DNA of 64,000 bases from Paludibacter sp. (GTDB taxonomy: Bacteria > Bacteroidota > Bacteroidia > Bacteroidales > Paludibacteraceae). The notes under the pieces are model-generated. The model was not told the origin of the DNA and did no database searches. It was given only the letters and a program-made list of their open reading frames with translations. Positions 1 to 64,000 of the stretch are shown in pieces. The translations under genes were made by a program, and so were the position numbers. The DNA lies in NCBI GenBank assembly GCA_028710895.1, contig JAQTTH010000010.1, forward strand, positions 62,001-126,000, read 5' to 3'. Within the stretch, counting starts at the first letter, position 1. Each line of letters opens with the position of its first letter.

Positions 1-198
1 CTGGCATTTACTTTGTCGGACAGAGAACGCGATATAGTAAAAAAATTCTTTGGTATTGGTGTGGCTGAAATGACACTCGAAGAAATTGGCGACGAATTTG
101 GTTTGACACGCGAACGCGTTCGTCAGATTAAAGAAAAAGCGATTCGTAAATTGAGACCAAACGCTAAAAGCAAATTATTAAAAGGATTTTTGGGATAA
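1..198 (+). CDS. rpoD: RNA polymerase primary sigma factor, C-terminal fragment
   Basis: The reading frame is open from the first base of the window and ends at a TAA at 196-198, so only the last 65 or so codons are present. The fragment is sigma region 4: the helix-turn-helix that reads the -35-like element is visible as [20 protein letters not shown], followed by the basic tail KAIRKLR that is typical of group 1 sigma factors. It recruits core RNA polymerase to housekeeping promoters. The short tail ending LLKGFLG fits the Bacteroidetes RpoD type, but a group 2 sigma factor cannot be excluded from this fragment. It converges on icd, with a shared terminator between them. Confidence 0.9.
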
Positions 199-225
199 TC
201 GGAATGATAGTACGATTTTTCTAAA

Positions 226-266
226 ACATAAAAGGAGCAACTTCATTGAAGTTGCTCCTTTTATGT
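226..266. terminator. Bidirectional terminator between rpoD and icd
   Basis: A perfect 19-bp inverted repeat (arms 226-244 and 248-266, 3-nt loop) has A-rich and T-rich outer ends. It lies between convergent genes and can end transcription from either side. Confidence 0.85.
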
Positions 267-283
267 TGTGTAATCTTGATTGA

Positions 284-1507
284 TTAACCCAGTTTTACAT
301 CCAGATTACGTTTTAATGCAGCTAAGAAACCTTCTGTACTCAGGTAGTTCTCACTGGTTACATTATCACCGTAAATCAATACTGCCAAATCCTTTGTCAT
401 TTCGCCGGATTCAACAGTTTCAATACAAACCTGTTCCAGTTTTTCGCAGAAGTTTTGCAATTCAGCATTACCGTCCAGTTTGGCGCGGTGCATCAAACCA
501 CGGGTCCACGCAAAGATAGACGCAATCGGATTGGTTGAAGTTGATTTGCCTTGTTGGTGTTGACGGTAGTGACGGGTTACAGTCCCGTGAGCTGCCTCAG
601 CTTCCACTGTTTTGCCATCAGGCGTAACAAGTACTGAAGACATCAAACCAAGGGAACCAAAGCCCTGTGCAACGGTGTCAGACTGAACGTCGCCGTCGTA
701 GTTTTTACAAGCCCACACAAATCCACCGTTCCATTTCATACACGAAGCCACCATGTCGTCGATCAGACGGTGCTCGTAAGTAATTCCTGCTTCTTTGAAT
801 GCAGCCTGGAATTCTTTTTCGTATACTTCCTGGAAAATATCTTTGAAACGTCCGTCGTAAGCTTTCAGAATGGTGTTTTTAGTAGAAAGATACAATGGCC
901 ATTTTTTCTCCAAAGCAACCTGGAACGATGAACGAGCAAATCCATAGATAGATTCGTCGGTATTGTACATGGTCATTGCCACGCCATCGCCTTCGAAGTT
1001 ATATACTTCCCATTCTTTTGTTTCGCCGGCTTCGTTGGTAAAGGTCATTTTCAATGTTCCTTTGCCTTTGATAACGGTGTCGGTAGCTTTGTATTGATCA
1101 CCAAAAGCATGACGACCAATAACGATAGGTTTTGTCCAGCCTTGTACGTAACGTGGCACGTTGCTCATTACAATCGGTTCGCGAAAAACAGTTCCACCAA
1201 TGATGTTACGGATAGTTCCGTTTGGCGATTTCCACATTTTTTTCAAACCGAACTCTTCTACACGTGCTTCGTCGGGTGTGATAGTGGCACATTTAATACC
1301 TACATTGTATTTGTTGATTGCATTTGCCGAATCAATAGTTACCTGATCGTTTGTCAAGTCACGATTTTCAATACTCAAATCGTAATATTTGATGTCTAAG
1401 TCGAGATAAGGGAGAATAAGTTGTTCCTTGATAAATGCCCAGATAATACGGGTCATTTCATCTCCATCAAGTTCAACAACCGGATTTTGTACTTTAATTT
1501 TGCTCAT
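284..1507 (-). CDS. icd: NADP-dependent isocitrate dehydrogenase, eukaryotic-like dimeric type
   Basis: Converts isocitrate and NADP+ to 2-oxoglutarate, CO2 and NADPH in the cytoplasm. At 407 residues it has the length and sequence style of the homodimeric IDH1/IDH2 class rather than the E. coli Icd class. Substrate-site residues are in place: KSPNGTIRN around 93-101 and [13 protein letters not shown] at 131-143, where Arg132 corresponds to the well-known IDH1 Arg132. The metal-binding segment [20 protein letters not shown] and the NADP-loop motif HGTVTRHYR are also present. It is the last gene of an acn-gltA-icd operon on the minus strand, 95 bp after gltA, and ends at the shared terminator. 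The start is ATG. Confidence 0.95.
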
Positions 1508-1530
1508 ATGGTTAGTCTATTGACAACAGT

Positions 1531-1585
1531 CAACGGACAACAGTGAAATCTGATATTGAGTCAGGTTCTGAACTGTTGTCCGTTG
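1531..1585. repeat. Intergenic inverted repeat between gltA and icd
   Basis: Fourteen-base arms at 1531-1544 and 1572-1585 (caacggacaacagt and its complement) enclose a 27-nt loop. Further partly matching copies of the gacaacagt motif lie beside them. It fills most of the 95-bp gap inside the operon. It lacks a T-run on the minus strand, so mRNA processing or a dispersed repeat fits better than termination. Confidence 0.5.
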
Positions 1586-1602
1586 TCTATAGTCTAATTA
1601 AT

Positions 1603-2958
1603 TTATCTGTCTTTCAATGGGATAAACTCTTTACGTTCTCCAACATTTTTGTAAGCAGGACGAATGATACGTTTGCTGGCGAAGTTCAATTCTTCGATAC
1701 GGTGTGCAGCCCAACCTGTAACACGCGACATGGCAAACATGGGTGTATAAATTTCTTTCGGAAGGCCAAGTGCTTCATAAACAAAGCCTGAGTAGAAATC
1801 GACGTTTGTACAAACTTGTTTGCCAATTCCGTCACCTTTGAATGTCATGAAAGCATTTACAGAACGTTCGTCTAACAATTCAAGAAAGGCAAATTCTTTT
1901 TCAAGACCTTTTTCATGAGCCATTTTACGAGCCATTTCTTTTAGCAATAATGCACGTGGATCAGAGATGGTGTATACAGCGTGACCGATACCATAAATTA
2001 AACCGCTCTTATTATATGCTTCTTTGTTCAGCATTTTCTTTAGATAAGCATCAATTTCTTTTACGTTTGTCCAGTCTTTAATGGCTGTTTTCAGGTGATT
2101 GAACATGTCAATTACCTTGATGTTTGCACCACCGTGAAGTGGACCTTTCAACGAACCAATACCGGCTGCAATAGCAGAATAGGTATCAGTCAGTGTTGAA
2201 CTTACTACGCGAACAGAGAATGTAGAGTTATTACCACCACCGTGATCGGCATGAAGAATCAAAGTAAGGTCGAGCAATTTTACATCTAATTCAGTATAGT
2301 TGTTCGGACCTTTCATCATATACAGGAAGTTTTCTGCGTATGACATATCTTCGTTCGGGTGACGAATGTGTAACGAGCGCCCTTGTTGACTGTGGCGAAG
2401 AATATTGAAAGCATAAGCTACGATGGTAGGGAACTTAGCAATCAAATCGATAGACTGACGAATCAGGTTATCACGTGAAATATCATCCGGATTTGGATCG
2501 AAAGTGTATAATTCCAATACGCTGCGAGCCAAAATATTCATAATTTCCTGTCCTTCCAGGTCAATGATGTTCATGGTAGCTTTTTGAGCCAATGCCATGC
2601 TTTCAACCAAAATTCTTGAGAAAATTTTCAATTCTTCTGCATCGGGTAAATACCCAGCCAACAAAAGAAAAGCAGTTTCTTCGAATCCCAAACGGTCTTC
2701 CTTTATCAAGCCATGAACTAAGTCTTCAACGTCCAATCCACGATAAAACAGTTTGCCCGGAACAGCTTTTAAACCTCCTTCAGGTAGTTTTTCGTAACCA
2801 ACAACATCACCCACTTTTGTCAAACCAACTAACACACCCGAGTGGTCTTCGTTACGTAAACCACGTTTCACGTTGAGTTGCGTAAACAAATCCTTGTCAA
2901 TCCGACTGGTAGTTTTAATCGTTTCCGATAATTTGTAAATTAAATAATCCCTTTCCAT
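1603..2958 (-). CDS. gltA: Citrate synthase (citrate/2-methylcitrate synthase family)
   Basis: Condenses acetyl-CoA and oxaloacetate to citrate. The 451-residue protein carries the family's conserved histidines in GPLHGGAN and GIGHAVYTISDPRA, the preceding HADHGGGNNSTFSVRVV segment, and the catalytic aspartate in NVDFYSGFVYEALGLP. An N-terminal extension of about 50 residues before the fold is usual for the Bacteroidetes form. The start is ATG (MERDYLIYKL). It lies between acn (49 bp upstream) and icd (95 bp downstream) in one operon, so the three enzymes together make 2-oxoglutarate. Activity on propionyl-CoA, as in methylcitrate synthases, cannot be ruled out from sequence, but the context favours citrate. 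Confidence 0.92.
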   Translation of the reverse strand: MERDYLIYKLSETIKTTSRIDKDLFTQLNVKRGLRNEDHSGVLVGLTKVGDVVGYEKLPEGGLKAVPGKLFYRGLDVEDLVHGLIKEDRLGFEETAFLLLAGYLPDAEELKIFSRILVESMALAQKATMNIIDLEGQEIMNILARSVLELYTFDPNPDDISRDNLIRQSIDLIAKFPTIVAYAFNILRHSQQGRSLHIRHPNEDMSYAENFLYMMKGPNNYTELDVKLLDLTLILHADHGGGNNSTFSVRVVSSTLTDTYSAIAAGIGSLKGPLHGGANIKVIDMFNHLKTAIKDWTNVKEIDAYLKKMLNKEAYNKSGLIYGIGHAVYTISDPRALLLKEMARKMAHEKGLEKEFAFLELLDERSVNAFMTFKGDGIGKQVCTNVDFYSGFVYEALGLPKEIYTPMFAMSRVTGWAAHRIEELNFASKRIIRPAYKNVGERKEFIPLKDR

Positions 2959-3007
2959 GCACTTCGATTTTGTATTGTTTTTTTATTTTATATTTTTATT
3001 TCTTCTA

Positions 3008-5260
3008 TTAAACCAGACCATTCAATGCGCTACCCGCTTTAAACCACTCAATCTGCGCATTATTATAAGTGTGAATTGCCTCAAATTGTTCACTGGTTCC
3101 GTCACTATGTTTCAACTCAATTACAAGATTTTTGCCCGGAGTGAAAGTTGTTAGTCCGAGAATGCTGATTTTATCGTTTTCGCGTACTTTTTCGTAGTCA
3201 TTTTTATCGGCAAAAGTAAGAGCCAGCATACCTTGTTTTTTCAGGTTTGTTTCGTGAATACGGGCAAAGGATTTTACCAGAATTGCTTTTACATTCAGGA
3301 AGCGTGGCTCCATGGCAGCGTGTTCGCGGCTTGAGCCTTCACCGTAGTTTTCTTCGGCCACAACCACCGAACCAATACCCTGAGATTTGAATTTACGGGC
3401 CAAAGCCGGTACAGCAGAATATTCGCCTGTTTCAGGGTCGAGAACAGTGTTTGTTTTGTTGTTGAATATGTTTACAGCACCAATAAGCATGTTATCGGAA
3501 ATGTTATCCAGGTGACCGCGGAATTTCAACCACGGACCAGCCATCGAAATGTGGTCGGTTGTACATTTTCCGGTAGCTTTAATCAGCAACGGTTGTTCAA
3601 TGTAGTCTTTGCCATCCCATGCCGCAAAAGGCTGAAGGATTTGAAGGCGTTTTGAATCGGGGCTTACGGTAACTTCCACTTTGCTGCCATCGGCAACGGG
3701 AGCAATGAAACCTGCGTCTTCTACAGCATAACCTTTTATTGGCAATTCGTATCCCGAAGGTTCTGTCAGTTTTACCTGTTCGCCTTTGTCGTTGGTTAAT
3801 GTGTCTTTCAACGGATTGAAGCACAAATCGCCGGCAACAGTCAATGCAGCTACCACTTCGGGTGAGCCGATAAATGTATGTGTATTGGGGTTGCCATCGG
3901 CACGTTTTGCAAAGTTGCGGTTGAACGATGTGATGATGGAGTTTGCACGCTCAGGATTGTCGGTTTCGCGTTTCCACTGACCGATACATGGTCCGCAGGC
4001 ATTAGCCATAACGATACCACCAACTGATTCGAATTCAGCCAACACGCCATCGCGCTCTGCTGTGTAACGAACCTGCTCCGAACCCGGATTGATAATGAAT
4101 TGTGCCTGTACTTTTAGTCCGTCTTCTTTGGCTTTTTTTACCACCGAAGCAGCGCGGGTCAAATCTTCGTACGAAGAGTTGGTACATGAGCCAATCAGGC
4201 CCACTTCCATTTTTTGAGGATAGCCTTTTTCTTTTACAGCTTTGGCAAATTCCGAAATAGGATAAGCCAAATCGGGGGTGAAAGGCCCGTTGATATACGG
4301 TTCGAGTTCGCTCAGATTGATTTCAATCAGGCGGTCGTAATATAATTCAGGATTTGCAACAACTTCGGCGTCGGCTTGCAGGTGAGCTGCATTTTTCAGA
4401 GCCAGTTCGGCTACAGAGCTACGGCCTGTTGCTTTGAGATAATCGGCTGATTTAGCATCGAATGGGAAAACTGAGGTAGTAGCACCCACTTCGGCACCCA
4501 TGTTACAGATAGTTCCTTTTCCGGTAGCTGATAACGATTCAACGCCTTCGCCGAAATATTCAATGACCGCATTGGTACCACCTTTTACTGTAAGTATGCC
4601 GGCAAGTTTCAAGATAACATCTTTTGGTGAAGCCCAGCCCGACAGTTTGCCGGTTAGTTTCACACCTATGATTTTTGGCATTTTCAGTTCCCAGGGCATT
4701 CCGGCCATTACGTCAACCGCATCGGCACCACCCACTCCAATGGCAATCATACCCATACCACCTGCATTTACAGTGTGCGAGTCGGTACCAATCATCATTC
4801 CGCCGGGGAAAGCATAGTTTTCGAAAACAACCTGATGAATAATCCCTGCACCCGGTTTCCAGAATCCGATTCCGAATTTGTTGGACACGGCACTCAAAAA
4901 GTCATATACTTCGCGGTTTGTTTCGTTAGCCGTTTTCAGGTCGGTTTCGGCCTTAATATGCGCCTGAATCAGGTGGTCGCAATGAACGGTTGAGGGAACA
5001 GCCACTGTTTTACGTCCTGAGTTCAGTAATTGTAACAGTGCCATTTGAGCTGTTGCATCCTGCATAGCTACACGGTCGGGCGAGAAGTTCACATAATCAG
5101 TTCCGCGTTCGTAACTTTTGATCGTTTCGTCGGCAGAAAGATGCGAATAAAGGATTTTCTCGGTAAGTGTAAGCGGACGTTGAAGTTTGCTTTTAATCTG
5201 ACTAATTTTTTCGGGTAGGGCAGCGTAGACACGCTCAATCATTTCTTCATCAAAAACCAT
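3008..5260 (-). CDS. acn: Aconitate hydratase, mitochondrial-like type
   Basis: Isomerises citrate to isocitrate using a [4Fe-4S] cluster. The 750-residue length matches mitochondrial-type aconitases rather than the longer AcnA/IRP type or AcnB. Cluster cysteines are visible in [14 protein letters not shown] and in [11 protein letters not shown] (CxxC). Other hallmarks are [14 protein letters not shown] near residue 158, [11 protein letters not shown], and the C-terminal swivel-domain motif [15 protein letters not shown]. It is the first gene of the acn-gltA-icd operon. A TAnnTTTG-type box about 40 bp upstream on the minus strand is a plausible promoter. Confidence 0.95.
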
Positions 5261-5299
5261 AATTTTGTATTTTTAATCAACTTGTAATTATTTCAAGGA

Positions 5300-5307
5300 C
5301 AAATATA
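5300..5307 (-). promoter_or_regulatory. Putative -7 box of the acn-gltA-icd operon
   Basis: TATATTTG on the minus strand matches the Bacteroidetes -7 consensus TAnnTTTG and would give a leader of roughly 35 nt before acn. No clear -33 TTTG was seen. Confidence 0.45.
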
Positions 5308-5632
5308 ATAAAAAATAAGCCTGTTGGGTGACTTCAGACCATATTTTAATTTTTAAACAAATGTTTATGCAAAAAGTTCAACCAATTTTGTGAAAAAGCA
5401 GGCAAATAAACGGCTTTTATGCAGTCGTGACTTCTTTATACAAAAAATAGTGTATAAAAATGTAGTAAATGGACTGATATATATCGAATATTCATAAAAG
5501 GGAATCTTTATAAATAAATTGCCAGAATTTATTTTGTGTTGCTTCTGCCAATCATTGAATGTTTTTTACCGCATTATGTTCAAAGCTAGCGGGTAATTTC
5601 ACAAATTTGTTTTTCGACAACGGAATTTTCAT
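5308..5632. other. Divergent intergenic region, nothing further recognised
   Basis: AT-rich spacer between the divergent acn and plsC genes. I see no ORF with coding character, no RNA gene and no strong hairpin apart from the two flanking promoter boxes. Confidence 0.5.
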
Positions 5633-5640
5633 TATTTTTG
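5633..5640 (+). promoter_or_regulatory. Putative -7 box for the plsC-like gene
   Basis: TATTTTTG fits TAnnTTTG, with a TTTG at 5606-5609 as a possible -33 (spacer 23, longer than the usual 19-21). Transcription would start about 10 nt before the ATG at 5657. Confidence 0.45.
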
Positions 5641-5656
5641 CAGAAAATTTCTGTTT

Positions 5657-6388
5657 ATGCAAAAAATACTTTCATATCCGCTCTCGCTTATAACGTACAC
5701 GTTGTTTTTGTTTTTCATTTGTTTGTTTCAACCGATACAATACATTTGCCTGAATGTGTTTGGTTACCAGGCGCACAAAAAAAGTGTAGATATTCTCAAC
5801 TTTTTCCTGATAAATACCTTGTTGGCTACGCTCAATACGGCCTCGGTTGAATTCAGAGCTGAAGTGCCGGAAGGTAAACCGCTCATTTTTGTGTCAAACC
5901 ATCAGGGAACATTCGACATTATCGGGATGGCCTGGTTGCTACGCAAATACCATTTGAAATATGTAAGTAAAATTGAGTTAGGGAAGGGCATACCGAGTGT
6001 TTCGTATAATCTGAAACACGGTGGATCGGTGCTTATCGACCGGAAAGACCCCAAACAGGCTTTGCCACAATTGAAAAAATTGGCTGAATATATTCAAACG
6101 AACAAACGCACGGCTGTTATCTACCCCGAAGGAACCCGGTCGCGGGACGGTAAACCCGGAACTTTTGCTCCAAACGGATTGAAGATTCTGTGTAAATATG
6201 CGCCCGATGCATTGGTAGTGCCTATCACGATCAACAATTCGTGGAAAATATTCCGGTACGGCGGATTCCCGTTAGGTATCTGCAATCGCCTGCAATTTAT
6301 AGTTCACGAACCTATGGCTGTGAAGGATTACGATTTCAATACCTTGTTCGAAAAAACCGAGAAAGCCGTTGTTGGTGATATTGTTTGA
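5657..6388 (+). CDS. plsC: 1-acyl-sn-glycerol-3-phosphate acyltransferase
   Basis: Transfers an acyl chain to lysophosphatidic acid in phospholipid synthesis at the inner membrane. The 243-residue protein has the acyltransferase HX4D motif as NHQGTFDIIG near residue 81 and the substrate-binding motif YPEGTRSRDGK near 156. A hydrophobic N-terminal helix (about residues 8-30) anchors it. The ATG at 5657 is preferred over a start a few codons upstream in another frame, because it sits just downstream of the -7 box and opens the frame carrying the motifs. It stands alone and is followed by a large palindromic repeat. Confidence 0.88.
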   Translation: MQKILSYPLSLITYTLFLFFICLFQPIQYICLNVFGYQAHKKSVDILNFFLINTLLATLNTASVEFRAEVPEGKPLIFVSNHQGTFDIIGMAWLLRKYHLKYVSKIELGKGIPSVSYNLKHGGSVLIDRKDPKQALPQLKKLAEYIQTNKRTAVIYPEGTRSRDGKPGTFAPNGLKILCKYAPDALVVPITINNSWKIFRYGGFPLGICNRLQFIVHEPMAVKDYDFNTLFEKTEKAVVGDIV

Positions 6389-6390
6389 CC

Positions 6391-6575
6391 ACCCCTAACC
6401 CCTCCAAAGGAGGGGGATTTTTTTGATTTGATGATATCTAATTGGAAACGGGTTTCGCGATTTTTAATCGCGGTCAAATTGTTATATCCGCGATTAAAAA
6501 TCGCGAAACCCGGAAAAAATCAAGTCCCCTTTAGGAGAACCAACGGTCAGCGACCGAGGGGAGATAATTAGGGGT
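6391..6575. repeat. Nested palindromic intergenic repeat (copy 1)
   Basis: The gap between plsC and the pirin gene is almost wholly palindromic. A perfect 25-bp inverted repeat (arms 6449-6473 and 6488-6512, 14-nt loop) carries gggtttcgcgattttt. It is flanked by an outer layer made of acccctaa at 6391-6398 and ttaggggt at 6568-6575. The segment 6521-6575 recurs, inverted and nearly identical, at 10460-10513, and the inner arm recurs at the end of cusA (14853). No ORF is present. It could also terminate both convergent genes. Confidence 0.8.
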
Positions 6576-6577
6576 TT

Positions 6578-7474
6578 TTAATCCTCAAGATACCCGAACT
6601 TCCCGTTATTCCAATCGTCGTACGCATCCACAATTTCCTGTTTTGTGTTCATAACAAACGGTCCGTAGGGAACAATTGGTTCGTGAATTGGTTCGCCGCT
6701 CAGGATAAGTACAATCGCATCCCGGGTTGCTTCCATGTAGATATCCGTTCCGTCGTTGGCAAACAAAACGAAATGGTCGGTTTCAGCCGTTTTTTCGTTC
6801 ACAGTTACAGCTCCTTCAATTATTACGAAGCCGGTATTGTAAGTTTTGGGAAACGAGAAATGAACCTTTGCTCCTTTTTTCAAGCGGGCATTGTACATCT
6901 CAATGGGCGAGAAGGAGGATGCCGGGCCATGAGTGGCATTGAAATTACCGGCAATGACTTCCACTATCCCTTTTTCGTCGGGTAAAACAACCCTTCCAAA
7001 TTCATTGCGACTAATGGGTTGGTATTTGGGCTTACTCATTTTGTGTTTGGCCGGCAGGTTCACCCACAGTTGCACCATTTGAAACTCGCCACCGATTTTG
7101 CTCCATTCCGCTTCGTGATATTCCTTGTGCAAAATGCCCGAAGCAGCCGTCATCCATTGCACATCGCCCTCGCCAATTACGCCGGAATTGCCGGCACTAT
7201 CGTGGTGTGCCACTTTGCCTTTGTAGGCAATCGTCACCGTTTCAAATCCGCGATGCGGGTGTACACCAACGCCCCGGGGAGTGTCCGACGGTGGAAATTC
7301 AATTTTTGAACCATAGTCCATCAGGAAAAAAGGACTCATGCGTTGCAGGCCTATCTGCCCGTTGCCCGGGAAGAAATTGTGTACCCGAAAACCATCGCCA
7401 ACCATGTGGGCCGGAGGTGGTGGCAAAATTCGTTCTATCGATCTTAGTGTGTTCATAATTGTATGTTTTTTCAT
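6578..7474 (-). CDS. Pirin family protein
   Basis: Bicupin iron-binding protein. The metal ligands of the pirin N-terminal cupin are present as HPHRGFETV and, about 40 residues later, GILHKEYHE, matching the His-His-His-Glu set of human pirin. The segment HHDSAGNSGVIGEGDVQWM is a typical pirin stretch. Pirins have been described as quercetin dioxygenases and as redox-sensing regulators; which applies here is unknown. The protein has 298 residues from the first ATG; a second ATG six codons on (MNTLRSIERI) matches the usual start of the family and may be the true one. No operon partner; its upstream side abuts a gene remnant. Confidence 0.88.
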   Translation of the reverse strand: MKKHTIMNTLRSIERILPPPPAHMVGDGFRVHNFFPGNGQIGLQRMSPFFLMDYGSKIEFPPSDTPRGVGVHPHRGFETVTIAYKGKVAHHDSAGNSGVIGEGDVQWMTAASGILHKEYHEAEWSKIGGEFQMVQLWVNLPAKHKMSKPKYQPISRNEFGRVVLPDEKGIVEVIAGNFNATHGPASSFSPIEMYNARLKKGAKVHFSFPKTYNTGFVIIEGAVTVNEKTAETDHFVLFANDGTDIYMEATRDAIVLILSGEPIHEPIVPYGPFVMNTKQEIVDAYDDWNNGKFGYLED

Positions 7475-7477
7475 TAA

Positions 7478-7672
7478 AACAAACAGGAAGGTATTTGGTT
7501 CTGGAATTTATTGGCTGGAAACAATATTCTGCTTATCATTGTGGAAGGCGAAGCTGCTTATGCCGGTTTTGTAAAAGAACTGAACCAACGCATTGACGAA
7601 TATGATAATACGATTTCGATAAGACGTGCAAATGGAAAAAAATCAACAGATACTCCTGCCGAAGCAAAATAA
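7478..7672 (+). pseudogene. 3' remnant of a hypothetical gene (DUF6261-like)
   Basis: A frame of 64 codons runs from just after an in-frame TAA at 7475-7477 to TAA at 7670-7672 with no usable start codon. Its product looks like the end of a real protein, including FVKELNQRIDEYDNTI and the polar tail TDTPAEAK. It is followed by a well-formed terminator. This resembles the C-terminus of DUF6261-type Bacteroidetes proteins, a recollection I could not verify. The 5' part is missing and the fragment begins directly at the pirin start codon, which suggests a deletion or rearrangement junction there. Confidence 0.5.
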
Positions 7673-7684
7673 AATCATGAGAAT

Positions 7685-7713
7685 GAGCGCGGATGCGTGT
7701 TCGCGCTCTTTTT
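7685..7713 (+). terminator. Rho-independent terminator behind the gene remnant
   Basis: GC-rich stem gagcgcg/cgcgctc (7685-7691, 7702-7708) followed by a run of five T. It supports the idea that the preceding fragment is a true gene 3' end. Confidence 0.75.
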
Positions 7714-7768
7714 ATGTGCAATATGAATATATTTTTCACATAAATCAACTGAATTTAAAAAGAAGTAT

Positions 7769-7776
7769 TAACTTTG
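7769..7776 (+). promoter_or_regulatory. Putative -7 box for the OMP gene at 7828
   Basis: TAACTTTG fits TAnnTTTG and lies 51 bp before the ATG. No good -33 was found. Confidence 0.4.
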
Positions 7777-7827
7777 GAGTTGGAAAAGTGGAGTAGCGAG
7801 CAACTTTAGTAATAATCAATTTAGAGA

Positions 7828-8508
7828 ATGAGAGGAAAGAGAATAAATTTTAAAATAGCAGTCGTATTAATTGTAGCGTTGTTGTTGAGTGTTAACGCAA
7901 AAGCACAGGAAGTAAAGTACGGCATTATGGCAGGAATGAATTTAGTTAGTTTATCAATAAGTAATGCTTCAGGACTTGGTTTCCACTACGATAATTATTC
8001 AGGTATTACGTTTGGTGTTAATGGTGTTGTAGAATTTAGAAGTGATAGTTGGTGGGGAATTAGTTTGGAGCCTGGTTATATAAAAAAAGGTGGAGGACTT
8101 GATTTGACCTATTCAAAGCCTGGTTACAGATTTTTTTCCGACAATAGCAGATTGTATTCTAATATTGAGTTACCGGTTTTATTAAACATGGACTTAAATA
8201 GTAAGTTCTATTTATCTGCTGGGTTTGGCTTAGATTACACTTTGTCAAGTTCAATAAATAATCAATTCAGAGCTATTGCAGTTATGACTCCAGGACCTCC
8301 AAATTATGAACTATTAACTAATTTAGATCATAAACTCAGTTGTAGTACTATACTTGGTATAAGTTATAAATTCAACGACACATATAATATTTGTTTACGA
8401 TATAGTTTCGGTCTGACTAGACTAGCGGCTGTAAGTTTGATAGACAATGTAAGAAATTCAGTCTACGCCAACTATTTACAATTATCACTTAAATATAATA
8501 TTAACTAA
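7828..8508 (+). CDS. Outer-membrane beta-barrel protein (PorT-like porin family)
   Basis: Exported 226-residue protein with a signal peptide of about 26 residues ending NAKAQ. The mature part starts EVKYGIMAGMNLVSLS, the usual opening of the small Bacteroidetes outer-membrane barrel family. Alternating hydrophobic strands follow, for example GISLEPGYIKKGGG, KFYLSAGFGLDYTL and ICLRYSFGLTRL, and the end YLQLSLKYNIN is barrel-like. Its role is unknown. By eye the coding sequence is more AT-rich than the metal-resistance genes that follow, and it stands alone behind a terminator and promoter of its own. It may be a later insertion next to the gene remnant. Confidence 0.7.
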   Translation: MRGKRINFKIAVVLIVALLLSVNAKAQEVKYGIMAGMNLVSLSISNASGLGFHYDNYSGITFGVNGVVEFRSDSWWGISLEPGYIKKGGGLDLTYSKPGYRFFSDNSRLYSNIELPVLLNMDLNSKFYLSAGFGLDYTLSSSINNQFRAIAVMTPGPPNYELLTNLDHKLSCSTILGISYKFNDTYNICLRYSFGLTRLAAVSLIDNVRNSVYANYLQLSLKYNIN

Positions 8509-8652
8509 CTTTTCTCTATTATTTTACTCAAGTATAAAACAAAAGCAAGTCTTGTTCAAGCCTGATTAAAACGTCTCAATAGCTAATGGGATTGGAATAA
8601 ATACAGCGTGTGAATAGAGAAAGTTGGAATTTAAAAGGTATTTCACCATCTC

Positions 8653-8817
8653 TTATACTTCGTCCTTACTTCCTTCCGTTTCTTCTTCGGTACTGGTTTC
8701 GGCATTAAAGGTTTTAATTACCTCTTCTTTGTCTTTTTGGTTGCGGTAAACTAAGTAAATAACCAACGCAATTGCAGCCACTAAAATAATTCCGATGATA
8801 ATCCAATTTGTTTCCAT
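8653..8817 (-). CDS. Small single-pass membrane protein with acidic tail
   Basis: A 54-codon ORF that reads as a real gene: ATG at 8815-8817, then METNWIIIGIILVAAIALV as one transmembrane helix (residues 5-24), a positive Tyr/Arg/Asn/Gln/Lys stretch, and a Glu- and Thr-rich tail ending KDEV. The topology N-out with a cytoplasmic acidic tail follows from the positive residues after the helix. A TAnnTTTG-type box lies 22 bp upstream of the ATG on the same strand. It is divergent from the metal-resistance genes; I do not recognise a family and a link to metals is only positional. Confidence 0.6.
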   Translation of the reverse strand: METNWIIIGIILVAAIALVIYLVYRNQKDKEEVIKTFNAETSTEEETEGSKDEV

Positions 8818-8839
8818 GGTGTTTGTTTTGTTTGTGCTA

Positions 8840-8847
8840 CAAACCTA
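8840..8847 (-). promoter_or_regulatory. Putative -7 box for the 54-residue membrane protein
   Basis: TAGGTTTG on the minus strand fits TAnnTTTG; start of transcription would be about 16 nt before the ATG at 8817. Confidence 0.4.
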
Positions 8848-8977
8848 TATAATAATTGTTTCGAAGCCATTAAAATTGTATTACATTTATATGAAATCAA
8901 CTGGCACATTGTAAACGATTTGTACCAAATTACGAAACATTAACGTGTGCTTTGAGCGTTTGCCTGACTTTTTATTC

Positions 8978-8985
8978 TACTTTTG
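8978..8985 (+). promoter_or_regulatory. Putative promoter of the metal-resistance gene set
   Basis: TACTTTTG matches TAnnTTTG. Two TTTG sequences upstream (8951-8954 and 8959-8962) give spacers of 23 and 15, neither ideal. It precedes the first gene of the set (9023). Confidence 0.45.
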
Positions 8986-9022
8986 CCCCAACTATTTCAG
9001 TATTCAGTTGTTTTAAAGCTAA

Positions 9023-9439
9023 ATGAAAAAGCTATTCTCCATAGTATTTGCTGCATTGATACTCCTTTCGGGGATGCATCTTTCGTTTGCTGCGCATTTA
9101 TGTGGTGGAGAAGTTTCGGCTGTAAAGCTATCGTTTACGCACGAAAAAGCCGGCTGTGGCATGTGTGCCGCTGAAACAGCACCAGCAGATAAAACAGTTA
9201 GCAACGAAGGTTGCTGCAAGGACGAAATGTCGTTTTATGCGGTTGACAGCAATTACAGTCCGTCAACTTTACAAATCAATCACACTGCCAATCAACTGTT
9301 GCAGGTGTTTGATATTCCCAAAGCTGTTGGAATTCATTCAATCTATACGAATTCTGCTACCAACGCAAATGTCCAGCCCCCCGGCAACTATATTGCCAGT
9401 GCTGTCAGCCTCCCTGACATTTGTGTATTCCGTATTTAA
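9023..9439 (+). CDS. HYC_CC_PP-type secreted cysteine-rich protein
   Basis: Small exported protein of 138 residues with a signal peptide (MKKLFSIVFAALILLSG, cleavage near residue 23). The mature part has the layout I associate with the HYC_CC_PP family of Bacteroidetes: an early H-x-C (AAHLCGG), a CGMC pair, a CC pair (NEGCCKDE) and a late PP (VQPPGNY). The spaced His and Cys residues suggest metal binding in the periplasm. The family is usually found beside heavy-metal RND pumps, which is what follows here. Biochemical function is not known to me. The gene is first in a same-strand series leading to cusA and is followed directly by a repeat element. Confidence 0.7.
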   Translation: MKKLFSIVFAALILLSGMHLSFAAHLCGGEVSAVKLSFTHEKAGCGMCAAETAPADKTVSNEGCCKDEMSFYAVDSNYSPSTLQINHTANQLLQVFDIPKAVGIHSIYTNSATNANVQPPGNYIASAVSLPDICVFRI

Positions 9440-9440
9440 A

Positions 9441-9580
9441 AACCCCTAATCCCCTAAAGGGGACTTTAAGACGCAGTTTCTTTATTGATTTCAGTATCAA
9501 TGAAGCAATATGTCGTTCCTATTATTCCATTTATTTATAGCAAACCAGGTCTTTAAGTCCCCTTTAGGGGATTTAGGGGT
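9441..9580. repeat. Palindromic repeat element with terminal inverted repeats (copy 2)
   Basis: About 28-30 bp near-perfect inverted ends (9441-9468 and 9551-9580; one side reads acccctaatcccctaaaggg, and each end itself contains the palindrome cccctaaagggg) enclose about 80 bp of unrelated AT-rich sequence. There is no ORF inside with coding character. The layout is that of a very small MITE-like element. The same end sequence occurs at 10543-10570. Translation of the frame ahead of the next gene would run through the element and is spurious. Confidence 0.7.
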
Positions 9581-9599
9581 CATCAAACAAAAATTCAAA

Positions 9600-10016
9600 A
9601 TGAAAACATTAAAATCAATATTACTAATTCCGATAGTACTTGTAACTGTTGGGTTGTTTGTAACTGCCTGTAGTAATACCGATGAGGTTGCTCTTATCAC
9701 CGATAAAACATGGGTTCTTGAATCGGTAAATATGGCTGGCATGGACATGTCTGCTGCCGAAATTTTGGCAACTGAAGGTAGTGAATATCAAATGACTTTA
9801 AAAGCAGATGGTACCGTTACCTATACCGACAATATGGGTATGAATCCTGTATCGGGCACCTGGAAATTCCAAAAGAGTAATACACAATTTGTTGTATCGG
9901 GTATCGAAGTTGGTAAGTCGGATGTAAATACGATAAACAAACTTACGGCTACCGACCTCTGGTTTTGGCACATGGATGGTACCGATAAAATGATTATGCA
10001 TTACAAAGTAAAATAA
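9600..10016 (+). CDS. Lipoprotein with lipocalin-like fold (predicted)
   Basis: Start taken at the ATG at 9600 (MKTLKSILLIPIV), because the 30 extra codons upstream are encoded by the repeat element. The 138-residue product has a lipoprotein signal with lipobox FVTAC and lipidated Cys near residue 23. After it, TDKTWVLESVNMAGMDM, a GTVTY strand and the SGTWKFQ motif are like Bacteroidetes lipocalin-like lipoproteins. Several Met residues (AGMDMS, DNMGMN, WHMDGTDKMIMH) are compatible with copper contact but prove nothing. It sits inside the metal-resistance gene series between two small metal-binding-type proteins. Confidence 0.65.
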   Translation: MKTLKSILLIPIVLVTVGLFVTACSNTDEVALITDKTWVLESVNMAGMDMSAAEILATEGSEYQMTLKADGTVTYTDNMGMNPVSGTWKFQKSNTQFVVSGIEVGKSDVNTINKLTATDLWFWHMDGTDKMIMHYKVK

Positions 10017-10032
10017 ACAAATTAAATAACAA

Positions 10033-10068
10033 GACCTTTGAATCCGTCAGCCGACGGAGCAGGAGGTC
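10033..10068. repeat. Short nested hairpin between two metal-locus genes
   Basis: Stem ccgtc/gacgg (10044-10048, 10053-10057) inside outer arms gacct/aggtc (10033-10037, 10064-10068). It may affect mRNA stability; no T-run. Confidence 0.35.
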
Positions 10069-10084
10069 ATAAAATTCAACTAAA

Positions 10085-10408
10085 ATGAAAACTTTAAAAT
10101 TCTTTATAGCCATTATGGCTCTTACTATCTCTACTGTTGCATTTGCAGCAAACAAAACAGAATCTATCAAAGTATCGGGCAACTGCGAAACCTGTAAAGC
10201 CCGTATCGAAAAAGCCGCTAAAGTGGCTGGCGTTGCTAAAGCCGATTGGAGCACAAAAACAAAGGTGTTGACTTTGGTTTACGATCCTTCGAAAGTGAAA
10301 AGTGATGATGTGCAGAAAAAAATAGCTGCTGTAGGTCACGATACTCCTAAATACAAAGCTACTGCTGCAGTGTACAATGCACTTCCGGGCTGTTGCAAAT
10401 ACCGATAG
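10085..10408 (+). CDS. Secreted heavy-metal-associated (HMA) domain protein
   Basis: A 107-residue protein made of a signal peptide (MKTLKFFIAIMALTISTVAFA) and one HMA ferredoxin-like domain. The metal-binding loop is GNCETCKARIEKA, a CxxC in the usual place of Atx1/CopZ domains. It is followed by strand and helix elements (VLTLVYDPSKVKSDDV) and ends with GCCKYR, adding two more cysteines. Atx1-type proteins carry Cu(I) or similar ions; having one outside the cytoplasm fits delivery to the CusB/CusA pump encoded downstream. The gene is part of a same-strand series with 60-250-bp gaps, several filled by repeats. Confidence 0.82.
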   Translation: MKTLKFFIAIMALTISTVAFAANKTESIKVSGNCETCKARIEKAAKVAGVAKADWSTKTKVLTLVYDPSKVKSDDVQKKIAAVGHDTPKYKATAAVYNALPGCCKYR

Positions 10409-10457
10409 ACTAATATTGATTCAAGTCAAAAGTCTTTTTTACCATTATGAAACAGCT

Positions 10458-10570
10458 GCCCCCAATTATCTCCCTTCGGTCGCTGACCGTTGGTTCTCCT
10501 AAAGGGGACTTTAAGAGTGAGTTACGAGACGATACTAATCAATAGTCCCCTTTAGGGGATTTAGGGGCGG
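10458..10570. repeat. Palindromic repeat element (copy 3)
   Basis: The left part (10460-10513) is a near-identical inverted copy of 6521-6575, including cggtcgctgaccg. The right part (10543-10570) equals the right end of the element at 9551-9580. The paired AGGGGA-type ends flank about 30 bp. It fills the 245-bp gap between the HMA and HMBD genes, where I see no ORF. Confidence 0.75.
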
Positions 10571-10653
10571 TTTTAAAATGTTTCCTGCATTTGTTAGAAA
10601 TGCAACAACTCGAAACTTGAATTAAAATGTTTTACAATTAAAAACTTACAAAA

Positions 10654-11013
10654 ATGAAAAAGATACTATTAATATCAGTTCTCACAATGGCAATCATTGC
10701 CGGAATCACCGCAACAGTTTCAGCACAAGATGCAAAACCAAAAAAAGATGTTGTAAAAGTTGAATATACCTGCTCTATGCATCCAGAAGTGGTTTCGGAT
10801 AAACCGGGACAATGTCCGAAGTGTGGAATGGATTTGGTGAAGAAGGAAGTGCAAAAGGTTAAGGCAATTTATACATGTCCAATGCACAAAGATGTAGTTT
10901 CCGATAAACCCGGTAAATGTCCAAAATGTGGCATGAAACTACAAAAGAAAGAAGTGGCTGCATCGGATTCTACTAAAGTGAAAAAAGCGTGTTGTGGGAT
11001 GATGGGTATGTAA
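10654..11013 (+). CDS. Secreted protein with two heavy-metal-binding (HMBD) repeats
   Basis: A 119-residue protein with a signal peptide (first about 24 residues, ending VSAQ) and two tandem copies of the HMBD/YHS-like motif: YTCSMHPEVVSDKPGQCPKC and YTCPMHKDVVSDKPGKCPKC, each followed by GMxL. The same motif occurs once in the CusB-type adaptor encoded downstream. A C-terminal KKACCGMMGM adds a Cys-Cys and Met cluster. Each motif offers Cys, Met and His ligands, so this is a good candidate for a periplasmic metal-binding partner of the efflux system. It directly precedes cusA (58 bp). Confidence 0.82.
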   Translation: MKKILLISVLTMAIIAGITATVSAQDAKPKKDVVKVEYTCSMHPEVVSDKPGQCPKCGMDLVKKEVQKVKAIYTCPMHKDVVSDKPGKCPKCGMKLQKKEVAASDSTKVKKACCGMMGM

Positions 11014-11071
11014 TAGTTAGTCATTCTCAAATCATCAAATTAGTACATCAACTAATAATCACATTAGTATT

Positions 11072-14000
11072 ATGTTCAATAAACTCGTCAAATATTTTCT
11101 CGAACACAGGCTGATTACCTTTATTTTTCTGATTGCCTTCGTGGTAATGGGAATCATGTATTCGCCGTTCAATTGGAAAACGGGGATGATTCCCCGTGAT
11201 CCGATTCCGGTGGATGCCATTCCCGATATTGGTGACAACCAGCAAATCGTTTCTACCGAATGGATGGGACGTTCGCCCAAAGATATTCAGGATCAGATCA
11301 GTTATCCGCTTACATCGGCCTTGCTGGGTATTCCGGGAGTGAAAACGATTCGGAGTACGTCCATGTTCGGCATGTCGTTTATTTACATTATTTTCAAAGA
11401 TAATGTGGAATTCTACTGGAGCCGGTCGCGCATTCTGGAAAAACTGAATTCGCTGCCTGCCGGAACGTTGCCGCAAGGTGTTCAACCTGCGTTAGGACCT
11501 GATGCAACTGCTTTGGGGCAAATTTTCTGGTACACGCTGGAAGGGCGCGACCCTAAAACCGGGAAACCGAACGGTGGCTGGAATCCGCAGGAATTGCGCA
11601 CCATTCAGGATTTCTATGTGAAATACAGTCTGTCGGCTGCCGAAGGTGTTTCTGAAGTAGCTTCGGTGGGCGGGTTTACCAAGGAATATCAGGTGGATGT
11701 AAACCCCGAAGCGTTGAAAGCTTTTGGTGTTTCGGTGATGGATGTGATGAATGCCGTCCGAAAAAGTAACCTCGATATTGGTGCAGAAACTGTGGAACTG
11801 AATAATGTGGAATACATTATCCGGGGATTAGGCTACGTGAAGAATCTGGATGATCTGGATAATTCGGTAGTTTCGGTGCGGAATAATATTCCGGTGCGTA
11901 TCAAAGATGTTGCGCGTACTTCCTTTGGCCCTGCTACCCGTCGTGGGGGACTGGACAAAGCCGGAAGCGAAGCAGTAGGAGCAGTGGTCGTAGCCCGTTA
12001 CGGTTCTAACCCGATGGAAGTGATTGGCAATGTAAAAGCCAAGATAAAAGAAATTGAAGCGGGGTTGCCGCAAAAGAAACTGGCGGATGGTAGCATTTCC
12101 AAAGTAACCGTTGTGCCGTTTTACGACCGTACCGGTTTGATTAAGGAAACCATTGGAACACTTGAATCGGCTCTTTCGCACGAAATTCTGATTAGCATTA
12201 TTGTTATTATCGTGTTGGTGCTCAATCTTCGGGCTTCAGTGATTGTTGCCGGATTGTTGCCGTTGGGCGTGCTGATGACATTTATTCTGATGCATTTCTT
12301 CCATGTGGATGCCAATATCGTGGCCTTGTCCGGTATTGCTATTGCCATTGGCGTAATGGTGGATATTGGAATTGTCGACGTGGAAAATATTCTGCGACAC
12401 TTAGAAATGCCCGAGAACAAAGGCATCCGTGGTAAAGAACTGATGAATGTCATTTACCTTGCTACAACTGAGGTGCGTGCTGCGGTGGTGACTTCCATTG
12501 CTACCACCATTGTCAGTTTCTTGCCGGTGTTTGCCATGGAAGCAGCCGAAGGAAAATTGTTTCACCCGCTCGCGTTTACCAAAACATTCGCTTTGTTGTC
12601 GGCCTTTATCCTTGGTATCGTGGTGTTGCCGACATTGGTGCATATCGTTTTTGATGTACGGATAGATACGAAGAAAATTCGCCGCTATTTTAATGGTGGA
12701 TTAATCATTGCGGGAGTGTTGTTCGTCGCTATCTGGCAGGTTTGGCCGGCACTGGCGTTGGTGGCTGTGGGAATCAATAACCTGCAGGATTATCGTTGGC
12801 CGAAAGAAAGGAAAGAGTTTCCAAACTATATCAATATCGCGATTACCGTTCTGGTGGCGGTGTATTATTTGTCCATGGAATGGTTGCCGCTGGGTGCGCA
12901 CAACAGTTTATTTGTTAACTTCCTGTTTGTTGCAGGAATCGTTGCGGTTATTCTGGGTGCGTTGATGACGATGGTTCATTTCTACGAACCGATTCTGCGT
13001 TGGGCATTGATTCATAAATGGAAATTTCTGATACTACCTGCTTTTACCTTGTTCTTCGGATTGCTCGTTTGGCAGGGATTCGATAAACTGTTTGGCCCGG
13101 TAGCTACCGGTTTTGAAAAGATAGGTTGGAAGGCACCTGCAAAAGCATTTCCCGGAACAGGCAAAGAGTTTATGCCGTCACTCAACGAAGGGTCGTATCT
13201 GCTGATGCCAACCAGTATGCCACATTCGAGCATTGAAAAGAACCTGCAATATATCGAAACACTGGATAAACGGCTGGCTTCCATTCCCGAAGTGGAAGTG
13301 GCAGTGGGTAAATGGGGGCGTGTGAATTCGGCGCTCGATCCGGCTCCGGTGCAGATGTTCGAAAACACGATTAATTATCGCTCTGAATATATTTTGGATG
13401 AAAATGGTCAGCGCGAGCGTTTCAAGGTGGATAAAGATGGTGCTTTTCTGTTGAAAAATGGAAAGACTTTCAATGCCAAGAAAGAAACATTCCGTGCCAT
13501 TCCTGCCGATAGTTTAATTGTTTCTGCAAAAGGAGAATACTTCCGTCAATGGCGATCGCAGATCAAAAAGCCAAATGATATCTGGAATGAAATTGTAAAA
13601 GTGACAGATATTCCCGGTTTGACTTCTGCGCCGAAACTACAGCCGATCGAAACTCGATTGGTGATGCTTTCTACCGGAATGCGGGCACCTATGGGCTTGA
13701 AAGTCTATGGCCCTGATTTGGAATCGATAGAAAAAGCGGGTATGCAATTCGAAAAAGCGTTGAAACATGTTCCGTCGGTCAAAGGATCGTCGGTGTTTTA
13801 CGACCGGGCAGTGGGAGCACCTTATTTAGAAATAAAGCTCAATCGCGAAAATATGGCGCGTTATGGCATGACTGTTAGCGATGTGCAGGAAATCTTGCAA
13901 GTGGCTATGGGTGGTATGGCGTTGAGTACTTCGGTGGAAGGGCGCGAACGCTTTCCGATGCGCGTGCGGTATGCCCGAGAGTTGCGCGATAATCCCGAAG

Positions 14001-14890
14001 ATATCAAGCGGATTCTGATTCCCGCGATGAACGGAACGCAAATTCCATTGAGTGAACTGGCCGATATTAATTACACCCGTGGTGCGCAAATGATTAAGAC
14101 CGAGAACACGTTTTTGGTGGGTTATGTTATTTTCGACAAAGTGGAAAGCAAAGCCGAAGTGGATGTGGTGAACGAAGCATCCGATATTCTGAAGAAAAAG
14201 TTGGATTCGGGCGAATTGAAATTACCTACCGGAGTGACCTATAAGTTTGCCGGAAACTACGAGAATGAGATTCGGGCTACGGAACGACTGTCAATTGTTA
14301 TTCCGATTAGTTTGTTGCTGATTTTGCTCTTGTTGTACTTCCAGTTTAAAACGGTGACAGCTTCGTTTATCCATTTCTCGGGCGTGTTTGTGGCATTTGC
14401 CGGTGGATTTATCATGCTGTGGCTCTATGGACAGGATTGGTTCCTGAATTTCTCCATTGCCGGAATGAACCTGCGCGATCTTTTCCAGATGCACCCGATA
14501 AATTTGAGTGTGGCGGTCTGGGTCGGATTCATAGCCCTGTTTGGTATTGCTACCAACGACGGTGTGATTATGGGAACGTATATTCATCAGGTGTTCGAAG
14601 ACAAGAAGCCCAAAACGGTGCATGATGTCCGCGAAGCTGTGATTGAAGCCGGCAAAAAGCGGGTTCGTCCGGCCATGATGACCACGGCTGTGGCGGTTAT
14701 TGCCTTGCTGCCGGTACTCACTTCCACCGGAAAGGGTGCGGATATTATGGTGCCAATGGCTATTCCTACTTTTGGAGGGATGATTATTCAGGTAATGACC
14801 ATCTTTGTGGTACCGCTGTTTCAGGCGATGTGGAGAGAACATGCTGTTTCACGGGTTTCGCGATTTCCGAATCGCGAGACCCAATTCTAA
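11072..14890 (+). CDS. cusA: CusA/CzcA-type heavy-metal efflux RND pump
   Basis: Proton-driven inner-membrane pump that, with adaptor and TolC-like channel, exports metal ions (Cu/Ag or a divalent metal; not decidable here). The 1272-residue protein begins with a typical N-terminal helix and porter motif (PVDAIPDIGDNQQIV). The proton-relay aspartate lies in GVMVDIGIVDVENILRHLE, which defines the HME-RND group. The second half repeats the pattern with LFGIATNDGVIMGTY. At roughly 1040 residues the E. coli type is much shorter; here an extra hydrophobic region of about 170 residues (around 530-700) lies between the two halves, as in other Bacteroidetes homologues I recall. The last 11 codons are encoded by a palindromic repeat. 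Codons look more GC-rich than elsewhere in the window. Confidence 0.93.
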   Translation: MFNKLVKYFLEHRLITFIFLIAFVVMGIMYSPFNWKTGMIPRDPIPVDAIPDIGDNQQIVSTEWMGRSPKDIQDQISYPLTSALLGIPGVKTIRSTSMFGMSFIYIIFKDNVEFYWSRSRILEKLNSLPAGTLPQGVQPALGPDATALGQIFWYTLEGRDPKTGKPNGGWNPQELRTIQDFYVKYSLSAAEGVSEVASVGGFTKEYQVDVNPEALKAFGVSVMDVMNAVRKSNLDIGAETVELNNVEYIIRGLGYVKNLDDLDNSVVSVRNNIPVRIKDVARTSFGPATRRGGLDKAGSEAVGAVVVARYGSNPMEVIGNVKAKIKEIEAGLPQKKLADGSISKVTVVPFYDRTGLIKETIGTLESALSHEILISIIVIIVLVLNLRASVIVAGLLPLGVLMTFILMHFFHVDANIVALSGIAIAIGVMVDIGIVDVENILRHLEMPENKGIRGKELMNVIYLATTEVRAAVVTSIATTIVSFLPVFAMEAAEGKLFHPLAFTKTFALLSAFILGIVVLPTLVHIVFDVRIDTKKIRRYFNGGLIIAGVLFVAIWQVWPALALVAVGINNLQDYRWPKERKEFPNYINIAITVLVAVYYLSMEWLPLGAHNSLFVNFLFVAGIVAVILGALMTMVHFYEPILRWALIHKWKFLILPAFTLFFGLLVWQGFDKLFGPVATGFEKIGWKAPAKAFPGTGKEFMPSLNEGSYLLMPTSMPHSSIEKNLQYIETLDKRLASIPEVEVAVGKWGRVNSALDPAPVQMFENTINYRSEYILDENGQRERFKVDKDGAFLLKNGKTFNAKKETFRAIPADSLIVSAKGEYFRQWRSQIKKPNDIWNEIVKVTDIPGLTSAPKLQPIETRLVMLSTGMRAPMGLKVYGPDLESIEKAGMQFEKALKHVPSVKGSSVFYDRAVGAPYLEIKLNRENMARYGMTVSDVQEILQVAMGGMALSTSVEGRERFPMRVRYARELRDNPEDIKRILIPAMNGTQIPLSELADINYTRGAQMIKTENTFLVGYVIFDKVESKAEVDVVNEASDILKKKLDSGELKLPTGVTYKFAGNYENEIRATERLSIVIPISLLLILLLLYFQFKTVTASFIHFSGVFVAFAGGFIMLWLYGQDWFLNFSIAGMNLRDLFQMHPINLSVAVWVGFIALFGIATNDGVIMGTYIHQVFEDKKPKTVHDVREAVIEAGKKRVRPAMMTTAVAVIALLPVLTSTGKGADIMVPMAIPTFGGMIIQVMTIFVVPLFQAMWREHAVSRVSRFPNRETQF
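14853..14882. repeat. Palindromic repeat forming the 3' end of cusA
   Basis: Stem gggtttcgcgat/atcgcgagaccc (14853-14864 and 14871-14882, one G-T pair) with 6-nt loop. The left arm equals the start of the 25-bp arm at 6450. It lies in frame at the end of cusA and encodes the residues SRFPNRET, followed by the stop at 14888. Confidence 0.75.
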
Positions 14891-14900
14891 TTCAAATTAA

Positions 14901-16310
14901 ATGAATATGAGAAAACTAATATTATATATTGGCTTATTGGCTTTCAGCATGCAAGCTTATTCGCAGGATTCGCTCATGCATTACCTGGAACTGGCAACTA
15001 AAAATAATCCGACCGTTTTGCAGCGATACAATGAATATCAGGCATCGTTGCAAAAAGTACCACAGGTGGGCAGCTTGCCCGATCCTCAGTTGGAAATGGG
15101 CGTTTTCTTAAGTCCGATGGAGTTGATTAGTGGTAATCAGGTGGCGGATATCAAGCTGATGCAAATGTTTCCGTGGTTTGGCGTTATCAAAAATGCCAAG
15201 GACGAAATGAGTCTGATGGCAAAAATGAAGTTCGAAGCCTTCAGAGATGCCAAGTTGCAGGTCTACTACGATGTGCAGCGAGCCTGGTTCGATCTGTATA
15301 AAGTCCGTCAGAATATTCGTATCTCGGAGAAGAACGTTGAACTTTTGAAAACCATTGAGCGACTAACACTGGTGAAATTTAGGTCGGGTTCTTCGGGTGG
15401 TAGTTCTGCTGTTCCCGGTGGAAATATGTCGGGTAGCAATGCTCCGGCAAGCTATGCAGGCTCTTCGGGCATGAATAGCATGGGTGGCAGTTCAGGAACT
15501 TCAACAACTTCTCGGTCTGCAACTTCATCGGGTTCATCTTCCATGGGTTCGTCTTCGGGAGCTTCCGGTTTGTCGGAAGTGTACCAGATTCAGATTGAGG
15601 AAGCGTCTTTGGAAGATAATATTGCTTCGTTGAAGAATGAAGAACGGGTTGCGGTGGCTCGTTTCAATAGTTTGCTGAACCGTTCGCAGAAAACACCTGT
15701 TGCGGCAGTTGAGCTGTTTCCAACCGCCCCATTGGATAGTGCATATTTGTCGGTTACTGATTCGATGTTTACCCGAAATCCCATGTTGGGCATGCTGACG
15801 TACGAGCAACAATCGCTTACGGCGCGTACCAAAATGCAGAAGCAAATGGGATTGCCAATGGTGGGAGTGGGGCTGAATTATTCCGTCATCAGCAAAAGCG
15901 AAATGTCTACTTCGGCTATGAATGGGCAGGATATGATAATGCCAATGCTCACGGTGAGTTTGCCTATTTACCGGAAGAAATATAAAGCCATGCAAGCAGA
16001 AATCAACTTTCTGAAAACGGCTTCGGAGCAGAATTATCAGGCAACGGTCAATGCGCTACAGTCTGAGTATTATCAGGCTTTGCAGCAATACAACGATGCC
16101 GGTCGGCGCATGAAATTGTACGATAGTCAGAATCAGTTGGCCAAAAAATCACTGGATATTTCCATTAAAACCTTTTCATCGTCGGCTTCCGGCTTAAGTG
16201 ATATTCTGCGTATTCGCCAGCAATTGCTCGACTATGAATTGAAACAGGTGGAGGCTGTGGTGGAATATAATAAGGCTGAGGCGTTGATTAAACGCTTGGC
16301 AACTCCGTAG
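14901..16310 (+). CDS. TolC family outer-membrane efflux channel
   Basis: Outer-membrane component of the tripartite metal pump. The 469-residue protein has a signal peptide (ending AYSQ near residue 21) and the two OEP domains with coiled-coil stretches (for example VYYDVQRAWFDLYKVRQN and EYYQALQQYNDAGRRMKL) and the usual SLPDPQLEMGVFLSP opening. Residues 162-223 are a low-complexity insert made almost only of Gly, Ser, Ala, Thr and Met, placed between the coiled coil of the first repeat and the next helix. No such insert is usual in CusC or TolC. The gene starts 10 bp after cusA and its stop codon lies in a hairpin repeat. Confidence 0.9.
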   Translation: MNMRKLILYIGLLAFSMQAYSQDSLMHYLELATKNNPTVLQRYNEYQASLQKVPQVGSLPDPQLEMGVFLSPMELISGNQVADIKLMQMFPWFGVIKNAKDEMSLMAKMKFEAFRDAKLQVYYDVQRAWFDLYKVRQNIRISEKNVELLKTIERLTLVKFRSGSSGGSSAVPGGNMSGSNAPASYAGSSGMNSMGGSSGTSTTSRSATSSGSSSMGSSSGASGLSEVYQIQIEEASLEDNIASLKNEERVAVARFNSLLNRSQKTPVAAVELFPTAPLDSAYLSVTDSMFTRNPMLGMLTYEQQSLTARTKMQKQMGLPMVGVGLNYSVISKSEMSTSAMNGQDMIMPMLTVSLPIYRKKYKAMQAEINFLKTASEQNYQATVNALQSEYYQALQQYNDAGRRMKLYDSQNQLAKKSLDISIKTFSSSASGLSDILRIRQQLLDYELKQVEAVVEYNKAEALIKRLATP

Positions 16311-16385
16311 GAGTTGAATGTGAATAACCCCCGGTGAAACCGGGGGATGAACAAATCAATACAAACTCAACCTAGGAGGGGTTGA
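16300..16385. repeat. Triple-hairpin intergenic repeat between the TolC-like gene and cusB
   Basis: Three hairpins in a row: caactcc/ggagttg (16300-16316), cccccggt/accggggg (16328-16346) and caacc/ggttg (16368-16384). The first overlaps the stop codon of the channel gene. The pattern resembles dispersed intergenic repeats of Bacteroidetes. The second stem lacks a T-run, so read-through into cusB is likely. Confidence 0.6.
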
Positions 16386-16401
16386 ACAATAAAAATTTAG
16401 T

Positions 16402-17643
16402 ATGAAAACAATATTTTCAAACAAATACGTCCGTTACGGACTTTTAGTTCTTGCCGGACTATTTCTGGGTTGGTTGTTTTTCCATTCGCCAAAGACGGTG
16501 AAGGACGAGCACAATCATTCGGCAACCGAAACGAAAAAGCAGATGTGGACTTGCTCCATGCATCCACAGATCAGGGTAGATCATCCGGGCAAATGTCCGA
16601 TATGTGCTATGGATCTTATTCAGGTTACTGACGGTGGTGGTGCTAAAGTCGATTCCAATGCTGTTCATTTCAGTAAAGAGGCGGCCGAACTGGCCAATGT
16701 AGCAACGTCGGTTGTCAGTCTTCAACAGCCTAGCAAGGATGTTCGACTTTATGGCAAAGTGCAGGCCGACGAACGTTTGTTGCAAAATCAAGTGGCGCAT
16801 ATTGGTGGTCGAATTGAAAAGCTGTTCGTGAACTTCACGGGTGAACCGGTTCGCAAAGGACAATTGTTGGCTATGATTTATTCGCCCGATTTGATTACGG
16901 CGCAACAGGAATTGATTGAGGCGGCTAAGACAAAACAAACGGAGCCCGAAATTTACCATGCAGCCATGGAAAAACTGATGCAATGGATGCTGACAGACCG
17001 GCAAATTGCTCAAATTGAGAAATCGGGCAAGGTGAAAACCAATTTCGAAGTTTATTCCAACACGTCGGGAATTGTAACTGCCAGACGCGTCAATACGGGC
17101 GATCATGTTTCGGAAGGAAGTGTGCTGTACGACATTGCCAACCTTTCGCATGTTTGGGTGCTGTTTGACGCTTACGAAAGTGATTTGCCTTTCCTCAAAG
17201 TGGGTAATACCATTTCATTTACGTTGCAGGCATTGCCCGGGACTAACTTTTCGGCAAAGATACAGTTTATCGATCCGTTGATTGATCCGGTGAACCGTGT
17301 TGCCAAAGTGCGTGTGGAAGTAAGCAATGCCGTTGGAAAGCTGAAACCAGAAATGTTTGCAACCGGTGTGGTAAAAGCCAATCTGAACGAGTTCAAAGAT
17401 AAACTGGTTATTCCGCGTTCGGCAGTATTGTGGACCGGCAAGCGCTCTATCGTGTATGTGAAACAACCCGGTACGGAAGATGTCAACTTTAAAATGCGCG
17501 AAATAGACCTTGGACCCATGCTCGGCAATAGCTATGTGGTACTTGGTGGTTTGACTGATGGCGAAGAAATAGTAACCGATGGTACCTTCAGCGTAGATGC
17601 CGCGGCGCAACTGGCAGGAAAGCCAAGTATGATGAATAGGTAA
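16402..17643 (+). CDS. cusB: CusB-type periplasmic adaptor with N-terminal HMBD
   Basis: Membrane-fusion protein joining the pump to the outer-membrane channel. The 413-residue protein has an N-terminal membrane anchor (about 10-28), a His-containing linker (KDEHNHSATE), and an HMBD motif at 48-75 (MWTCSMHPQI through CPICAMDL). Barrel-sandwich and alpha-hairpin regions follow (GGRIEKLFVNFTGEPVRKGQ, SPDLITAQQELIEA), then beta-barrel and membrane-proximal domains (GDHVSEGSVLYDIANLSHVW). It lies last in the set, after pump and channel, rather than first as in cus/czc operons. A strong terminator follows. Confidence 0.92.
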   Translation: MKTIFSNKYVRYGLLVLAGLFLGWLFFHSPKTVKDEHNHSATETKKQMWTCSMHPQIRVDHPGKCPICAMDLIQVTDGGGAKVDSNAVHFSKEAAELANVATSVVSLQQPSKDVRLYGKVQADERLLQNQVAHIGGRIEKLFVNFTGEPVRKGQLLAMIYSPDLITAQQELIEAAKTKQTEPEIYHAAMEKLMQWMLTDRQIAQIEKSGKVKTNFEVYSNTSGIVTARRVNTGDHVSEGSVLYDIANLSHVWVLFDAYESDLPFLKVGNTISFTLQALPGTNFSAKIQFIDPLIDPVNRVAKVRVEVSNAVGKLKPEMFATGVVKANLNEFKDKLVIPRSAVLWTGKRSIVYVKQPGTEDVNFKMREIDLGPMLGNSYVVLGGLTDGEEIVTDGTFSVDAAAQLAGKPSMMNR

Positions 17644-17644
17644 G

Positions 17645-17680
17645 AAAAATGCTGTTAGTAACATTACTAACAGCATTTTT
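17645..17680. terminator. Bidirectional terminator after cusB
   Basis: Perfect 17-bp inverted repeat (17645-17661, 17664-17680; 2-nt loop) with A-run on one side and T-run on the other, between convergent genes. Confidence 0.9.
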
Positions 17681-17699
17681 AGTTTTGTTCAGGAAACTA

Positions 17700-18890
17700 T
17701 TATTTCACCTTGACTGGTTCTAATGTTTTACTCCAGTTTTTCAGGTATGCAAAGAACTGATCAGCAGAAGTAAAAGTGTCTTTTTCTTCTTTCCGGGCTG
17801 CCGCGGTAAGGTAAAAGCGAAGTATTTCGCCCTTTTTATACGGCATCAGTACCAAATTGTTCAACCCCTGAACCACTTGCTTTTTGGCATAAGGAACCGG
17901 TACAAAAACACCTAAGCCCACAGTTTGCATCTCGTATTTTACAGTGTCGGTTACCGGATAATCGGTTCCCCACGATCCTACAAGCCCTTTGTTATCGGTC
18001 ATGGTAGGTCCGGCTTTTATTCCCTGTACGCCTGTAGCCAGGTTCTCAATATCTTCCGAAGCACGAACCTCGCAAACAGCATCCCTGTGACGGGCATAGA
18101 GAATGTAACGCACAGTCATATTTATTTTCTTCCCTTCATATTGCCAGCCTTCCACATCGCTTTCAACTACTGTACGAAGTTTACCGGTAGCTACAATCCG
18201 TTGCGTGCGCTTGTCGAACTTATCAATGTGAGTGGCTTTCGTTCCATTCCAGCCTTTCACAGTGCCAACACCCACTAAATCGAAAACACGCAGTGCATCA
18301 TCTCCATATCCGGCGGCAGCTTGCTCGTCGGTTGGGTACCAGCCTGTAGTTGCCAGTTCGAGCTGTTGTTTTTTCTTTCCATAAAGGTCAATGGTGCTTT
18401 TGTTATCGAAATAGATGCGGTAACCAATCAATGCTGATTCGAAAGCCACACCATGATGGTGCATTTGGTTGTACATATCGTTTTTGGTCGACGACATTTC
18501 CTGTACAAATTTAGCTTCGGCGCCTTTAGGTTTGTAAATTAGGTCGGCATAAACTTCTGTGGGGAAACTATCGCGCTTGTTGGCTTGTATCAGTTTTAAT
18601 TCAACAGGCAGTGTTTGTCCGCCTTTTAAATCAATCAGGAAAACCAGCTCATCAGCTATTCCGTCTTTATTTAGATCATCAATCTGGCTGCTGATTTGTT
18701 TTCCATTAAGTAATACGGCCAGGTTAGCACGATCTTTAGCCGGAATGGTTTTGTATTTATCCAAAACCACCACTACCGGTGCATTTTTTATACCCGTTTT
18801 ATTCGGATTGCTAACTTTGAGGTTGATTGCGGGTGAAATAAGTGTCGATAGCGCTACAAGGAGAATTGTAATGGAGAGTTTCGTTTTCAT
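17700..18890 (-). CDS. DUF4861 family exported protein
   Basis: A 396-residue protein with a signal peptide (MKTKLSITILLVALSTLISP). The mature part opens with a small beta-domain (APVVVVLDKYKTIPAKDRAN, DDLNKDGIADELVFLIDL) and continues with a segment including HHHGVAFESALIGYRIYF and TIDLYGKKKQQLELATTGWY, which I associate with DUF4861. In Bacteroidetes this family often accompanies polysaccharide-degrading enzymes, where an enzymatic role on pectin-type sugars has been suspected. No such genes are next to it here. It stands alone, converging on cusB. Family assignment is from memory and moderately sure; the function is unknown. Confidence 0.65.
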   Translation of the reverse strand: MKTKLSITILLVALSTLISPAINLKVSNPNKTGIKNAPVVVVLDKYKTIPAKDRANLAVLLNGKQISSQIDDLNKDGIADELVFLIDLKGGQTLPVELKLIQANKRDSFPTEVYADLIYKPKGAEAKFVQEMSSTKNDMYNQMHHHGVAFESALIGYRIYFDNKSTIDLYGKKKQQLELATTGWYPTDEQAAAGYGDDALRVFDLVGVGTVKGWNGTKATHIDKFDKRTQRIVATGKLRTVVESDVEGWQYEGKKINMTVRYILYARHRDAVCEVRASEDIENLATGVQGIKAGPTMTDNKGLVGSWGTDYPVTDTVKYEMQTVGLGVFVPVPYAKKQVVQGLNNLVLMPYKKGEILRFYLTAAARKEEKDTFTSADQFFAYLKNWSKTLEPVKVK

Positions 18891-19490
18891 GAATTTTTGG
18901 ATGTGTTTTTTTGATTATTCAAAATTAAATCTATTCTGTAATACCCCGGTGTTTTTTTTGACTTTTATTGTGCAGTTATTGATATAATAATGCCTGTTGA
19001 ATAAATATACCGGATTGAAACCCCATTTTTCTGTCGGAATTTGGACTATAATTTGTCGAATATTCTACAGTTCTGCGGCTATTTTGCTGTCTATAACAGA
19101 CTATAAATTAAAAAATATATTAAATTACGAACTGTTTGTATTAAATAATGTAAAATTGAATAAGTCTTTTTGACTTTTTGAAGTACAAAAATAAGGAATA
19201 CATTTTGTTTTGCTGTGATTATTCTAATCGGAGTAGTAATTTTTATGGATTAATATACTGATATTAATTCAATAGAAATAGAATGAATTTAACCAATGTG
19301 TTTTAAGCTGAATTGTACAAAATGCAGTATCACTTTGCATTAGTATGGATTGAAATGTAATCGTAATCCGGCTAAAATAAATACAAATTCAATAATTTTT
19401 GAGATTGATTGTATGTGATTGTAATAAATGCTACACGGCCTATATAGACTACTACAATTAATTATTTATTAGGATATTCTGTTTGTTGTG
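18891..19490. other. Long AT-rich intergenic region
   Basis: About 600 bp with very low GC and no ORF of coding character. A TAATTTTG box on the minus strand (18920-18927) may drive the DUF4861 gene. No tRNA, no strong hairpin and no array of iterons was seen. Confidence 0.5.
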
Positions 19491-19498
19491 TATATTTG
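19491..19498 (+). promoter_or_regulatory. Putative -7 box ahead of a 32-codon ORF
   Basis: TATATTTG fits TAnnTTTG. Transcription would start near 19505 and run through a short ORF to the terminator at 19721-19757, giving a transcript of about 250 nt. Confidence 0.35.
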
Positions 19499-19562
19499 TA
19501 ATACAAAAATGAGACACAAAATATACTATAATAAATATTCACTCACTTAATACTTCAGGAAT

Positions 19563-19661
19563 ATGGGAACTTCAAAAATTGAAACATTTGTAAAAACAGC
19601 ATCAATTATTTTTTCAAGTTATATGTTAGTTCTTACAGTATTGGTACTTTTTATGCATTGA
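19563..19661 (+). CDS. Possible 32-residue membrane peptide
   Basis: ATG at 19563, TGA at 19659-19661. The product is MGTSKIETFVKTASIIFSSY followed by MLVLTVLVLFMH, that is, a short polar start and a single hydrophobic helix. It has a promoter-like box about 65 bp upstream and a terminator about 60 bp downstream, and lies in a region otherwise empty. Peptides of this form occur as small membrane proteins or as toxins of type I systems, but no antisense RNA is evident. Coding status is uncertain; it could be a leader or a chance ORF in a small RNA. Confidence 0.35.
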   Translation: MGTSKIETFVKTASIIFSSYMLVLTVLVLFMH

Positions 19662-19720
19662 TAATAATTCGTTGATTTTGATATAAAATCAGATTATATA
19701 ACAAGCAATTCAAATGAATA

Positions 19721-19757
19721 AAAAAAACCGCCACAATTATGTTGTGACGGTTTTTTT
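19721..19757. terminator. Terminator of the PqqD/ATP-grasp/UT-M23 operon
   Basis: Stem of about 16 bp (left arm to 19736, right arm 19742-19757) with one pair that is a G-U on the minus-strand RNA and a mismatch on the plus strand. A- and T-runs lie at the ends. It overlaps the stop codon of the minus-strand TPR gene. Confidence 0.8.
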
Positions 19758-20376
19758 ATTTCAATTGTTTCAATCCTGAAAGTGCAGAACTATCATTAGG
19801 CCGAATTACTAAAGCCTGATAGAACAAAATCCTTGCATCCGGCGATTTTCCCAGGTTAAGCTTTGTCCAGGCAAGCATAACGATAGAATCATAATCCAAT
19901 GGGTATAAATTAACCACTTTTTCAAATAGTTTCTCGGCAGTCGTATAATTCTTTCGATTGTAATAAATTACTCCCAACCAATAATTTGCTAGCGTGTTTT
20001 GTGGGTCTATTTTTAAAATTTGAAAATATTGAGCCTTCACATTTTCCCAACTTTCAAGCGCACTTAAAGGCTTAATGCAACCAAATCTGGCCTCAATGGC
20101 ATAAGGCTTTAAACTGATAGCAATGTTGTAATATTTGATAGATTCACTGTACTGCTTAACAAGGTAATAGAGCCACCCCATTCGAATATTGACAAAGTAC
20201 CCATCCGACTTATAAACAGGTTTTAAATCGTTTATTGCAAGGATATACTTACCTGCTTGTTCTGATTCATAACTTTTTGCAAAAGCTGCTTGTTGAGCCG
20301 ACTGACTTTGTGCTATAAGTCCACTGCAGATTATACTAAACACAGCAATAAATGCGAATCGTTTTAAAGTTTCCAT
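19756..20376 (-). CDS. Exported TPR protein, last gene of the six-gene operon
   Basis: A 206-residue protein with a signal peptide (METLKRFAFIAVFSIICSGL, ending IAQS near 23). The rest is a run of tetratricopeptide repeats: helix pairs such as KYILAINDLKPVYKSDGYFV, QYSESIKYYNIAISLKPYAI, AQYFQILKIDPQNTLANYWL and KLFEKVVNLYPLDYDSIVML. TPRs are protein-protein scaffolds, so it probably assembles periplasmic or outer-membrane parts of the same system. It overlaps the preceding gene by 13 nt and shares its TPR theme, which points to translational coupling. Confidence 0.75.
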   Translation of the reverse strand: METLKRFAFIAVFSIICSGLIAQSQSAQQAAFAKSYESEQAGKYILAINDLKPVYKSDGYFVNIRMGWLYYLVKQYSESIKYYNIAISLKPYAIEARFGCIKPLSALESWENVKAQYFQILKIDPQNTLANYWLGVIYYNRKNYTTAEKLFEKVVNLYPLDYDSIVMLAWTKLNLGKSPDARILFYQALVIRPNDSSALSGLKQLK

Positions 20377-21611
20377 ATTATTCCACCTGAGAATGAATGT
20401 TGATTATAATTGGTTTGATCTTCTTTTATTAGTTTAGTATCATAAGTATAATTCCCGAATAGCGTGATTTTAGGAAGCACGTTCCAAAATAAACTTAAAC
20501 CACTCCGAAATACTGTGGGATCCAGCGAATTATAAATGTATAATCCGTTGTTATCTGAATAATTATCCAGGTTTCCAAATGTTACATTTCCTTCTACCCA
20601 TATTTTTTTGAAGAATAATGCACCTGCCGATTGATTGTAAACCAATCTATTGTTATTTTTAGAGTCAATCAGACCATAGAGTGAGCTCTTTAAATAAATT
20701 CTATTTTTACCGGGTAATGATACTCCTGCATGAATGCCATATTGCTGCGTTAGCGTGCTATCATAGTTAAACACAGAGCCACTTAAAGCAAAATCAAACC
20801 GATTGACCGTATAGGTAAGTTTTGTGCAAAACAAATTACCGGGCAAATTCATCACTGTATCAAAAACTTCTTTGTAGTTTATTGAATTTATAGCATAGGT
20901 ATTCTTAATATTTAATTTTGAGTTTACATAATGATAGCCTATGTCAAAATTCAGATGTGAAGTAATAGTCCAGTCGAGCAGGGCAAAATACTCAATTTGT
21001 CTGATTGCAGTAGAATCATTTACCTGAAGCTGCAATAATCCACTGGGTTCTTCAAAGCTTGACATATTCGTTTGAGTATAAGTCGAAAATGCCTGATACA
21101 GGTTTAGCCGATAACCTAATTGCGAATCAATTCCTCCACGTATATACGCTGGATTTCCGCGTTTACTATTGTCGTTGGATTTATAATTATATTCAAGATC
21201 CACTGAATTCAATATTCTAAACGGTTTGATTTTTAATATTTTTTTTAGCTCACTTGTAAGTTCTCCCGCATGATATCTTGTAAAGGATTCATTACCGCTA
21301 TACAACCCACAATAATATAAATAAGTTCGGGTATCAACATCTCTTTCATCAAATTTTAGTGCTCTCTCATATTGCTGTTGAGAGGAGATGTAATCACCTT
21401 TGGCAAAATATGCATAGCCTAAACGCTGACGCAGATATTTAAAATCAATACTGTCCTTAATGGCCTCTTTTGCTTTGATAATTAAGTTGTTCCAATCACC
21501 ATTCAGGTAATATTTATAGGTAATACTATCAACCTTCTGATTGTATTGTTTGTCCTGTGCATGAATGAATAATGGCACACTGAGTAAAATATAAATTATG
21601 TGTTTACGCAT
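20364..21611 (-). CDS. TPR plus outer-membrane beta-barrel protein
   Basis: A 415-residue exported protein: signal peptide (MRKHIIYILLSVPLFIHAQ), a short TPR region (about 25-115, including YAYFAKGDYISSQQQYERAL), then a long strand-rich part with alternating aromatic residues (YRLNLYQAFSTYTQTNMSSF, HLNFDIGYHYVNSKLNI, ITLFGNYTYDTKLI). It ends SFSGGIIWKL, close to a barrel-closing strand. The layout recalls YaiO-type outer-membrane proteins but I cannot confirm the family. It overlaps the UT-M23 gene by 16 nt upstream and the TPR gene by 13 nt downstream, so the three are one unit. It would place part of the system in the outer membrane. Confidence 0.65.
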   Translation of the reverse strand: MRKHIIYILLSVPLFIHAQDKQYNQKVDSITYKYYLNGDWNNLIIKAKEAIKDSIDFKYLRQRLGYAYFAKGDYISSQQQYERALKFDERDVDTRTYLYYCGLYSGNESFTRYHAGELTSELKKILKIKPFRILNSVDLEYNYKSNDNSKRGNPAYIRGGIDSQLGYRLNLYQAFSTYTQTNMSSFEEPSGLLQLQVNDSTAIRQIEYFALLDWTITSHLNFDIGYHYVNSKLNIKNTYAINSINYKEVFDTVMNLPGNLFCTKLTYTVNRFDFALSGSVFNYDSTLTQQYGIHAGVSLPGKNRIYLKSSLYGLIDSKNNNRLVYNQSAGALFFKKIWVEGNVTFGNLDNYSDNNGLYIYNSLDPTVFRSGLSLFWNVLPKITLFGNYTYDTKLIKEDQTNYNQHSFSGGIIWKL

Positions 21612-23806
21612 ATTGCAACTATTTTTACACTAGCGCTTTCATAGCAAAATTCTGAAATTGAATTTTCTTTGATAGTAAGGGTACTACTGCTTTCGTGTTG
21701 TGTTTTTCGTAAGATAGAAATGTGTATATTAGATTTTAGATGAATCATCTTGCTATCAAGCTGGTTTGTTTCCGGTTCGGTATGAATTGAATAGCCAACT
21801 CTGATGTTATTGTAAAACGGAGCTATGAAATCGTGTAACCAGATACTAATCTTCTTGTTTTTTATAATAGTAAGTGGCATTGCATCTTTCACTATAACGT
21901 TTTCGGCATTACCCAAAAACACTTTGTATGCCGATAAGTAGAAATAATATAATAATGAATTTTTGTCTCCGTAGAATGCAGTAAAATAAAACATTAAGCC
22001 ATCGTTTACGTAGTATGCACCCGACTCGGTTTCCTTACAATACAGATAATTATAGTTATAAGCATCAGTATGTGCCTCCCAATTCTCGTTTCTTTCTATT
22101 CCGTTCTTATCAGTAAATTTAAACTCAAAGATTGAATTTGGAATGATATCAAAAGCATTTTTCAATAACGAATTATCAATCACCCCACTGACCAAATCAC
22201 CTTCAACAGGTTTTGTGAACTGTATCAATTCTGTTTCGTCGGAATTTCTCTTGTGATAATAGGCGAATGGGTAATCAATTGTTTTGGAGCCTAATATCGG
22301 CATTGTTTGAACCTGAAAATGTATATGTGGTTCGGGAGAACGACCCGAATTTCCACAGTTTGCAATCAGGTCGCCACGTTTTACGTAATCTCCTTTAGAT
22401 ACTTTAAATGTGCCTTTTTTTAGGTGTGAAATTTGTGTGTAAAGTCCGGTTACATGTCTGATTATAATTGTATTTCCCCAATTATTTACAGAGTTTATTT
22501 TCCCTATTTCGTTATCGTCAATGTTGTCGAAAATTTCCTCTACAAATCCATCTGCAGGTGCCAATACAGGTTTATTGTAGCAATAGTAATCTTCGCAAAG
22601 CATTCCATTGGAGTTGTAACTTTTTGATTTGTCATCGAGTATCATGAAATCAAATGCTTTTCCCCAGTCACCCTTATGAGTATGTTCTCCGTCATGTGCC
22701 TGGCTAATAGTCCATTCGCCCCAAAATGGAAGATATAATGGAAAATACAGGAAATGATAATTACGATCTTTACTATTGTTATTGTATGTGTACAGATTTA
22801 TTTCCGGCGAATAATATTGGAACGGAGTTAATACCAGTTTGTTTGACTTACTTCTGAATTGAAGAAAATAAATAAAAAGTATAACAACTACGGAGAATGG
22901 CAGGGAGAATACGGGTAATAATATATAGCCAAGTAATTTATTGAAAAACAGCAATACAAGCGTTGTAAGCGGCACCAGCAGGATAGTCCATAAATAGGAA
23001 TAGCGTGACGGAATTGTAAAGAAACCACCAATGGCAAGAGCCACCATAATGTAGTTTGCACCTATATTGTAATATGTAATACTGGCTGAAGCTGACCCTG
23101 AAAATTGAGCAAAAACATAGGCTGACAAAAAACCAACTATGGAAAGTGAGAAGGCAATTCTCGAGCAAATAAGCAAACATAAAGCAATAAGTAATCCTGC
23201 CAATAGGTTGTCCTGAAAGAAGATAGAGCTCATTGAACGTAAGTAGATGTCTACGAGATTATGCACTGGCAAATTGTCGATGGTTTGGAAAAAGCCTAAA
23301 AGCGAATTTCCACCAAGTGAGTAAACCTCATTCATCCAGTAAATGTTCCGTTGTGTTAATCCCAGGTTCTCAAATTGGGCTGAAGGCAGCACGATAAACC
23401 AAAAGGAGAACACAAATGGAATACTAAGTACCGGAAGATTGTATTTGTTTAGCCAACCGCCTAGTGTTACAGTGAAAATCAGAGATAGCAATGCAGCCAA
23501 TGAGAGTAAACTGAAGAATACAAGGCTCGGATCGAAGAATGTCCCCATGCCAATACCAAGCAACAATGCATTGAAACTGAATAACCCCTTTTTCAACATA
23601 AACCGGTCTAAATCCATGAAATATGCAATAAGAACGGTGATTAACACTGCTATCAGGCCTGATAAACCGGCAAAAAAGTTGAAAAAAGTAACGAGCATTA
23701 TCACTGCTGCCAACAACTTGTTGTTGAAAAAGAAAATAACCGAATAACTATTCAGCACGGCAGGCAGAATAGTAGTTCGGAGAGTATTTATAGTTCTTTT
23801 CAGCAT
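21596..23806 (-). CDS. Urea transporter domain fused to M23 metallopeptidase
   Basis: A 736-residue fusion. Residues 1-317 are a urea-transporter (UT) domain with about ten membrane segments; family signatures are FFNNKLLAAVIMLVTFFN, LDRFMLKKGLFSFNALLLGI (compare the LDxxxxxxGLxGFNxxLxG pattern of UTs), and the second-half ITYYNIGANYIMVALAIGGF. Residues 365-500 are an M23/LytM-type zinc peptidase: HKGDWGKAFDF (His377, Asp386), APADGFVEEIFD, NWGNTIIIRH, YTQISHLKKG (His461), GDLIANCGNSGRSPEPHIHF (HxH at 494-496). Residues 501-736 are a strand-rich tail I do not recognise. All catalytic ligands look intact. If the UT part spans the membrane, the peptidase faces one side only, presumably the periplasm. 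No urease genes are nearby. Confidence 0.85.
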   Translation of the reverse strand: MLKRTINTLRTTILPAVLNSYSVIFFFNNKLLAAVIMLVTFFNFFAGLSGLIAVLITVLIAYFMDLDRFMLKKGLFSFNALLLGIGMGTFFDPSLVFFSLLSLAALLSLIFTVTLGGWLNKYNLPVLSIPFVFSFWFIVLPSAQFENLGLTQRNIYWMNEVYSLGGNSLLGFFQTIDNLPVHNLVDIYLRSMSSIFFQDNLLAGLLIALCLLICSRIAFSLSIVGFLSAYVFAQFSGSASASITYYNIGANYIMVALAIGGFFTIPSRYSYLWTILLVPLTTLVLLFFNKLLGYILLPVFSLPFSVVVILFIYFLQFRSKSNKLVLTPFQYYSPEINLYTYNNNSKDRNYHFLYFPLYLPFWGEWTISQAHDGEHTHKGDWGKAFDFMILDDKSKSYNSNGMLCEDYYCYNKPVLAPADGFVEEIFDNIDDNEIGKINSVNNWGNTIIIRHVTGLYTQISHLKKGTFKVSKGDYVKRGDLIANCGNSGRSPEPHIHFQVQTMPILGSKTIDYPFAYYHKRNSDETELIQFTKPVEGDLVSGVIDNSLLKNAFDIIPNSIFEFKFTDKNGIERNENWEAHTDAYNYNYLYCKETESGAYYVNDGLMFYFTAFYGDKNSLLYYFYLSAYKVFLGNAENVIVKDAMPLTIIKNKKISIWLHDFIAPFYNNIRVGYSIHTEPETNQLDSKMIHLKSNIHISILRKTQHESSSTLTIKENSISEFCYESASVKIVAICVNT

Positions 23807-23857
23807 GTGTAAGTTTTGTTGTTTGTGTATTAACCTGAATTTATTGATGGTTGTTTC

Positions 23858-25204
23858 CTACTTTAAGTGTTCGGGTACAAATTCCAATGATTCAAGGTAT
23901 TCCAGCGATTCAGCCTTCCGAATTACATGGGTATTATTTTCATTATCAATTAAAACAACATTTGGTCTCAGTGTGATAAATTGCATCCATTGGGTCATAT
24001 TGTAAGCTCCAACTTTATGAACAACAAGATGATTTCCTTTTTCGAGTGGAGGCATCGTTACGCTTTCTCGTATTACATCGATGTTCATGCAAAGTGGTCC
24101 ATAAAGCACCATTTCTTCAGTGTAATCGCCAAATGCTTGTGCCGGACTTACTTTGTGCTCGTACCAAAACGATGTAAACAGCGAGTTTATGCCGAAATCC
24201 AGAATAGTTGCTCTTCGTCCATCCGATAACCGCTTGGTTGCCAGAACTGTTCCCAATAAAAATCCGGCATCATCTATCAGTGCACGTCCTGTTTCAAGAA
24301 CTAATAATGGTAAATCCTCTTGCTTAAATCCAAAGCCAAGGATGACATCAGTAATGGCATCAGCAAATTGGTCGATTGAAGGCACGGTATCGGAACCAGG
24401 TAGATAAGCTCCTTTCAATGTGTTGGTAGATGGAAAACCACCCCCCAAATCGAGATATTGAATGGTTTTATTGAATTTTTCTTTCACGCTCCATGCCAGT
24501 TCGCAAAGGCATTTGGCTGCAATTGTATAGGCTTGTGGCGATAGCATAAACGTTCCTATATGGCAATGGAGTCCAACTAACTCCAGTTTTTCTGAGTTGA
24601 TAATGCGGGTTATGGCATTCCAGGCCTGACCATTTTCAAAATTGAATCCAAAACGATCCCATTTTGGATATATTCCTGTATCCATATTTACTCGTATGGC
24701 CACACGAGGTTTTATGTCGAATTCTTCACTAAGTCGAATGAGTGAATAGAGTTCGTCGTAGTGATCGATATGTATTAAAGAGCCGTTTTGTGCAGCCTTT
24801 ACAAGTTCAGAGTCAGTCTTAATGGGACCATTGAAGATAATTTTATTTCCGGCAACACCGTTACCTAGTGCCTTTTCATATTCAAAACCCGATACAACTT
24901 CAGCCCACGATCCTTCCTGATGAAAAATCTGACAGACAGCATTCATGTAATTGGTTTTGTATGACCAGGCAAATTGAACTTTGGGATAACGGGTTTTGAA
25001 AATTCGTGTTGCATTCTGAAAATTGCGTCTGATTTGCTTTTCCGAAATGACGAATAATGGTGATCCATAATCACTTATCAGGCTCTTTACAGATACACTT
25101 TCGATATGTGTAACAGGCTCGAACTCAGTTCGTGTTCCGAATTTATTCATAAGTCCGGTATTCATTTTCTGAATAATCGGTCGTTCATATCTTACTTTTT
25201 CCAT
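23858..25204 (-). CDS. Fold-type III PLP decarboxylase-like enzyme
   Basis: A 448-residue enzyme of the alanine-racemase/ornithine-DAP decarboxylase fold. PLP lysine is Lys83 in FAWSYKTNY. Other landmarks are HCHIG (213-217), GGGFP (254-258) for phosphate binding, LETGRAL (303-309) and GAYNMTQ near the end. The decarboxylase active-site loop reads YGPLCMNIDVI (Cys372, Asp376). Cys and Asp are kept, but the residues between them differ from both DapDC (CESGD) and ornithine decarboxylase types, so the substrate is probably neither meso-DAP nor free ornithine. Together with the ATP-grasp gene upstream it recalls the BtrJ/BtrK pair of butirosin, in which an amino acid is first ligated to a carrier and then decarboxylated. 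That comparison is inference. Confidence 0.82.
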   Translation of the reverse strand: MEKVRYERPIIQKMNTGLMNKFGTRTEFEPVTHIESVSVKSLISDYGSPLFVISEKQIRRNFQNATRIFKTRYPKVQFAWSYKTNYMNAVCQIFHQEGSWAEVVSGFEYEKALGNGVAGNKIIFNGPIKTDSELVKAAQNGSLIHIDHYDELYSLIRLSEEFDIKPRVAIRVNMDTGIYPKWDRFGFNFENGQAWNAITRIINSEKLELVGLHCHIGTFMLSPQAYTIAAKCLCELAWSVKEKFNKTIQYLDLGGGFPSTNTLKGAYLPGSDTVPSIDQFADAITDVILGFGFKQEDLPLLVLETGRALIDDAGFLLGTVLATKRLSDGRRATILDFGINSLFTSFWYEHKVSPAQAFGDYTEEMVLYGPLCMNIDVIRESVTMPPLEKGNHLVVHKVGAYNMTQWMQFITLRPNVVLIDNENNTHVIRKAESLEYLESLEFVPEHLK

Positions 25205-25236
25205 AATTCTCTTCTTTGCAATAAACGATCAACTGC

Positions 25237-26292
25237 TTATAGTTCACCTGTCCCCGAAATTTTCTGAAACTCATTGATGTCCGTTATTAAATCCCATGCA
25301 TAACGAACGAACATTTTTCCAATTTCATATTGTTTGAAAGGTTCTACTTTCTGTCCCAATGCCATTTTTACTAAAGCAACAGGTTGATTTTGACCGGCAG
25401 CAGCTGTCAAGTATATCCAGGCTGGAAACCGTGGGTTCACTTCCATAACATATGATTTTCCGTCAGCTTTTTGCATAACTTCCAGTTCGCAACCACCACG
25501 CCATTTTGTTGCACTTATAAACTTACGGGCAAGTTCTATGTATGTATCATCATCCAGTGTAATACCTGCCCAGGCCTTTCCCTTATCCGTAATATATAGT
25601 TTTCGCATTGGAACAATGCTTATAGCATTTCCATTACCATCGCCCAGAGCAGCTATGTTTATTTCAGTGCCCTGGATGAATTCCTGTACAATTATTGGTA
25701 GTCCCCATTTTGCCTGAATTTTATAGTAAGCTTTTTCTGCCTCTTCAAGCGTGTTTGTTATGATTGCATCATAGAATTTTCCTTTCACAACCAACGGATA
25801 TTCAAATTCATCAGCTGCTTTAGCCAGATCTTTTATATTGTGAATAATTTTATCTTTTGGCATTAATAAACCATGTCGTTTACCAAAATCAAATAATTTC
25901 ACTTTGTCACGAGCCTCAAATTGCGATAGCTCCGGTAAAAAAGTATGAATACCTATATTGTTGAGCTTGTCCTTTAATTTGATAAAATTGAAAAGTTCAG
26001 CATCAAAATTTGGAATTATCAGATCCAAATGTTCAATTTCATGTATATGTACCAATCGGGCAAATAAGCTGTCGGTTCCGCTTGATGGATAGGGTATTTG
26101 ATATGTTTTATCAACAAGGTCGTGCATGTAAATACCCGGCTCGAGTGATTCGTATGATAGACCAATAATTCGCACTTCAAAGTCCTGACACTCCCGGATG
26201 GCACGTATTACTGCCACCCCTGGTCCGGGACTGTCAATTGCATTTAAAGCCGTAACAGCAATAACAATTTTTCTATTATTGATTTTGGTCAT
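25237..26292 (-). CDS. ATP-grasp ligase (carbamoyl-phosphate-synthase-like)
   Basis: A 351-residue ATP-grasp enzyme. The N-terminal pre-ATP-grasp domain runs about 1-120. The ATP-grasp core has the adenine/phosphate lysine in YPLVVKGKFYDA (Lys170, Lys172), the IVQEFIQGTEINIAALGD segment (201-218) and the metal-binding MEVNPRFPAWI (Glu284, Asn286). Enzymes of this group activate a carboxylate as acyl-phosphate and join it to an amine or thiol. The start codon overlaps the stop of the PqqD-like gene by one base (TAATG), so the two are translationally coupled. The substrate is unknown. A peptide or amino-acid ligase acting with the PqqD-like partner is the simplest reading. Confidence 0.85.
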   Translation of the reverse strand: MTKINNRKIVIAVTALNAIDSPGPGVAVIRAIRECQDFEVRIIGLSYESLEPGIYMHDLVDKTYQIPYPSSGTDSLFARLVHIHEIEHLDLIIPNFDAELFNFIKLKDKLNNIGIHTFLPELSQFEARDKVKLFDFGKRHGLLMPKDKIIHNIKDLAKAADEFEYPLVVKGKFYDAIITNTLEEAEKAYYKIQAKWGLPIIVQEFIQGTEINIAALGDGNGNAISIVPMRKLYITDKGKAWAGITLDDDTYIELARKFISATKWRGGCELEVMQKADGKSYVMEVNPRFPAWIYLTAAAGQNQPVALVKMALGQKVEPFKQYEIGKMFVRYAWDLITDINEFQKISGTGEL

Positions 26293-26564
26293 TATTTTGG
26301 GGTATCTTTTTCCAAATCAAGTATACTAAAATCTTTCAGTTGCGATACAAAATCATCTAAATCCTTTTCAAATTGAATCTCATTCACCTCGTATTTGACA
26401 CAAATGGCTTTTATGATAGCTGGAAATGATTTCTCTTCCTTTAGCAGGGTCAGAATATCAGCTCCTATGGGATTTGTTGAGAATGAATCTCCCGTAGTCG
26501 GATTAAAAATAAATCCCTCTTCACTTGTTGCTATATTTTTTCTGAGCTTCATTTTAATTGTCAT
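26292..26564 (-). CDS. PqqD-like (RRE-type) small protein
   Basis: A 90-residue protein with the winged-helix-like PqqD layout: an N-terminal strand pair (GFIFNPTTGDSFSTNPIGAD), then helices (ILTLLKEEKSFPAIIKAICV) and an acidic helix with the usual FEKDLDDFVSQL. PqqD domains bind leader peptides for RiPP-modifying enzymes. Here no radical-SAM enzyme is encoded nearby and the partner is an ATP-grasp ligase. The sequence has no DSL-type phosphopantetheine site, so it is not an acyl carrier. A second ATG at 26552 (MKLRKN) may be the real start if the promoter box 8 bp upstream of the first ATG is right. First gene of the six-gene operon. Confidence 0.75.
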   Translation of the reverse strand: MTIKMKLRKNIATSEEGFIFNPTTGDSFSTNPIGADILTLLKEEKSFPAIIKAICVKYEVNEIQFEKDLDDFVSQLKDFSILDLEKDTPK

Positions 26565-26571
26565 TATTTAT

Positions 26572-26603
26572 CAAAGGTATAAAATGAATAGGTAATATGC
26601 AAT
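26572..26603 (-). promoter_or_regulatory. Putative promoter of the PqqD/ATP-grasp/UT-M23 operon
   Basis: Minus-strand -7 box TACCTTTG at 26572-26579 and ATTG (near TTTG) at 26600-26603, spacer 20. The start of transcription would fall at the first ATG of the PqqD-like gene, so the message would be near-leaderless or begin translation at 26552. Confidence 0.45.
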
Positions 26604-26671
26604 TTTGTTTTGTCTGAAACATTAAAACGATTCTAATAATCCATTGTTTAGATTATTTCTAAATTCAGTCA

Positions 26672-27391
26672 TTAAACTAAAAAAGTTTTTTCAATAAATG
26701 CCTGGAAAGTCTCTTTGTATTGATCGCCAATTGGTATATAGGTTTTCTGATCAAAAACAATCCGATTGCGGTCAATCACCTTTACACGATCCAGGTTCAC
26801 GATAAACGAACGGTGAACGCGCATAAATTTATCTTTTGGTAACTGCTCTTCAATCACTTTCAATCGGATAAGTGTCGAAACCGGTTCATCATTAATCAAA
26901 TGAATATGAATGTATTCATTGGCGCTTTCTATGTATTTTATTTCGGATAATAGAATACGCACCAATTTATATTCCGATTTTACAAAGAGTGAATCCTGAG
27001 TACTTTCGAGTGTTTCAGCTGGTCGTTCGTTTAATTCGAACCAGGTTTTCGCTTTGTTGGCTGCTTTCAAAAAACCATTATAACTGATAGGTTTCAGAAT
27101 ATAATCAATTGCATCTACCTGAAATCCTTCGATGGCATATTCGCTGTATGCAGTGGTGAATATTACCTGTGGTTTTTGTGCCAATGATTTTACAAAGTCT
27201 ATTCCGTTTATATCAGGCATATTAATGTCGACAAACATTAAATCAACCTCATTGCCGGCCAGATAGTCCATTGCTTCGTAAGCACTTTGGCATAAAGCTA
27301 CAGATTCCAAAAAAGGTGTTTTCTCAATATATGAGCTAATTTGCTCTAATGCAAGCGGCTCATCGTCAATTGCAATACATTTTATTTTCAT
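26672..27391 (-). CDS. LytTR-type response regulator
   Basis: A 239-residue regulator with an N-terminal receiver domain (acidic pocket IDDEP at 8-12, phosphoacceptor Asp55 in FVDINMPDING, conserved Thr and Lys in TTAYS and ILKPISYNGF). A C-terminal LytTR DNA-binding domain covers about 135-239 (EIKYIESANEYIHIHL, FMRVHRSFIVNLDRV, YIPIGDQYKE). LytTR domains bind paired imperfect direct repeats. It follows the sensor kinase gene by 58 bp and lies 107 bp upstream of the PqqD-like gene on the same strand, so that operon is the obvious candidate target, though not proven. Confidence 0.92.
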   Translation of the reverse strand: MKIKCIAIDDEPLALEQISSYIEKTPFLESVALCQSAYEAMDYLAGNEVDLMFVDINMPDINGIDFVKSLAQKPQVIFTTAYSEYAIEGFQVDAIDYILKPISYNGFLKAANKAKTWFELNERPAETLESTQDSLFVKSEYKLVRILLSEIKYIESANEYIHIHLINDEPVSTLIRLKVIEEQLPKDKFMRVHRSFIVNLDRVKVIDRNRIVFDQKTYIPIGDQYKETFQAFIEKTFLV

Positions 27392-27449
27392 ACGTTGATA
27401 ATTGAATATTAGTAAGTTGTTGTACGCTATAGTGCTTTGCTACTGATTA

Positions 27450-28616
27450 TTACTTTTGGGAAATACCTGAATTCAAGTTTGTTTCATAAATAGGAATTGT
27501 GAGATATACTTCAAATTCCGTATCATTTTCTTTGATATCCAGTGTATAGTCCTTCGTAAATAGTAGCTCCAGACTTTTTCTGATATTGGTCAGGCCAATG
27601 CCGGAATAACTTTTGTCAAATTTTTCTTTATTCTTATGTTTACTATTCTTGATGATACATTTTAGCTGTTTTTCATCTAACTCCAGTTTAAACAGTACAA
27701 ATGATTCTGCCTGATAACTTACCCCATGTTTAAAAGCATTTTCAACAAATGAAATAAAAAGCATGGGGGGGATCTGAATATCCGGAATTTTACCTGGTAT
27801 GTCGAGCGAGATTTTTACTTTTTTTGAAAACCTCAATTGCATAAGTGTAATATAACTTTCAATAAACTCAACTTCTTTCTTCAAGCTTGTTTGGCCCTGC
27901 GCAGTGTCGTAAAGCAAATAGCGCATGAGGGTAGACAGTCGAATAACTGCATCCTTGGCCGTTTCAGTATTTATATCAATCAGAGCATGAATGTTGTTAA
28001 GTGTATTCATGAAAAAGTGAGGACTTACCTGATGACGAAGTAAAGCAAGTTCCGTTTTAAGTTGTTCTTTTTCAACATCTTTTCGTCTGTCTTCTTCGTT
28101 CAGCCACTGCGACAATAATTTGATAGTTGTACCCGCAGCCACAACCAATAATGCGATGATTAAATCTTCAGCAAAAATCATGTAAATTGATTTCTCCTCG
28201 GTAGGTGTTGGTGCCCTGTAACCCATAGGAGCAGGCATTTTCGAACCTAGCTCCATGGGTGGCATTCCCGGTCCAAGTTCCATTTTGGGCATGGAGATAG
28301 GTTCGTTGGGAGTTAGATAGAATTGCGTACTGATGCTTAGACCCACAACCAATAACAAGGCCAGAACTGTCGTGATGCTGTATGAAAGATATTTTTTCTG
28401 AAATAAAAGTTTTGGAACAAAAATAAATGCATTGAGAGTAAAAATGATGCAAAATGCAGACATTCTTATCCATTCCATACTCACAGCTCTCCAATCAACT
28501 GTGTTGATTTGCCTGTGCTGAAAGAACGGAACTGAAAATATGGCAAACCAGATTACGATATATGTAATTGATTCAAGGTGTTTTATACTGAATGTTTTTT
28601 TTTGTACGTATTGCAT
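27450..28616 (-). CDS. LytS-type sensor histidine kinase with Met-rich loop
   Basis: A 388-residue kinase with four predicted membrane segments (about 17-32, 50-68, 79-98, 147-165) and a His_kinase domain: phosphoacceptor His200 in LLRHQVSPHFFMNTLNN, and the ATP-binding motifs PPMLFISFVENAFKHGV and YSGIGLTNIRKSLEL. Between segments three and four, residues 103-133 form an extracytoplasmic loop with six methionines in proline-rich spacing (SMPKMELGPGMPPMELGSKM). Such loops can bind Cu(I). Bacteroidetes kinases of this type lack an obvious sensor domain otherwise. It is paired with the LytTR regulator just downstream. Confidence 0.9.
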   Translation of the reverse strand: MQYVQKKTFSIKHLESITYIVIWFAIFSVPFFQHRQINTVDWRAVSMEWIRMSAFCIIFTLNAFIFVPKLLFQKKYLSYSITTVLALLLVVGLSISTQFYLTPNEPISMPKMELGPGMPPMELGSKMPAPMGYRAPTPTEEKSIYMIFAEDLIIALLVVAAGTTIKLLSQWLNEEDRRKDVEKEQLKTELALLRHQVSPHFFMNTLNNIHALIDINTETAKDAVIRLSTLMRYLLYDTAQGQTSLKKEVEFIESYITLMQLRFSKKVKISLDIPGKIPDIQIPPMLFISFVENAFKHGVSYQAESFVLFKLELDEKQLKCIIKNSKHKNKEKFDKSYSGIGLTNIRKSLELLFTKDYTLDIKENDTEFEVYLTIPIYETNLNSGISQK

Positions 28617-28633
28617 CTCAACGTTTTATAATA

Positions 28634-28664
28634 AATCAGGGGAAGTTATACACTTCCCCTGATT
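28634..28664. terminator. Stem-loop between the lipoprotein gene and the kinase gene
   Basis: Perfect 13-bp stem (28634-28646, 28652-28664) with 5-nt loop. Only weak T-richness follows, so it is a probable but not certain terminator for the minus-strand lipoprotein gene that ends at 28752. Confidence 0.5.
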
Positions 28665-28751
28665 AGTTTCAATTTTCTGTTAGTTACAGTATTTTTATGG
28701 GGCGAATAAAAGTACAACGTTTTTTTGAGCTTTTATTCCAAAATGTCCAAA

Positions 28752-29855
28752 TTATTCTTTATTGGTGTAAATATCCCAAGCAATCCAGTCTACGATTCCA
28801 ACTGCGAAGGTAGATTGACGGAGTGAAGCAAAGAGGGTACGAATAGTTGTAACTGATGTTCCCAACAAGTCTGATATTGTTGCGCTTGTTCCATCGTCAA
28901 AGGTGATTTTTAATTCCCTGTTTTTGTTTATTACCGAGACATCATCGCTGTCATCATCACTGGTGTTTATATCAACTATTTCCACTTTTGCATTTTTCTG
29001 TAAAACACCACCAACATACACTTTTGCACTATCTAATACTTCGTGATTCAAACCGCGTACAATTTCCACATTCCCGATAGTTAACGTATATTGTTTCTCT
29101 TTGTGTTTACCGTTTTTTGAACCTCTTATTGCTGTGTATTTTTCAGAATACAGAACTTTCGACCCATCATTGATTGCATATGAGGTAACTGCTGTGTCGC
29201 CCGAAGCATAAGTGCAACTTGCTTTATAGCCATCGGCAAAAACAAATTCAGATGCATATTTATAGCCATTGGCAATTGAGCTTGATGATTGAATTGCCAA
29301 TGCTCCAACATTCACATCTTTAATGTTTATAGTTGAAATCATTTGATAATTCCACCCTAACCGGCGATTGAAGTTATATTCATACTTCGACAAATCAATT
29401 ATATAGTTATTTACAAGTAAAGTATCTGAAGGAGAATAATGTAACAAACCACTTGGATTTTTTAATTTAGACTCAGGTAAGCGGACAATCATGTGGTCAC
29501 TTGTGCCAGACTTTGTAAAGAAACGAAATAATTGATTTCCACCTCTTTTGTATTTTACGGCTTTATAGTCATAGATGCCGGCAATGTCTGCCAATTTAAT
29601 ACTGCTATACGTTGTGTCGAACGCAGCAACTGATGACTTTACTAAACTAGCCGTGGTATTGCTTGGAACTCCGGAAGATATTGCCAATACCTGGTATCCG
29701 TTGGATGTAGATATCTTATTCATAGCTGTAGCAAGCTCCTGAACACTTTTATTCATAGAATCTTTCAATGATGCCTGACCTAAATCATTATTTGAGCAGC
29801 TCCAGGACAATATACTCAATAGGAGTATTACGGGGAAAGAAATTTTACTTTTCAT
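28752..29855 (-). CDS. Hypothetical lipoprotein
   Basis: A 367-residue protein with lipoprotein signal peptide (KISFPVILLLSILSWSC; Cys near 20). The mature part is strand-rich with repeated polar turns and no motif I recognise. A loop DINTSDDDSDDVSVINKN (about 296-313) is very acidic and could bind Ca2+. It is separated from the two-component genes by a stem-loop and has a promoter-like box of its own, so it may be unrelated to them. A substrate-binding or surface role is possible; no function is claimed. Confidence 0.6.
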   Translation of the reverse strand: MKSKISFPVILLLSILSWSCSNNDLGQASLKDSMNKSVQELATAMNKISTSNGYQVLAISSGVPSNTTASLVKSSVAAFDTTYSSIKLADIAGIYDYKAVKYKRGGNQLFRFFTKSGTSDHMIVRLPESKLKNPSGLLHYSPSDTLLVNNYIIDLSKYEYNFNRRLGWNYQMISTINIKDVNVGALAIQSSSSIANGYKYASEFVFADGYKASCTYASGDTAVTSYAINDGSKVLYSEKYTAIRGSKNGKHKEKQYTLTIGNVEIVRGLNHEVLDSAKVYVGGVLQKNAKVEIVDINTSDDDSDDVSVINKNRELKITFDDGTSATISDLLGTSVTTIRTLFASLRQSTFAVGIVDWIAWDIYTNKE

Positions 29856-29898
29856 ATCTTTTTAAGCTTTAATAGTTTATGGTTTATTAAATAACGAA

Positions 29899-29906
29899 CA
29901 AATATA
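29899..29906 (-). promoter_or_regulatory. Putative -7 box for the lipoprotein gene
   Basis: TATATTTG on the minus strand, 43 bp before the ATG at 29855. Confidence 0.4.
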
Positions 29907-29996
29907 ATATCAATCAACTGCAAAAAAAAATAATATCAGTAAAAAGGTAATTTTTATAAGTATAAATTGTGGTCTGATTGTTAGATTAGATAATAA

Positions 29997-30902
29997 TCAA
30001 AATGTTTCTTGCTGAATATCAGTGCTGTCATTCTCAAGATGATGAGCGTCTTCTGGTTCAGCGTGAATATAAACTTCACTACGTTCAACTCTCGATTGAA
30101 TCTCAGACTCAATTTTATCACATACTTCGTGAACTTCACGCAAGCTTAAATCGGGATCAAAGTGTACATTAAACTTAATAAAGGTATCGGCACCAGCTGT
30201 GCGGGCTTTCAAGCCATGATATTTTTTTATTTCAGGATATGTAATAAGTATATCGTGAACTATCTTTTTTGTGTTTACGGGAGCTTTATCTAATAAAACG
30301 TCGATGGCTTTGCGCCCGAGTTGATACGAAACATACAGAACAATAACTGCTACAAACAAGGCTGCAATTGAATCTGCTGCATACCAACCAAAAAACTGAT
30401 AGGCAATTAACCCAAATAAAACAACAGATGAACTCCATATATCGGTAGAAAAATGCAATGCATCTGCCTCCAGCGCCTGACTATTATATTTTTTTGCAAC
30501 TCTGGATAAGGCTCTTGATCTCGAAAAATCGATAATTATAGATGAAATTACAACCACATAACTCCACACACTTACTTCAATTTTTGTTTGACCTGTTAGA
30601 AGTCGATGAGTTGCTTCGTAGATTATCCAGACACAAGTGACTAATAACAAAATTGTCTCAATAAGCGCTGATAGATTCTCAACTTTCCCATGGCCGTAAT
30701 TATGTTCTTTGTCTGCCGGTTTGTCGGAAACTTTTACTGAAAAATAGGTAATTACAGCTGCAACCATATCTAAAGCAGAATGCAAAGCTTCGGATAAGAT
30801 ACCCAAACTCCCGGTTAGAATACCAATGATTAATTTGAATCCTGTGATAAATATTGCAGCGATTACAGATAGAAATGCAACCCTTCTTTTCTCTTTTTGC
30901 AT
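29997..30902 (-). CDS. Cation diffusion facilitator (CDF) metal transporter
   Basis: Proton-coupled exporter of divalent metal ions (Zn, Fe, Mn or Co) in the inner membrane. The 301-residue protein has six membrane segments. Metal-site residues are LHSALDMVAAVITYF (HxxxD in segment 2) and ADALHFSTDIWSS (HxxxD in segment 5), the FieF/MamM-type arrangement. A C-terminal cytoplasmic dimerisation domain (about 210-290) contains FIKFNVHFDPDLSLREVHEV and VYIHAEPEDAHH. GHGKVENLSALIE in the loop after segment 2 is a family signature. It stands apart from the RND set, so co-regulation cannot be judged. Confidence 0.92.
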   Translation of the reverse strand: MQKEKRRVAFLSVIAAIFITGFKLIIGILTGSLGILSEALHSALDMVAAVITYFSVKVSDKPADKEHNYGHGKVENLSALIETILLLVTCVWIIYEATHRLLTGQTKIEVSVWSYVVVISSIIIDFSRSRALSRVAKKYNSQALEADALHFSTDIWSSSVVLFGLIAYQFFGWYAADSIAALFVAVIVLYVSYQLGRKAIDVLLDKAPVNTKKIVHDILITYPEIKKYHGLKARTAGADTFIKFNVHFDPDLSLREVHEVCDKIESEIQSRVERSEVYIHAEPEDAHHLENDSTDIQQETF

Positions 30903-31072
30903 AATTGGGTAAAAAATAAATTTGTGAAGAAATACTTGTCAAAATTAAACAAAGAATCCCATTTGACACCAAAATGAAGCGGTAATTTAATGATAATGGC
31001 CTAATTTAGAATGATACAAATTAGCGTGCCTGTAATACCTAAAAAAGATGTAGAAATTATGTTTGAAATGAG

Positions 31073-32449
31073 TTACAATTTTTTGCCGGAAATCGATTTA
31101 TTTCGCTCTTTGAACTTTCGGATAAAATAGAAGATTGTAACGGCAGAAACGATGGAAGATAACCCGTCAGAAAACGGCATGGCAGTCCATGCTCCGGATA
31201 AACCATATAAAGGAGGTAAAACCAACAATGCCGGAATTAAAAATAAGAACTGGCGGGTTAAGCTGAGGAAAATTGATATTTTGGCTTTTCCAATTGATTG
31301 GAAAAAATTGGTGACAACAATTTGAGAACCAACAATCGGGAACATAAAAACAGAAATACGTAATGCTTTGGCGGCAATACCCTGTAATACCACATCGCGT
31401 GTGAAAAATGAGACAACAAACAGGGGGAAAAAGGTTCCGATAATAAATCCGAAACTTGTGATACAGGTAGCAATAACAGCTGCATACTTTAATGTTTTGA
31501 ACATTCTTGAATATGATTTTGCTCCAGAATTATAACCAACAATAGGTTGAGTCCCTTGATTTAATCCAATGATAATCATAACAATCAACGTGTTTAAGCT
31601 ATTGATAATGCCGAACGCGCCGATAGCTAAGTCTCCACCGTGTTTAATCAGAGTGGTATTGACAAGAATTATTACAAAGCATGTGGCTAATTGCATGCTG
31701 AATGGAGACATTCCTATGCTGATAATTGATTTGACGATTTCCCGTTCTAACCGAAAGTTTTTTCGGTGAAACCGAATATTCGATTTTTTATCCATAAAAT
31801 GCGCCAAAACCCATACTGTACCAACCAGATATGCTATGTTAGTTGCTATTGCTGCACCCTGAATCCCCCAGTGAAATCCAAAAATGAAAATAGGAGCCAA
31901 TATCGCATTAATGATTGCACAAATAATCATGGTGTACATCGCTTTCCTTGGGTATCCCGAGGCACGCATGATGTTATTAAACCCATAACTCAGGGCTGAT
32001 AAAATACCCCCGGGAATAATGATTTTCATAAAGTCTTCAGCATATTGCATGGTTTTTTGAGTTCCACCAAAAAGACGCAACAAATCATGCATGAAAATAT
32101 ATGAGATTATGATTACTGTTCCGGATATTATAAAGGTGAGAGTAAATGCATTGCCAAGTATTTTTTCCGCTTTTTCTTTATTATTCTCCCCCAGCGTAAT
32201 AGATATTCTGGAGGCAGACCCGGCACCAATCAACATTCCAAATGCCATAAGCAATATCATGAATGGGAAAGTAAGAGCAAGACCCGAAATAGCTAACGGC
32301 CCAACTCCCTGACCAATAAATATACGATCAACAATATTGTACAACGCCATTACAACCGTGCCAATGATAGCAGGGATAGAATATTGCCAAATAAGTTTGC
32401 CAATATTTTCTGTTGCAAGTTGTTTACTAATGGTTGTTGGGTCGGTCAT
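31073..32449 (-). CDS. MATE family efflux transporter
   Basis: Na+- or H+-driven multidrug exporter. The 458-residue protein has about twelve membrane segments in two repeats. Typical MATE segments are YSIPAIIGTVVMALYNIVD, IFIGQGVGPLAISGLALTFP, LIGAGSASRISITLGENN and, in the second half, GLNQGTQPIVGYNSGAKSY. The group matches bacterial NorM/DinF-like proteins often called MepA-like. Substrate is unknown. Stands alone with its own -7-like box. Confidence 0.92.
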   Translation of the reverse strand: MTDPTTISKQLATENIGKLIWQYSIPAIIGTVVMALYNIVDRIFIGQGVGPLAISGLALTFPFMILLMAFGMLIGAGSASRISITLGENNKEKAEKILGNAFTLTFIISGTVIIISYIFMHDLLRLFGGTQKTMQYAEDFMKIIIPGGILSALSYGFNNIMRASGYPRKAMYTMIICAIINAILAPIFIFGFHWGIQGAAIATNIAYLVGTVWVLAHFMDKKSNIRFHRKNFRLEREIVKSIISIGMSPFSMQLATCFVIILVNTTLIKHGGDLAIGAFGIINSLNTLIVMIIIGLNQGTQPIVGYNSGAKSYSRMFKTLKYAAVIATCITSFGFIIGTFFPLFVVSFFTRDVVLQGIAAKALRISVFMFPIVGSQIVVTNFFQSIGKAKISIFLSLTRQFLFLIPALLVLPPLYGLSGAWTAMPFSDGLSSIVSAVTIFYFIRKFKERNKSISGKKL

Positions 32450-32501
32450 AAAAACGTTGATTCCGGAAGCGTTTGATAGATTATTTTCAGATTTTAGCTC
32501 A

Positions 32502-32509
32502 CAAAGATA
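32502..32509 (-). promoter_or_regulatory. Putative -7 box for the MATE gene
   Basis: TATCTTTG on the minus strand, about 53 bp before the ATG at 32449. Confidence 0.4.
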
Positions 32510-32582
32510 AATAAAAGGTTGTTAGTTCAGATAGTCGTATTTTGAAATATTACGCACTTAACTGTAGGGCTTAAACCAATGG

Positions 32583-33104
32583 TTAATCTTCGGGTTTTAA
32601 TCCTAAAGCCACGATTATCTTATTGTAACCTGTATACATTTCCATTACTGTAAGCATTTCCAGAATATCTTCTTCGCTATATCCGTAGTTTTTTAGTTGC
32701 TCAAAATCATCGTCGGTAAGTGTGACAGGTGTTTTTGTGGCTATACTAACAAACTGTAGTACAAGAGCCATTTTTTTATCAGTAACACGATTTAGTTCAA
32801 TTTCACGTATTAATTCTTCCGACTGACCAAGTTTTTCGAGATTCTGCTTGTGAATAGCCATACAGAAGGTACAACCATTCTCGGTGGAAACGCGATAAGC
32901 AATAGCTTCTTTTAGCTCAATCGATAAATTACCTTTCCCTAATATGTTTTTAGTGCGATTCCAATTGGCTTGCAGGATATGTGCCTGGCGTGCAAAAGCC
33001 CTGTAGGCTGCAGGTACTTTTCCTGCCCGTTCAATAATTTCATCGAATACGGTCTGTATTTCAGGATCATTTGCTTGTTCAGGTTGTAATTTTATTCGTG
33101 CCAT
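32583..33104 (-). CDS. AhpD-like carboxymuconolactone decarboxylase family protein
   Basis: A 173-residue all-helical protein. The redox motif is ENGCTFCMAIHKQ, with Cys78-x-x-Cys81 and His85, the alkylhydroperoxidase AhpD core that relays electrons to peroxidases or reduces peroxides. The rest fits the CMD fold (PAAYRAFARQAHILQANW, KEAIAYRVS, FEQLKNYGYSEEDILEML). A true carboxymuconolactone decarboxylase would not need the CxxC pair, so a thiol-peroxidase role is more likely. Single gene. Confidence 0.88.
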   Translation of the reverse strand: MARIKLQPEQANDPEIQTVFDEIIERAGKVPAAYRAFARQAHILQANWNRTKNILGKGNLSIELKEAIAYRVSTENGCTFCMAIHKQNLEKLGQSEELIREIELNRVTDKKMALVLQFVSIATKTPVTLTDDDFEQLKNYGYSEEDILEMLTVMEMYTGYNKIIVALGLKPED

Positions 33105-33130
33105 ATATTTTTCTTTTTTATTTTAAACTG

Positions 33131-33138
33131 CAAAGCTA
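33131..33138 (-). promoter_or_regulatory. Putative -7 box for the AhpD-like gene
   Basis: TAGCTTTG on the minus strand, 26 bp before the ATG at 33104. Confidence 0.4.
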
Positions 33139-33252
33139 CAAAACAATTTTTCATTTTCCGAAACCATTTTTGGTGTGAAACAGAAATTATTTCTCAAAAT
33201 ACTTCAACAAAAAATATCTTTTACATTACAGAATGCATTATTAAAAGACAAT

Positions 33253-33278
33253 ACCATTCCAACTGAGTCTGGAATGGT
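33253..33278. terminator. Stem-loop after the phoH gene
   Basis: Nine-base stem accattcca/tggaatggt with an 8-nt loop and T-rich flanks on both sides. It lies downstream of the minus-strand phoH-type gene. Confidence 0.65.
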
Positions 33279-33346
33279 TTTATCTTTTTTAGGAGTATAT
33301 ATTTACGTCATTTCACAACAATTAAATTGAAAATCACAAAAGCCAA

Positions 33347-34672
33347 CTACAGCAAATCGCTTGCTAATTCAGACAAATAGCTGCGTTCACCTTTTACAAG
33401 ATTGATATGTGCAAAAATGTTCTGTCCACGCATACGGTCAATCATGTACACCAATCCGTTTGAAAACATATCCAGATACGGTGAGTCAATTTGTTGGATA
33501 TCGCCGGTGAATACAATTTTTGTTCCTTCGCCGGCGCGGGTTATAATTGTTTTAATCTCATGTGGTGTAAGGTTTTGTGCCTCATCAACAATAAAAAAGG
33601 TGTCGCTTAAACTTCGTCCACGAATATAAGCTAACGCTTCAATTACCAGTTGGTTGTTGCGTTGCATTTCCTCTATCAGTCTGATTTCTTTTCCCTGATA
33701 GGAGAAATTATGTTTTATTACATTCAGATTGTCAAACAAGGGTTGCATGTATGGGGCCACTTTTTGCTTTTCGTCGCCGGGAAGAAATCCTAAGTCTTTA
33801 TTCCCTAATGCTACAATAGGGCGGGCAAGAAGTATTTGTTTGTACGCATCGTTTTTGTGCAGTGCTGCAGCTAATGCAAGCAGTGTTTTTCCTGTTCCTG
33901 ATTTTCCGGTTAATGCTACCAGTTTTACATCGTCATCCAGCAATACGTTCATTGCAAATGCCTGCTCTGCATTGCGGGGTTCAATGCCAAAACATCGTTC
34001 TTTTTCAACCCTTTTCACCATGCCGGTTTGCGGATTGTATCGCGCCAACACACTTGAACGGACACTTCTCAGAACAAAACATTCTTGTGGTTCAATATCG
34101 GATGCAAAATCTAACTCATCGAGTGGGAGAGTACCATCTCCCGTATATAGCCTGTCAATCAGTTCTGGAGCAATATTTTCGTATGTTTCGTATGTTTTTT
34201 CGAAAATATTAAAGTCGGTTACTTTGTCGTTTATATAATCTTCTGCTTCTAAACCTAATGATAAGCCTTTCATTCGCAGGTTTATATCTTTAGTGACGAG
34301 TATTGTTTTGCTGTTTTTCTTTTGTTCCCGTAAGGTATAAGTTGTTGCAAGAATCCTGTGATCCGGAGTTTTTTCAATAAACGATTTGGCAATAACATCG
34401 GGATATTCACCTCCGGTAAGTATAAAAAGCTTGCCCTTTCCTTCTCCCAGGTCTGCTCCTTTTTTAAAAAGTTTCTCGTCGGCAATTAAATCGAGTTCAC
34501 GTGCAAATTCCCGAGCATTAAAGTTGATTTGTTCATTCCCTTTTTTAAAATGATCGAGTTCCTCAAGCACCACTATGGGTATATAAATATCATTTTCTTC
34601 AAAATTATGTACGCATTTATAGTCGTGTAGAATGACATTCGTGTCTAAAACAAAATTTTTCTTCGTTCCCAT
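33347..34672 (-). CDS. PIN-PhoH fusion protein (PhoH2-like)
   Basis: A 441-residue protein with an N-terminal PIN ribonuclease domain (about 5-150; acidic residues in FVLDTNVILHDY, VVLEELDHFK and ILVTKDINLRMK) and a C-terminal PhoH P-loop ATPase (Walker A LTGKSGTGKTLLAL at 254-267, Walker B FFIVDEAQNLTPHE, IVFTGDIQQID). PhoH2 proteins act as sequence-specific RNA helicase and ribonuclease. The catalytic acidic residues look complete. In mycobacteria PhoH2 is paired with an antitoxin-like PhoAT; no such gene is adjacent here, so no toxin-antitoxin role is proposed. Confidence 0.92.
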   Translation of the reverse strand: MGTKKNFVLDTNVILHDYKCVHNFEENDIYIPIVVLEELDHFKKGNEQINFNAREFARELDLIADEKLFKKGADLGEGKGKLFILTGGEYPDVIAKSFIEKTPDHRILATTYTLREQKKNSKTILVTKDINLRMKGLSLGLEAEDYINDKVTDFNIFEKTYETYENIAPELIDRLYTGDGTLPLDELDFASDIEPQECFVLRSVRSSVLARYNPQTGMVKRVEKERCFGIEPRNAEQAFAMNVLLDDDVKLVALTGKSGTGKTLLALAAALHKNDAYKQILLARPIVALGNKDLGFLPGDEKQKVAPYMQPLFDNLNVIKHNFSYQGKEIRLIEEMQRNNQLVIEALAYIRGRSLSDTFFIVDEAQNLTPHEIKTIITRAGEGTKIVFTGDIQQIDSPYLDMFSNGLVYMIDRMRGQNIFAHINLVKGERSYLSELASDLL

Positions 34673-34814
34673 ATTATCTAACTGTTTAAAAATGAATAAA
34701 TTTCAATTAACAACCTTATTGCACTAAAAATACGAATTCTATTTGAATTAAACCAGTGTTTATAGAAATAGTTTTAATGTGACCTTCCCAAAGTATAAGT
34801 TTACAAGAATAATT

Positions 34815-34854
34815 AAAAAAAATACCTCTGAAAACAATATGGTTTTCAGAGGTA
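34815..34854 (-). terminator. Rho-independent terminator of the exported-protein gene
   Basis: Perfect 13-bp stem (34823-34835, 34842-34854), followed in the minus direction by a run of eight T. Confidence 0.88.
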
Positions 34855-34881
34855 AATTATGTTTCGCTATTGAAAAATTGC

Positions 34882-35679
34882 TTATTGCATGATTTTAGCA
34901 GATTTGTTGCCAACACGTACAATGTATAAGCCTTTGCCTAAGTTTAAGTCAGCTGAACCATCAACCAGTTTTAATGATTGAACTTTCGCTCCAACTGTGT
35001 TGAAAATTTCAGCTGTTGAAGAAGGAGAGTTTGTTACAGTAAGTTTCTTTCCTGCAACTTTTACATCAAGAACATCTGCAGATAGAGAGTTAATCCCTGC
35101 AGTTGCTTTTTCTGCAAAGTACATATTATCCCAATATACAACAGCAGGTGTTTTGTAAGTTCTGAATTGGAAGCTGAAAGAATTGTATCCTGTAGCTGGA
35201 GCAGTTACATCACAAGTATATGTATGCCAAGCACCTTTTACATCTGGGAAGTATGCAGCGCCACCACCAGGTCCCATAAGTAATACTGAATCGGCGTGAC
35301 TTAAAGCTGCATATGTTGTAGAAGAGCCAGATACAACATTACACCAGTCAGACCAAATTCTTGCGTCAGTTCCATCGCCAGTTTCAATGTAATAATCCAT
35401 TTTTATTGTGTAAGTTTTTCCTGCAGTGATAGGAACTATTTGAGATACAGTATAAGTTCCACCGGCAGTTGCAGCAGCTGTTACTTTAAATGATTTTGAA
35501 CCTTCACTAAATAATGTGCCAGGCGTAACTGTAGCAAAAGTTGCAGTTCCCATTGTCCAACCATCAGGAGCAGTACCACTTGTCCAAGTTTCAAAACCAG
35601 GGTTGGTAAGTAAGTTAGTTTGTGCGTTAGCCAAAACAACACAAGCAATAAATGATAATAATAGAGTAATTTTCTTCAT
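34882..35679 (-). CDS. Exported protein with T9SS-type C-terminal sorting domain
   Basis: Start set at the ATG at 35679 (MKKITLLLSF), because the promoter box at 35731 excludes the longer frame. The 265-residue product has a signal peptide ending ANAQ. A beta-sandwich domain of carbohydrate-binding-module style follows (LLTNPGFETWTSGTAPDGWT, KTYTIKMDYYIET, NSFSFQFRTYKTPAVVYWDN). The C-terminal domain of about 70 residues ends AEIFNTVGAKVQSLKL...GLYIVRVGNKSAKIM, the pattern of the type IX secretion 'type A' sorting signal. It is therefore probably exported across the outer membrane and cell-surface bound or released. Substrate of the CBM-like domain is unknown. Confidence 0.8.
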   Translation of the reverse strand: MKKITLLLSFIACVVLANAQTNLLTNPGFETWTSGTAPDGWTMGTATFATVTPGTLFSEGSKSFKVTAAATAGGTYTVSQIVPITAGKTYTIKMDYYIETGDGTDARIWSDWCNVVSGSSTTYAALSHADSVLLMGPGGGAAYFPDVKGAWHTYTCDVTAPATGYNSFSFQFRTYKTPAVVYWDNMYFAEKATAGINSLSADVLDVKVAGKKLTVTNSPSSTAEIFNTVGAKVQSLKLVDGSADLNLGKGLYIVRVGNKSAKIMQ

Positions 35680-35730
35680 GTTTTTTCTTTTTTTATGAAT
35701 GAATAATATATTTATTAAAAAAACTAAGGG

Positions 35731-35762
35731 CAAAGATAATGGATAAATATTACAAAAACAAT
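35731..35762 (-). promoter_or_regulatory. Promoter of the T9SS-type exported protein gene
   Basis: Minus-strand -7 box TATCTTTG at 35731-35738 and ATTG at 35759-35762, spacer 20. The box lies inside the longest possible ORF and so decides for the start at 35679. Confidence 0.55.
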
Positions 35763-35967
35763 ACATTTTTTGAAATATGATAGGTTTTTTGCATTCGCAA
35801 AACGATATTCTTGTAAAATGTTGATATTCAATTTTATTTTGTTTTAGTGTTGATGGTACTAATGAGATGAAATGTGTAAAATCACTGGATTCTACTTACA
35901 TTTTGTCAGAATGACACAAAGTTATGAACAGTCTCAATTCTAAGTTTTTATTCTGCTTAAAAAGTGT

Positions 35968-35975
35968 TACTTTTG
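35968..35975 (+). promoter_or_regulatory. -7 box of the glycogen synthase gene
   Basis: TACTTTTG fits TAnnTTTG. Transcription would start near 35982, which excludes the upstream in-frame ATG at 35924 and supports translation from 35999. Confidence 0.55.
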
Positions 35976-35998
35976 CAATCATTTTAAAATTGCAATAC

Positions 35999-37648
35999 AT
36001 GGCGGAAACTTTGAAGCCCGAATATATATTTGAAACAAGCTGGGAAGTCTGTAATATGGTTGGAGGTATCTACACGGTGCTTTCGACTCGTGCAGCTACT
36101 TTGCAGCAGCGATATCAGGACAAACTTGTTTTTATTGGACCTGATGTGTGGTTAGATAAAGTTAACCCCTATTTTGAAGAGATTCCCGAGCTATTGGCTG
36201 AATGGAAGGCCTTTACAGATAAGGAATATCATTTGAAAATAAGAATTGGCCGTTGGACTATTCCGGGAAAGCCATTAGCCGTATTGGTTGATTTCACTCC
36301 ACTTATGATTCGTAAAAATGAGATTTACGGCGAAATATGGGAGCAGGCAGGTGTAAATTCTATGGCCGCCTATGGTGATTATGACGAATCATCCATGTTT
36401 GGATATTCAACTGGCATCATTATAGAGAGCTATTATCGTTTTTATGGCCTTACTGAAAAAGTTCAGGTTGCAGCTCATTTTAATGAATGGATGACAACTT
36501 TTGGTGCTTTTTACACACAAAAACATGTTCCGTCAATAGCCACTCTGTTTACTACTCATGCAACTTCCATTGGACGCTCAATTGCAGGTAATCACAAACC
36601 GCTTTATGATTACCTGAATGAATATAATGGTGATCAAATGGCGTATGAATTGAATATGGTTTCGAAACATTCAACCGAAAAGATTGCTGCTCATCTGGTT
36701 GATTGCTTTACGACTGTTAGTGAAATAACAGGAATTGAATGTGAACAATTGCTTGATAAAAAACCGGATGTAATTACTCCAAATGGTTTTGAAGATGATT
36801 TTGTGCCGCAGGGTAAGAAGTTTGCGTCAGCCCGTAAGGCTGCCCGTAGCACCTTGCGTCATGTTGCTGAAACCTTATTGGGCTATAAATTAGATGATGA
36901 AACAGTATTTATAAGTACTGCAGGCCGGTATGAGTATAAAAACAAGGGAATTGATACCTTTCTGGAAGGTCTGAAACAAATTTCCGGTTGTCCAAATATA
37001 AAGAAAGATACAGTGGCATTTATTATGGTGCCTGCGTGGATTAAAGGTGTTAGACCTGAATTAGCTCTGGCATTAAATGATTCAACGGTGAAATTTGAAT
37101 CTACAAATCGTTTTACTACCCATGATTTACATGACTATTATCACGATAATGTTATGTCGGCAATCAATTGGTATCATTTCAAGAATGATCAGGCAGATAA
37201 ATTGAAAATCATTTTCGTCCCGGCTTATTTGAATGGTGCTGATGGAATATTTAATAAATCATACTATGATTTATTGATTGGGATGGATTTGACGGTTTTT
37301 CCTTCATATTATGAGCCTTGGGGATACACACCGCTGGAAAGTGTTGCATTTTCGGTACCAACAATCACAACCGATTTATCTGGTTTTGGATTATGGGCTT
37401 CACATGAGCCACAAGGTATTGAGAAAGGAGTTGGTATTATTCACCGCTCGGATTATAACGGCTATAATGTGTCTTTGCAAATAGCTGAAATGATTTGTCA
37501 TTTCGTATCTTATTCTGAGGAGCAAATAGAAGAAATACGAAGAAAAGCGTTTGATTTGAGTGAAAAAGCTTTATGGAAGCATTTTATAAAATATTATGAT
37601 GAGGCGTATAAAATCGCACTTGAGAATAAAAATAAAAGATTGAAATGA
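35999..37648 (+). CDS. Glycogen synthase, GT3-like (eukaryotic type)
   Basis: Builds alpha-1,4-glucan from a nucleotide sugar in the cytoplasm. The 549-residue protein (from the ATG at 35999) matches the GT3 glycogen synthase group of animals, fungi and Bacteroidetes rather than GT5 GlgA: ETSWEVCNMVGGIYTVLSTR at the N-terminus, AAHFNEWMTTFGAFY, FTTHATSIGRS, and the C-terminal nucleotide-sugar motif FPSYYEPWGYTPLESVAFSV with its two glutamates. GT3 enzymes of eukaryotes use UDP-glucose; which donor is used here is not decidable. The glucan phosphorylase gene follows 280 bp downstream on the same strand, so synthesis and breakdown are neighbours. Confidence 0.92.
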   Translation: MAETLKPEYIFETSWEVCNMVGGIYTVLSTRAATLQQRYQDKLVFIGPDVWLDKVNPYFEEIPELLAEWKAFTDKEYHLKIRIGRWTIPGKPLAVLVDFTPLMIRKNEIYGEIWEQAGVNSMAAYGDYDESSMFGYSTGIIIESYYRFYGLTEKVQVAAHFNEWMTTFGAFYTQKHVPSIATLFTTHATSIGRSIAGNHKPLYDYLNEYNGDQMAYELNMVSKHSTEKIAAHLVDCFTTVSEITGIECEQLLDKKPDVITPNGFEDDFVPQGKKFASARKAARSTLRHVAETLLGYKLDDETVFISTAGRYEYKNKGIDTFLEGLKQISGCPNIKKDTVAFIMVPAWIKGVRPELALALNDSTVKFESTNRFTTHDLHDYYHDNVMSAINWYHFKNDQADKLKIIFVPAYLNGADGIFNKSYYDLLIGMDLTVFPSYYEPWGYTPLESVAFSVPTITTDLSGFGLWASHEPQGIEKGVGIIHRSDYNGYNVSLQIAEMICHFVSYSEEQIEEIRRKAFDLSEKALWKHFIKYYDEAYKIALENKNKRLK

Positions 37649-37651
37649 CAT

Positions 37652-37693
37652 TTCGCCTCCTAAGCTCACTTTATAGTGTTTTTTGGAGGCGAA
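37652..37693 (+). terminator. Stem-loop after glycogen synthase
   Basis: Nine-base stem ttcgcctcc/ggaggcgaa (37652-37660, 37685-37693) with an inner cact/agtg hairpin. T-rich sequence within and after; probable terminator or attenuator. Confidence 0.6.
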
Positions 37694-37828
37694 TTTGATT
37701 ATAAACAAGTTGGATTTCATGCTTTACGTTTTCTCAATGGGCTATCGATAGTAATATGAATTGCAAACGTTTGAGGTTATAATAAATCCTTTTGGTTCTG
37801 CAATCACCAATATATGCCCTTTTTTCAC

Positions 37829-37836
37829 TATTTTTG
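37829..37836 (+). promoter_or_regulatory. Putative -7 box for glucan phosphorylase
   Basis: TATTTTTG fits TAnnTTTG. It implies a leader of about 85 nt before the ATG at 37929. Confidence 0.45.
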
Positions 37837-37928
37837 CAGCAAATAATTAAATCCGTAATACAGCAATTCATTATATTTCAATATAGTTAGATAAAAATAT
37901 TAGTTAAACAAAAAAGATTTTTAAGCGT

Positions 37929-40493
37929 ATGAAAATTAAAGTTAACAACGTAAATGAATCGAATTTGAAGGAAATTACCGTAAAGTCGAATTTGCCTGAA
38001 AGTTTGAATAAATTAGAAGAAATTGCTCAAAACATTTGGTGGGTGTGGGATAGTAATGCCAAAAACATGTTCCGCAAAATTGATCGCGAAGCGTGGATTG
38101 AGGCTGGATCAAATCCTGTACAACTGCTCAATATACTTAGCTATGAAAAGCTGGTTGAGATGGGAAATGATGCCGAATTTGTGAAAAAGTTAGATGCAGT
38201 TTATGCTGATTTCAAGGAGTATATGAGTGCTCCTAAAAACACAGTTAATCCTTCGATTGCCTATTTTAGCATGGAATATGGATTAACGGAGGTGCTGAAA
38301 ATTTATTCAGGTGGTTTGGGTGTTTTGGCCGGTGATTATTTGAAAGAAGCAAGTGATATTAATCTGGATTTGACTGCTGTTGGATTTTTGTATCGTTATG
38401 GTTATTTTACACAGTCACTTTCTGTAGATGGCCAACAAGTTCCTCTTTATGAGGCACAAAATTTCAATAACTTACCGATTCAACAGGTAAAAGACGCTAA
38501 CGATCAGCCAATTATTGTTGAGGTTCCTTATCCGGGTCGAACAGTTTATGCTTATGTTTGGAAAGTTTCTGTTGGTCGTATTTCATTATATCTGCTTGAT
38601 ACAGATATGGATGCTAACAGCGAATTTGACCGTGTAATTACACACCAACTGTATGGTGGTGATTGGGAAAACCGCATGAAACAAGAGATTATGTTGGGTA
38701 TTGGTGGTATGCTGTTGCTTAAGAAATTAGGTATTGAAAAACAGGTTTATCACTGTAACGAAGGTCATGCAGCCTTAATCAATGTTCAACGTTTAGTTGA
38801 TAACGTTCAGGGAAAAGGATTAGAATTTAATCAGGCGCTTGAAGTAGTGCGCTCAAGTTCATTATATACAGTTCATACTCCGGTACCTGCCGGTCACGAC
38901 AGTTTTACCGAGGAATTGTTTGGAAAATATATGAGTGATTATCCCGCGAAATTAAATTTGACTTGGGATGAATTCATTGATATGGGTCGCGAACACCCGG
39001 GAGACCATAATGACAAATTTAGCATGAGTGTATTCGCATGTAATACCTGTCAGGAAGTAAATGGTGTTAGTTGGTTGCACGGAAAAGTATCTCAGGAGAT
39101 GTTTAATCCAATATGGAAGGGGTATTATCCGGAGGAATTACACGTTAGTTATGTAACCAATGGTGTTCACTTGCCAACATGGACAGCGTCTGAATGGAAG
39201 GCTGTGTATGAGAAGTACTTCACAAAAGCATTTTACGCTGATCAATCTAATTCAAAAATATGGCAAGGTGTGTATCAAATTCCTGACCAGGTAATTTGGG
39301 ATACACGTATGACAATGAAAAACAGATTGGTAAACTTCATTAAGGAACAATTCCGCGAAAACTGGTTGAAAAATCAGGGTGACCCTTCGAGAATTGTAAA
39401 TATTTTGGAGGCCATCAATCCAAATGCACTTATCATAGGATTTGGTCGTCGTTTTGCAACCTACAAACGTGCTCATTTGTTGTTTACCGATTTAGAAAGA
39501 CTTGAGCGTATTGTAAATAATCCAAATCGTCCGGTTCAGTTCTTGTTTACCGGAAAGGCTCACCCTGCAGATGGTGGAGGTCAGGGTTTAATTAAACGCA
39601 TTATCGAAATCTCTCGCATGCCTCAGTTCCTCGGAAAAATAATTTTTCTTGAAAATTATGATATGCGATTGGCTAAACGTTTGGTTTCGGGTGTTGATAT
39701 TTGGTTGAACACACCAACACGTCCTCTTGAAGCGTCGGGTACATCTGGTGAAAAAGCACAAATGAATGGAGTTTTAAATTTCTCAGTTCTTGATGGATGG
39801 TGGTTAGAAGGCTACGTAAAAGGAGCTGGTTGGGCATTGACGGAAAAACGTACTTACGAAAATGATCTGTATCAGGATCAATTGGATGCAGCTACTATTT
39901 ATAGTATGTTGGAGAACGAAATTGTTCCATTGTACTATGCAAAAAACACGAAAGGCTTTTCACCTGAGTGGATTCAGTATATCAAAAATTCTATAGCTCT
40001 AATTACTCCTCGTTTTACAACTAAACGAATGATTGATGACTATATCTCGCGTTTTTACACCAAATTGGCTTCTCGTTCAGCTATTATTAATGCGAATGAT
40101 TTTGCAAAGGCAAAAGAAATTGCTGCATGGAAAGAGAAAATTGCTCAGGGTTGGGATGCAATTGAGGTTGTAAAAATAGATATTCCTGATAAATTGCTTC
40201 ATAATCCACAGGTTGGTGAAGACTACAATATCAATGTCGTAATTGATGTAAAAGGAATTAACGATAAAGGTATTGGTGTAGAGTTAGTTGCAACTAAACT
40301 TGGGAAGAATAATGCAGATGTGCTATATGATGTTGAGGAATTGAAATTGATTAAGACTGAAGGTTCGAAATTGTATTTCAGTATTAGCTATCAATTAAAC
40401 AGAGCCGGTTCATTTAAATACGGATTCCGTATGTTCCCCAAAAATGAAGACTTGCCGCACCGTCAGGACTTCTGCTTTGTACGTTGGATTTAG
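37929..40493 (+). CDS. glgP: Alpha-glucan phosphorylase (GT35)
   Basis: Releases glucose-1-phosphate from glycogen. The 854-residue protein has the N-terminal DUF3417 region (about 20-125, with [20 protein letters not shown]) typical of the shorter AgpA-like phosphorylases. The catalytic core follows: [41 protein letters not shown], and the PLP-lysine motif [20 protein letters not shown]-terminal beta-sandwich extension of about 100 residues completes it. It is followed by its own terminator. PLP forms a Schiff base with the lysine of GEKAQMNG and acts through its phosphate group. Confidence 0.94.
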
Positions 40494-40514
40494 TAGCTAA
40501 CGCTTACTTATTAT

Positions 40515-40546
40515 AAAAGGATCGGATTTTAATCCGGTCCTTTTTT
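40515..40546 (+). terminator. Rho-independent terminator of glgP
   Basis: About 13-bp stem (40515-40528, 40531-40543) with one G-U pair, followed by six T. Confidence 0.85.
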
Positions 40547-40577
40547 GTATCTATTTGCCTAATCATAAATATAGTTA

Positions 40578-40612
40578 CAAAAAAAAGTCGTAGAGGTTAT
40601 TCTACGACTTTT
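40578..40612 (-). terminator. Terminator of the infC-rpmI-rplT operon
   Basis: Perfect 12-bp stem aaaagtcgtaga/tctacgactttt (40583-40594, 40601-40612), then a T-run in the minus direction. Confidence 0.88.
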
Positions 40613-40647
40613 CTTATCAAATATGTTTATTGTTTCTAAAGCAATAA

Positions 40648-41001
40648 TTATAAAGCGTTTTTTGCTTTTACAACAATTGCTTTGAAAGCTTCAGGGTGAT
40701 TCATTGCTAAATCAGCTAAAACCTTACGGTTCATTTCAATTCCTGATTTGTGTAAAGCACCCATTAATTTTGAATACGACATACCTTCCAAACGTGCAGC
40801 AGCATTGATACGTTGAATCCACAATGCGCGGAAGTTACGTTTTTTGTTTTTACGGTCACGGTAAGCATATTGCAAACCTTTTTCCCATGTGTTTTTGGCT
40901 ACGGTCCATACATTACGACGGCCTCCAAAATAACCTCTCGTGAGGCTTAGAATTCTTTTTCTTCTTTTACGTGAAGCAACGTGGTTTACTGATCTTGGCA
41001 T
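40648..41001 (-). CDS. rplT: Ribosomal protein bL20
   Basis: A 117-residue, highly basic protein of the large subunit needed early in 50S assembly. It begins [20 protein letters not shown] and has the family segments [40 protein letters not shown] and [19 protein letters not shown]. Last gene of infC-rpmI-rplT, the usual order. Confidence 0.97.
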
Positions 41002-41108
41002 AATTAAATGATTTGTGAATGTTAGCGTCGCGTTTCAATGCGAACTTTAGGCTAAAGGCATTCTGATTTTGACTAAGAAAAAATGAGAATTAAAAATCTG
41101 ATAATTGA

Positions 41109-41306
41109 CTATTTCAAACAAAGCATTTCTTTAACGTTTGTCATGTCGCCTTTGTGAACAAGGGCTGAATGAGTCAGGTTACGTTTTTGTTTTGTTGTTT
41201 TTTTAGTCAAAATGTGGCTTTTAAAAGCATGTTTTCTTTTGATCTTTCCTGTTCCGGTAAGGGTGAACCTTTTTTTAGCACCGGAGTTAGTTTTCATTTT
41301 TGGCAT
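41109..41306 (-). CDS. rpmI: Ribosomal protein bL35
   Basis: A 65-residue basic protein of the large subunit: [20 protein letters not shown] then [20 protein letters not shown]. It sits between infC (43 bp upstream) and rplT (107 bp downstream). Confidence 0.97.
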
Positions 41307-41349
41307 TGTTACTTATTTTTAGTTGTGTAATCCGAATTTTGGCAACTGC

Positions 41350-41907
41350 TTATTTTGTTTTCTTTGGTGAGAACATGATAATCATGCGCTTTCCTTCCAG
41401 CTGTGGCAGTTGATCTACTTTTGCGTAATCTTCAAGTTCGTTTGCAAAACGGAGCAATAATACTTCACCTTGTTCTTTGAATAGAATTGAACGTCCTTTG
41501 AAAAATACGTATGCTTTTACTTTGCAGCCTTCTTTCAAAAACTCAATAGCATGTTTCAACTTGAAGTTGTAATCATGATCATCGGTTTGAGGTCCGAAAC
41601 GAATTTCTTTCAGAATAACTTTCGAAGTTTTAGCTTTCGCCTCTTTTTCCCGTTTTTTAAGTTGGTACAAAAACTTTTGATAATCAACAACTCTACAAAC
41701 CGGCGGCACTGCACTTGGCGAAATTTCCACCAAATCTAATTCCAGTTGATCGGCAATACGCATGGCTTCATCATAAGAATATACGCCTTGTTCTACATTG
41801 TCACCTACCAAACGAACTTCTTTTAACCCTTTAATTTTCTCGTTTATACGATTGGGTTGCTCTTTTACCTTTCCTCTTTGAGGTCTGATGGTTAATTGTT
41901 TAGCTAT
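41350..41907 (-). CDS. infC: Translation initiation factor IF-3, probable AUA start
   Basis: IF-3 binds the 30S subunit and checks the start codon. Family segments are present: [78 protein letters not shown] and [12 protein letters not shown]. The frame opens at 41970 with a TTG that lies inside the -7 promoter box, so it cannot be in the message. Downstream of that the frame has no ATG, GTG or TTG before the conserved region. A strong GGGAGG lies 9 nt before an in-frame ATA at 41905-41907, giving 185 residues. E. coli infC starts with AUU and regulates itself that way. AUA here is inferred; an ATT ten codons upstream lacks a ribosome site. Confidence 0.85.
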
Positions 41908-41916
41908 TGCTTGTTT

Positions 41917-41922
41917 CCTCCC
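41917..41922 (-). promoter_or_regulatory. Strong ribosome-binding site deciding the infC start
   Basis: GGGAGG on the minus strand, 9 nt before the ATA codon. Such strong sites are rare among the other genes of this window. Confidence 0.7.
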
Positions 41923-41967
41923 TAACTTTAAAAAGTGAATAAAATATGGTTCTGCTTTTTGAGCCTG

Positions 41968-41975
41968 CAAATATA
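41968..41975 (-). promoter_or_regulatory. -7 box of the infC-rpmI-rplT operon
   Basis: TATATTTG on the minus strand fits TAnnTTTG. It would start transcription near 41961 and leave a leader of about 55 nt before the ATA. Confidence 0.6.
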
Positions 41976-42055
41976 ATACTTTTTTTTGAATTACTAGCTG
42001 TGCACTAGAAAATATTTCTATTAAATTCTAAATAAGATGGATTCGTAACAAACAA

Positions 42056-43210
42056 TCAATCTGCGAGTTGAAGTTTTAGTTGTTTTAAATATTCCTCCAG
42101 TCGGTCCATTCCGATTCTAATATTTTCCAGTGAGTTTGCGTAGGACAGTCTTATAAATCCTTCGCCGGCTGTTCCAAAATCGATGCCGGGAGTGATTCCC
42201 ACATGGGCTTTTTCCAAGACATCAAAAGCAAAACGGTAGGAATCGGAAGTGAATTTTCGTGCATCACAAAATACATAAAATGCGCCCAGAGGTTCTGTGT
42301 GGATTGTAAGTCCCATACCCCTCAGTCGTTCAATTATATACATGCGTCTATCATTGTAAATTGAATGCATTAAATCAACATCTGATTTAGCATCTTTAAG
42401 GGCTGCTATGCCTGCTTTTTGAGCTGTACTGGGAGCACAAATAAACAGGTTTTGTTGAAGAATTTGTAATGAACGCATATATTCTTTAGGAGCAATCAAA
42501 TAGCCAAGTCGCAAGCCTGTCATTGCAAAACGTTTAGAAAAACCGTTTATCACGAAAGCCTTATCTGTGAATTCTAGAATTGAACGTGCTTTGCCATTAT
42601 AAACTAATCCATGGTATATTTCATCCGAAATTATAGGAATATTTAGTTTGCAAAGTTCCTCATATACAGAGTTGGCAACCAATGTTCCTGTTGGATTCAT
42701 AGGAGAGTTTACGAAAATAGCTCTTGTTTTATCTGTGATTTTTTTCTTTATCTCTTCAATATCATATTGAAAATCACATTCAGCTTGTAATTGAACAGAG
42801 ACTGGTTCGGCATGGCAGGCTAATGTGAAATTTCGATAGCATGGGTAGCCCGGATTGGACATAATGACTTCATCTCCAGCCTGACAAAGCAGCATTAAAG
42901 TCATAAGTATGGCAGGGGATGAGCCCGAAGTTACAACGATGCACTCAGGATCTACACTGACGTTGTATTCAGATTTGTAGAATTCACTTATTGCTAAACG
43001 TAATTGAGGGTCGCCTAATGAATGAGTGTAGTGTGTAGTTCCATTTTTATGCGCTTCAATGGCTGCATTTGCAATGCACTCCGGCATATCAAAGTCAGGT
43101 TCGCCAACTTCTAAATGAATAATGTCCACTCCATTTCGTTGTAACTCATTGGCGCGTTCCAAAACATCCATCACAATAAATGACGTCATTCGTTCTATTG
43201 TCTCATTCAT
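42056..43210 (-). CDS. PLP-dependent aminotransferase, class I/II (AspC/AspB-like)
   Basis: Cytoplasmic aminotransferase of 384 residues. Motifs include VTSGSSPAILMTLMLLC, FVNSPMNPTGT, the PLP-contact IISDEIYHGLVY, and the Schiff-base lysine in INGFSKRFAMTGLRLGYL. A conserved arginine for the substrate carboxylate lies in FIRLSYANSLENI. Aspartate, aromatic or branched substrates are possible; the family does not reveal which. Single gene, divergent from rplY. Confidence 0.88.
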   Translation of the reverse strand: MNETIERMTSFIVMDVLERANELQRNGVDIIHLEVGEPDFDMPECIANAAIEAHKNGTTHYTHSLGDPQLRLAISEFYKSEYNVSVDPECIVVTSGSSPAILMTLMLLCQAGDEVIMSNPGYPCYRNFTLACHAEPVSVQLQAECDFQYDIEEIKKKITDKTRAIFVNSPMNPTGTLVANSVYEELCKLNIPIISDEIYHGLVYNGKARSILEFTDKAFVINGFSKRFAMTGLRLGYLIAPKEYMRSLQILQQNLFICAPSTAQKAGIAALKDAKSDVDLMHSIYNDRRMYIIERLRGMGLTIHTEPLGAFYVFCDARKFTSDSYRFAFDVLEKAHVGITPGIDFGTAGEGFIRLSYANSLENIRIGMDRLEEYLKQLKLQLAD

Positions 43211-43233
43211 CTTTTTATGCTTAAAATCTTATG

Positions 43234-43241
43234 CAAAAGTA
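43234..43241 (-). promoter_or_regulatory. Putative -7 box of the aminotransferase gene
   Basis: TACTTTTG on the minus strand, 23 bp before the ATG at 43210. Confidence 0.45.
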
Positions 43242-43321
43242 CAGAAAATGGCCTAAATTACTGCTTGTTTCAGGATAAAAATCAGAATAATAAATCTGTT
43301 GTGTTTTACAGATAATCTGAT

Positions 43322-43353
43322 GTTGCACATTTCCAAAAATATAACTACCTTTG
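43322..43353 (+). promoter_or_regulatory. Promoter of rplY-pth-hslR
   Basis: -7 box TACCTTTG at 43346-43353 and GTTG (near TTTG) at 43322-43325, spacer 20. The leader of about 90 nt holds a small hairpin (cactt/aagtg, 43357-43379), which might be a ribosomal-protein control site; this is unproven. Confidence 0.55.
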
Positions 43354-43451
43354 TCCCACTTTTTTGAAAAAGAAAGTGTGATGGGAAATTAGGCGACAAA
43401 TCACTTAAAAATAACCGCTTAAATTTTGAGTAACACAATAATAAAAACAAA

Positions 43452-44027
43452 ATGAAATCATTTGATTTAAAAGGAACAGTGAGAGCTGACCTAGGCAAAA
43501 AAGCCACAAAAGCAGAAAGAGTAGTTGACAATGTACCATGTGTATTGTATGGTGTAGCTGAAAACGTACATTTCACAACTACTGTTAGCGAAATTCGCAA
43601 ATTGGTTTACACTCCGGAAGTGTTTGTTGTAAACTTGGAAATTGATGGAAAAGTAACAAAAGCTATCATGAAAGCTTTGCAATTCCACCCGGTAACTGAT
43701 AAAGTTTTACACATGGATTTCCTTGCTATCGGCGAAGATAAACCAGTTGTAGTAAATCTTCCAGTTAAACTTGAAGGTTTGGCTGAAGGTGTTAAAGCAG
43801 GGGGTAAATTGGCATTGGAAATGCGTAATTTGAAAGTAAAAGGTTTATATACTCAAATTCCTGAAAACATTGTAATCGATGTTACAGAATTAGGATTAGG
43901 TAAATCTATTCAGGTTGCTAAAGTATCTGTTCCAAACCTGGAAATCTTGAATGCTAAAAATGCCGTTGTAGCACAAGTTAAGTTGACAAGAGCTGCTCGT
44001 GGTGCTGCCGCAGCTGCTGGAAAATAA
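43452..44027 (+). CDS. rplY: Ribosomal protein bL25 (CTC form)
   Basis: 5S-rRNA-binding protein of the large subunit. At 191 residues it is the long CTC form with the N-terminal L25 domain ([51 protein letters not shown]) and the C-terminal beta domain ([17 protein letters not shown]), ending in an Ala-rich tail. It is followed by pth after 11 bp, the common pairing. Confidence 0.96.
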
Positions 44028-44038
44028 TTTTTGAACGC

Positions 44039-44602
44039 ATGAAATACTTAATTGTCGGTTTGGGCAATATTGGTAGCGAATACCAGGATACCCGCCACAA
44101 CATAGGTTTTACAATATTGGACGCCTTTGCCAGGGCGTCCAATGTTTTTTTTACCGAAAACCGTTACGGCTCCACTTGCGAAGTGAAGTTGAAAGGTCGC
44201 ACGCTGATTTTGCTCAAACCATCTACTTTCATGAATTTGAGTGGAAATGCTTTGCGATATTGGATGCAAAAAGAAAAAATAGCAATAGAAAATGTTTTGG
44301 TTGTTGTAGACGATATTGCCTTGCCATTTGGAACACTTCGATTGAAACCTCAAGGTTCAGATGCCGGGCATAATGGATTGAAGAACATTCAGGAAATTCT
44401 TGGAAATAATAATTATCCACGTTTGCGATTTGGCATTGGAAATGATTTTGCAAAAGGTCGTCAAGTTGAATATGTTCTTGGAAAATGGACTAGAGAGCAA
44501 GCTGCTGCCATTCCCGAGCGTGCCGAACGTTGCGCAGAAATTATTCAAAGCTTTTGCCTTGCAGGAATGCAACTTACAATGACCCAGTTTAACAATAAAT
44601 AA
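44039..44602 (+). CDS. pth: Peptidyl-tRNA hydrolase
   Basis: Cleaves peptidyl-tRNA dropped from stalled ribosomes. The 187-residue protein has [18 protein letters not shown] with the catalytic histidine at about residue 21, [37 protein letters not shown] and [14 protein letters not shown], all family signatures. Its stop codon touches the start of the S4-domain gene, so the two are probably coupled. Confidence 0.97.
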
Positions 44603-45013
44603 ATGAAAACTGAAGTTCGTATCGATAAGTGGTTGTGGGCTGTGCGTTTATTTAAAACACGCACTCTGGCTGCAGATGCGTGCAAAAGTGGGAAGATTAT
44701 CATTCAGAATATTCAGGTAAAACCATCACGTAATGTGAAGATTGGTGATGTGGTTTGTATAAAGAGGAATCCAATTTTGTTTTCGTTTAAAGTGTTGGCA
44801 CTTTCAGAAAATAGAATGAATGCAAAACTGGTTACAGGTTTTATGGAAAATGTAACTACACCAGATCAATTGGAACTTATTGAGCTCGGAAAACTGGCCG
44901 GAGCTACCGGGCGTGACCGCGGAACCGGTAGACCGACTAAAAAAGAACGTCGTGATTTAGATGATTTTATTGAGCCTACTTTTATGGACGAAGATGGCGA
45001 TTGGGATTTCTAA
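44603..45013 (+). CDS. hslR: S4-domain RNA-binding protein (Hsp15-like)
   Basis: A 136-residue protein with an N-terminal S4 RNA-binding domain (RIDKWLWAVRLFKTRTLAAD, CKSGKIIIQNIQVKPSRNVK) as in ribosome-associated heat-shock protein Hsp15, which rescues 50S subunits carrying nascent peptidyl-tRNA. The C-terminal tail is first basic (GTGRPTKKERR), then acidic (DEDGDWDF). It starts immediately after the pth stop, and both proteins deal with stalled translation. Confidence 0.9.
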   Translation: MKTEVRIDKWLWAVRLFKTRTLAADACKSGKIIIQNIQVKPSRNVKIGDVVCIKRNPILFSFKVLALSENRMNAKLVTGFMENVTTPDQLELIELGKLAGATGRDRGTGRPTKKERRDLDDFIEPTFMDEDGDWDF

Positions 45014-45021
45014 TAAATTTC

Positions 45022-45060
45022 TTCAATTATGAATTGTGAATTATTAATTATTAATTGATT
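45022..45060. repeat. AT-rich intergenic repeat (aattatgaattgtgaatta type)
   Basis: Short degenerate direct and inverted copies of aattatgaatt and aattattaatt. A related stretch lies at 46577-46615. Confidence 0.4.
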
Positions 45061-45064
45061 TCCC

Positions 45065-45613
45065 GTGTTTATAGCCCACAAACTCAAAAAAGAAAATATC
45101 TGCGAATATCTGCTCTATATGTGGCAGATAGAAGATTTGCTTCGTGCCTTTAAACTGGATATCGAAGTACTCAATGAAAGAATTATTAAACCTTATCCTG
45201 TTTCGGATGACGAACGGAAAGCATTATTTGGTTGGTACGAGAGTCTGATTGAAATGATGCGGCTTGAAAATGTTCAGATTGAAGGTCATTTGCAGCTAAA
45301 TAAGAACATTATTGCTGAACTGGACGAATTACACGGACTTTTGTTGAAATCAGGACAAGATGCAGGTTATTCTGCTAAATTCTATCATATTTTACCATTT
45401 GTCAGCCAGCTAAGAACTCAGCAACCTTCGGTTCATTTGAGTGATGTAGAATTATGTTTCAATTTTCAATATGGAATCATGTTGCTTCGCATGAAAAAAG
45501 CTGAAATTACTTCAGAAACATTGCAGGCGCAAACTGAAATTAGCAAATTCATGGTGCTACTTGCGCGAAATTATCAATTGTATAAAGCAGGTGAATTAGA
45601 TTTTGATGAATAA
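45065..45613 (+). CDS. DUF4924 family protein
   Basis: A 182-residue, largely helical cytoplasmic protein that starts at a GTG (45065): MFIAHKLKKENICEYLLYMW, then QIEDLLRAFKLDIEVLNERI and PYPVSDDERKALFGWYESLI. This start and the opening segment agree with what I recall of DUF4924, a Bacteroidetes family of unknown function. No catalytic motif or membrane segment is seen. Context (after pth and hslR, before rfbA) gives no hint. Confidence 0.75.
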   Translation: MFIAHKLKKENICEYLLYMWQIEDLLRAFKLDIEVLNERIIKPYPVSDDERKALFGWYESLIEMMRLENVQIEGHLQLNKNIIAELDELHGLLLKSGQDAGYSAKFYHILPFVSQLRTQQPSVHLSDVELCFNFQYGIMLLRMKKAEITSETLQAQTEISKFMVLLARNYQLYKAGELDFDE

Positions 45614-45649
45614 TATTTTCGGAATATCCATTTTTTCGCAAATTATGGC

Positions 45650-45657
45650 TATTTTTG
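45650..45657 (+). promoter_or_regulatory. -7 box of the rfbA-rfbC-rfbD operon
   Basis: TATTTTTG fits TAnnTTTG, 46 bp before the ATG of rfbA. Confidence 0.45.
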
Positions 45658-45703
45658 GAACTCTTAAAACTAAAACATATTTAAACCAATAAAACGCATT
45701 GTT

Positions 45704-46576
45704 ATGAAAGGTATCGTATTGGCCGGAGGTTCCGGAACACGTTTATATCCGGTTACTAAAAGTATTTCTAAACAAATTATCCCGGTTTACGACAAACCTA
45801 TGATTTATTATCCGCTTTCAGTTCTTATGTTGGCAGGAATTAAAGAAATACTTATCATTTCTACCCCACAGGACATTCATTTATACGAAAACTTACTTGG
45901 AAATGGCGAAGATTTAGGTATCAAACTGGTTTATGCGATTCAACCTTCTCCCGACGGATTAGCACAGGCATTTATCATTGGTGAAGAATTTATTGGTGAT
46001 GATAGTGTTTGTATGGTTTTGGGCGATAATATATTCTATGGTTTTGACTTTTCCCGCACGCTTCGTGAAGCTTCACAGTTAGAAGATGGAGCAATGGTGT
46101 TTGGGTATTATGTGAATGATCCTGAACGTTATGGTGTAGCTGATTTTGATGCAAATGGAAAAGTTCTAAGTCTGGAAGAAAAACCGTTGCAGCCAAAATC
46201 CAATTATGCTGTCACAGGTTTGTATTTTTACAGTAACGATGTAGTGAAAAAATCAAAAGGGTTGAAACCATCTAAACGTGGTGAGTTGGAAATTACTGAT
46301 TTGAACCGTTTGTATCTCGAAGAAGAACGTTTGAGCCTGAAAATGATGGGCCGTGGTATGGCTTGGTTGGATACAGGAACACATGACAGTTTGCTTGAAG
46401 CTTCGAATTTTATTGCCACCATCGAAAATCGCCAGGGATTGAAAATTGCTTGTTTGGAAGAAATCGCTTTCCGTAATGGTTATATTACTCGCGAACAATT
46501 ACTCAAACTGGCTGAACCTTTGAAGAAGAATCACTATGGCGAATACCTGATTAAAATTGCCAACGAAGTCTTATAA
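45704..46576 (+). CDS. rfbA: Glucose-1-phosphate thymidylyltransferase
   Basis: First step of dTDP-L-rhamnose synthesis: glucose-1-phosphate and dTTP to dTDP-glucose. The 290-residue protein has the nucleotidyl-transferase loop [20 protein letters not shown], then [29 protein letters not shown] and the C-terminal [14 protein letters not shown]. All are close to RmlA. It heads the operon rfbA-rfbC-rfbD. Confidence 0.97.
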
Positions 46577-46615
46577 ATTCATAATTCATAATTATGCATT
46601 GTTAATTATGCATTA
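46577..46615. repeat. AT-rich repeat between rfbA and rfbC
   Basis: ttcataattcataattatgc and an inverted counterpart ttaattatgcat. Same style as 45022-45060. Confidence 0.4.
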
Positions 46616-46621
46616 AATAAA

Positions 46622-47170
46622 ATGGAAATAATTAAAACTCCTATAGAAGATCTTATAATTATTAAACCACGTGTGTTTAATGACCCACGTGGTTTTTTTT
46701 GCGAAACGTATAATCAAAAAACTTACAACGATGCTGGAATCAATCTTCAGTTTCGACAAGATAATCAATCGAAATCATCATACGGTGTGATTCGTGGTTT
46801 GCATTATCAGTTATATCCTCATAGTCAGTCGAAGCTTGTTTCAGTTGTACAAGGTGCGGTATGGGATGTTGCTGTTGATTTGAGAAAAAGTTCCCCGACT
46901 TTTGGCCAATGGTACGGCGTGGAGTTGACAGAAGAAAATCATTTGCAATTCCTTGTTCCACAGGGATTCGCACATGGATTCTCCGTTATCAGCGAAACTG
47001 CTGTTTTTTCATACAAATGCGATGATTTTTATAATCCCACTCTCGAGGGTGGAATTATGTACAACGATCCGGCATTGGCTATTGATTGGAAGATACCTTC
47101 AGATAAAGCTATAATTTCTGAAAAAGACACGAAACATCCTTTATTGAAAGATGCCGTTTTAAATTTCTAA
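46622..47170 (+). CDS. rfbC: dTDP-4-dehydrorhamnose 3,5-epimerase
   Basis: Double epimerisation of dTDP-4-keto-6-deoxyglucose. The 182-residue cupin-fold protein shows the RmlC hallmarks: FNDPRGFFCETYNQKTYNDA, FRQDNQSKSSYGVIRGLHYQ with the catalytic His (RGLHYQ), VVQGAVWDVAVDLRKSSPTF, and VPQGFAHGF. It lies between rfbA and rfbD. Confidence 0.97.
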   Translation: MEIIKTPIEDLIIIKPRVFNDPRGFFCETYNQKTYNDAGINLQFRQDNQSKSSYGVIRGLHYQLYPHSQSKLVSVVQGAVWDVAVDLRKSSPTFGQWYGVELTEENHLQFLVPQGFAHGFSVISETAVFSYKCDDFYNPTLEGGIMYNDPALAIDWKIPSDKAIISEKDTKHPLLKDAVLNF

Positions 47171-47208
47171 CCAATTTTAATATCGCCGAAGGCAAAGAAC
47201 TCAAAAAA

Positions 47209-48066
47209 ATGACAACTATATTAATTACCGGTAGCCACGGGCAACTTGGCAACGAAATGCAGCAAGCTGCTATTCGTTTTCCGGCTTTCAAATTTATTTA
47301 TACTGATGTCGAAGATCTTGACATTTGCGATAAAGCGGCACTCGATGCTTTTGTAAAGAATAATGCTGTAAATGTTATTGTAAACTGTGCAGCGTATACG
47401 GCTGTTGATAAAGCTGAAGACGATGTGGAACTTTGCTATAAAATCAATGCTGAGGCAGTTCGCAATATTGGTGAGGTTGCTGCTTCAAACAACATAAAAG
47501 TCGTTCATGTTTCTACCGATTACGTTTTCGATGGAACCAGTTATGTTCCTTACACTGAAGACCAACTAGTTTGTCCTGCAACGGTCTATGGTAAATCGAA
47601 GTTGGATGGCGAAAAAGCCTTGTTAGAAGCAAGTTCTCAATCAGTAATTATTCGTACTGCCTGGTTGTATTCATCCTTTGGCAACAATTTTGTAAAAACA
47701 ATGATGAAACTTGGTTCGGAAAGAGATTCATTAAACGTTATATTCGATCAGGTTGGCACTCCAACGTATGCTGCCGATTTGGCCGATGCTATTCTAATGG
47801 TAATAAGTCACGATACATTTGTTCCCGGCATCTATCATTTTTCCGACGAAGGTGTATGCTCGTGGTACGATTTCACAAAGACTATTCACCGCATTGCTGG
47901 CATTACTTGCGATGTTCGACCAATCGAAACCAAAGATTATCCGGCCCGTACACCTCGCCCACACTATAGCGTGCTAAATAAAGCTAAGATTAAAGCAATT
48001 TACGGTATTGTAATTCCACATTGGGAGGAGAGTTTAGTGAGGTGCATTTCTATTTTAAAAGTATAA
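47209..48066 (+). CDS. rfbD: dTDP-4-dehydrorhamnose reductase
   Basis: Last step to dTDP-L-rhamnose, using NAD(P)H. The 285-residue SDR protein has the Rossmann motif ITGSHGQLGNEMQQAA, the VNCAAYTAVDKAEDD segment, the VSTDYVFDGT motif (Thr of the triad), and YGKSKLDGEKALLEA with the catalytic Tyr-x3-Lys. The gene for the intermediate 4,6-dehydratase (rfbB) is not in this window. Confidence 0.97.
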   Translation: MTTILITGSHGQLGNEMQQAAIRFPAFKFIYTDVEDLDICDKAALDAFVKNNAVNVIVNCAAYTAVDKAEDDVELCYKINAEAVRNIGEVAASNNIKVVHVSTDYVFDGTSYVPYTEDQLVCPATVYGKSKLDGEKALLEASSQSVIIRTAWLYSSFGNNFVKTMMKLGSERDSLNVIFDQVGTPTYAADLADAILMVISHDTFVPGIYHFSDEGVCSWYDFTKTIHRIAGITCDVRPIETKDYPARTPRPHYSVLNKAKIKAIYGIVIPHWEESLVRCISILKV

Positions 48067-48076
48067 TGCAAATTTT

Positions 48077-48115
48077 AAAACGCAGATCAATTTCAATGAT
48101 TTGCGTTTTTTTTTT
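48077..48115 (+). terminator. Rho-independent terminator of the rfb operon
   Basis: 13-bp stem aaaacgcagatca/tgatttgcgtttt (48077-48089, 48097-48109) with one G-U pair, then T-run. Confidence 0.82.
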
Positions 48116-48144
48116 GCAATAAATGGAAAAATAATCGAAAATAC

Positions 48145-48175
48145 TTTGGTTATATAAATAATTCCTATAGCTTTG
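48145..48175 (+). promoter_or_regulatory. Promoter of the membrane protein/wHTH operon
   Basis: TTTG at 48145-48148 and TAGCTTTG at 48168-48175 with a 19-bp spacer, an exact match to the Bacteroidetes promoter consensus. Confidence 0.75.
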
Positions 48176-48181
48176 CAGTTC

Positions 48182-48191
48182 AAAGTACTTT
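48182..48191. promoter_or_regulatory. Candidate operator 1 (AAAGTACTTT)
   Basis: Ten-base perfect palindrome placed 6 nt after the -7 box, over the expected transcription start. The same palindrome in the same place precedes creD (49114-49123). The wHTH protein encoded at 48795 is the likely binder. Confidence 0.55.
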
Positions 48192-48206
48192 TAATTTAAT
48201 GATAAA

Positions 48207-48785
48207 ATGGAAAAGCAAATTGAGGATTTAAAAGCAATACGTGAGATGATGGAAAGATCATCCAAATTTTTGTCATTGAGTGGTTTGTCGGGTATAATGG
48301 CAGGTGTTACAGCTATTACGGGAGCTGCAATAGCTTATTTCTATATTCTTGAACAACCCCGAGCTGTTGCAGTGCCATTATTGATTTTAGATGCATCTTT
48401 GACACTTATAATTTCTATCGGTTTTGGAATCTTGTTTTCAGTCAGGAAGGCTAGAAAACGCAATCTTAAACTTGTAAATTCATTGACCCGGAAAATTATT
48501 TACAGTCTTGTTATTCCGTTGGTGACAGGAGGTTTTTTTTCATTAATACTGATATCTCGTGACCAAATTGAACTTGTTGCGGCAATAACCTTAATTTTCT
48601 ATGGACTTGGTTTAGTTAATGTATCAAAATACACTCTTGATGAGATTCATTATCTAGGCTTGACAGAGATAGTTCTTGGAATATGTGCTGCTATTTTCTT
48701 ATATCACGGCATATTATTTTGGACCATAGGCTTTGGTCTTTGTCATATTGTGTACGGATTTATTATGTACCGGAAATACGATTAG
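48207..48785 (+). CDS. Six-helix membrane protein of unknown function
   Basis: A 192-residue inner-membrane protein with about six membrane segments (for example LSGIMAGVTAITGAAIAYF, LLILDASLTLIISIGFGILF, IIYSLVIPLVTGGFFSLIL). The N-terminal cytoplasmic part (MEKQIEDLKAIREMMERSSK) is charged and may form a coiled coil. I do not recognise a named family. It is followed after 9 bp by the regulator gene and then creD, the arrangement I recall for this type of operon in Bacteroidetes. It shares the operator palindrome with creD, so an envelope-related role is plausible. Confidence 0.65.
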   Translation: MEKQIEDLKAIREMMERSSKFLSLSGLSGIMAGVTAITGAAIAYFYILEQPRAVAVPLLILDASLTLIISIGFGILFSVRKARKRNLKLVNSLTRKIIYSLVIPLVTGGFFSLILISRDQIELVAAITLIFYGLGLVNVSKYTLDEIHYLGLTEIVLGICAAIFLYHGILFWTIGFGLCHIVYGFIMYRKYD

Positions 48786-48794
48786 AATAATTAG

Positions 48795-49085
48795 ATGGAA
48801 AATATAATTGCAAATCTGAATAAAGCCTTCGAAAGCCGTATCCGCTTGGGTATTATGTCGATATTGATGGTGAATGATTCGGTTGATTTCAACACGATGA
48901 AGGATTTGTTGGAGCTAACCGATGGAAACTTGGCGAGTCATATTAAGGCGCTTGAAGGCTTGGAATATATTCAGTCAAGTAAACAGTTTATTGGACGTAA
49001 GCCTAATACCCGTTTTTTGATTACAGAGCTAGGACGTAAAAGCTTTCGAGATCATTTAAATGCACTTGAGAATCTTATAAGATAA
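48795..49085 (+). CDS. Small winged-helix transcriptional regulator
   Basis: A 96-residue protein that is little more than one wHTH domain: LNKAFESRIRLGIMSILMVN, recognition region LLELTDGNLASHIKALEGLE, wing KQFIGRKPNTRFLITELGRK and a short dimerisation helix. It resembles the ArsR/MarR-like regulators placed before creD in Bacteroidetes. No metal-site cysteines are present. It probably binds the AAAGTACTTT palindromes found in both promoters of this region and so represses itself and creD. Confidence 0.82.
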   Translation: MENIIANLNKAFESRIRLGIMSILMVNDSVDFNTMKDLLELTDGNLASHIKALEGLEYIQSSKQFIGRKPNTRFLITELGRKSFRDHLNALENLIR

Positions 49086-49099
49086 TTTTTTTTGCCACT

Positions 49100-49123
49100 T
49101 TACTTTGAAATACAAAGTACTTT
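49100..49123 (+). promoter_or_regulatory. creD promoter with candidate operator 2
   Basis: TTACTTTG (49100-49107, near TAnnTTTG), then 6 nt, then AAAGTACTTT (49114-49123). Box-to-palindrome spacing and the following TTAA are the same as at 48168-48193. Confidence 0.55.
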
Positions 49124-49151
49124 TAAATAATAACAATTAATTCAAAAACTT

Positions 49152-50486
49152 ATGGAAACAAACATGCAACGAGTTGAAAAATTCAGCCAATCAATTACTT
49201 TAAAGGCAATTATCATTGGTGTTATGACATTATTAATGCTTATACCCGGGGAAATGATCCAAAACTTGATTAGTGAAAGACAAAAACGCAGCGAAGAAAC
49301 AATCGGAAAAATTAATTCGAAATGGAGTAATGCACAAACAATTAATGGTCCGGTGTTAGTATTACCTTACACAACCACTGAAACTGATGATAAGAACAAG
49401 GTAGTGAATTTGCAACACACGATCAAGTTCACACCTGAAATGTTGATTATCAATGCTAAATTAATTCCCGAAGAGCGTCATTATGGGATATATAAATCAA
49501 TTTTATATAAGAGTGAAATTGAAATTTCAGGTAAGTTCAAGAAAATTGACTTTTCCTTACCTGCAAACAGTCAGATGAATAAAGGCGAAGCTTATGTTCG
49601 GATTGGTATTTCAGATTTACGAGGAATGACTAATAATCTGGATTTTATGATGAATAATAACCATTACTCAGCCGAAGCGGGAGGGGAGCAGGATGTTATA
49701 GGACAAGGGTTGGTTATTGCTCTCAAAGATTTTGATTTAAGCGAAGATGGTCCACTTTCATTTAAATGTATAATGAAACTTAATGGAAGCAGTGACATAA
49801 ATTTTATCCCGATAGGTAAAACCACTCACGTGCAAATGAATGGTGCCTGGCAATCGCCTGGATTTATAGGTAGCTTTACACCAGAGTATAGCATGAACGA
49901 ATCCGGATTTAATGCGAAATGGAATATACTCCATTTTAACCGAAATATCCCGGAGCAATGGTTTGATAATCAGCAGAATTCCTTTGCCGATGCCTCGTTT
50001 GGTGTAAATCTGGTCGACACAGTGAATCATTATCAACAAAATATGCGTTCAGCGAAGTATGCCTTCATGTTTATAGCGCTTACATTTGTAGTTTTCTTTT
50101 TCGTAGAAGTACTTACACGTAAAAAAATTCATCCTATTCAATATTTGTTAGTTGGCATAGCATTGATATTATTTTACAGCTTGTTGTTGTCAATTTCGGA
50201 ACAAATAAACTTTGCCATAGCTTATTTGATTGCAAGTGTTGCTACTATTGGATTAATAACGATTTATGCTCATAGTATCTTTAAAAATAAGATGCAAACG
50301 ACTGTTTTAGCTTCAATTTTGAGTATTCTTTATGTATTTTTATATGTAGTGCTGCAATTGGAAGATATAGCTTTGCTAATAGGTAGTGTTGGTTTGTTTA
50401 TAATTCTTGGATTTATCATGTTCTTTTCAAGAAAAATTAATTGGTATAAAAATCCTGATCAGGCTGAACAACCCATATCTGAATAA
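49152..50486 (+). CDS. creD: Inner-membrane protein CreD family
   Basis: A 444-residue CreD-type protein: N-terminal membrane helix (about 17-36), a large periplasmic domain (about 40-295; EETIGKINSKWSNAQTINGP, LNGSSDINFIPIGKTTHVQM, WNILHFNRNIPEQWF), and five to six C-terminal helices (KYAFMFIALTFVVFFFVEVL and on). CreD (formerly Cet) affects envelope integrity and colicin E2 tolerance in E. coli, where CreBC controls it. Here it is paired with the small wHTH regulator instead. It ends at a bidirectional terminator. Confidence 0.92.
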   Translation: METNMQRVEKFSQSITLKAIIIGVMTLLMLIPGEMIQNLISERQKRSEETIGKINSKWSNAQTINGPVLVLPYTTTETDDKNKVVNLQHTIKFTPEMLIINAKLIPEERHYGIYKSILYKSEIEISGKFKKIDFSLPANSQMNKGEAYVRIGISDLRGMTNNLDFMMNNNHYSAEAGGEQDVIGQGLVIALKDFDLSEDGPLSFKCIMKLNGSSDINFIPIGKTTHVQMNGAWQSPGFIGSFTPEYSMNESGFNAKWNILHFNRNIPEQWFDNQQNSFADASFGVNLVDTVNHYQQNMRSAKYAFMFIALTFVVFFFVEVLTRKKIHPIQYLLVGIALILFYSLLLSISEQINFAIAYLIASVATIGLITIYAHSIFKNKMQTTVLASILSILYVFLYVVLQLEDIALLIGSVGLFIILGFIMFFSRKINWYKNPDQAEQPISE

Positions 50487-50528
50487 AAAAAATCCGGCGA
50501 ATCGATTTGTTGATTCGCCGGATTTTTT
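50487..50528. terminator. Bidirectional terminator creD / Cys-Met PLP gene
   Basis: Perfect 17-bp inverted repeat (50487-50503, 50512-50528) including ccggcgaatc, with A- and T-runs at the ends. Confidence 0.92.
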
Positions 50529-50543
50529 CTGAATAATTTTATA

Positions 50544-51776
50544 CTACTTCAATGCTTGCACAAAGTCTGCAAATAAATCATCTATGCCCTCCAGACCAAC
50601 CGAAATGCGGATTGTTTTATCTGAAACATTCATTTCCTTGCGTACTTCGGGAGTAAATGTCCCGTAAATGGTGCTTGCAGGGTGAATTGCGAGTGTTTTA
50701 TTGTCGAATAAGTTTGTTGCACGTTTTACCAGTTTCAACTTGTTCATGAATTGAAAACAGGCTTCACGCGATGCCAAATCCATTGTGAACATTGCTCCGG
50801 GGAAGTCACCAAATTGTTCCTGGCTCAGGGTATGAAATTTATTTGATGATAAACCGGTGTAATTGACTGATTCAATTTCCGGTAATTTCTCCAGTTGCTC
50901 AACCAATTGCTTACAGTTGGAAGTTGCACGTTCGTAGCGAATGGACAAAGTCTCCAATCCCAATGTTTGCATATAGGCTGCTTGTGGAGTCATGTAGGCT
51001 CCCAGGTTGCGATGTACTTCTTTACGGAGTTTGGCGGTAAAGGCGGCAGGACCAAATTCTTTGGCCATTACATGCAGTTTTGGTGACGATAGCCAGTTGA
51101 AATTGCCATAATCGATGATGAGTCCACCCAAACCAGTTGCACCCCCCGAAATATATTTTGTGCTTGATACAATTTCAATATTTACACCAAAATCTTTTGC
51201 TTTGAATGCACAGAAAGGAACAATTGTAGTGTCGGCAACTACCGGCACTCCTTTTTGTTTGGCTATGACTGAAATGGCTTTCAAGTCGGCTACTTCCAGT
51301 TGTGGATTCGTAATAATTTCAAGAAAAATTGCACAAGTGTTGGCATCGACATGAGCTTCAACTTCGTCTACATTGGTCAAATCGCAAAAGCGAATTTCCA
51401 CACCAAAAGCGGCTAGGGTAGAAGCAAAGAAGGAATATGTGTTACCAAACAAATGTTTTGATGTAACAATATTGCTTCCGGTTTGAGCCATCGTGAAAAT
51501 AGCATTTGTAATGGCTGCCATGCCTGAGTTCAACGCTGTAACATTAAAGGCCCCGGTTATGGTGCGTACCCGATCTTCGAAATACTGAACTGTTGGATTT
51601 GTAATCCGTGAATAAGTATGATCTGCAGCTCTGCCTGTAAATGCAAGTCCCATTTGTTCGGCCGTATCAAACTCATAGGCAGCAGAGTTGTATACAGGCA
51701 TACTCAATGCGTTGTATGCATCGGGTTTAGCATAGGGAGTATGTAATATTTTTGTTTCTAATGATTTTTCGTTCAT
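50544..51776 (-). CDS. Cys/Met-metabolism PLP enzyme (O-acetylhomoserine sulfhydrylase or methionine gamma-lyase)
   Basis: Start taken at the ATG at 51776 (MNEKSLETKILHTPY), since the longer frame opens only with a TTG. The 410-residue enzyme belongs to the gamma-family of fold-I PLP enzymes: YSRITNPTVQYFEDRV near the N-terminus, LNSGMAAITNAIFTM, the phosphate-binding VVADTTIVPF, and the PLP lysine in VSSTKYISGGATGLGG. The family includes O-acetylhomoserine sulfhydrylase, cystathionine synthase/lyase and methionine gamma-lyase, which motifs alone do not separate. The length and the N-terminal HTPYAKPDAYNALSMPVY fit best with O-acetylhomoserine aminocarboxypropyltransferase-type enzymes of Bacteroidetes. 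Confidence 0.85.
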   Translation of the reverse strand: MNEKSLETKILHTPYAKPDAYNALSMPVYNSAAYEFDTAEQMGLAFTGRAADHTYSRITNPTVQYFEDRVRTITGAFNVTALNSGMAAITNAIFTMAQTGSNIVTSKHLFGNTYSFFASTLAAFGVEIRFCDLTNVDEVEAHVDANTCAIFLEIITNPQLEVADLKAISVIAKQKGVPVVADTTIVPFCAFKAKDFGVNIEIVSSTKYISGGATGLGGLIIDYGNFNWLSSPKLHVMAKEFGPAAFTAKLRKEVHRNLGAYMTPQAAYMQTLGLETLSIRYERATSNCKQLVEQLEKLPEIESVNYTGLSSNKFHTLSQEQFGDFPGAMFTMDLASREACFQFMNKLKLVKRATNLFDNKTLAIHPASTIYGTFTPEVRKEMNVSDKTIRISVGLEGIDDLFADFVQALK

Positions 51777-51829
51777 TTCTATAAAATTCAACTTATCCTA
51801 AGTTCAAACTCCGGCTAAGTTATTTATAA

Positions 51830-54289
51830 CTATCTAAGTTTCGCTCCAAGTTTTGATTCGAAATTTCCTTGCAGCTTTTTCATAATACCTTCGATTTGGT
51901 TATCAGTAAGCGTTTTCGTTTCGTCCTGTAATAAGAAACTCACGGCATACGATTTTTTACCAGCTTCCAGATTTTTACCTTCGTAAACATCAAAAAGATT
52001 CACTTTCTTCAATAATTTTCGTTCAGTTTCAAAAGCGATTTTTTCAATTTCAGCAAAAGCAATATTTTTATCAAGCAATAATGCTAAATCGCGTTTTACT
52101 TCAGGGAATTTTGACAATTCTGCATATTGCACTTTATACTCTCCAAGTTCTGCAAGGATAGCGTTCCAATTTAAATCGGCATAATAAACTTCCTGATCAA
52201 TGTCGGCAACTTTGCGGATTTTTGGGTGGACTATACCATAAACAGCCAACTTGTGGCCTCTTGGACTATATATCGTCAATGCTTCGCTTAATAAATCATC
52301 GGCAAATTCTCCCGAAACCAGTTTGCGTAAGTTGAAGCCTAATCGTTTGAATATATTTTCTACATATGCTTTTAGTTCATAAATGCTCGATTTTTCATCT
52401 GTAGCTGTCCAGGATTGTCCGTGTTTACTTCCTGTAAGCCAAAGTCCAAGATGGAAATCTTCAGAATAGGCAGCCAATGTTTCACCTTCCTTTTTATTGT
52501 CGGCATTATAATAATAGCAATTACCAAATTCGTAGAATTTCAAATCGGCATTCCGGCGATTAATGTTACGAGCCATATTGTCCAATCCACCAAATAACAA
52601 TGTCTGACGCATAACGTTCAGATCCGAACTCAATGCGTTGATGATTTTTACACTATGAGCAGCAGGGTAGGAGGTAAGGTCTGTATAATATCCGCCTTTT
52701 GTTAATGAATTATTCAATATTTCGTTGAAGCCTTGTGCGGTTAATTGTTCTGATATCAGGTTTTGAAGCTTGTAACTATCAGGTTTAGAACTGTAGCTTA
52801 ATGTTGATTTTAGCGTTTCACCTATTTCTACATTGTTATACCCATAAATCCGAAGAATGTCTTCGATAACATCAACATCACGTTGTACATCTACACGGTA
52901 AGCCGGTACATGAAGCACATAACCTTCCTCATTCTGGCTTACAATCTTCATTTCTAATGCTCCAAGAATAGTCTCAATACTTTCTTTGCCAATGGCTTTC
53001 CCAATCAGAGTATTTATTTTACGTAATGAAACTTCCACTTCAAAAGGTTTTACTTCTTCGGGGTAAACGTCAACGATTTCGCTTGAAATTTGCCCACCGG
53101 CTACTTCCTGAATCAACAATGCACAACGTTTCAAGACATAAATAGTATTGGTCGGGTCACAACCACGCTCAAAACGGAACGAAGCATCGGTGTTTAATCC
53201 ATGGCGACGAGCTGTTTTGCGAATTGAAACCGGATTGAAGTATGCACTTTCCAGAAATACATTTTGAGTTGTTTCGGTAACTCCTGAATCCAAACCACCA
53301 AACACGCCACCAATGCACATAGGTGCTTCAGCATTGCAAATCATTAGGTCTGCGGCATTCAGTTTTCGCTCCGTTCCATCCAATGTGGTGAAAGGAGCTC
53401 CTTCGCCCAATGTTTTCACTCGTACTTCTGAACCCTTAATTTTATCAGCATCAAACGCGTGAAGTGGTTGACCTAATTCGTGTAAAACGAAGTTAGTCAC
53501 GTCAACAATGTTGTTGATTGGACGAAGTCCAATAATAAGCAGGTAGTTTTTCAGCCATTCCGGTGATTCTGCTACTTTTACGCCCGAAATTGTTACTGCC
53601 GAGTAACGTGGGCAAGCATCCGTATTTTCAACTGTTACAGGAATTGTCAGATTTGTATTTTGTACAGCAAAAGCTTCTACCGAAGGTTTTTGCAATTTTA
53701 CTGTTTTATCTTTTAGTGCAAAAAAAGCAGCTAAATCTCGTGCAACCCCAAAGTGAGAAGCTGCATCAATGCGGTTTGGAGTAATGTCTACTTCCAATAA
53801 ATAGTCACTTTTAATGCCGTAATAATCTTTAGCCAAAGTTCCGACAATGGCCTCAGCAGGAAGAACGATAATTCCATCGTGACTAGTACCGATTCCAATT
53901 TCATCCTGAGCACAAATCATTCCCAACGATTCAACTCCACGTATTTTAGAACGTTTGATAGTAAAGCTTTCGTCACCTGAGTAAAGTTTTGTTCCAACAG
54001 TAGCAACTACCACTTTCTGTCCTGCAGCAACATTTGGTGCTCCGCATACAATCTGAAGTGGTTCTTCTACGCCTACATTCACAGTTGTAACATGTAAGTG
54101 ATCTGAATTTTCATGGTTGGCGCAAGTAAGTACTTCACCGATTACCAAACCTTCCAGTCCACCTTTTACGGTTTGTACTTCTTCCACACCACCAACTTCC
54201 AGTCCAATTGAAGTTAAAGCTTTCGATAAGTCATCGGGAGTAACATCAATGTTAATGTATTGTTTTAGCCAATTATACGAAATATTCAT
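51830..54289 (-). CDS. pheT: Phenylalanine-tRNA ligase beta subunit
   Basis: Large subunit of the heterotetrameric enzyme that charges tRNA-Phe. The start is the ATG at 54289 (MNISYNWLKQYI), giving 819 residues; a -7 box at 54319 excludes the longer frame. Domains in order are an N-terminal tRNA-binding OB fold (about 40-150; GEVLTCANHENSDHLHVTTV), B3/B4 (PRYSAVTISGVKVAESPEWL, DVTNFVLHELGQPLHAFD), the B5 and core catalytic-like domains (DVIEDILRIYGYNNV), and a C-terminal anticodon-binding domain (FPEVKRDLALLLDKNIAFAE). pheS is not in this window. Confidence 0.96.
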   Translation of the reverse strand: MNISYNWLKQYINIDVTPDDLSKALTSIGLEVGGVEEVQTVKGGLEGLVIGEVLTCANHENSDHLHVTTVNVGVEEPLQIVCGAPNVAAGQKVVVATVGTKLYSGDESFTIKRSKIRGVESLGMICAQDEIGIGTSHDGIIVLPAEAIVGTLAKDYYGIKSDYLLEVDITPNRIDAASHFGVARDLAAFFALKDKTVKLQKPSVEAFAVQNTNLTIPVTVENTDACPRYSAVTISGVKVAESPEWLKNYLLIIGLRPINNIVDVTNFVLHELGQPLHAFDADKIKGSEVRVKTLGEGAPFTTLDGTERKLNAADLMICNAEAPMCIGGVFGGLDSGVTETTQNVFLESAYFNPVSIRKTARRHGLNTDASFRFERGCDPTNTIYVLKRCALLIQEVAGGQISSEIVDVYPEEVKPFEVEVSLRKINTLIGKAIGKESIETILGALEMKIVSQNEEGYVLHVPAYRVDVQRDVDVIEDILRIYGYNNVEIGETLKSTLSYSSKPDSYKLQNLISEQLTAQGFNEILNNSLTKGGYYTDLTSYPAAHSVKIINALSSDLNVMRQTLLFGGLDNMARNINRRNADLKFYEFGNCYYYNADNKKEGETLAAYSEDFHLGLWLTGSKHGQSWTATDEKSSIYELKAYVENIFKRLGFNLRKLVSGEFADDLLSEALTIYSPRGHKLAVYGIVHPKIRKVADIDQEVYYADLNWNAILAELGEYKVQYAELSKFPEVKRDLALLLDKNIAFAEIEKIAFETERKLLKKVNLFDVYEGKNLEAGKKSYAVSFLLQDETKTLTDNQIEGIMKKLQGNFESKLGAKLR

Positions 54290-54318
54290 AACGATTTTAT
54301 TGTATTTTTTTAAAGGCA

Positions 54319-54326
54319 CAAAGATA
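54319..54326 (-). promoter_or_regulatory. -7 box of pheT
   Basis: TATCTTTG on the minus strand, 30 bp before the ATG at 54289; no clear -33. Confidence 0.5.
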
Positions 54327-54464
54327 CTATTTATTTTAGAGTTTTGGGCTTGAACATTCAGAAAAATGAACTCATATTTACTAATATTTAGTGAGTTGCA
54401 CTTGGGTTATTTGTTTGTAAACTTGATTATTTAAAGTTCTTTAATACTATAATTCTGCACATTA

Positions 54465-54497
54465 ATTGATGATATGTGTATTTATTCATTATTTTTG
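54465..54497 (+). promoter_or_regulatory. Promoter of the acyl-CoA ligase gene
   Basis: ATTG at 54465-54468 and TATTTTTG at 54490-54497, spacer 21. It lies downstream of the upstream in-frame ATG at 54476 and so decides for the start at 54533. Confidence 0.55.
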
Positions 54498-54532
54498 TAC
54501 GTAATAAAATTAAAACTAAAAGTCACCCTACA

Positions 54533-56242
54533 ATGATTCAGGAAAACTTTATTCGTCTTTTCGAAGATTCATTTCGAAACAATTGGGAGCTGCCCGCATA
54601 TAGTAACTATGGCGAAGATCTTACTATGACTTATGCCGATGTTGCCAAGCGTGTTGCTAAAATTCATATTTTGTTCGAGCAGTGCAAGCTAAAACCAAAT
54701 GATAAAGTATCACTGATTGGTAGGAATAATGCAAACTGGGCGATTACCTATTTGGCTACAGTTACGTATGGAGCAATTGTTGTCCCAATTCTGCAGGACT
54801 TTAATCCTAACGATGTTCATCATATAACTAATCACTCAGAATCAACATTGCTTTTCGCAGGTGATAATATTTGGGAGAATCTGGAAGAAGAAAAGTTGAC
54901 AACTGTAAAAGCTGTTTTCTCACTCACAGGATTTCAGTGTGTTACATTGTTGAATAAAGAGCCAAAGCCTGAATTATCAGAATCTGAAGTTCACGAGCAA
55001 TTGGTTGTGAAATATTTACAGCCGGATTATATTAATAGTCTTTTCCATGCAAAATATCCACAGGGTTTTTATCGGGATCATGTCCGCTACATTGATAAAC
55101 CGAATAGTGAGATTATCTCAATCAATTATACCTCCGGGACAACCGGTTTTAGCAAGGGGGTTTTGACTTCCGGAAATGCATTAGCAGGTAATATTACTTT
55201 TGGTTTGAGAACGGGGTTGGTTGCTCCGCGATATAAAATTATTTCATTTTTACCTCTGGCACATGCTTATGGTTGTGCATTTGAATTTTTGACATCAACT
55301 TGTGCCGGCTGTCATATTCACTTTATTGGAAAAATTCCATCGCCCAAAATTTTATTGACAGCATTTGCTGAAATAAAACCAAACGTCGTGTTTTTGGTTC
55401 CGCTTATTGTTGAGAAAATTTATAAAAAGCAAATTCAACCTCTTTTGGCAAAACCGTCTATGCGTTGGGTTCTGAGCATCCCATTTCTTGACCAGCCCAT
55501 TTTAGCTCAAATTCGAAAGAAGTTGATGGATGCTTTTGGTGGAGAGTTTTCTCAAATTGTAATTGGGGGAGCACCTCTAAACGCTGAAGTCGAAGAGTTT
55601 TTTGCTAAGATTAAATTTCCATACACTGTAGGGTATGGAATGACTGAATGTGCACCACTCATTAGTTATGTTGATAGTAAAGACTTTATTCCAAAATCGG
55701 CAGGAAAACTCCTTGATGTAATGGAATTAAAGCTCCTAAATCAAGATTTGGAAACTGGTGTAGGCGAAATTTGTGTTCGTGGAGAGAATCTTATGTCGGG
55801 GTATTTTAAAAACGCAGAGGCTACTGAGCAGGTAATTGATAGTGAAGGTTGGCTTCATACAGGAGATTTGGGTACGGTTGATTCTGAAAATAACATCTTT
55901 ATCCGGGGGCGAAATAAAACAATGATTTTAAGTGGAAGTGGTCAAAATATATATCCGGAAGAAATAGAGGCTAAGCTAAATAATATGCCGTATGTAATGG
56001 AAAGTCTTGTAATTGAAAGTAATGGCAAATTAGTAGCACTTGTTTGTCCTGATTATGAGGCTGTTGATTCTGAGGGCGTTGACCATAATCAATTGGAGGG
56101 TTTAATGGAAGAAAATCGCAGATTACTCAATTCGATGGTTGCTGCTTACGAAGGTGTTTCAAAGATTCAACTTTATCCACACGAATTTGAGAAAACACCT
56201 AAGAAAAGTATTAAACGCTATCTGTATTCTACAAAAGCATAA
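54533..56242 (+). CDS. AMP-dependent acyl-CoA ligase (long-chain fatty-acid type)
   Basis: Activates a carboxylic acid, probably a fatty acid, to acyl-AMP and acyl-CoA. From the ATG at 54533 the protein has 569 residues. The adenylation core motifs are SINYTSGTTGFSKGV (P-loop), YGMTECAPLISY, GWLHTGDLGTVD and the hinge/lysine region RGRNKTMILSGSGQNIYPEE, with EKTPKKSIKRYLY near the end. The MTECAP variant and length match Bacteroidetes long-chain-fatty-acid-CoA ligase-like proteins. Single gene. Confidence 0.92.
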   Translation: MIQENFIRLFEDSFRNNWELPAYSNYGEDLTMTYADVAKRVAKIHILFEQCKLKPNDKVSLIGRNNANWAITYLATVTYGAIVVPILQDFNPNDVHHITNHSESTLLFAGDNIWENLEEEKLTTVKAVFSLTGFQCVTLLNKEPKPELSESEVHEQLVVKYLQPDYINSLFHAKYPQGFYRDHVRYIDKPNSEIISINYTSGTTGFSKGVLTSGNALAGNITFGLRTGLVAPRYKIISFLPLAHAYGCAFEFLTSTCAGCHIHFIGKIPSPKILLTAFAEIKPNVVFLVPLIVEKIYKKQIQPLLAKPSMRWVLSIPFLDQPILAQIRKKLMDAFGGEFSQIVIGGAPLNAEVEEFFAKIKFPYTVGYGMTECAPLISYVDSKDFIPKSAGKLLDVMELKLLNQDLETGVGEICVRGENLMSGYFKNAEATEQVIDSEGWLHTGDLGTVDSENNIFIRGRNKTMILSGSGQNIYPEEIEAKLNNMPYVMESLVIESNGKLVALVCPDYEAVDSEGVDHNQLEGLMEENRRLLNSMVAAYEGVSKIQLYPHEFEKTPKKSIKRYLYSTKA

Positions 56243-56348
56243 GGATTATATATGGTCTGATTATTAGATTGTTATGTTTCTGTCAAAATGACACTGAAAA
56301 AAAATAAAAAAAAGAACAGATTTAATAATGGATAATAAAATAATGTTG

Positions 56349-56356
56349 TATCTTTG
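56349..56356 (+). promoter_or_regulatory. -7 box of lipoprotein cassette copy 1
   Basis: TATCTTTG fits TAnnTTTG. The sequence after it (gattttgaa, then acatgttaaattttaaa) is shared with cassette copy 2. Confidence 0.55.
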
Positions 56357-56407
56357 CAGCGATTTTGAATAACAAAATTAACATGTTAAATTTTAAAGGT
56401 TAAAGAA

Positions 56408-56572
56408 ATGAAAAAAGTATTTTTATTTTGCGTTGTAGCTTTGGCTTTCGCATCTTGCGCTCCTAAAGCAGCTGATCAAGCTACTACTGCTGATTCTACA
56501 GTTGTTGCTGTTGATTCTGCTGCTGTTGATTCTGCTGCTGTTGATACAGCTGCTGTTGATTCAGTTAAGTAA
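56408..56572 (+). CDS. Small repeat lipoprotein, copy 1
   Basis: A 54-residue lipoprotein: signal MKKVFLFCVVALAFASC with lipobox FASC (Cys17), then APKAAD, then a Ala/Val/Asp/Ser repeat with a five-residue period (VDSAA in tandem) ending DSVK. The mature part is only about 38 residues long, without Trp, Tyr, Phe or further Cys, and probably extended in structure. It has its own promoter and terminator. An almost identical second copy follows at 56826. Function is unknown; an abundant envelope spacer or surface lipoprotein is possible. Confidence 0.8.
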   Translation: MKKVFLFCVVALAFASCAPKAADQATTADSTVVAVDSAAVDSAAVDTAAVDSVK

Positions 56573-56602
56573 TCAAGGCTCACGTAAACTTATTTACGAA
56601 GC

Positions 56603-56638
56603 AAAAGTCCGTTAGAATATTCTAATGGACTTTTTTTT
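56603..56638 (+). terminator. Terminator of lipoprotein cassette copy 1
   Basis: 14-bp stem (56603-56616, 56621-56634; one G-U pair) with aagtcc/ggactt core, then eight T. Confidence 0.85.
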
Positions 56639-56764
56639 GAACAAAAAATAGCAGAAAATATCGAATTTATAATAATTTTAGCTCTTGATATCATAAAAAT
56701 GATTCAAACCAAAAAATATTTTAAAAAAAACCGATATTTATTAATGCGGATTAAAAAAATGATG

Positions 56765-56772
56765 TACCTTTG
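56765..56772 (+). promoter_or_regulatory. -7 box of lipoprotein cassette copy 2
   Basis: TACCTTTG, placed as in copy 1 relative to the shared leader sequence. Confidence 0.55.
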
Positions 56773-56825
56773 TGTCGATTTTGAATTGCAAAACAAACAT
56801 GTTAAATTTTAAAAGTTTAAAACAA

Positions 56826-56990
56826 ATGAAAAAAGTATTTTTATTTTTTGTGGTAGCTATGGCTTTCGCATCTTGTGCTCCTAAAGCAGCTGAAACTGCT
56901 CCTGCTACTGACTCTACAGTTGTTGCTGTTGATTCTGCTGCTGTTGACTCTGCTGCTGTTGATAGCGCAAAAGTTGATTCAGTTAAGTAA
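56826..56990 (+). CDS. Small repeat lipoprotein, copy 2
   Basis: Second 54-residue lipoprotein, start at 56826 (MKKVFLFFVVAMAFASC) because the promoter box lies downstream of the longer frame's beginning. It shares the signal peptide, the APKAA start and the VDSAA repeat with copy 1. Differences are mostly at residues 8, 12 and 23-29 and in the last repeat (SAKVDSVK). The lengths are the same, so the two arose by tandem duplication of the whole cassette followed by limited drift. Confidence 0.82.
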   Translation: MKKVFLFFVVAMAFASCAPKAAETAPATDSTVVAVDSAAVDSAAVDSAKVDSVK

Positions 56991-57030
56991 TTTAAAAAGC
57001 TAACGCAAAAAGAAATTCTTGCTGGCATTT

Positions 57031-57062
57031 AAGTCCGTTATTTCGATAACGGACTTTTTTTT
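57031..57062 (+). terminator. Terminator of lipoprotein cassette copy 2
   Basis: 11-bp stem aagtccgttat/ataacggactt with a TTCG tetraloop (57031-57056) and a T-run. Confidence 0.92.
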
Positions 57063-57092
57063 ATGAATAAATGCCAATCCAAGCATTTTTTG

Positions 57093-57100
57093 TACCTTTG
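57093..57100 (+). promoter_or_regulatory. -7 box of hisG
   Basis: TACCTTTG fits TAnnTTTG, 27 bp before the ATG. Confidence 0.5.
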
Positions 57101-57127
57101 TAGAATTAAAAATTAAATATAGAGATT

Positions 57128-57979
57128 ATGTTACGAATTGCTGTACAGGCTAAAGGAAGATTATTTGAGGAAACAATGTTATTGCTTACCGAATCAGGTA
57201 TAAAACTTGAATCAGGTAAACGTTTATTACTTTTACCTGCCAGGAATTTTCCTATTGAAGTTTTATTTCTTCGTGATGATGATATTCCTCAAACTGTAGC
57301 CGATGGTGTTGCAGATATTGGTATTGTAGGTGAGAATGAATATGCAGAGAAAAAGAAAAATGCAATAATTACTAAAAGATTAGGTTTTAGTAAATGTCGT
57401 CTTTCGCTTGCAATTCCCAAAGAAGTAGATTATAAAGATATTTCATGGTTTAATGATAAAATAATTGCAACTTCATATCCGGAAATTCTGAAAGATTTTT
57501 TGAAAGAAAAAAATGTAAATGCTGATATACATGTAATTACTGGTTCTGTAGAGGTCGCCCCTGGTATCGGTTTGGCTGATGCGATTTTTGATATTGTAAG
57601 TTCCGGTAGTACATTGGTTACTAACCACCTGAAAGAGGTTGAAGTACTTATGAAGTCTGAGGCTCTACTAATTTCAAATCCTAATTTGTCAGCAGAAAAG
57701 CAAGCAATTTTAGATACGCTTTTATTTAGAATTGAGGCTGTACAGATGGCTGAAGATAAGAAATATGTGTTGATGAATGTTCCTACTGCGAATATCGATA
57801 AGATTATCGAAGTGCTACCGGGAATGAAAAGCCCCACAATTATGCCTTTGGCAAAGGAAGGCTGGAATTCACTTCATGTAGTTATTGATGAAAAGGGTTT
57901 TTGGGATATTATTGGAAAATTGAAAGCTTTAGGGGCAGAAGGAATTCTTGTGATTCCAATTGAAAAAATGATTTTATAG
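57128..57979 (+). CDS. hisG: ATP phosphoribosyltransferase, long form
   Basis: First step of histidine synthesis, joining ATP and PRPP. At 283 residues it is the long HisG with its own C-terminal ACT-like regulatory domain (about 210-283; YVLMNVPTANIDKIIEVLPG, SLHVVIDEKGFWDIIGKLKA), so it does not need HisZ. The catalytic part has GRLFEETMLLLTESGI, VADGVADIGIVGENEYAE and the PRPP-binding DAIFDIVSSGSTLVTNHLKE. The next gene is coaX, not hisD, so this hisG is separated from the rest of a his operon at least within the window. Confidence 0.95.
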   Translation: MLRIAVQAKGRLFEETMLLLTESGIKLESGKRLLLLPARNFPIEVLFLRDDDIPQTVADGVADIGIVGENEYAEKKKNAIITKRLGFSKCRLSLAIPKEVDYKDISWFNDKIIATSYPEILKDFLKEKNVNADIHVITGSVEVAPGIGLADAIFDIVSSGSTLVTNHLKEVEVLMKSEALLISNPNLSAEKQAILDTLLFRIEAVQMAEDKKYVLMNVPTANIDKIIEVLPGMKSPTIMPLAKEGWNSLHVVIDEKGFWDIIGKLKALGAEGILVIPIEKMIL

Positions 57980-58045
57980 AAAATCAAAAGCATTTTAAAT
58001 CTATAATTCAAAGTCAACTAACTTCTTATTTATTCTATAATTAAT

Positions 58046-58774
58046 ATGAATTTATGTATTGACCAGGGAAACACAAGTACAAAAATTGGCGTATTTGATC
58101 AGGATGTTTTGATTGAAACTGCAGTTTTCGATGAGTTTGGAGAAAATGAATTATCTCAACTTTTTACTAAATTTCCAATAAATGCAAGCATTTTGTCGAG
58201 TGTTAGGCTGGTTGATCAACAATTCTTAGAATATCTGAAATCAATTTCACCTTTTTTTATTGAATTGTCGCATGATACATCCATTCCAGTTGTAAATGCG
58301 TACGAAACTCCTGAAACTTTGGGAAAGGACAGATTGGCTGCCGTTGTAGGTGCATCTTTTCTTAAGCAAGGAAATGATATTTTGGTAATTGATGCCGGAA
58401 CAGCTGTTACGTATGACTTTGTTGACTCCAATTCAGTCTATCACGGTGGAAATATTGCTCCGGGTTTAAATATGCGGTTAAGAGCAATGCATGATTTTAC
58501 GCAGAAATTACCTTTGGTTGAACCTGTAACCGATACTCCCATGCTAGGGAAAGATACGCAGTCAGCTTTAGCCGCGGGAGCTTTAAATGGAATTATTTTC
58601 GAAATAGAAGGTTATATTAATCATCTAAAAATTAAATATCCTCAACTTTTAGTATTTTTAACAGGTGGTAGCACTTTTTACTTTATTTCGAAGCTAAAAA
58701 ATGCCATCTTTGCAGAAAGAAATTTAGTGTTAATCGGTCTCAACCGTATCCTTCAATATAATGTACAAAAATAA
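58046..58774 (+). CDS. coaX: Type III pantothenate kinase
   Basis: Phosphorylates pantothenate in CoA synthesis. The 242-residue protein has the acetate-kinase-superfamily phosphate motif DQGNTSTKIGVFDQD at the N-terminus, LGKDRLAAVVGA, the DAGTAVTYDFVDSN motif with the catalytic Asp, and GGNIAPGLNMRLRAMHDFT. It overlaps the outer-membrane protein gene by 14 nt. Confidence 0.95.
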   Translation: MNLCIDQGNTSTKIGVFDQDVLIETAVFDEFGENELSQLFTKFPINASILSSVRLVDQQFLEYLKSISPFFIELSHDTSIPVVNAYETPETLGKDRLAAVVGASFLKQGNDILVIDAGTAVTYDFVDSNSVYHGGNIAPGLNMRLRAMHDFTQKLPLVEPVTDTPMLGKDTQSALAAGALNGIIFEIEGYINHLKIKYPQLLVFLTGGSTFYFISKLKNAIFAERNLVLIGLNRILQYNVQK

Positions 58775-60023
58775 GGTTTCTCTTCTCGTACTTTCATTGC
58801 TATTTCTTGCACAATTTGCAGTTGCACAGAATAATACAAATTCGCCCTATACCCGTTTCGGATTTGGCGACATAAGTGATACCAACGCCGGTGAGCAACG
58901 GGCAATGGGAGGTGTCGCTATAGGGTCGCGTGCAAATTACAGCATTAATACAGTCAACCCGGCCTCGTATAGTGCTGTTGATAGTATGACTTTTATGTTT
59001 GATATTGGAGTTTCGCCATTAATTTCACGGTTTTCAAATGCATCAGGTTCTAAAACCACTTATAATGCTAACCTGGAATACATTACTATGCAGTTTCCCC
59101 TGGCTAAGAATATAGGATTTAGTGCAGGATTACTTCCATATTCATTTGCCGGTTATAATTTTTATCGCAATGATACACTTTATACTGGAATTAAAGATTT
59201 TGATACTATTCCAAATCGAACTAAATTTTGGGGACAAGGTGGTTTTAGCCAGGTTTATGCCGGGCTTTCTGCCAATCTGTTTAATCACGTGTCATTAGGA
59301 TTAAATGCCTATTACATGTATGGTAGTGTTGACAATAATCGCAGTATGCGCTTGACAAATGCTTCTGATTCAACTGTTCAATATAACACAATTACAGCAA
59401 AAAGTTTCCGTTTTCGCTATGGTGCGCAGTTCTACAATACTTTTGCAAAAAAGCATGATGTAACTTTAGGATTAATTTATGAGCAAGGTGCCAAATTAAA
59501 TGGGAGTTTTTCTCAAATAACCAATAGTGTATTAAGCGAAACAACCGTGGCATCTAAAAATGATAGTGTTTTTGAGCTTCCTACAATGTTTGGAGTTGGA
59601 TTATACTATACATACGATAAACGATTATCAATAGGTTTGGATTATACGTTACAAGAATGGAAAAACGCAAAATTCTTTGGAAAAACTGATTCGTTAAGTA
59701 ACCGTTCTAAAATTGCTTTAGGTGTTGAGTATTTACCTAACCCAAGAGGACGTAAATTTGCTGAAAGAATTCGTTATCGCGCCGGATTTAATATGAGTGA
59801 TTCGTATTATAAAGTAAATGGAGGCATTCAACCTAAAAATTATGGATTAAGTTTGGGAGTTGGCTTACCTCTTTATAACAACGTTACAAATACTGTAACC
59901 ATGCTGAATGCTTCCGTTGAATATGGAAAAATTGGAGCCACAAACTTATTGAGAGAGGATTATTTTAAGTTCACATTGAATGTTGCATTTAATGAGCATT
60001 GGTTCTTTAAACGCAAACTTTAA
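58761..60023 (+). CDS. Outer-membrane protein (FadL/OmpP1-like)
   Basis: A 420-residue exported beta-barrel: signal peptide ending FAVAQ (about 23). The mature start NNTNSPYTRFGFGDISDTNA and the EQRAMGGVAIGSRANYSINT segment are typical of Bacteroidales FadL/OmpP1-like barrels that follow coaX. Repeated amphipathic strands run to the end (FTLNVAFNEHWFFKRKL). It may transport hydrophobic compounds, but this is not shown by sequence. It overlaps coaX by 14 nt and precedes lptC by 26 bp, forming coaX-omp-lptC. Confidence 0.78.
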   Translation: MYKNKVSLLVLSLLFLAQFAVAQNNTNSPYTRFGFGDISDTNAGEQRAMGGVAIGSRANYSINTVNPASYSAVDSMTFMFDIGVSPLISRFSNASGSKTTYNANLEYITMQFPLAKNIGFSAGLLPYSFAGYNFYRNDTLYTGIKDFDTIPNRTKFWGQGGFSQVYAGLSANLFNHVSLGLNAYYMYGSVDNNRSMRLTNASDSTVQYNTITAKSFRFRYGAQFYNTFAKKHDVTLGLIYEQGAKLNGSFSQITNSVLSETTVASKNDSVFELPTMFGVGLYYTYDKRLSIGLDYTLQEWKNAKFFGKTDSLSNRSKIALGVEYLPNPRGRKFAERIRYRAGFNMSDSYYKVNGGIQPKNYGLSLGVGLPLYNNVTNTVTMLNASVEYGKIGATNLLREDYFKFTLNVAFNEHWFFKRKL

Positions 60024-60049
60024 AAATAACGGCTCACAACTTTTTGAAA

Positions 60050-60628
60050 ATGATTTCTAACGTTCGCTTTTCTTATATCAAAGTTTTTATCCTCTTTTTT
60101 TCTACTTTATTTGCGATTGTTGCATGTAGTAATGAAGATAAACCGGAGAAGATAGGTGCTATTGCAGATCGTTCGGCAATGCCGAGATTACATGAAACCG
60201 AAATTACCACCATTATTTCTGACTCCGGAATAACACGATATCGTATGACAACTCCCCGTTGGGATATTTACGATAAAGCGAGTCAACCTCACTGGGAATT
60301 TCCAAAAGGCATATATTTTGAACAATTTGATAAGAATTTGAAAATTATTACGAATATTCAAAGTCAGCATGCCCGTTATTATGAGAATGAAAAATTGTGG
60401 GATTTGAGAGGCAAGGTAAAGATGACTAATGTTCAAGGTCAGCTTTTTGAAACCGAACAATTATTGTGGAACCAGGTGCAGGAACGATTTTATTCCGATA
60501 GTCTGATTAAAATTACTGAACCAACCAGAATTATAAAAGGGATTGGTTTTGAATCAAATCAGGCAATGACGCATTATACAATCCGAAAAATTCAGGGTAT
60601 ATTTCCCGTTGATGAAAAAAAAAAATAG
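60050..60628 (+). CDS. lptC: LPS export protein LptC (lipoprotein form)
   Basis: Links the LptB2FG extractor to LptA in lipopolysaccharide transport. The start is the ATG at 60050, not the TTG two codons upstream. The 192-residue product has a signal/anchor (FSYIKVFILFFSTLFAIVAC) with a lipobox, then the OstA/LptC-like beta-jellyroll: SGITRYRMTTPRWDIYDKAS, PKGIYFEQFDKNLKI, ARYYENEKLWDLRGKVKMTN and GQLFETEQLLWNQVQERFYS. These strands are the family signature. Confidence 0.88.
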   Translation: MISNVRFSYIKVFILFFSTLFAIVACSNEDKPEKIGAIADRSAMPRLHETEITTIISDSGITRYRMTTPRWDIYDKASQPHWEFPKGIYFEQFDKNLKIITNIQSQHARYYENEKLWDLRGKVKMTNVQGQLFETEQLLWNQVQERFYSDSLIKITEPTRIIKGIGFESNQAMTHYTIRKIQGIFPVDEKKK

Positions 60629-60638
60629 CATTTAGATT

Positions 60639-60682
60639 ATAAAAAAGGCCTTATTCATTATGTTGAATAAGGCCTTTTTTAT
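60639..60682. terminator. Bidirectional terminator lptC / glmM
   Basis: Perfect 19-bp inverted repeat (60639-60657, 60664-60682) with aaggcctt-type core and A/T runs at both ends. Confidence 0.92.
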
Positions 60683-60697
60683 TTGGAATTTTTTTGA

Positions 60698-62089
60698 TTA
60701 TATATTTGCTATTCGTTTAATTTCTTCGATAATAGCTTTCGCAAAGTTGTCTGCTTGCTCGGGTGTGCCCGACTCAGAATAAATACGAATAATAGGCTCT
60801 GTATTCGATTTACGTAAATGAACCCAGCCGGTAGGGAAATCTATTTTCACGCCATCAATGTCATTTACATCGAATTGTTTATAAATCCCTTTAATAGCTA
60901 CTAAAATGGCATCCACATCGATGGCCGGAGTCAATTGAATTTTATTTTTGGAAATGTAATATTCAGGATATTTCTTGCGTAAGGCTGACACTGTTTGTTT
61001 CGATTTTGCCAATTGGGTAAGGAACAATGCAATTCCAACCAAAGCATCACGTCCATAATGACTGGCAGGGTAAATAACGCCACCATTGCCTTCGCCTCCA
61101 ATAACAGCGTTTGTTGCTTTCATGGCTGTTACAACATTTACCTCACCAACTGCGGCTGCGGTATAGGTACAACCATATTTGTTCGTTACATCACGTAATG
61201 CCCGTGTTGAACTCAGATTGGAAACTGTATTTCCGGGAGTGTTTTGTAGCACGTAGTCTGAGATGGCTACCAATGTATATTCCTCGCCAAACATGCTGCC
61301 ATCCTCGCAAATAATTGCTAAACGATCCACATCCGGGTCGACAACAAAACCCACATCTGCTTTACCTTGTTGCATAATGGCTGAAATCTCAGTCAGGTGC
61401 TCAGGAAGTGGCTCAGGGTTGTGTGGGAACTGACCATTCGGCTCACAATATAGCTTCTCTATTTTTTTTACACCCAAAGCCTCTAGCAAGGCTGGAATAG
61501 CCACTCCACCCACTGAGTTGACGCAGTCAATGGCTACGCTGAAATCAGCAGCTTTAATAGCTTCTACGTCCACTAAATCAAGCGCCAGAACACTTTCGAT
61601 GTGTTTTTGAGTATATGAAAAATCTTCGGTAAGCTTACCCAGGTCATCGACCTGAGAGAATTCGAAGCTTTCTTCTTCAGCAATTTTTAGTACATTTTCA
61701 CCTTCAAGAGCATTCAGAAACTCGCCTCTTTCGTTTAATAACTTCAGTGCATTCCATTGTTTTGGGTTATGACTTGCTGTAAGAATAATGCCACCTGCGG
61801 CTTTTTCCATAGTTACAGCCAGTTCGGTAGTTGGTGTTGTAGCCAATCCGATATTTACAACATCGAAACCAATGCCGAGTAAAGTACCGATGACAAGTTG
61901 ATTGACCATTTCGCCGGAAATGCGTGCATCACGTCCAACTACTATTTTGTTTGAGCTTGTCGTTTTGCTTGATTTTATCTGAGTGGCATAGGCTGCCGTA
62001 AAACGTACAATATCTAATGGATTTAATCCATCGCCAACGGGGCCACCAATTGTACCGCGAATTCCGGAGATTGATTTAATAAGTGTCAT
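60698..62089 (-). CDS. glmM: Phosphoglucosamine mutase
   Basis: Interconverts glucosamine-6-phosphate and glucosamine-1-phosphate for peptidoglycan and LPS. The 463-residue alpha-phosphohexomutase has the N-terminal SISGIRGTIGG, the active-site phosphoserine in TASHNPKQWNALK (Ser106), the Mg2+ loop DPDVDRLAI, the sugar-binding GEGNGGVIYP and the phosphate-binding SNTEPIIRIYSES. In the second of these, GlmM usually has GE(Q/K)SGH; here GEGNGG departs somewhat, as in many Bacteroidetes and archaeal enzymes, so a phosphomannomutase/phosphoglucomutase role is an alternative. Single gene. Confidence 0.85.
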   Translation of the reverse strand: MTLIKSISGIRGTIGGPVGDGLNPLDIVRFTAAYATQIKSSKTTSSNKIVVGRDARISGEMVNQLVIGTLLGIGFDVVNIGLATTPTTELAVTMEKAAGGIILTASHNPKQWNALKLLNERGEFLNALEGENVLKIAEEESFEFSQVDDLGKLTEDFSYTQKHIESVLALDLVDVEAIKAADFSVAIDCVNSVGGVAIPALLEALGVKKIEKLYCEPNGQFPHNPEPLPEHLTEISAIMQQGKADVGFVVDPDVDRLAIICEDGSMFGEEYTLVAISDYVLQNTPGNTVSNLSSTRALRDVTNKYGCTYTAAAVGEVNVVTAMKATNAVIGGEGNGGVIYPASHYGRDALVGIALFLTQLAKSKQTVSALRKKYPEYYISKNKIQLTPAIDVDAILVAIKGIYKQFDVNDIDGVKIDFPTGWVHLRKSNTEPIIRIYSESGTPEQADNFAKAIIEEIKRIANI

Positions 62090-62241
62090 TTTAATTATGT
62101 GTTTGAAGGTTATTTAAAGTTCGAAAGTTTCTGGTAGAAACTGAAAATAGTTTATAAGGTAGAGTTTCATTCTGAAGGAGCGGATATTTTGCTGCAATCG
62201 GATTAACCGGTACATTATAAACTATTTAGTTTTATGAGGGT

Positions 62242-62796
62242 TTATTTTTGAATTAGAATTTTCAAATGATATGCATAAGGTGTAACATCATTATTCAGGT
62301 AATAAAAACCAAGTTTTGATGGTATTATGATTTCTGCTATTGAGCCATTGCGTTTCATGTATGAAACTGCTTCCTGAAAACCTGAACAAGACTCAGATGT
62401 GTTGCCATAAATGAACGAACTCGGACGCGGATATTCCAGTGTGGACCAATTGTTGACAGTTGTGTCGGGAGTTGCACTCAAACTGTATTCAATGTAACGT
62501 GGTACAACTTTATCCTTCAACTCAAGCGTATCGCCTTTATAGGCTGAATAACCTGAATCAACCAGGTGAAAGTACAATCCCGTACTTGCATTGTAATAAT
62601 AAACAGTACTATCACTCCATTCACTGAAAGTTTTAGGCAACTTGTATATCAACTTGATACCTTTGCGCTTGATGTAGTTTTTTATGGTTGTTTTTTCAAT
62701 CTGCAATTCCTGCGCATACGTAAGCGTGTTGCTACATGAACTGATGATTAATGATACAACAAAAGCAAGTAAAATCAGTAATGGAATACGTTTCAT
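62242..62796 (-). CDS. DUF4827 family lipoprotein
   Basis: A 184-residue lipoprotein (signal with lipobox IISSC, Cys about 21). The segments TYAQELQIEKTTIKNYIKRK, STGLYFHLVDSGYSAYKGDT and SYMKRNGSIAEIIIPSKLGF match what I recall of DUF4827, a Bacteroidetes family with an FKBP-like fold. The late SIAEIIIPSKLGFYY corresponds to the FKBP flap region. It lies next to a true FKBP-type gene, and the two resemble each other in layout. Peptidyl-prolyl isomerase activity is not assured. Confidence 0.72.
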   Translation of the reverse strand: MKRIPLLILLAFVVSLIISSCSNTLTYAQELQIEKTTIKNYIKRKGIKLIYKLPKTFSEWSDSTVYYYNASTGLYFHLVDSGYSAYKGDTLELKDKVVPRYIEYSLSATPDTTVNNWSTLEYPRPSSFIYGNTSESCSGFQEAVSYMKRNGSIAEIIIPSKLGFYYLNNDVTPYAYHLKILIQK

Positions 62797-62917
62797 ATTA
62801 GTATATTAATTATTTTACAAATATCCGATTAATAAATGAGATTAAAAAGTTAATAAAACGAATAAAGATATAAGAATTGTAGTTAATGCATTAAATAGTA
62901 TATTTAATCAGGCCGGT

Positions 62918-63436
62918 TTAATTGCCGATCCTCACCTCATATCTGAGTGAAGTATAGGGTGGTATATGTTCATTTCCCTTCATACCATAACCCAAATACC
63001 ATGGAATTATGAATGTGGCAATGTCACCTTTATGTAAGAGTTTTAGTCCTTCCTCCAGACCCGTTACCAACTGTTTTTTCCCGATAACAACAGATTTTTT
63101 GCCATTTTCAATTACTTTCCCATCCAAAAATAATAGTTTGTAAGTAAAATTGCAAGCTGCTTTATTCTTAATTCCATTTCCATTTCCAGAATCGTCTATT
63201 TTGTACCAAAACCCGATTCCACTTCTTTTGAAAGTTTCATTTTTAGACTTTACATATATTTCAAGCAAGCTATCTTCTTTGTGAATCAGATCCTGATTAA
63301 TAGTGAGTAACGAAGCAACAGCTGTATCCACAGCAATATTCTTGTTGGATGGCAATTGTGGTGCTTGTCTTTTGCAGGATGTTAATCCTGAAAATAAAAC
63401 TAAAATGCAAAAAACAAAATATGCCTGTAACTTCAT
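62918..63436 (-). CDS. FKBP-type peptidyl-prolyl isomerase, lipoprotein
   Basis: A 172-residue lipoprotein (lipobox LTSC, Cys about 21) with a short linker and an FKBP domain: GIGFWYKIDDSGNGNGIKNK, YKLLFLDGKVIENG, VTGLEEGLKLLHKGDIATFI, IPWYLGYGMKGNEHIPPYTS and LRYEVRIG. The loop GYGMKGNEHIPPYTSL is the usual FKBP hydrophobic-pocket end. It resembles GldI-type gliding-associated isomerases, but no gliding genes are present here. It probably assists folding of envelope proteins. It is followed by the thrA fragment upstream on the same strand (23 bp). Confidence 0.88.
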   Translation of the reverse strand: MKLQAYFVFCILVLFSGLTSCKRQAPQLPSNKNIAVDTAVASLLTINQDLIHKEDSLLEIYVKSKNETFKRSGIGFWYKIDDSGNGNGIKNKAACNFTYKLLFLDGKVIENGKKSVVIGKKQLVTGLEEGLKLLHKGDIATFIIPWYLGYGMKGNEHIPPYTSLRYEVRIGN

Positions 63437-63459
63437 TCGAATGGGTTAATTGATTGCTT

Positions 63460-64000
63460 TTATCTGATATTGGCAATACTCATGATATCCGAGAAAACAC
63501 CTGCAGCAGTAACACCTGCACCGGCTCCATAGCCTTTAATCATCATCGGAAATTCGTTGTAACGTTCAGTTGTTATCAGAATAATATTGTTACTTCCCTG
63601 CAGATCGAAGAAAGGATGCAGACTATCAACTTCCTGCAATCCTACGCTACAGCAGCCATTCTCCATTTTGGCAACAAAACGCCAGCGTTTGCTTTGGGCA
63701 GCTAATGTTTGACGTTTTGTTTCAAACTCAGCATCCAATTCGGGTACTGTTTTCCAAAAATCGTCCAGACTTCCTGCAAAATATTTATCAGGAATAAACA
63801 GGTTTTTGATTACGTCGGTTTGTTCCACTTTAAATCCGGCTTCGCGGGCAAGAATAACCAACTTGCGGATAACGTCTTTACCGCTCAGGTCGATACGGGG
63901 GTCGGGTTCGGCAAATCCAGCTTCTTTAGCCATTAAAATGGCCTTGCTTAGCGGAATTTCGCTGCTTAGGGTGTTGAAAATGAAGTTTAATGTTCCCGAT
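63460..64000 (-). CDS. thrA: Bifunctional aspartokinase/homoserine dehydrogenase, C-terminal part
   Basis: The frame is open to the window edge. The visible 180 residues are the catalytic end of homoserine dehydrogenase: GTLNFIFNTLSSEIPLSKAI, AKEAGFAEPDPRIDLSGKDV with the conserved acidic residues and lysine, RKLVILAREAGF, and NIILITTERYNEFPMMIKGY followed by GAGAGVTAAGVFSDI. The wording is that of the ThrA/MetL fusion class, so the aspartokinase domain is expected beyond the edge. It reduces aspartate semialdehyde to homoserine in threonine and methionine synthesis. Confidence 0.92.
   Translation of the reverse strand, partial: SGTLNFIFNTLSSEIPLSKAILMAKEAGFAEPDPRIDLSGKDVIRKLVILAREAGFKVEQTDVIKNLFIPDKYFAGSLDDFWKTVPELDAEFETKRQTLAAQSKRWRFVAKMENGCCSVGLQEVDSLHPFFDLQGSNNIILITTERYNEFPMMIKGYGAGAGVTAAGVFSDIMSIANIR

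Follow-up and report, generated by a model that had tools for sequence, protein, structure and literature searches.

The window, by which we mean the whole 64,000-nucleotide stretch of Paludibacter sp. DNA that was analyzed, carries six genes, A to F, that form a conserved operon whose core is passed on as a block; the gene set, its order, the co-occurrence of its members and the families of the encoded proteins were all observed directly. All the parts fall into known families, and what appears to be new is their combination, together with a peptidase that is predicted to sit on the cytoplasmic side of a membrane channel. Our preferred reading, to which we assign a probability of just under 40%, is that the operon serves to synthesize and export a small molecule of the amine or amide type. 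Protein A, which is PqqD-like, would present an acceptor and guide the ATP-grasp ligase B, B would attach an amino acid to this acceptor, the decarboxylase C would strip the carboxyl group from the conjugated amino acid, the M23 peptidase of D would release the product at the inner entrance of an altered urea channel, and the product would exit through this channel and then through the predicted barrel E, with F assisting. We infer the guiding of B by A, the order of the steps, the release by M23 and the product as channel cargo, and the sequence of steps from A to F is at this stage a guess.

Layout and conservation of the operon

All six genes lie on the minus strand with a spacing of -16 to +51 nt. 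Gene A (26292..26564, minus strand; true start probably at 26552) encodes a stand-alone PqqD-family protein of the RRE type (Pfam PqqD, 43.1 bits against a cut-off of 23.4) and is followed by gene B (25237..26292, minus strand), an ATP-grasp ligase with Pfam ATPgrasp_Ter and ATP-grasp_3 over cut-off, and gene C (23858..25204, minus strand), a fold-III (alanine-racemase-fold) PLP decarboxylase of the FigC-like type (Pfam, 103.3 and 46.7 bits). Gene D (21596..23806, minus strand) joins a urea-transporter-fold (UT) channel (residues ~1-350), an M23 zinc peptidase (~351-517) and a C-terminal beta region (~514-736). Gene E (20364..21611, minus strand) encodes a signal-peptide-like N-terminus, TPR helices and a predicted 14-strand outer-membrane barrel, and gene F (19756..20376, minus strand) a TPR protein that also starts with a signal-peptide-like N-terminus (TPR_2, 51.6 bits, over cut-off). 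A candidate Bacteroidota-type promoter, TTG-N20-TACCTTTG, is located at 26572..26602 (minus strand), and 8 of 51 loci had the promoter motif 5' of A, against 0.41 expected. An intrinsic-terminator-like hairpin with a T tail lies 3' of F (19721..19757, minus strand; 16 pairs, 5 of them G-C, loop of 5), and A to F may form a single transcript. Directly 5' of A we found a LytTR response regulator (26672..27391, minus strand; Pfam Response_reg 78.4 and LytTR 73 bits) and its partner histidine kinase (27450..28616, minus strand; Pfam His_kinase, 82.7 bits). The nearest gene 5' of the operon was of the LytTR type in 11 of 47 loci; this gene is a candidate regulator of the operon, and the pair may control it in a fraction of loci. 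An anti-phage defence system was rejected, the six proteins (6/6) matching none of the PADLOC defence models (0 families at an E-value of 0.01).

To assess conservation, we searched 296 genomes drawn evenly across the phylum Bacteroidota, with E-value thresholds of 1e-45 for C and 1e-20 for B. Genes B, C and D were present in the identical 27 genomes and nowhere else in the sample, well beyond a coincidence; absence from the other 269 is not absolute, since only part of the first-look candidates was scored per genome. In all 27 the three genes were adjacent, on a single strand and in the order B-C-D. B and C are separated by no more than 268 nt, and C and D by no more than 172 nt, save for 345 nt in G005 and 690 nt in G124, where a 159-aa ORF lies between C and D. 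The M23 zinc motifs were present in D of all 27. G005 (locus L069) encodes UT and M23 as two overlapping frames; we discarded this split as evidence because the break sits at a run of T, where an indel, not a natural split, may explain it. Gene A was detected 5' of B in 51 loci; within the phylum sample it was present in 26 of the 27 genomes with the operon, the sole gap being G255, where a relaxed search did not detect it. F adjoins D or E in 24 of the 27 and is absent beside D in the other three. The UT family as a whole was present in 36 of the 296 genomes, 27 with M23 and nine without, two of these nine being fragments (G109 and G218); the UT regions of 34 of the 35 other genomes were retrieved, leaving out the sub-threshold fragment of G218.

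We also searched B and C in 395 genomes of the window's class, a sample that overlaps the phylum sample: each was found in 77 genomes, 76 of them common to both. A protein search with D (E-value 1e-10) yielded 3,137 matches, and both domains were present in all 120 that were examined; a distant query returned named fusion proteins from Nitrospinota, Myxococcota, Leptospira ognonensis and Hymenobacter. A tblastn search of a plasmid collection matched B in 27 records and C in 278, all distant relatives below 60% identity, and no annotated ATP-grasp/decarboxylase pair was seen among the named proteins of four plasmid neighborhoods. The initial annotation had described six same-strand genes with small gaps, a candidate promoter and a terminator, had taken them for one functional unit and had proposed co-occurrence in the same order across genomes as a check. 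The layout agrees with this, with promoter-like and terminator-like sites at its ends, and the unit passed the check, by the shared 27 genomes, the constant B-C-D order and the 76 of 77 genomes common to B and C.

Genes A, B and C and the substrate of the proposed pathway

As in PqqD/RRE pathways, a stand-alone PqqD-family protein, carrying the PqqD/RRE domain of RiPP pathways, heads a set of tailoring genes and a metallopeptidase, but A to F lack a radical SAM enzyme and the peptidase is a membrane-bound M23 protein. The window's operon, in which gaps are 51 nt at most, encodes neither a precursor peptide nor a carrier protein, and the 108-nt gap 5' of A holds one ORF of 22 aa that overlaps the start of A; a RiPP precursor could be encoded in the genome beyond the cluster. 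A role for A as a LysW-type amino-group carrier was rejected because its C-terminus is unconserved, differing among 39 orthologues both in how long it is and in its residues.

An RRE-type protein at the head of the operon also fits the modification of a peptide or protein, in which A, as a true RRE, would recruit a substrate encoded at a distance, B and C would modify it, the M23 peptidase would trim it in the cytoplasm and the channel would be secondary. We consider this unlikely, though its candidate partner in some genomes, a family of small T9SS-tailed proteins that we call T, is linked to the operon. A T profile matched nine of the 296 genomes, all nine with the operon, and T lies directly 5' of A in eight of them and elsewhere in the ninth (G124); T matches outside the profile queries came from two genomes, and none were found in the 269 genomes without the operon. 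Because seven operon neighbors went into the T profile, this linkage is partly by construction, which does not apply to the two further genomes or to the absence from the 269; the nine genomes represent two families (f17 and f35). More generally, the T9SS sorting domain TIGR04183 was found in 9 of 37 genes directly 5' of A against at most 8 of 109 controls. The 37 were taken from 47 by excluding nine opposite-strand genes and the window itself, and the controls were 109 of 118 genes drawn from 283, skipping genes over 900 aa and excluding four barrels from downstream and five genes inserted within the operon or immediately ahead of it. Against this reading, 18 of the 27 operon genomes have no T, the operon itself has no precursor peptide, and a secreted T9SS protein would have to be modified before export. 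A search of the window's genome with the related profile A5 came back empty, a result of little weight. The comparison of T with a 266-aa insert of loci L040, L053 and L057 (hhalign probability 52%) is suggestive only, and the T-bearing genomes are Ignavibacteria-like, judging by their sequences.

In B, the motifs KGkfYdA, E.NPRfPAW and GqN.P were conserved among 51 orthologues. The best solved relative of C is 7kh2, the N-citrylornithine decarboxylase FigC (216 bits, against 139 bits for the best DAPDC), and against NCBIfam C scored below cut-off both for FslC (231 bits, cut-off 500) and for lysA (214.7 bits, cut-off 297.9). Overall, C is no more identical to FigC (28-34%) than to an archaeal DAPDC (29-34%), so the subfamily call leans on scores and on diagnostic residues, which we compared in 15 of 53 full-length orthologues. 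In all 15, the DAPDC motif CES is replaced by CM(N/Q)ID and MRPAMY by (F/Y)(T/N/S)xFW(Y/F), and the Arg of the specificity helix is lost with a FigC-like two-residue deletion. In DAPDC the distal end of DAP is held by this Arg and by an acidic residue that follows the catalytic Cys; according to PMC7857480, FigC lacks the Arg and has a Met where DAPDC and others carry the acidic residue. In the same account FigC, SbnH, AcsE, MccE and BtrK act on conjugated amino acids and share a clade with DAPDCs and D-ODC. C likewise has the Cys-Met loop, no distal Arg and a shortened specificity helix; it bears hallmarks of the FigC type, whose members decarboxylate conjugated amino acids, and the LysA marks that hold the distal end of DAP are missing from it.

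The FigC/FslC systems differ from A to F, which contain neither an NIS synthetase nor an MFS exporter, and we found no IucA/IucC-type synthetase (NIS siderophore) in A to F and three scanned neighbors (DUF4861, LytTR, His_kinase). The modelled citrate contacts R387 and H357 of FigC correspond to Q405 and I375 in C; a citryl conjugate, as in rhizoferrin, is therefore an unlikely substrate and was set aside. BtrJ is the ATP-grasp ligase of butirosin, whose BtrJ/BtrK/BtrI set pairs it with a fold-III decarboxylase as B is paired with C. BtrK decarboxylates glutamate while this is bound to a carrier protein (PMC7857480), but our operon is without an acyl carrier protein and has instead the PqqD-like A with its unconserved C-terminus. 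Ligation and decarboxylation in the cytoplasm are the natural reading of the B and C sequences.

The relation of C to the DAPDC clade also bears on an alternative that we rate as quite unlikely, the cytoplasmic editing of peptidoglycan fragments. M23 would open imported cross-linked muropeptides, C would decarboxylate the D-centre of peptide-held diaminopimelate to give lysine peptides, and B would re-ligate or extend them. Gram-negative M23 enzymes typically cleave D-Ala-mDAP bonds, and C has no residues for a free L-end of DAP, which fits because this end would sit in the peptide. Yet neither a muropeptide importer nor a peptidoglycan-synthesis family is found among the six genes, and the altered urea channel, the PqqD protein and the TPR barrel would be left without a role.

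Gene D, a urea-transporter-fold channel joined to a peptidase

D has the UT fold and scored over cut-off for Pfam PF03253; its fold alignment reached little past residue 531 and assigned no fold to the C-terminal beta region. Filter residues and topology were counted in 104 sequences, obtained by clustering at 72% 239 of 240 listed proteins after excluding a single one shorter than 650 aa. As reference we used the filter residues Q24, E187, T130 and T294 of dvUT, from PMC4357013. The E187 position holds Ala, Ser or Gly in 98 of the 104 relatives, the T130 position Ser in 101 and the T294 position Ser or Ala in 88, while Q24 is retained in 58 and changed in 46. At the Q24, E187, T130 and T294 positions the window's D carries V23, S194, S128 and S301, that is, none of the four urea filter residues. 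Most of these changes go to smaller side chains, which suggests a wider slot. The relatives mostly retain the hydrophobic slot residues (F80, L84 and F190 positions) and the first LPxxSxPF motif; the second LPxxSxPF motif is less strictly kept.

The loss of the polar filter residues, including the change at Q24 in 46 of 104 relatives, is also consistent with a UT part that no longer conducts, its sole role being that of a trimeric scaffold or sensor in the membrane for M23 and the beta domain. This too is quite unlikely in our view; a pure scaffold would have no need of the retained hydrophobic slot residues and first LPxxSxPF motif.

D has the M23 fold with its zinc and catalytic residues: D386, H461, H494 and H496 were present in 239 of 239 aligned proteins and H377 was invariant in the 104-row alignment. 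Since these residues are conserved, the peptidase is probably active. In the UT fold the N- and C-termini share one side of the membrane, and the charges of the internal loops alone put the C-terminus and the M23 domain of D in the cytoplasm in 102 of the 104 relatives, with the same positive-inside sign in dvUT and in all seven stand-alone channels. The window's D has no hydrophobic stretch of helix length C-terminal to the channel, and hydrophobic stretches past residue 335 were seen in 5 of 104 relatives. By this charge pattern the M23 domain likely lies on the cytoplasmic side; its facing the pore goes beyond what our D model, a single AlphaFold2 monomer, suffices to establish.

The M23 proteins that we know of all act outside the cytoplasm. 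Together with the intact zinc site, this favors the model of the initial annotation, in which the M23 domain is periplasmic and has peptidoglycan or an outside peptide as its target, while the UT channel passes a cytoplasmic product. Such a placement is very unlikely given the shared side of the D termini and the strong positive-inside signal, with which dvUT and the seven stand-alone UTs agree, and PMC4357013 assigns the loop joining both halves of UT to the periplasmic side. The predicted location in 102 of 104 relatives thus departs from the extracytoplasmic one usual for M23, and D differs in this, and in its fusion to a channel, from M23/LytM peptidases such as LytM, DipM, ShyA and lysostaphin. 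The review PMC9662197 concerns peptidoglycan hydrolases, and the part of its text that we searched contains no match to "urea".

The stand-alone UTs provide a further comparison. We used seven of the nine, dropping the G109 copy (internal stop) and G218 (sub-threshold fragment), and all seven retain Q24, E/Q187, T130 and T294. Urease genes adjoin five of them (UreC at L064, L065, L070 and L096; UreD at L066), against no match to UreC, UreG or UreD in any of the 27 operon loci. D thus differs from channels such as dvUT and UT-B (SLC14) by its M23 fusion, its replaced E187 and T130 and its urease-free loci. That D, which does have the fold and Pfam score of a UT, transports urea in the ordinary way and that the operon has its role in nitrogen supply is highly improbable given the changes at E187 and T130 and the missing urease genes; a plain urea channel is unlikely for D, and we set plain urea uptake aside.

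Genes E and F and the proposed export

Returning to the synthesis and export of a small molecule, the route beyond the inner membrane would lead through E, which was modelled as a TPR-bearing 14-strand barrel and is predicted to lie in the outer membrane. TPR repeats are likewise joined to an outer-membrane barrel in the TPR exporters BcsC, PgaA and PelB, but the barrel of E, with its 14 predicted strands, is closest to CymA, FadL and OmpG, and no polysaccharide polymer synthase is found among the six genes. A barrel of the E family lies directly 3' of D in 12 of the 27 operon genomes, in two of them in a shorter form of 280-283 aa. Another barrel, of 272-309 aa, lies 3' of F in 10 operon genomes, with one more that is weakly similar (L077), and profile comparison related the two types (hhalign probability 93%, pairwise E-value 2.7e-7). 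F is predicted to be secreted and is probably periplasmic. Of the mechanism proposed in the initial annotation, the functional unit, the cytoplasmic ligation and decarboxylation (in line with the marks of conjugated-amino-acid decarboxylases in C) and, by a model, the TPR-bearing outer-membrane barrel are supported; the peptidase acting outside is not, on the predicted topology.

For D itself we propose, more tentatively than for the operon as a whole and as a doubtful assignment, a product-release export channel: a UT fold with a wider slot, equipped at its cytoplasmic face with a zinc peptidase of its own that would free a conjugated, decarboxylated small molecule from a carrier or peptide and let it exit via the same polypeptide. 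Among the points against the export model, products larger than urea may exceed any UT pore, the operon encodes no peptide or carrier for A to bind, hydrophobic stretches past residue 335 occur in a few D relatives, and Q24 is retained in part of these relatives, though not in the window's D.

A description of this gene set was absent from the matches listed in a search of the titles and abstract beginnings of the open-access literature, and we know of no system that combines these six families. The operon is widespread, as its 27 of 296 Bacteroidota genomes and, counted by C, its 77 of 395 genomes in the window's class attest, and the database names "urea transporter" and "murein DD-endopeptidase" for D proteins look misleading. 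If the export model is true, the labels of urea uptake and peptidoglycan hydrolysis on many proteins would need correction, and a whole pathway for a small molecule would be open to direct testing. A cytoplasmic M23 peptidase joined to a channel would represent a novel type of protein. If D releases and exports a product as proposed, its peptidase would be the first of the M23 family to work in the cytoplasm, and its channel the first of the UT family to export a biosynthetic product.

Apparent division and C-terminal region of the channel-peptidase protein

D, which joins a urea-transporter-fold (UT) channel to an M23 zinc peptidase, is encoded in two overlapping frames at the fetched locus L069 (7911-10165), one giving the channel (358 aa) and the other the M23 part (393 aa). 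The break lies at a run of T, and the two-part arrangement may be either a natural split or an indel. Residues 514-736 of the window's D (21596-22267) are modeled with good prediction quality as a beta-rich C-terminal region, which is scarcely covered by structures among the matches listed.

Additional genes and repeated matches

Between the genes for the PqqD-like protein A and the ATP-grasp ligase B, three fetched loci (L040:5326-6126, L053:3704-4504 and L057:3555-4358) carry a gene for a protein of 266-267 aa whose tail looks T9SS-like by eye, and L040 and L053 have additional genes between B and the PLP decarboxylase C as well. C is separated from D at L048 (3363-4916) and L049 (8282-9835) by a gene whose 517-aa product, judged by eye, is OmpA-like and bears repeated calcium-type motifs. 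The secreted, T9SS-tailed family T was found at L082 (4332-5171), L088 (4450-5328) and six similar loci; in a profile search, its matches were confined to operon-carrying genomes (9 of the 296 sampled).

On contig C1 of genome G124, B and C each appear twice, once per contig end and with equal scores, probably reflecting the overlap of a circular assembly. UT pieces of this genome were also matched in the UT search of genomes.

Genes flanking the operon in the window

Downstream of the operon and on the same minus strand, we found a DUF4861 protein (17700-18890; Pfam, 311.6 bits), which matched the polysaccharide-utilization family BT_3233 below the cut-off only. An outer-membrane efflux protein-like and metal-efflux adaptor-like pair, recognized by eye, lies on the plus strand (14901-17643); its adaptor-like member carries a CSMHP metal-binding motif, also seen by eye.

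Directly upstream, and again on the minus strand, are a LytTR response regulator and a His_kinase gene (26672-28616). In 11 of the 47 loci, the closest gene on the upstream side of A is of LytTR type, so this pair is a candidate regulator that may act on the operon in part of the loci.
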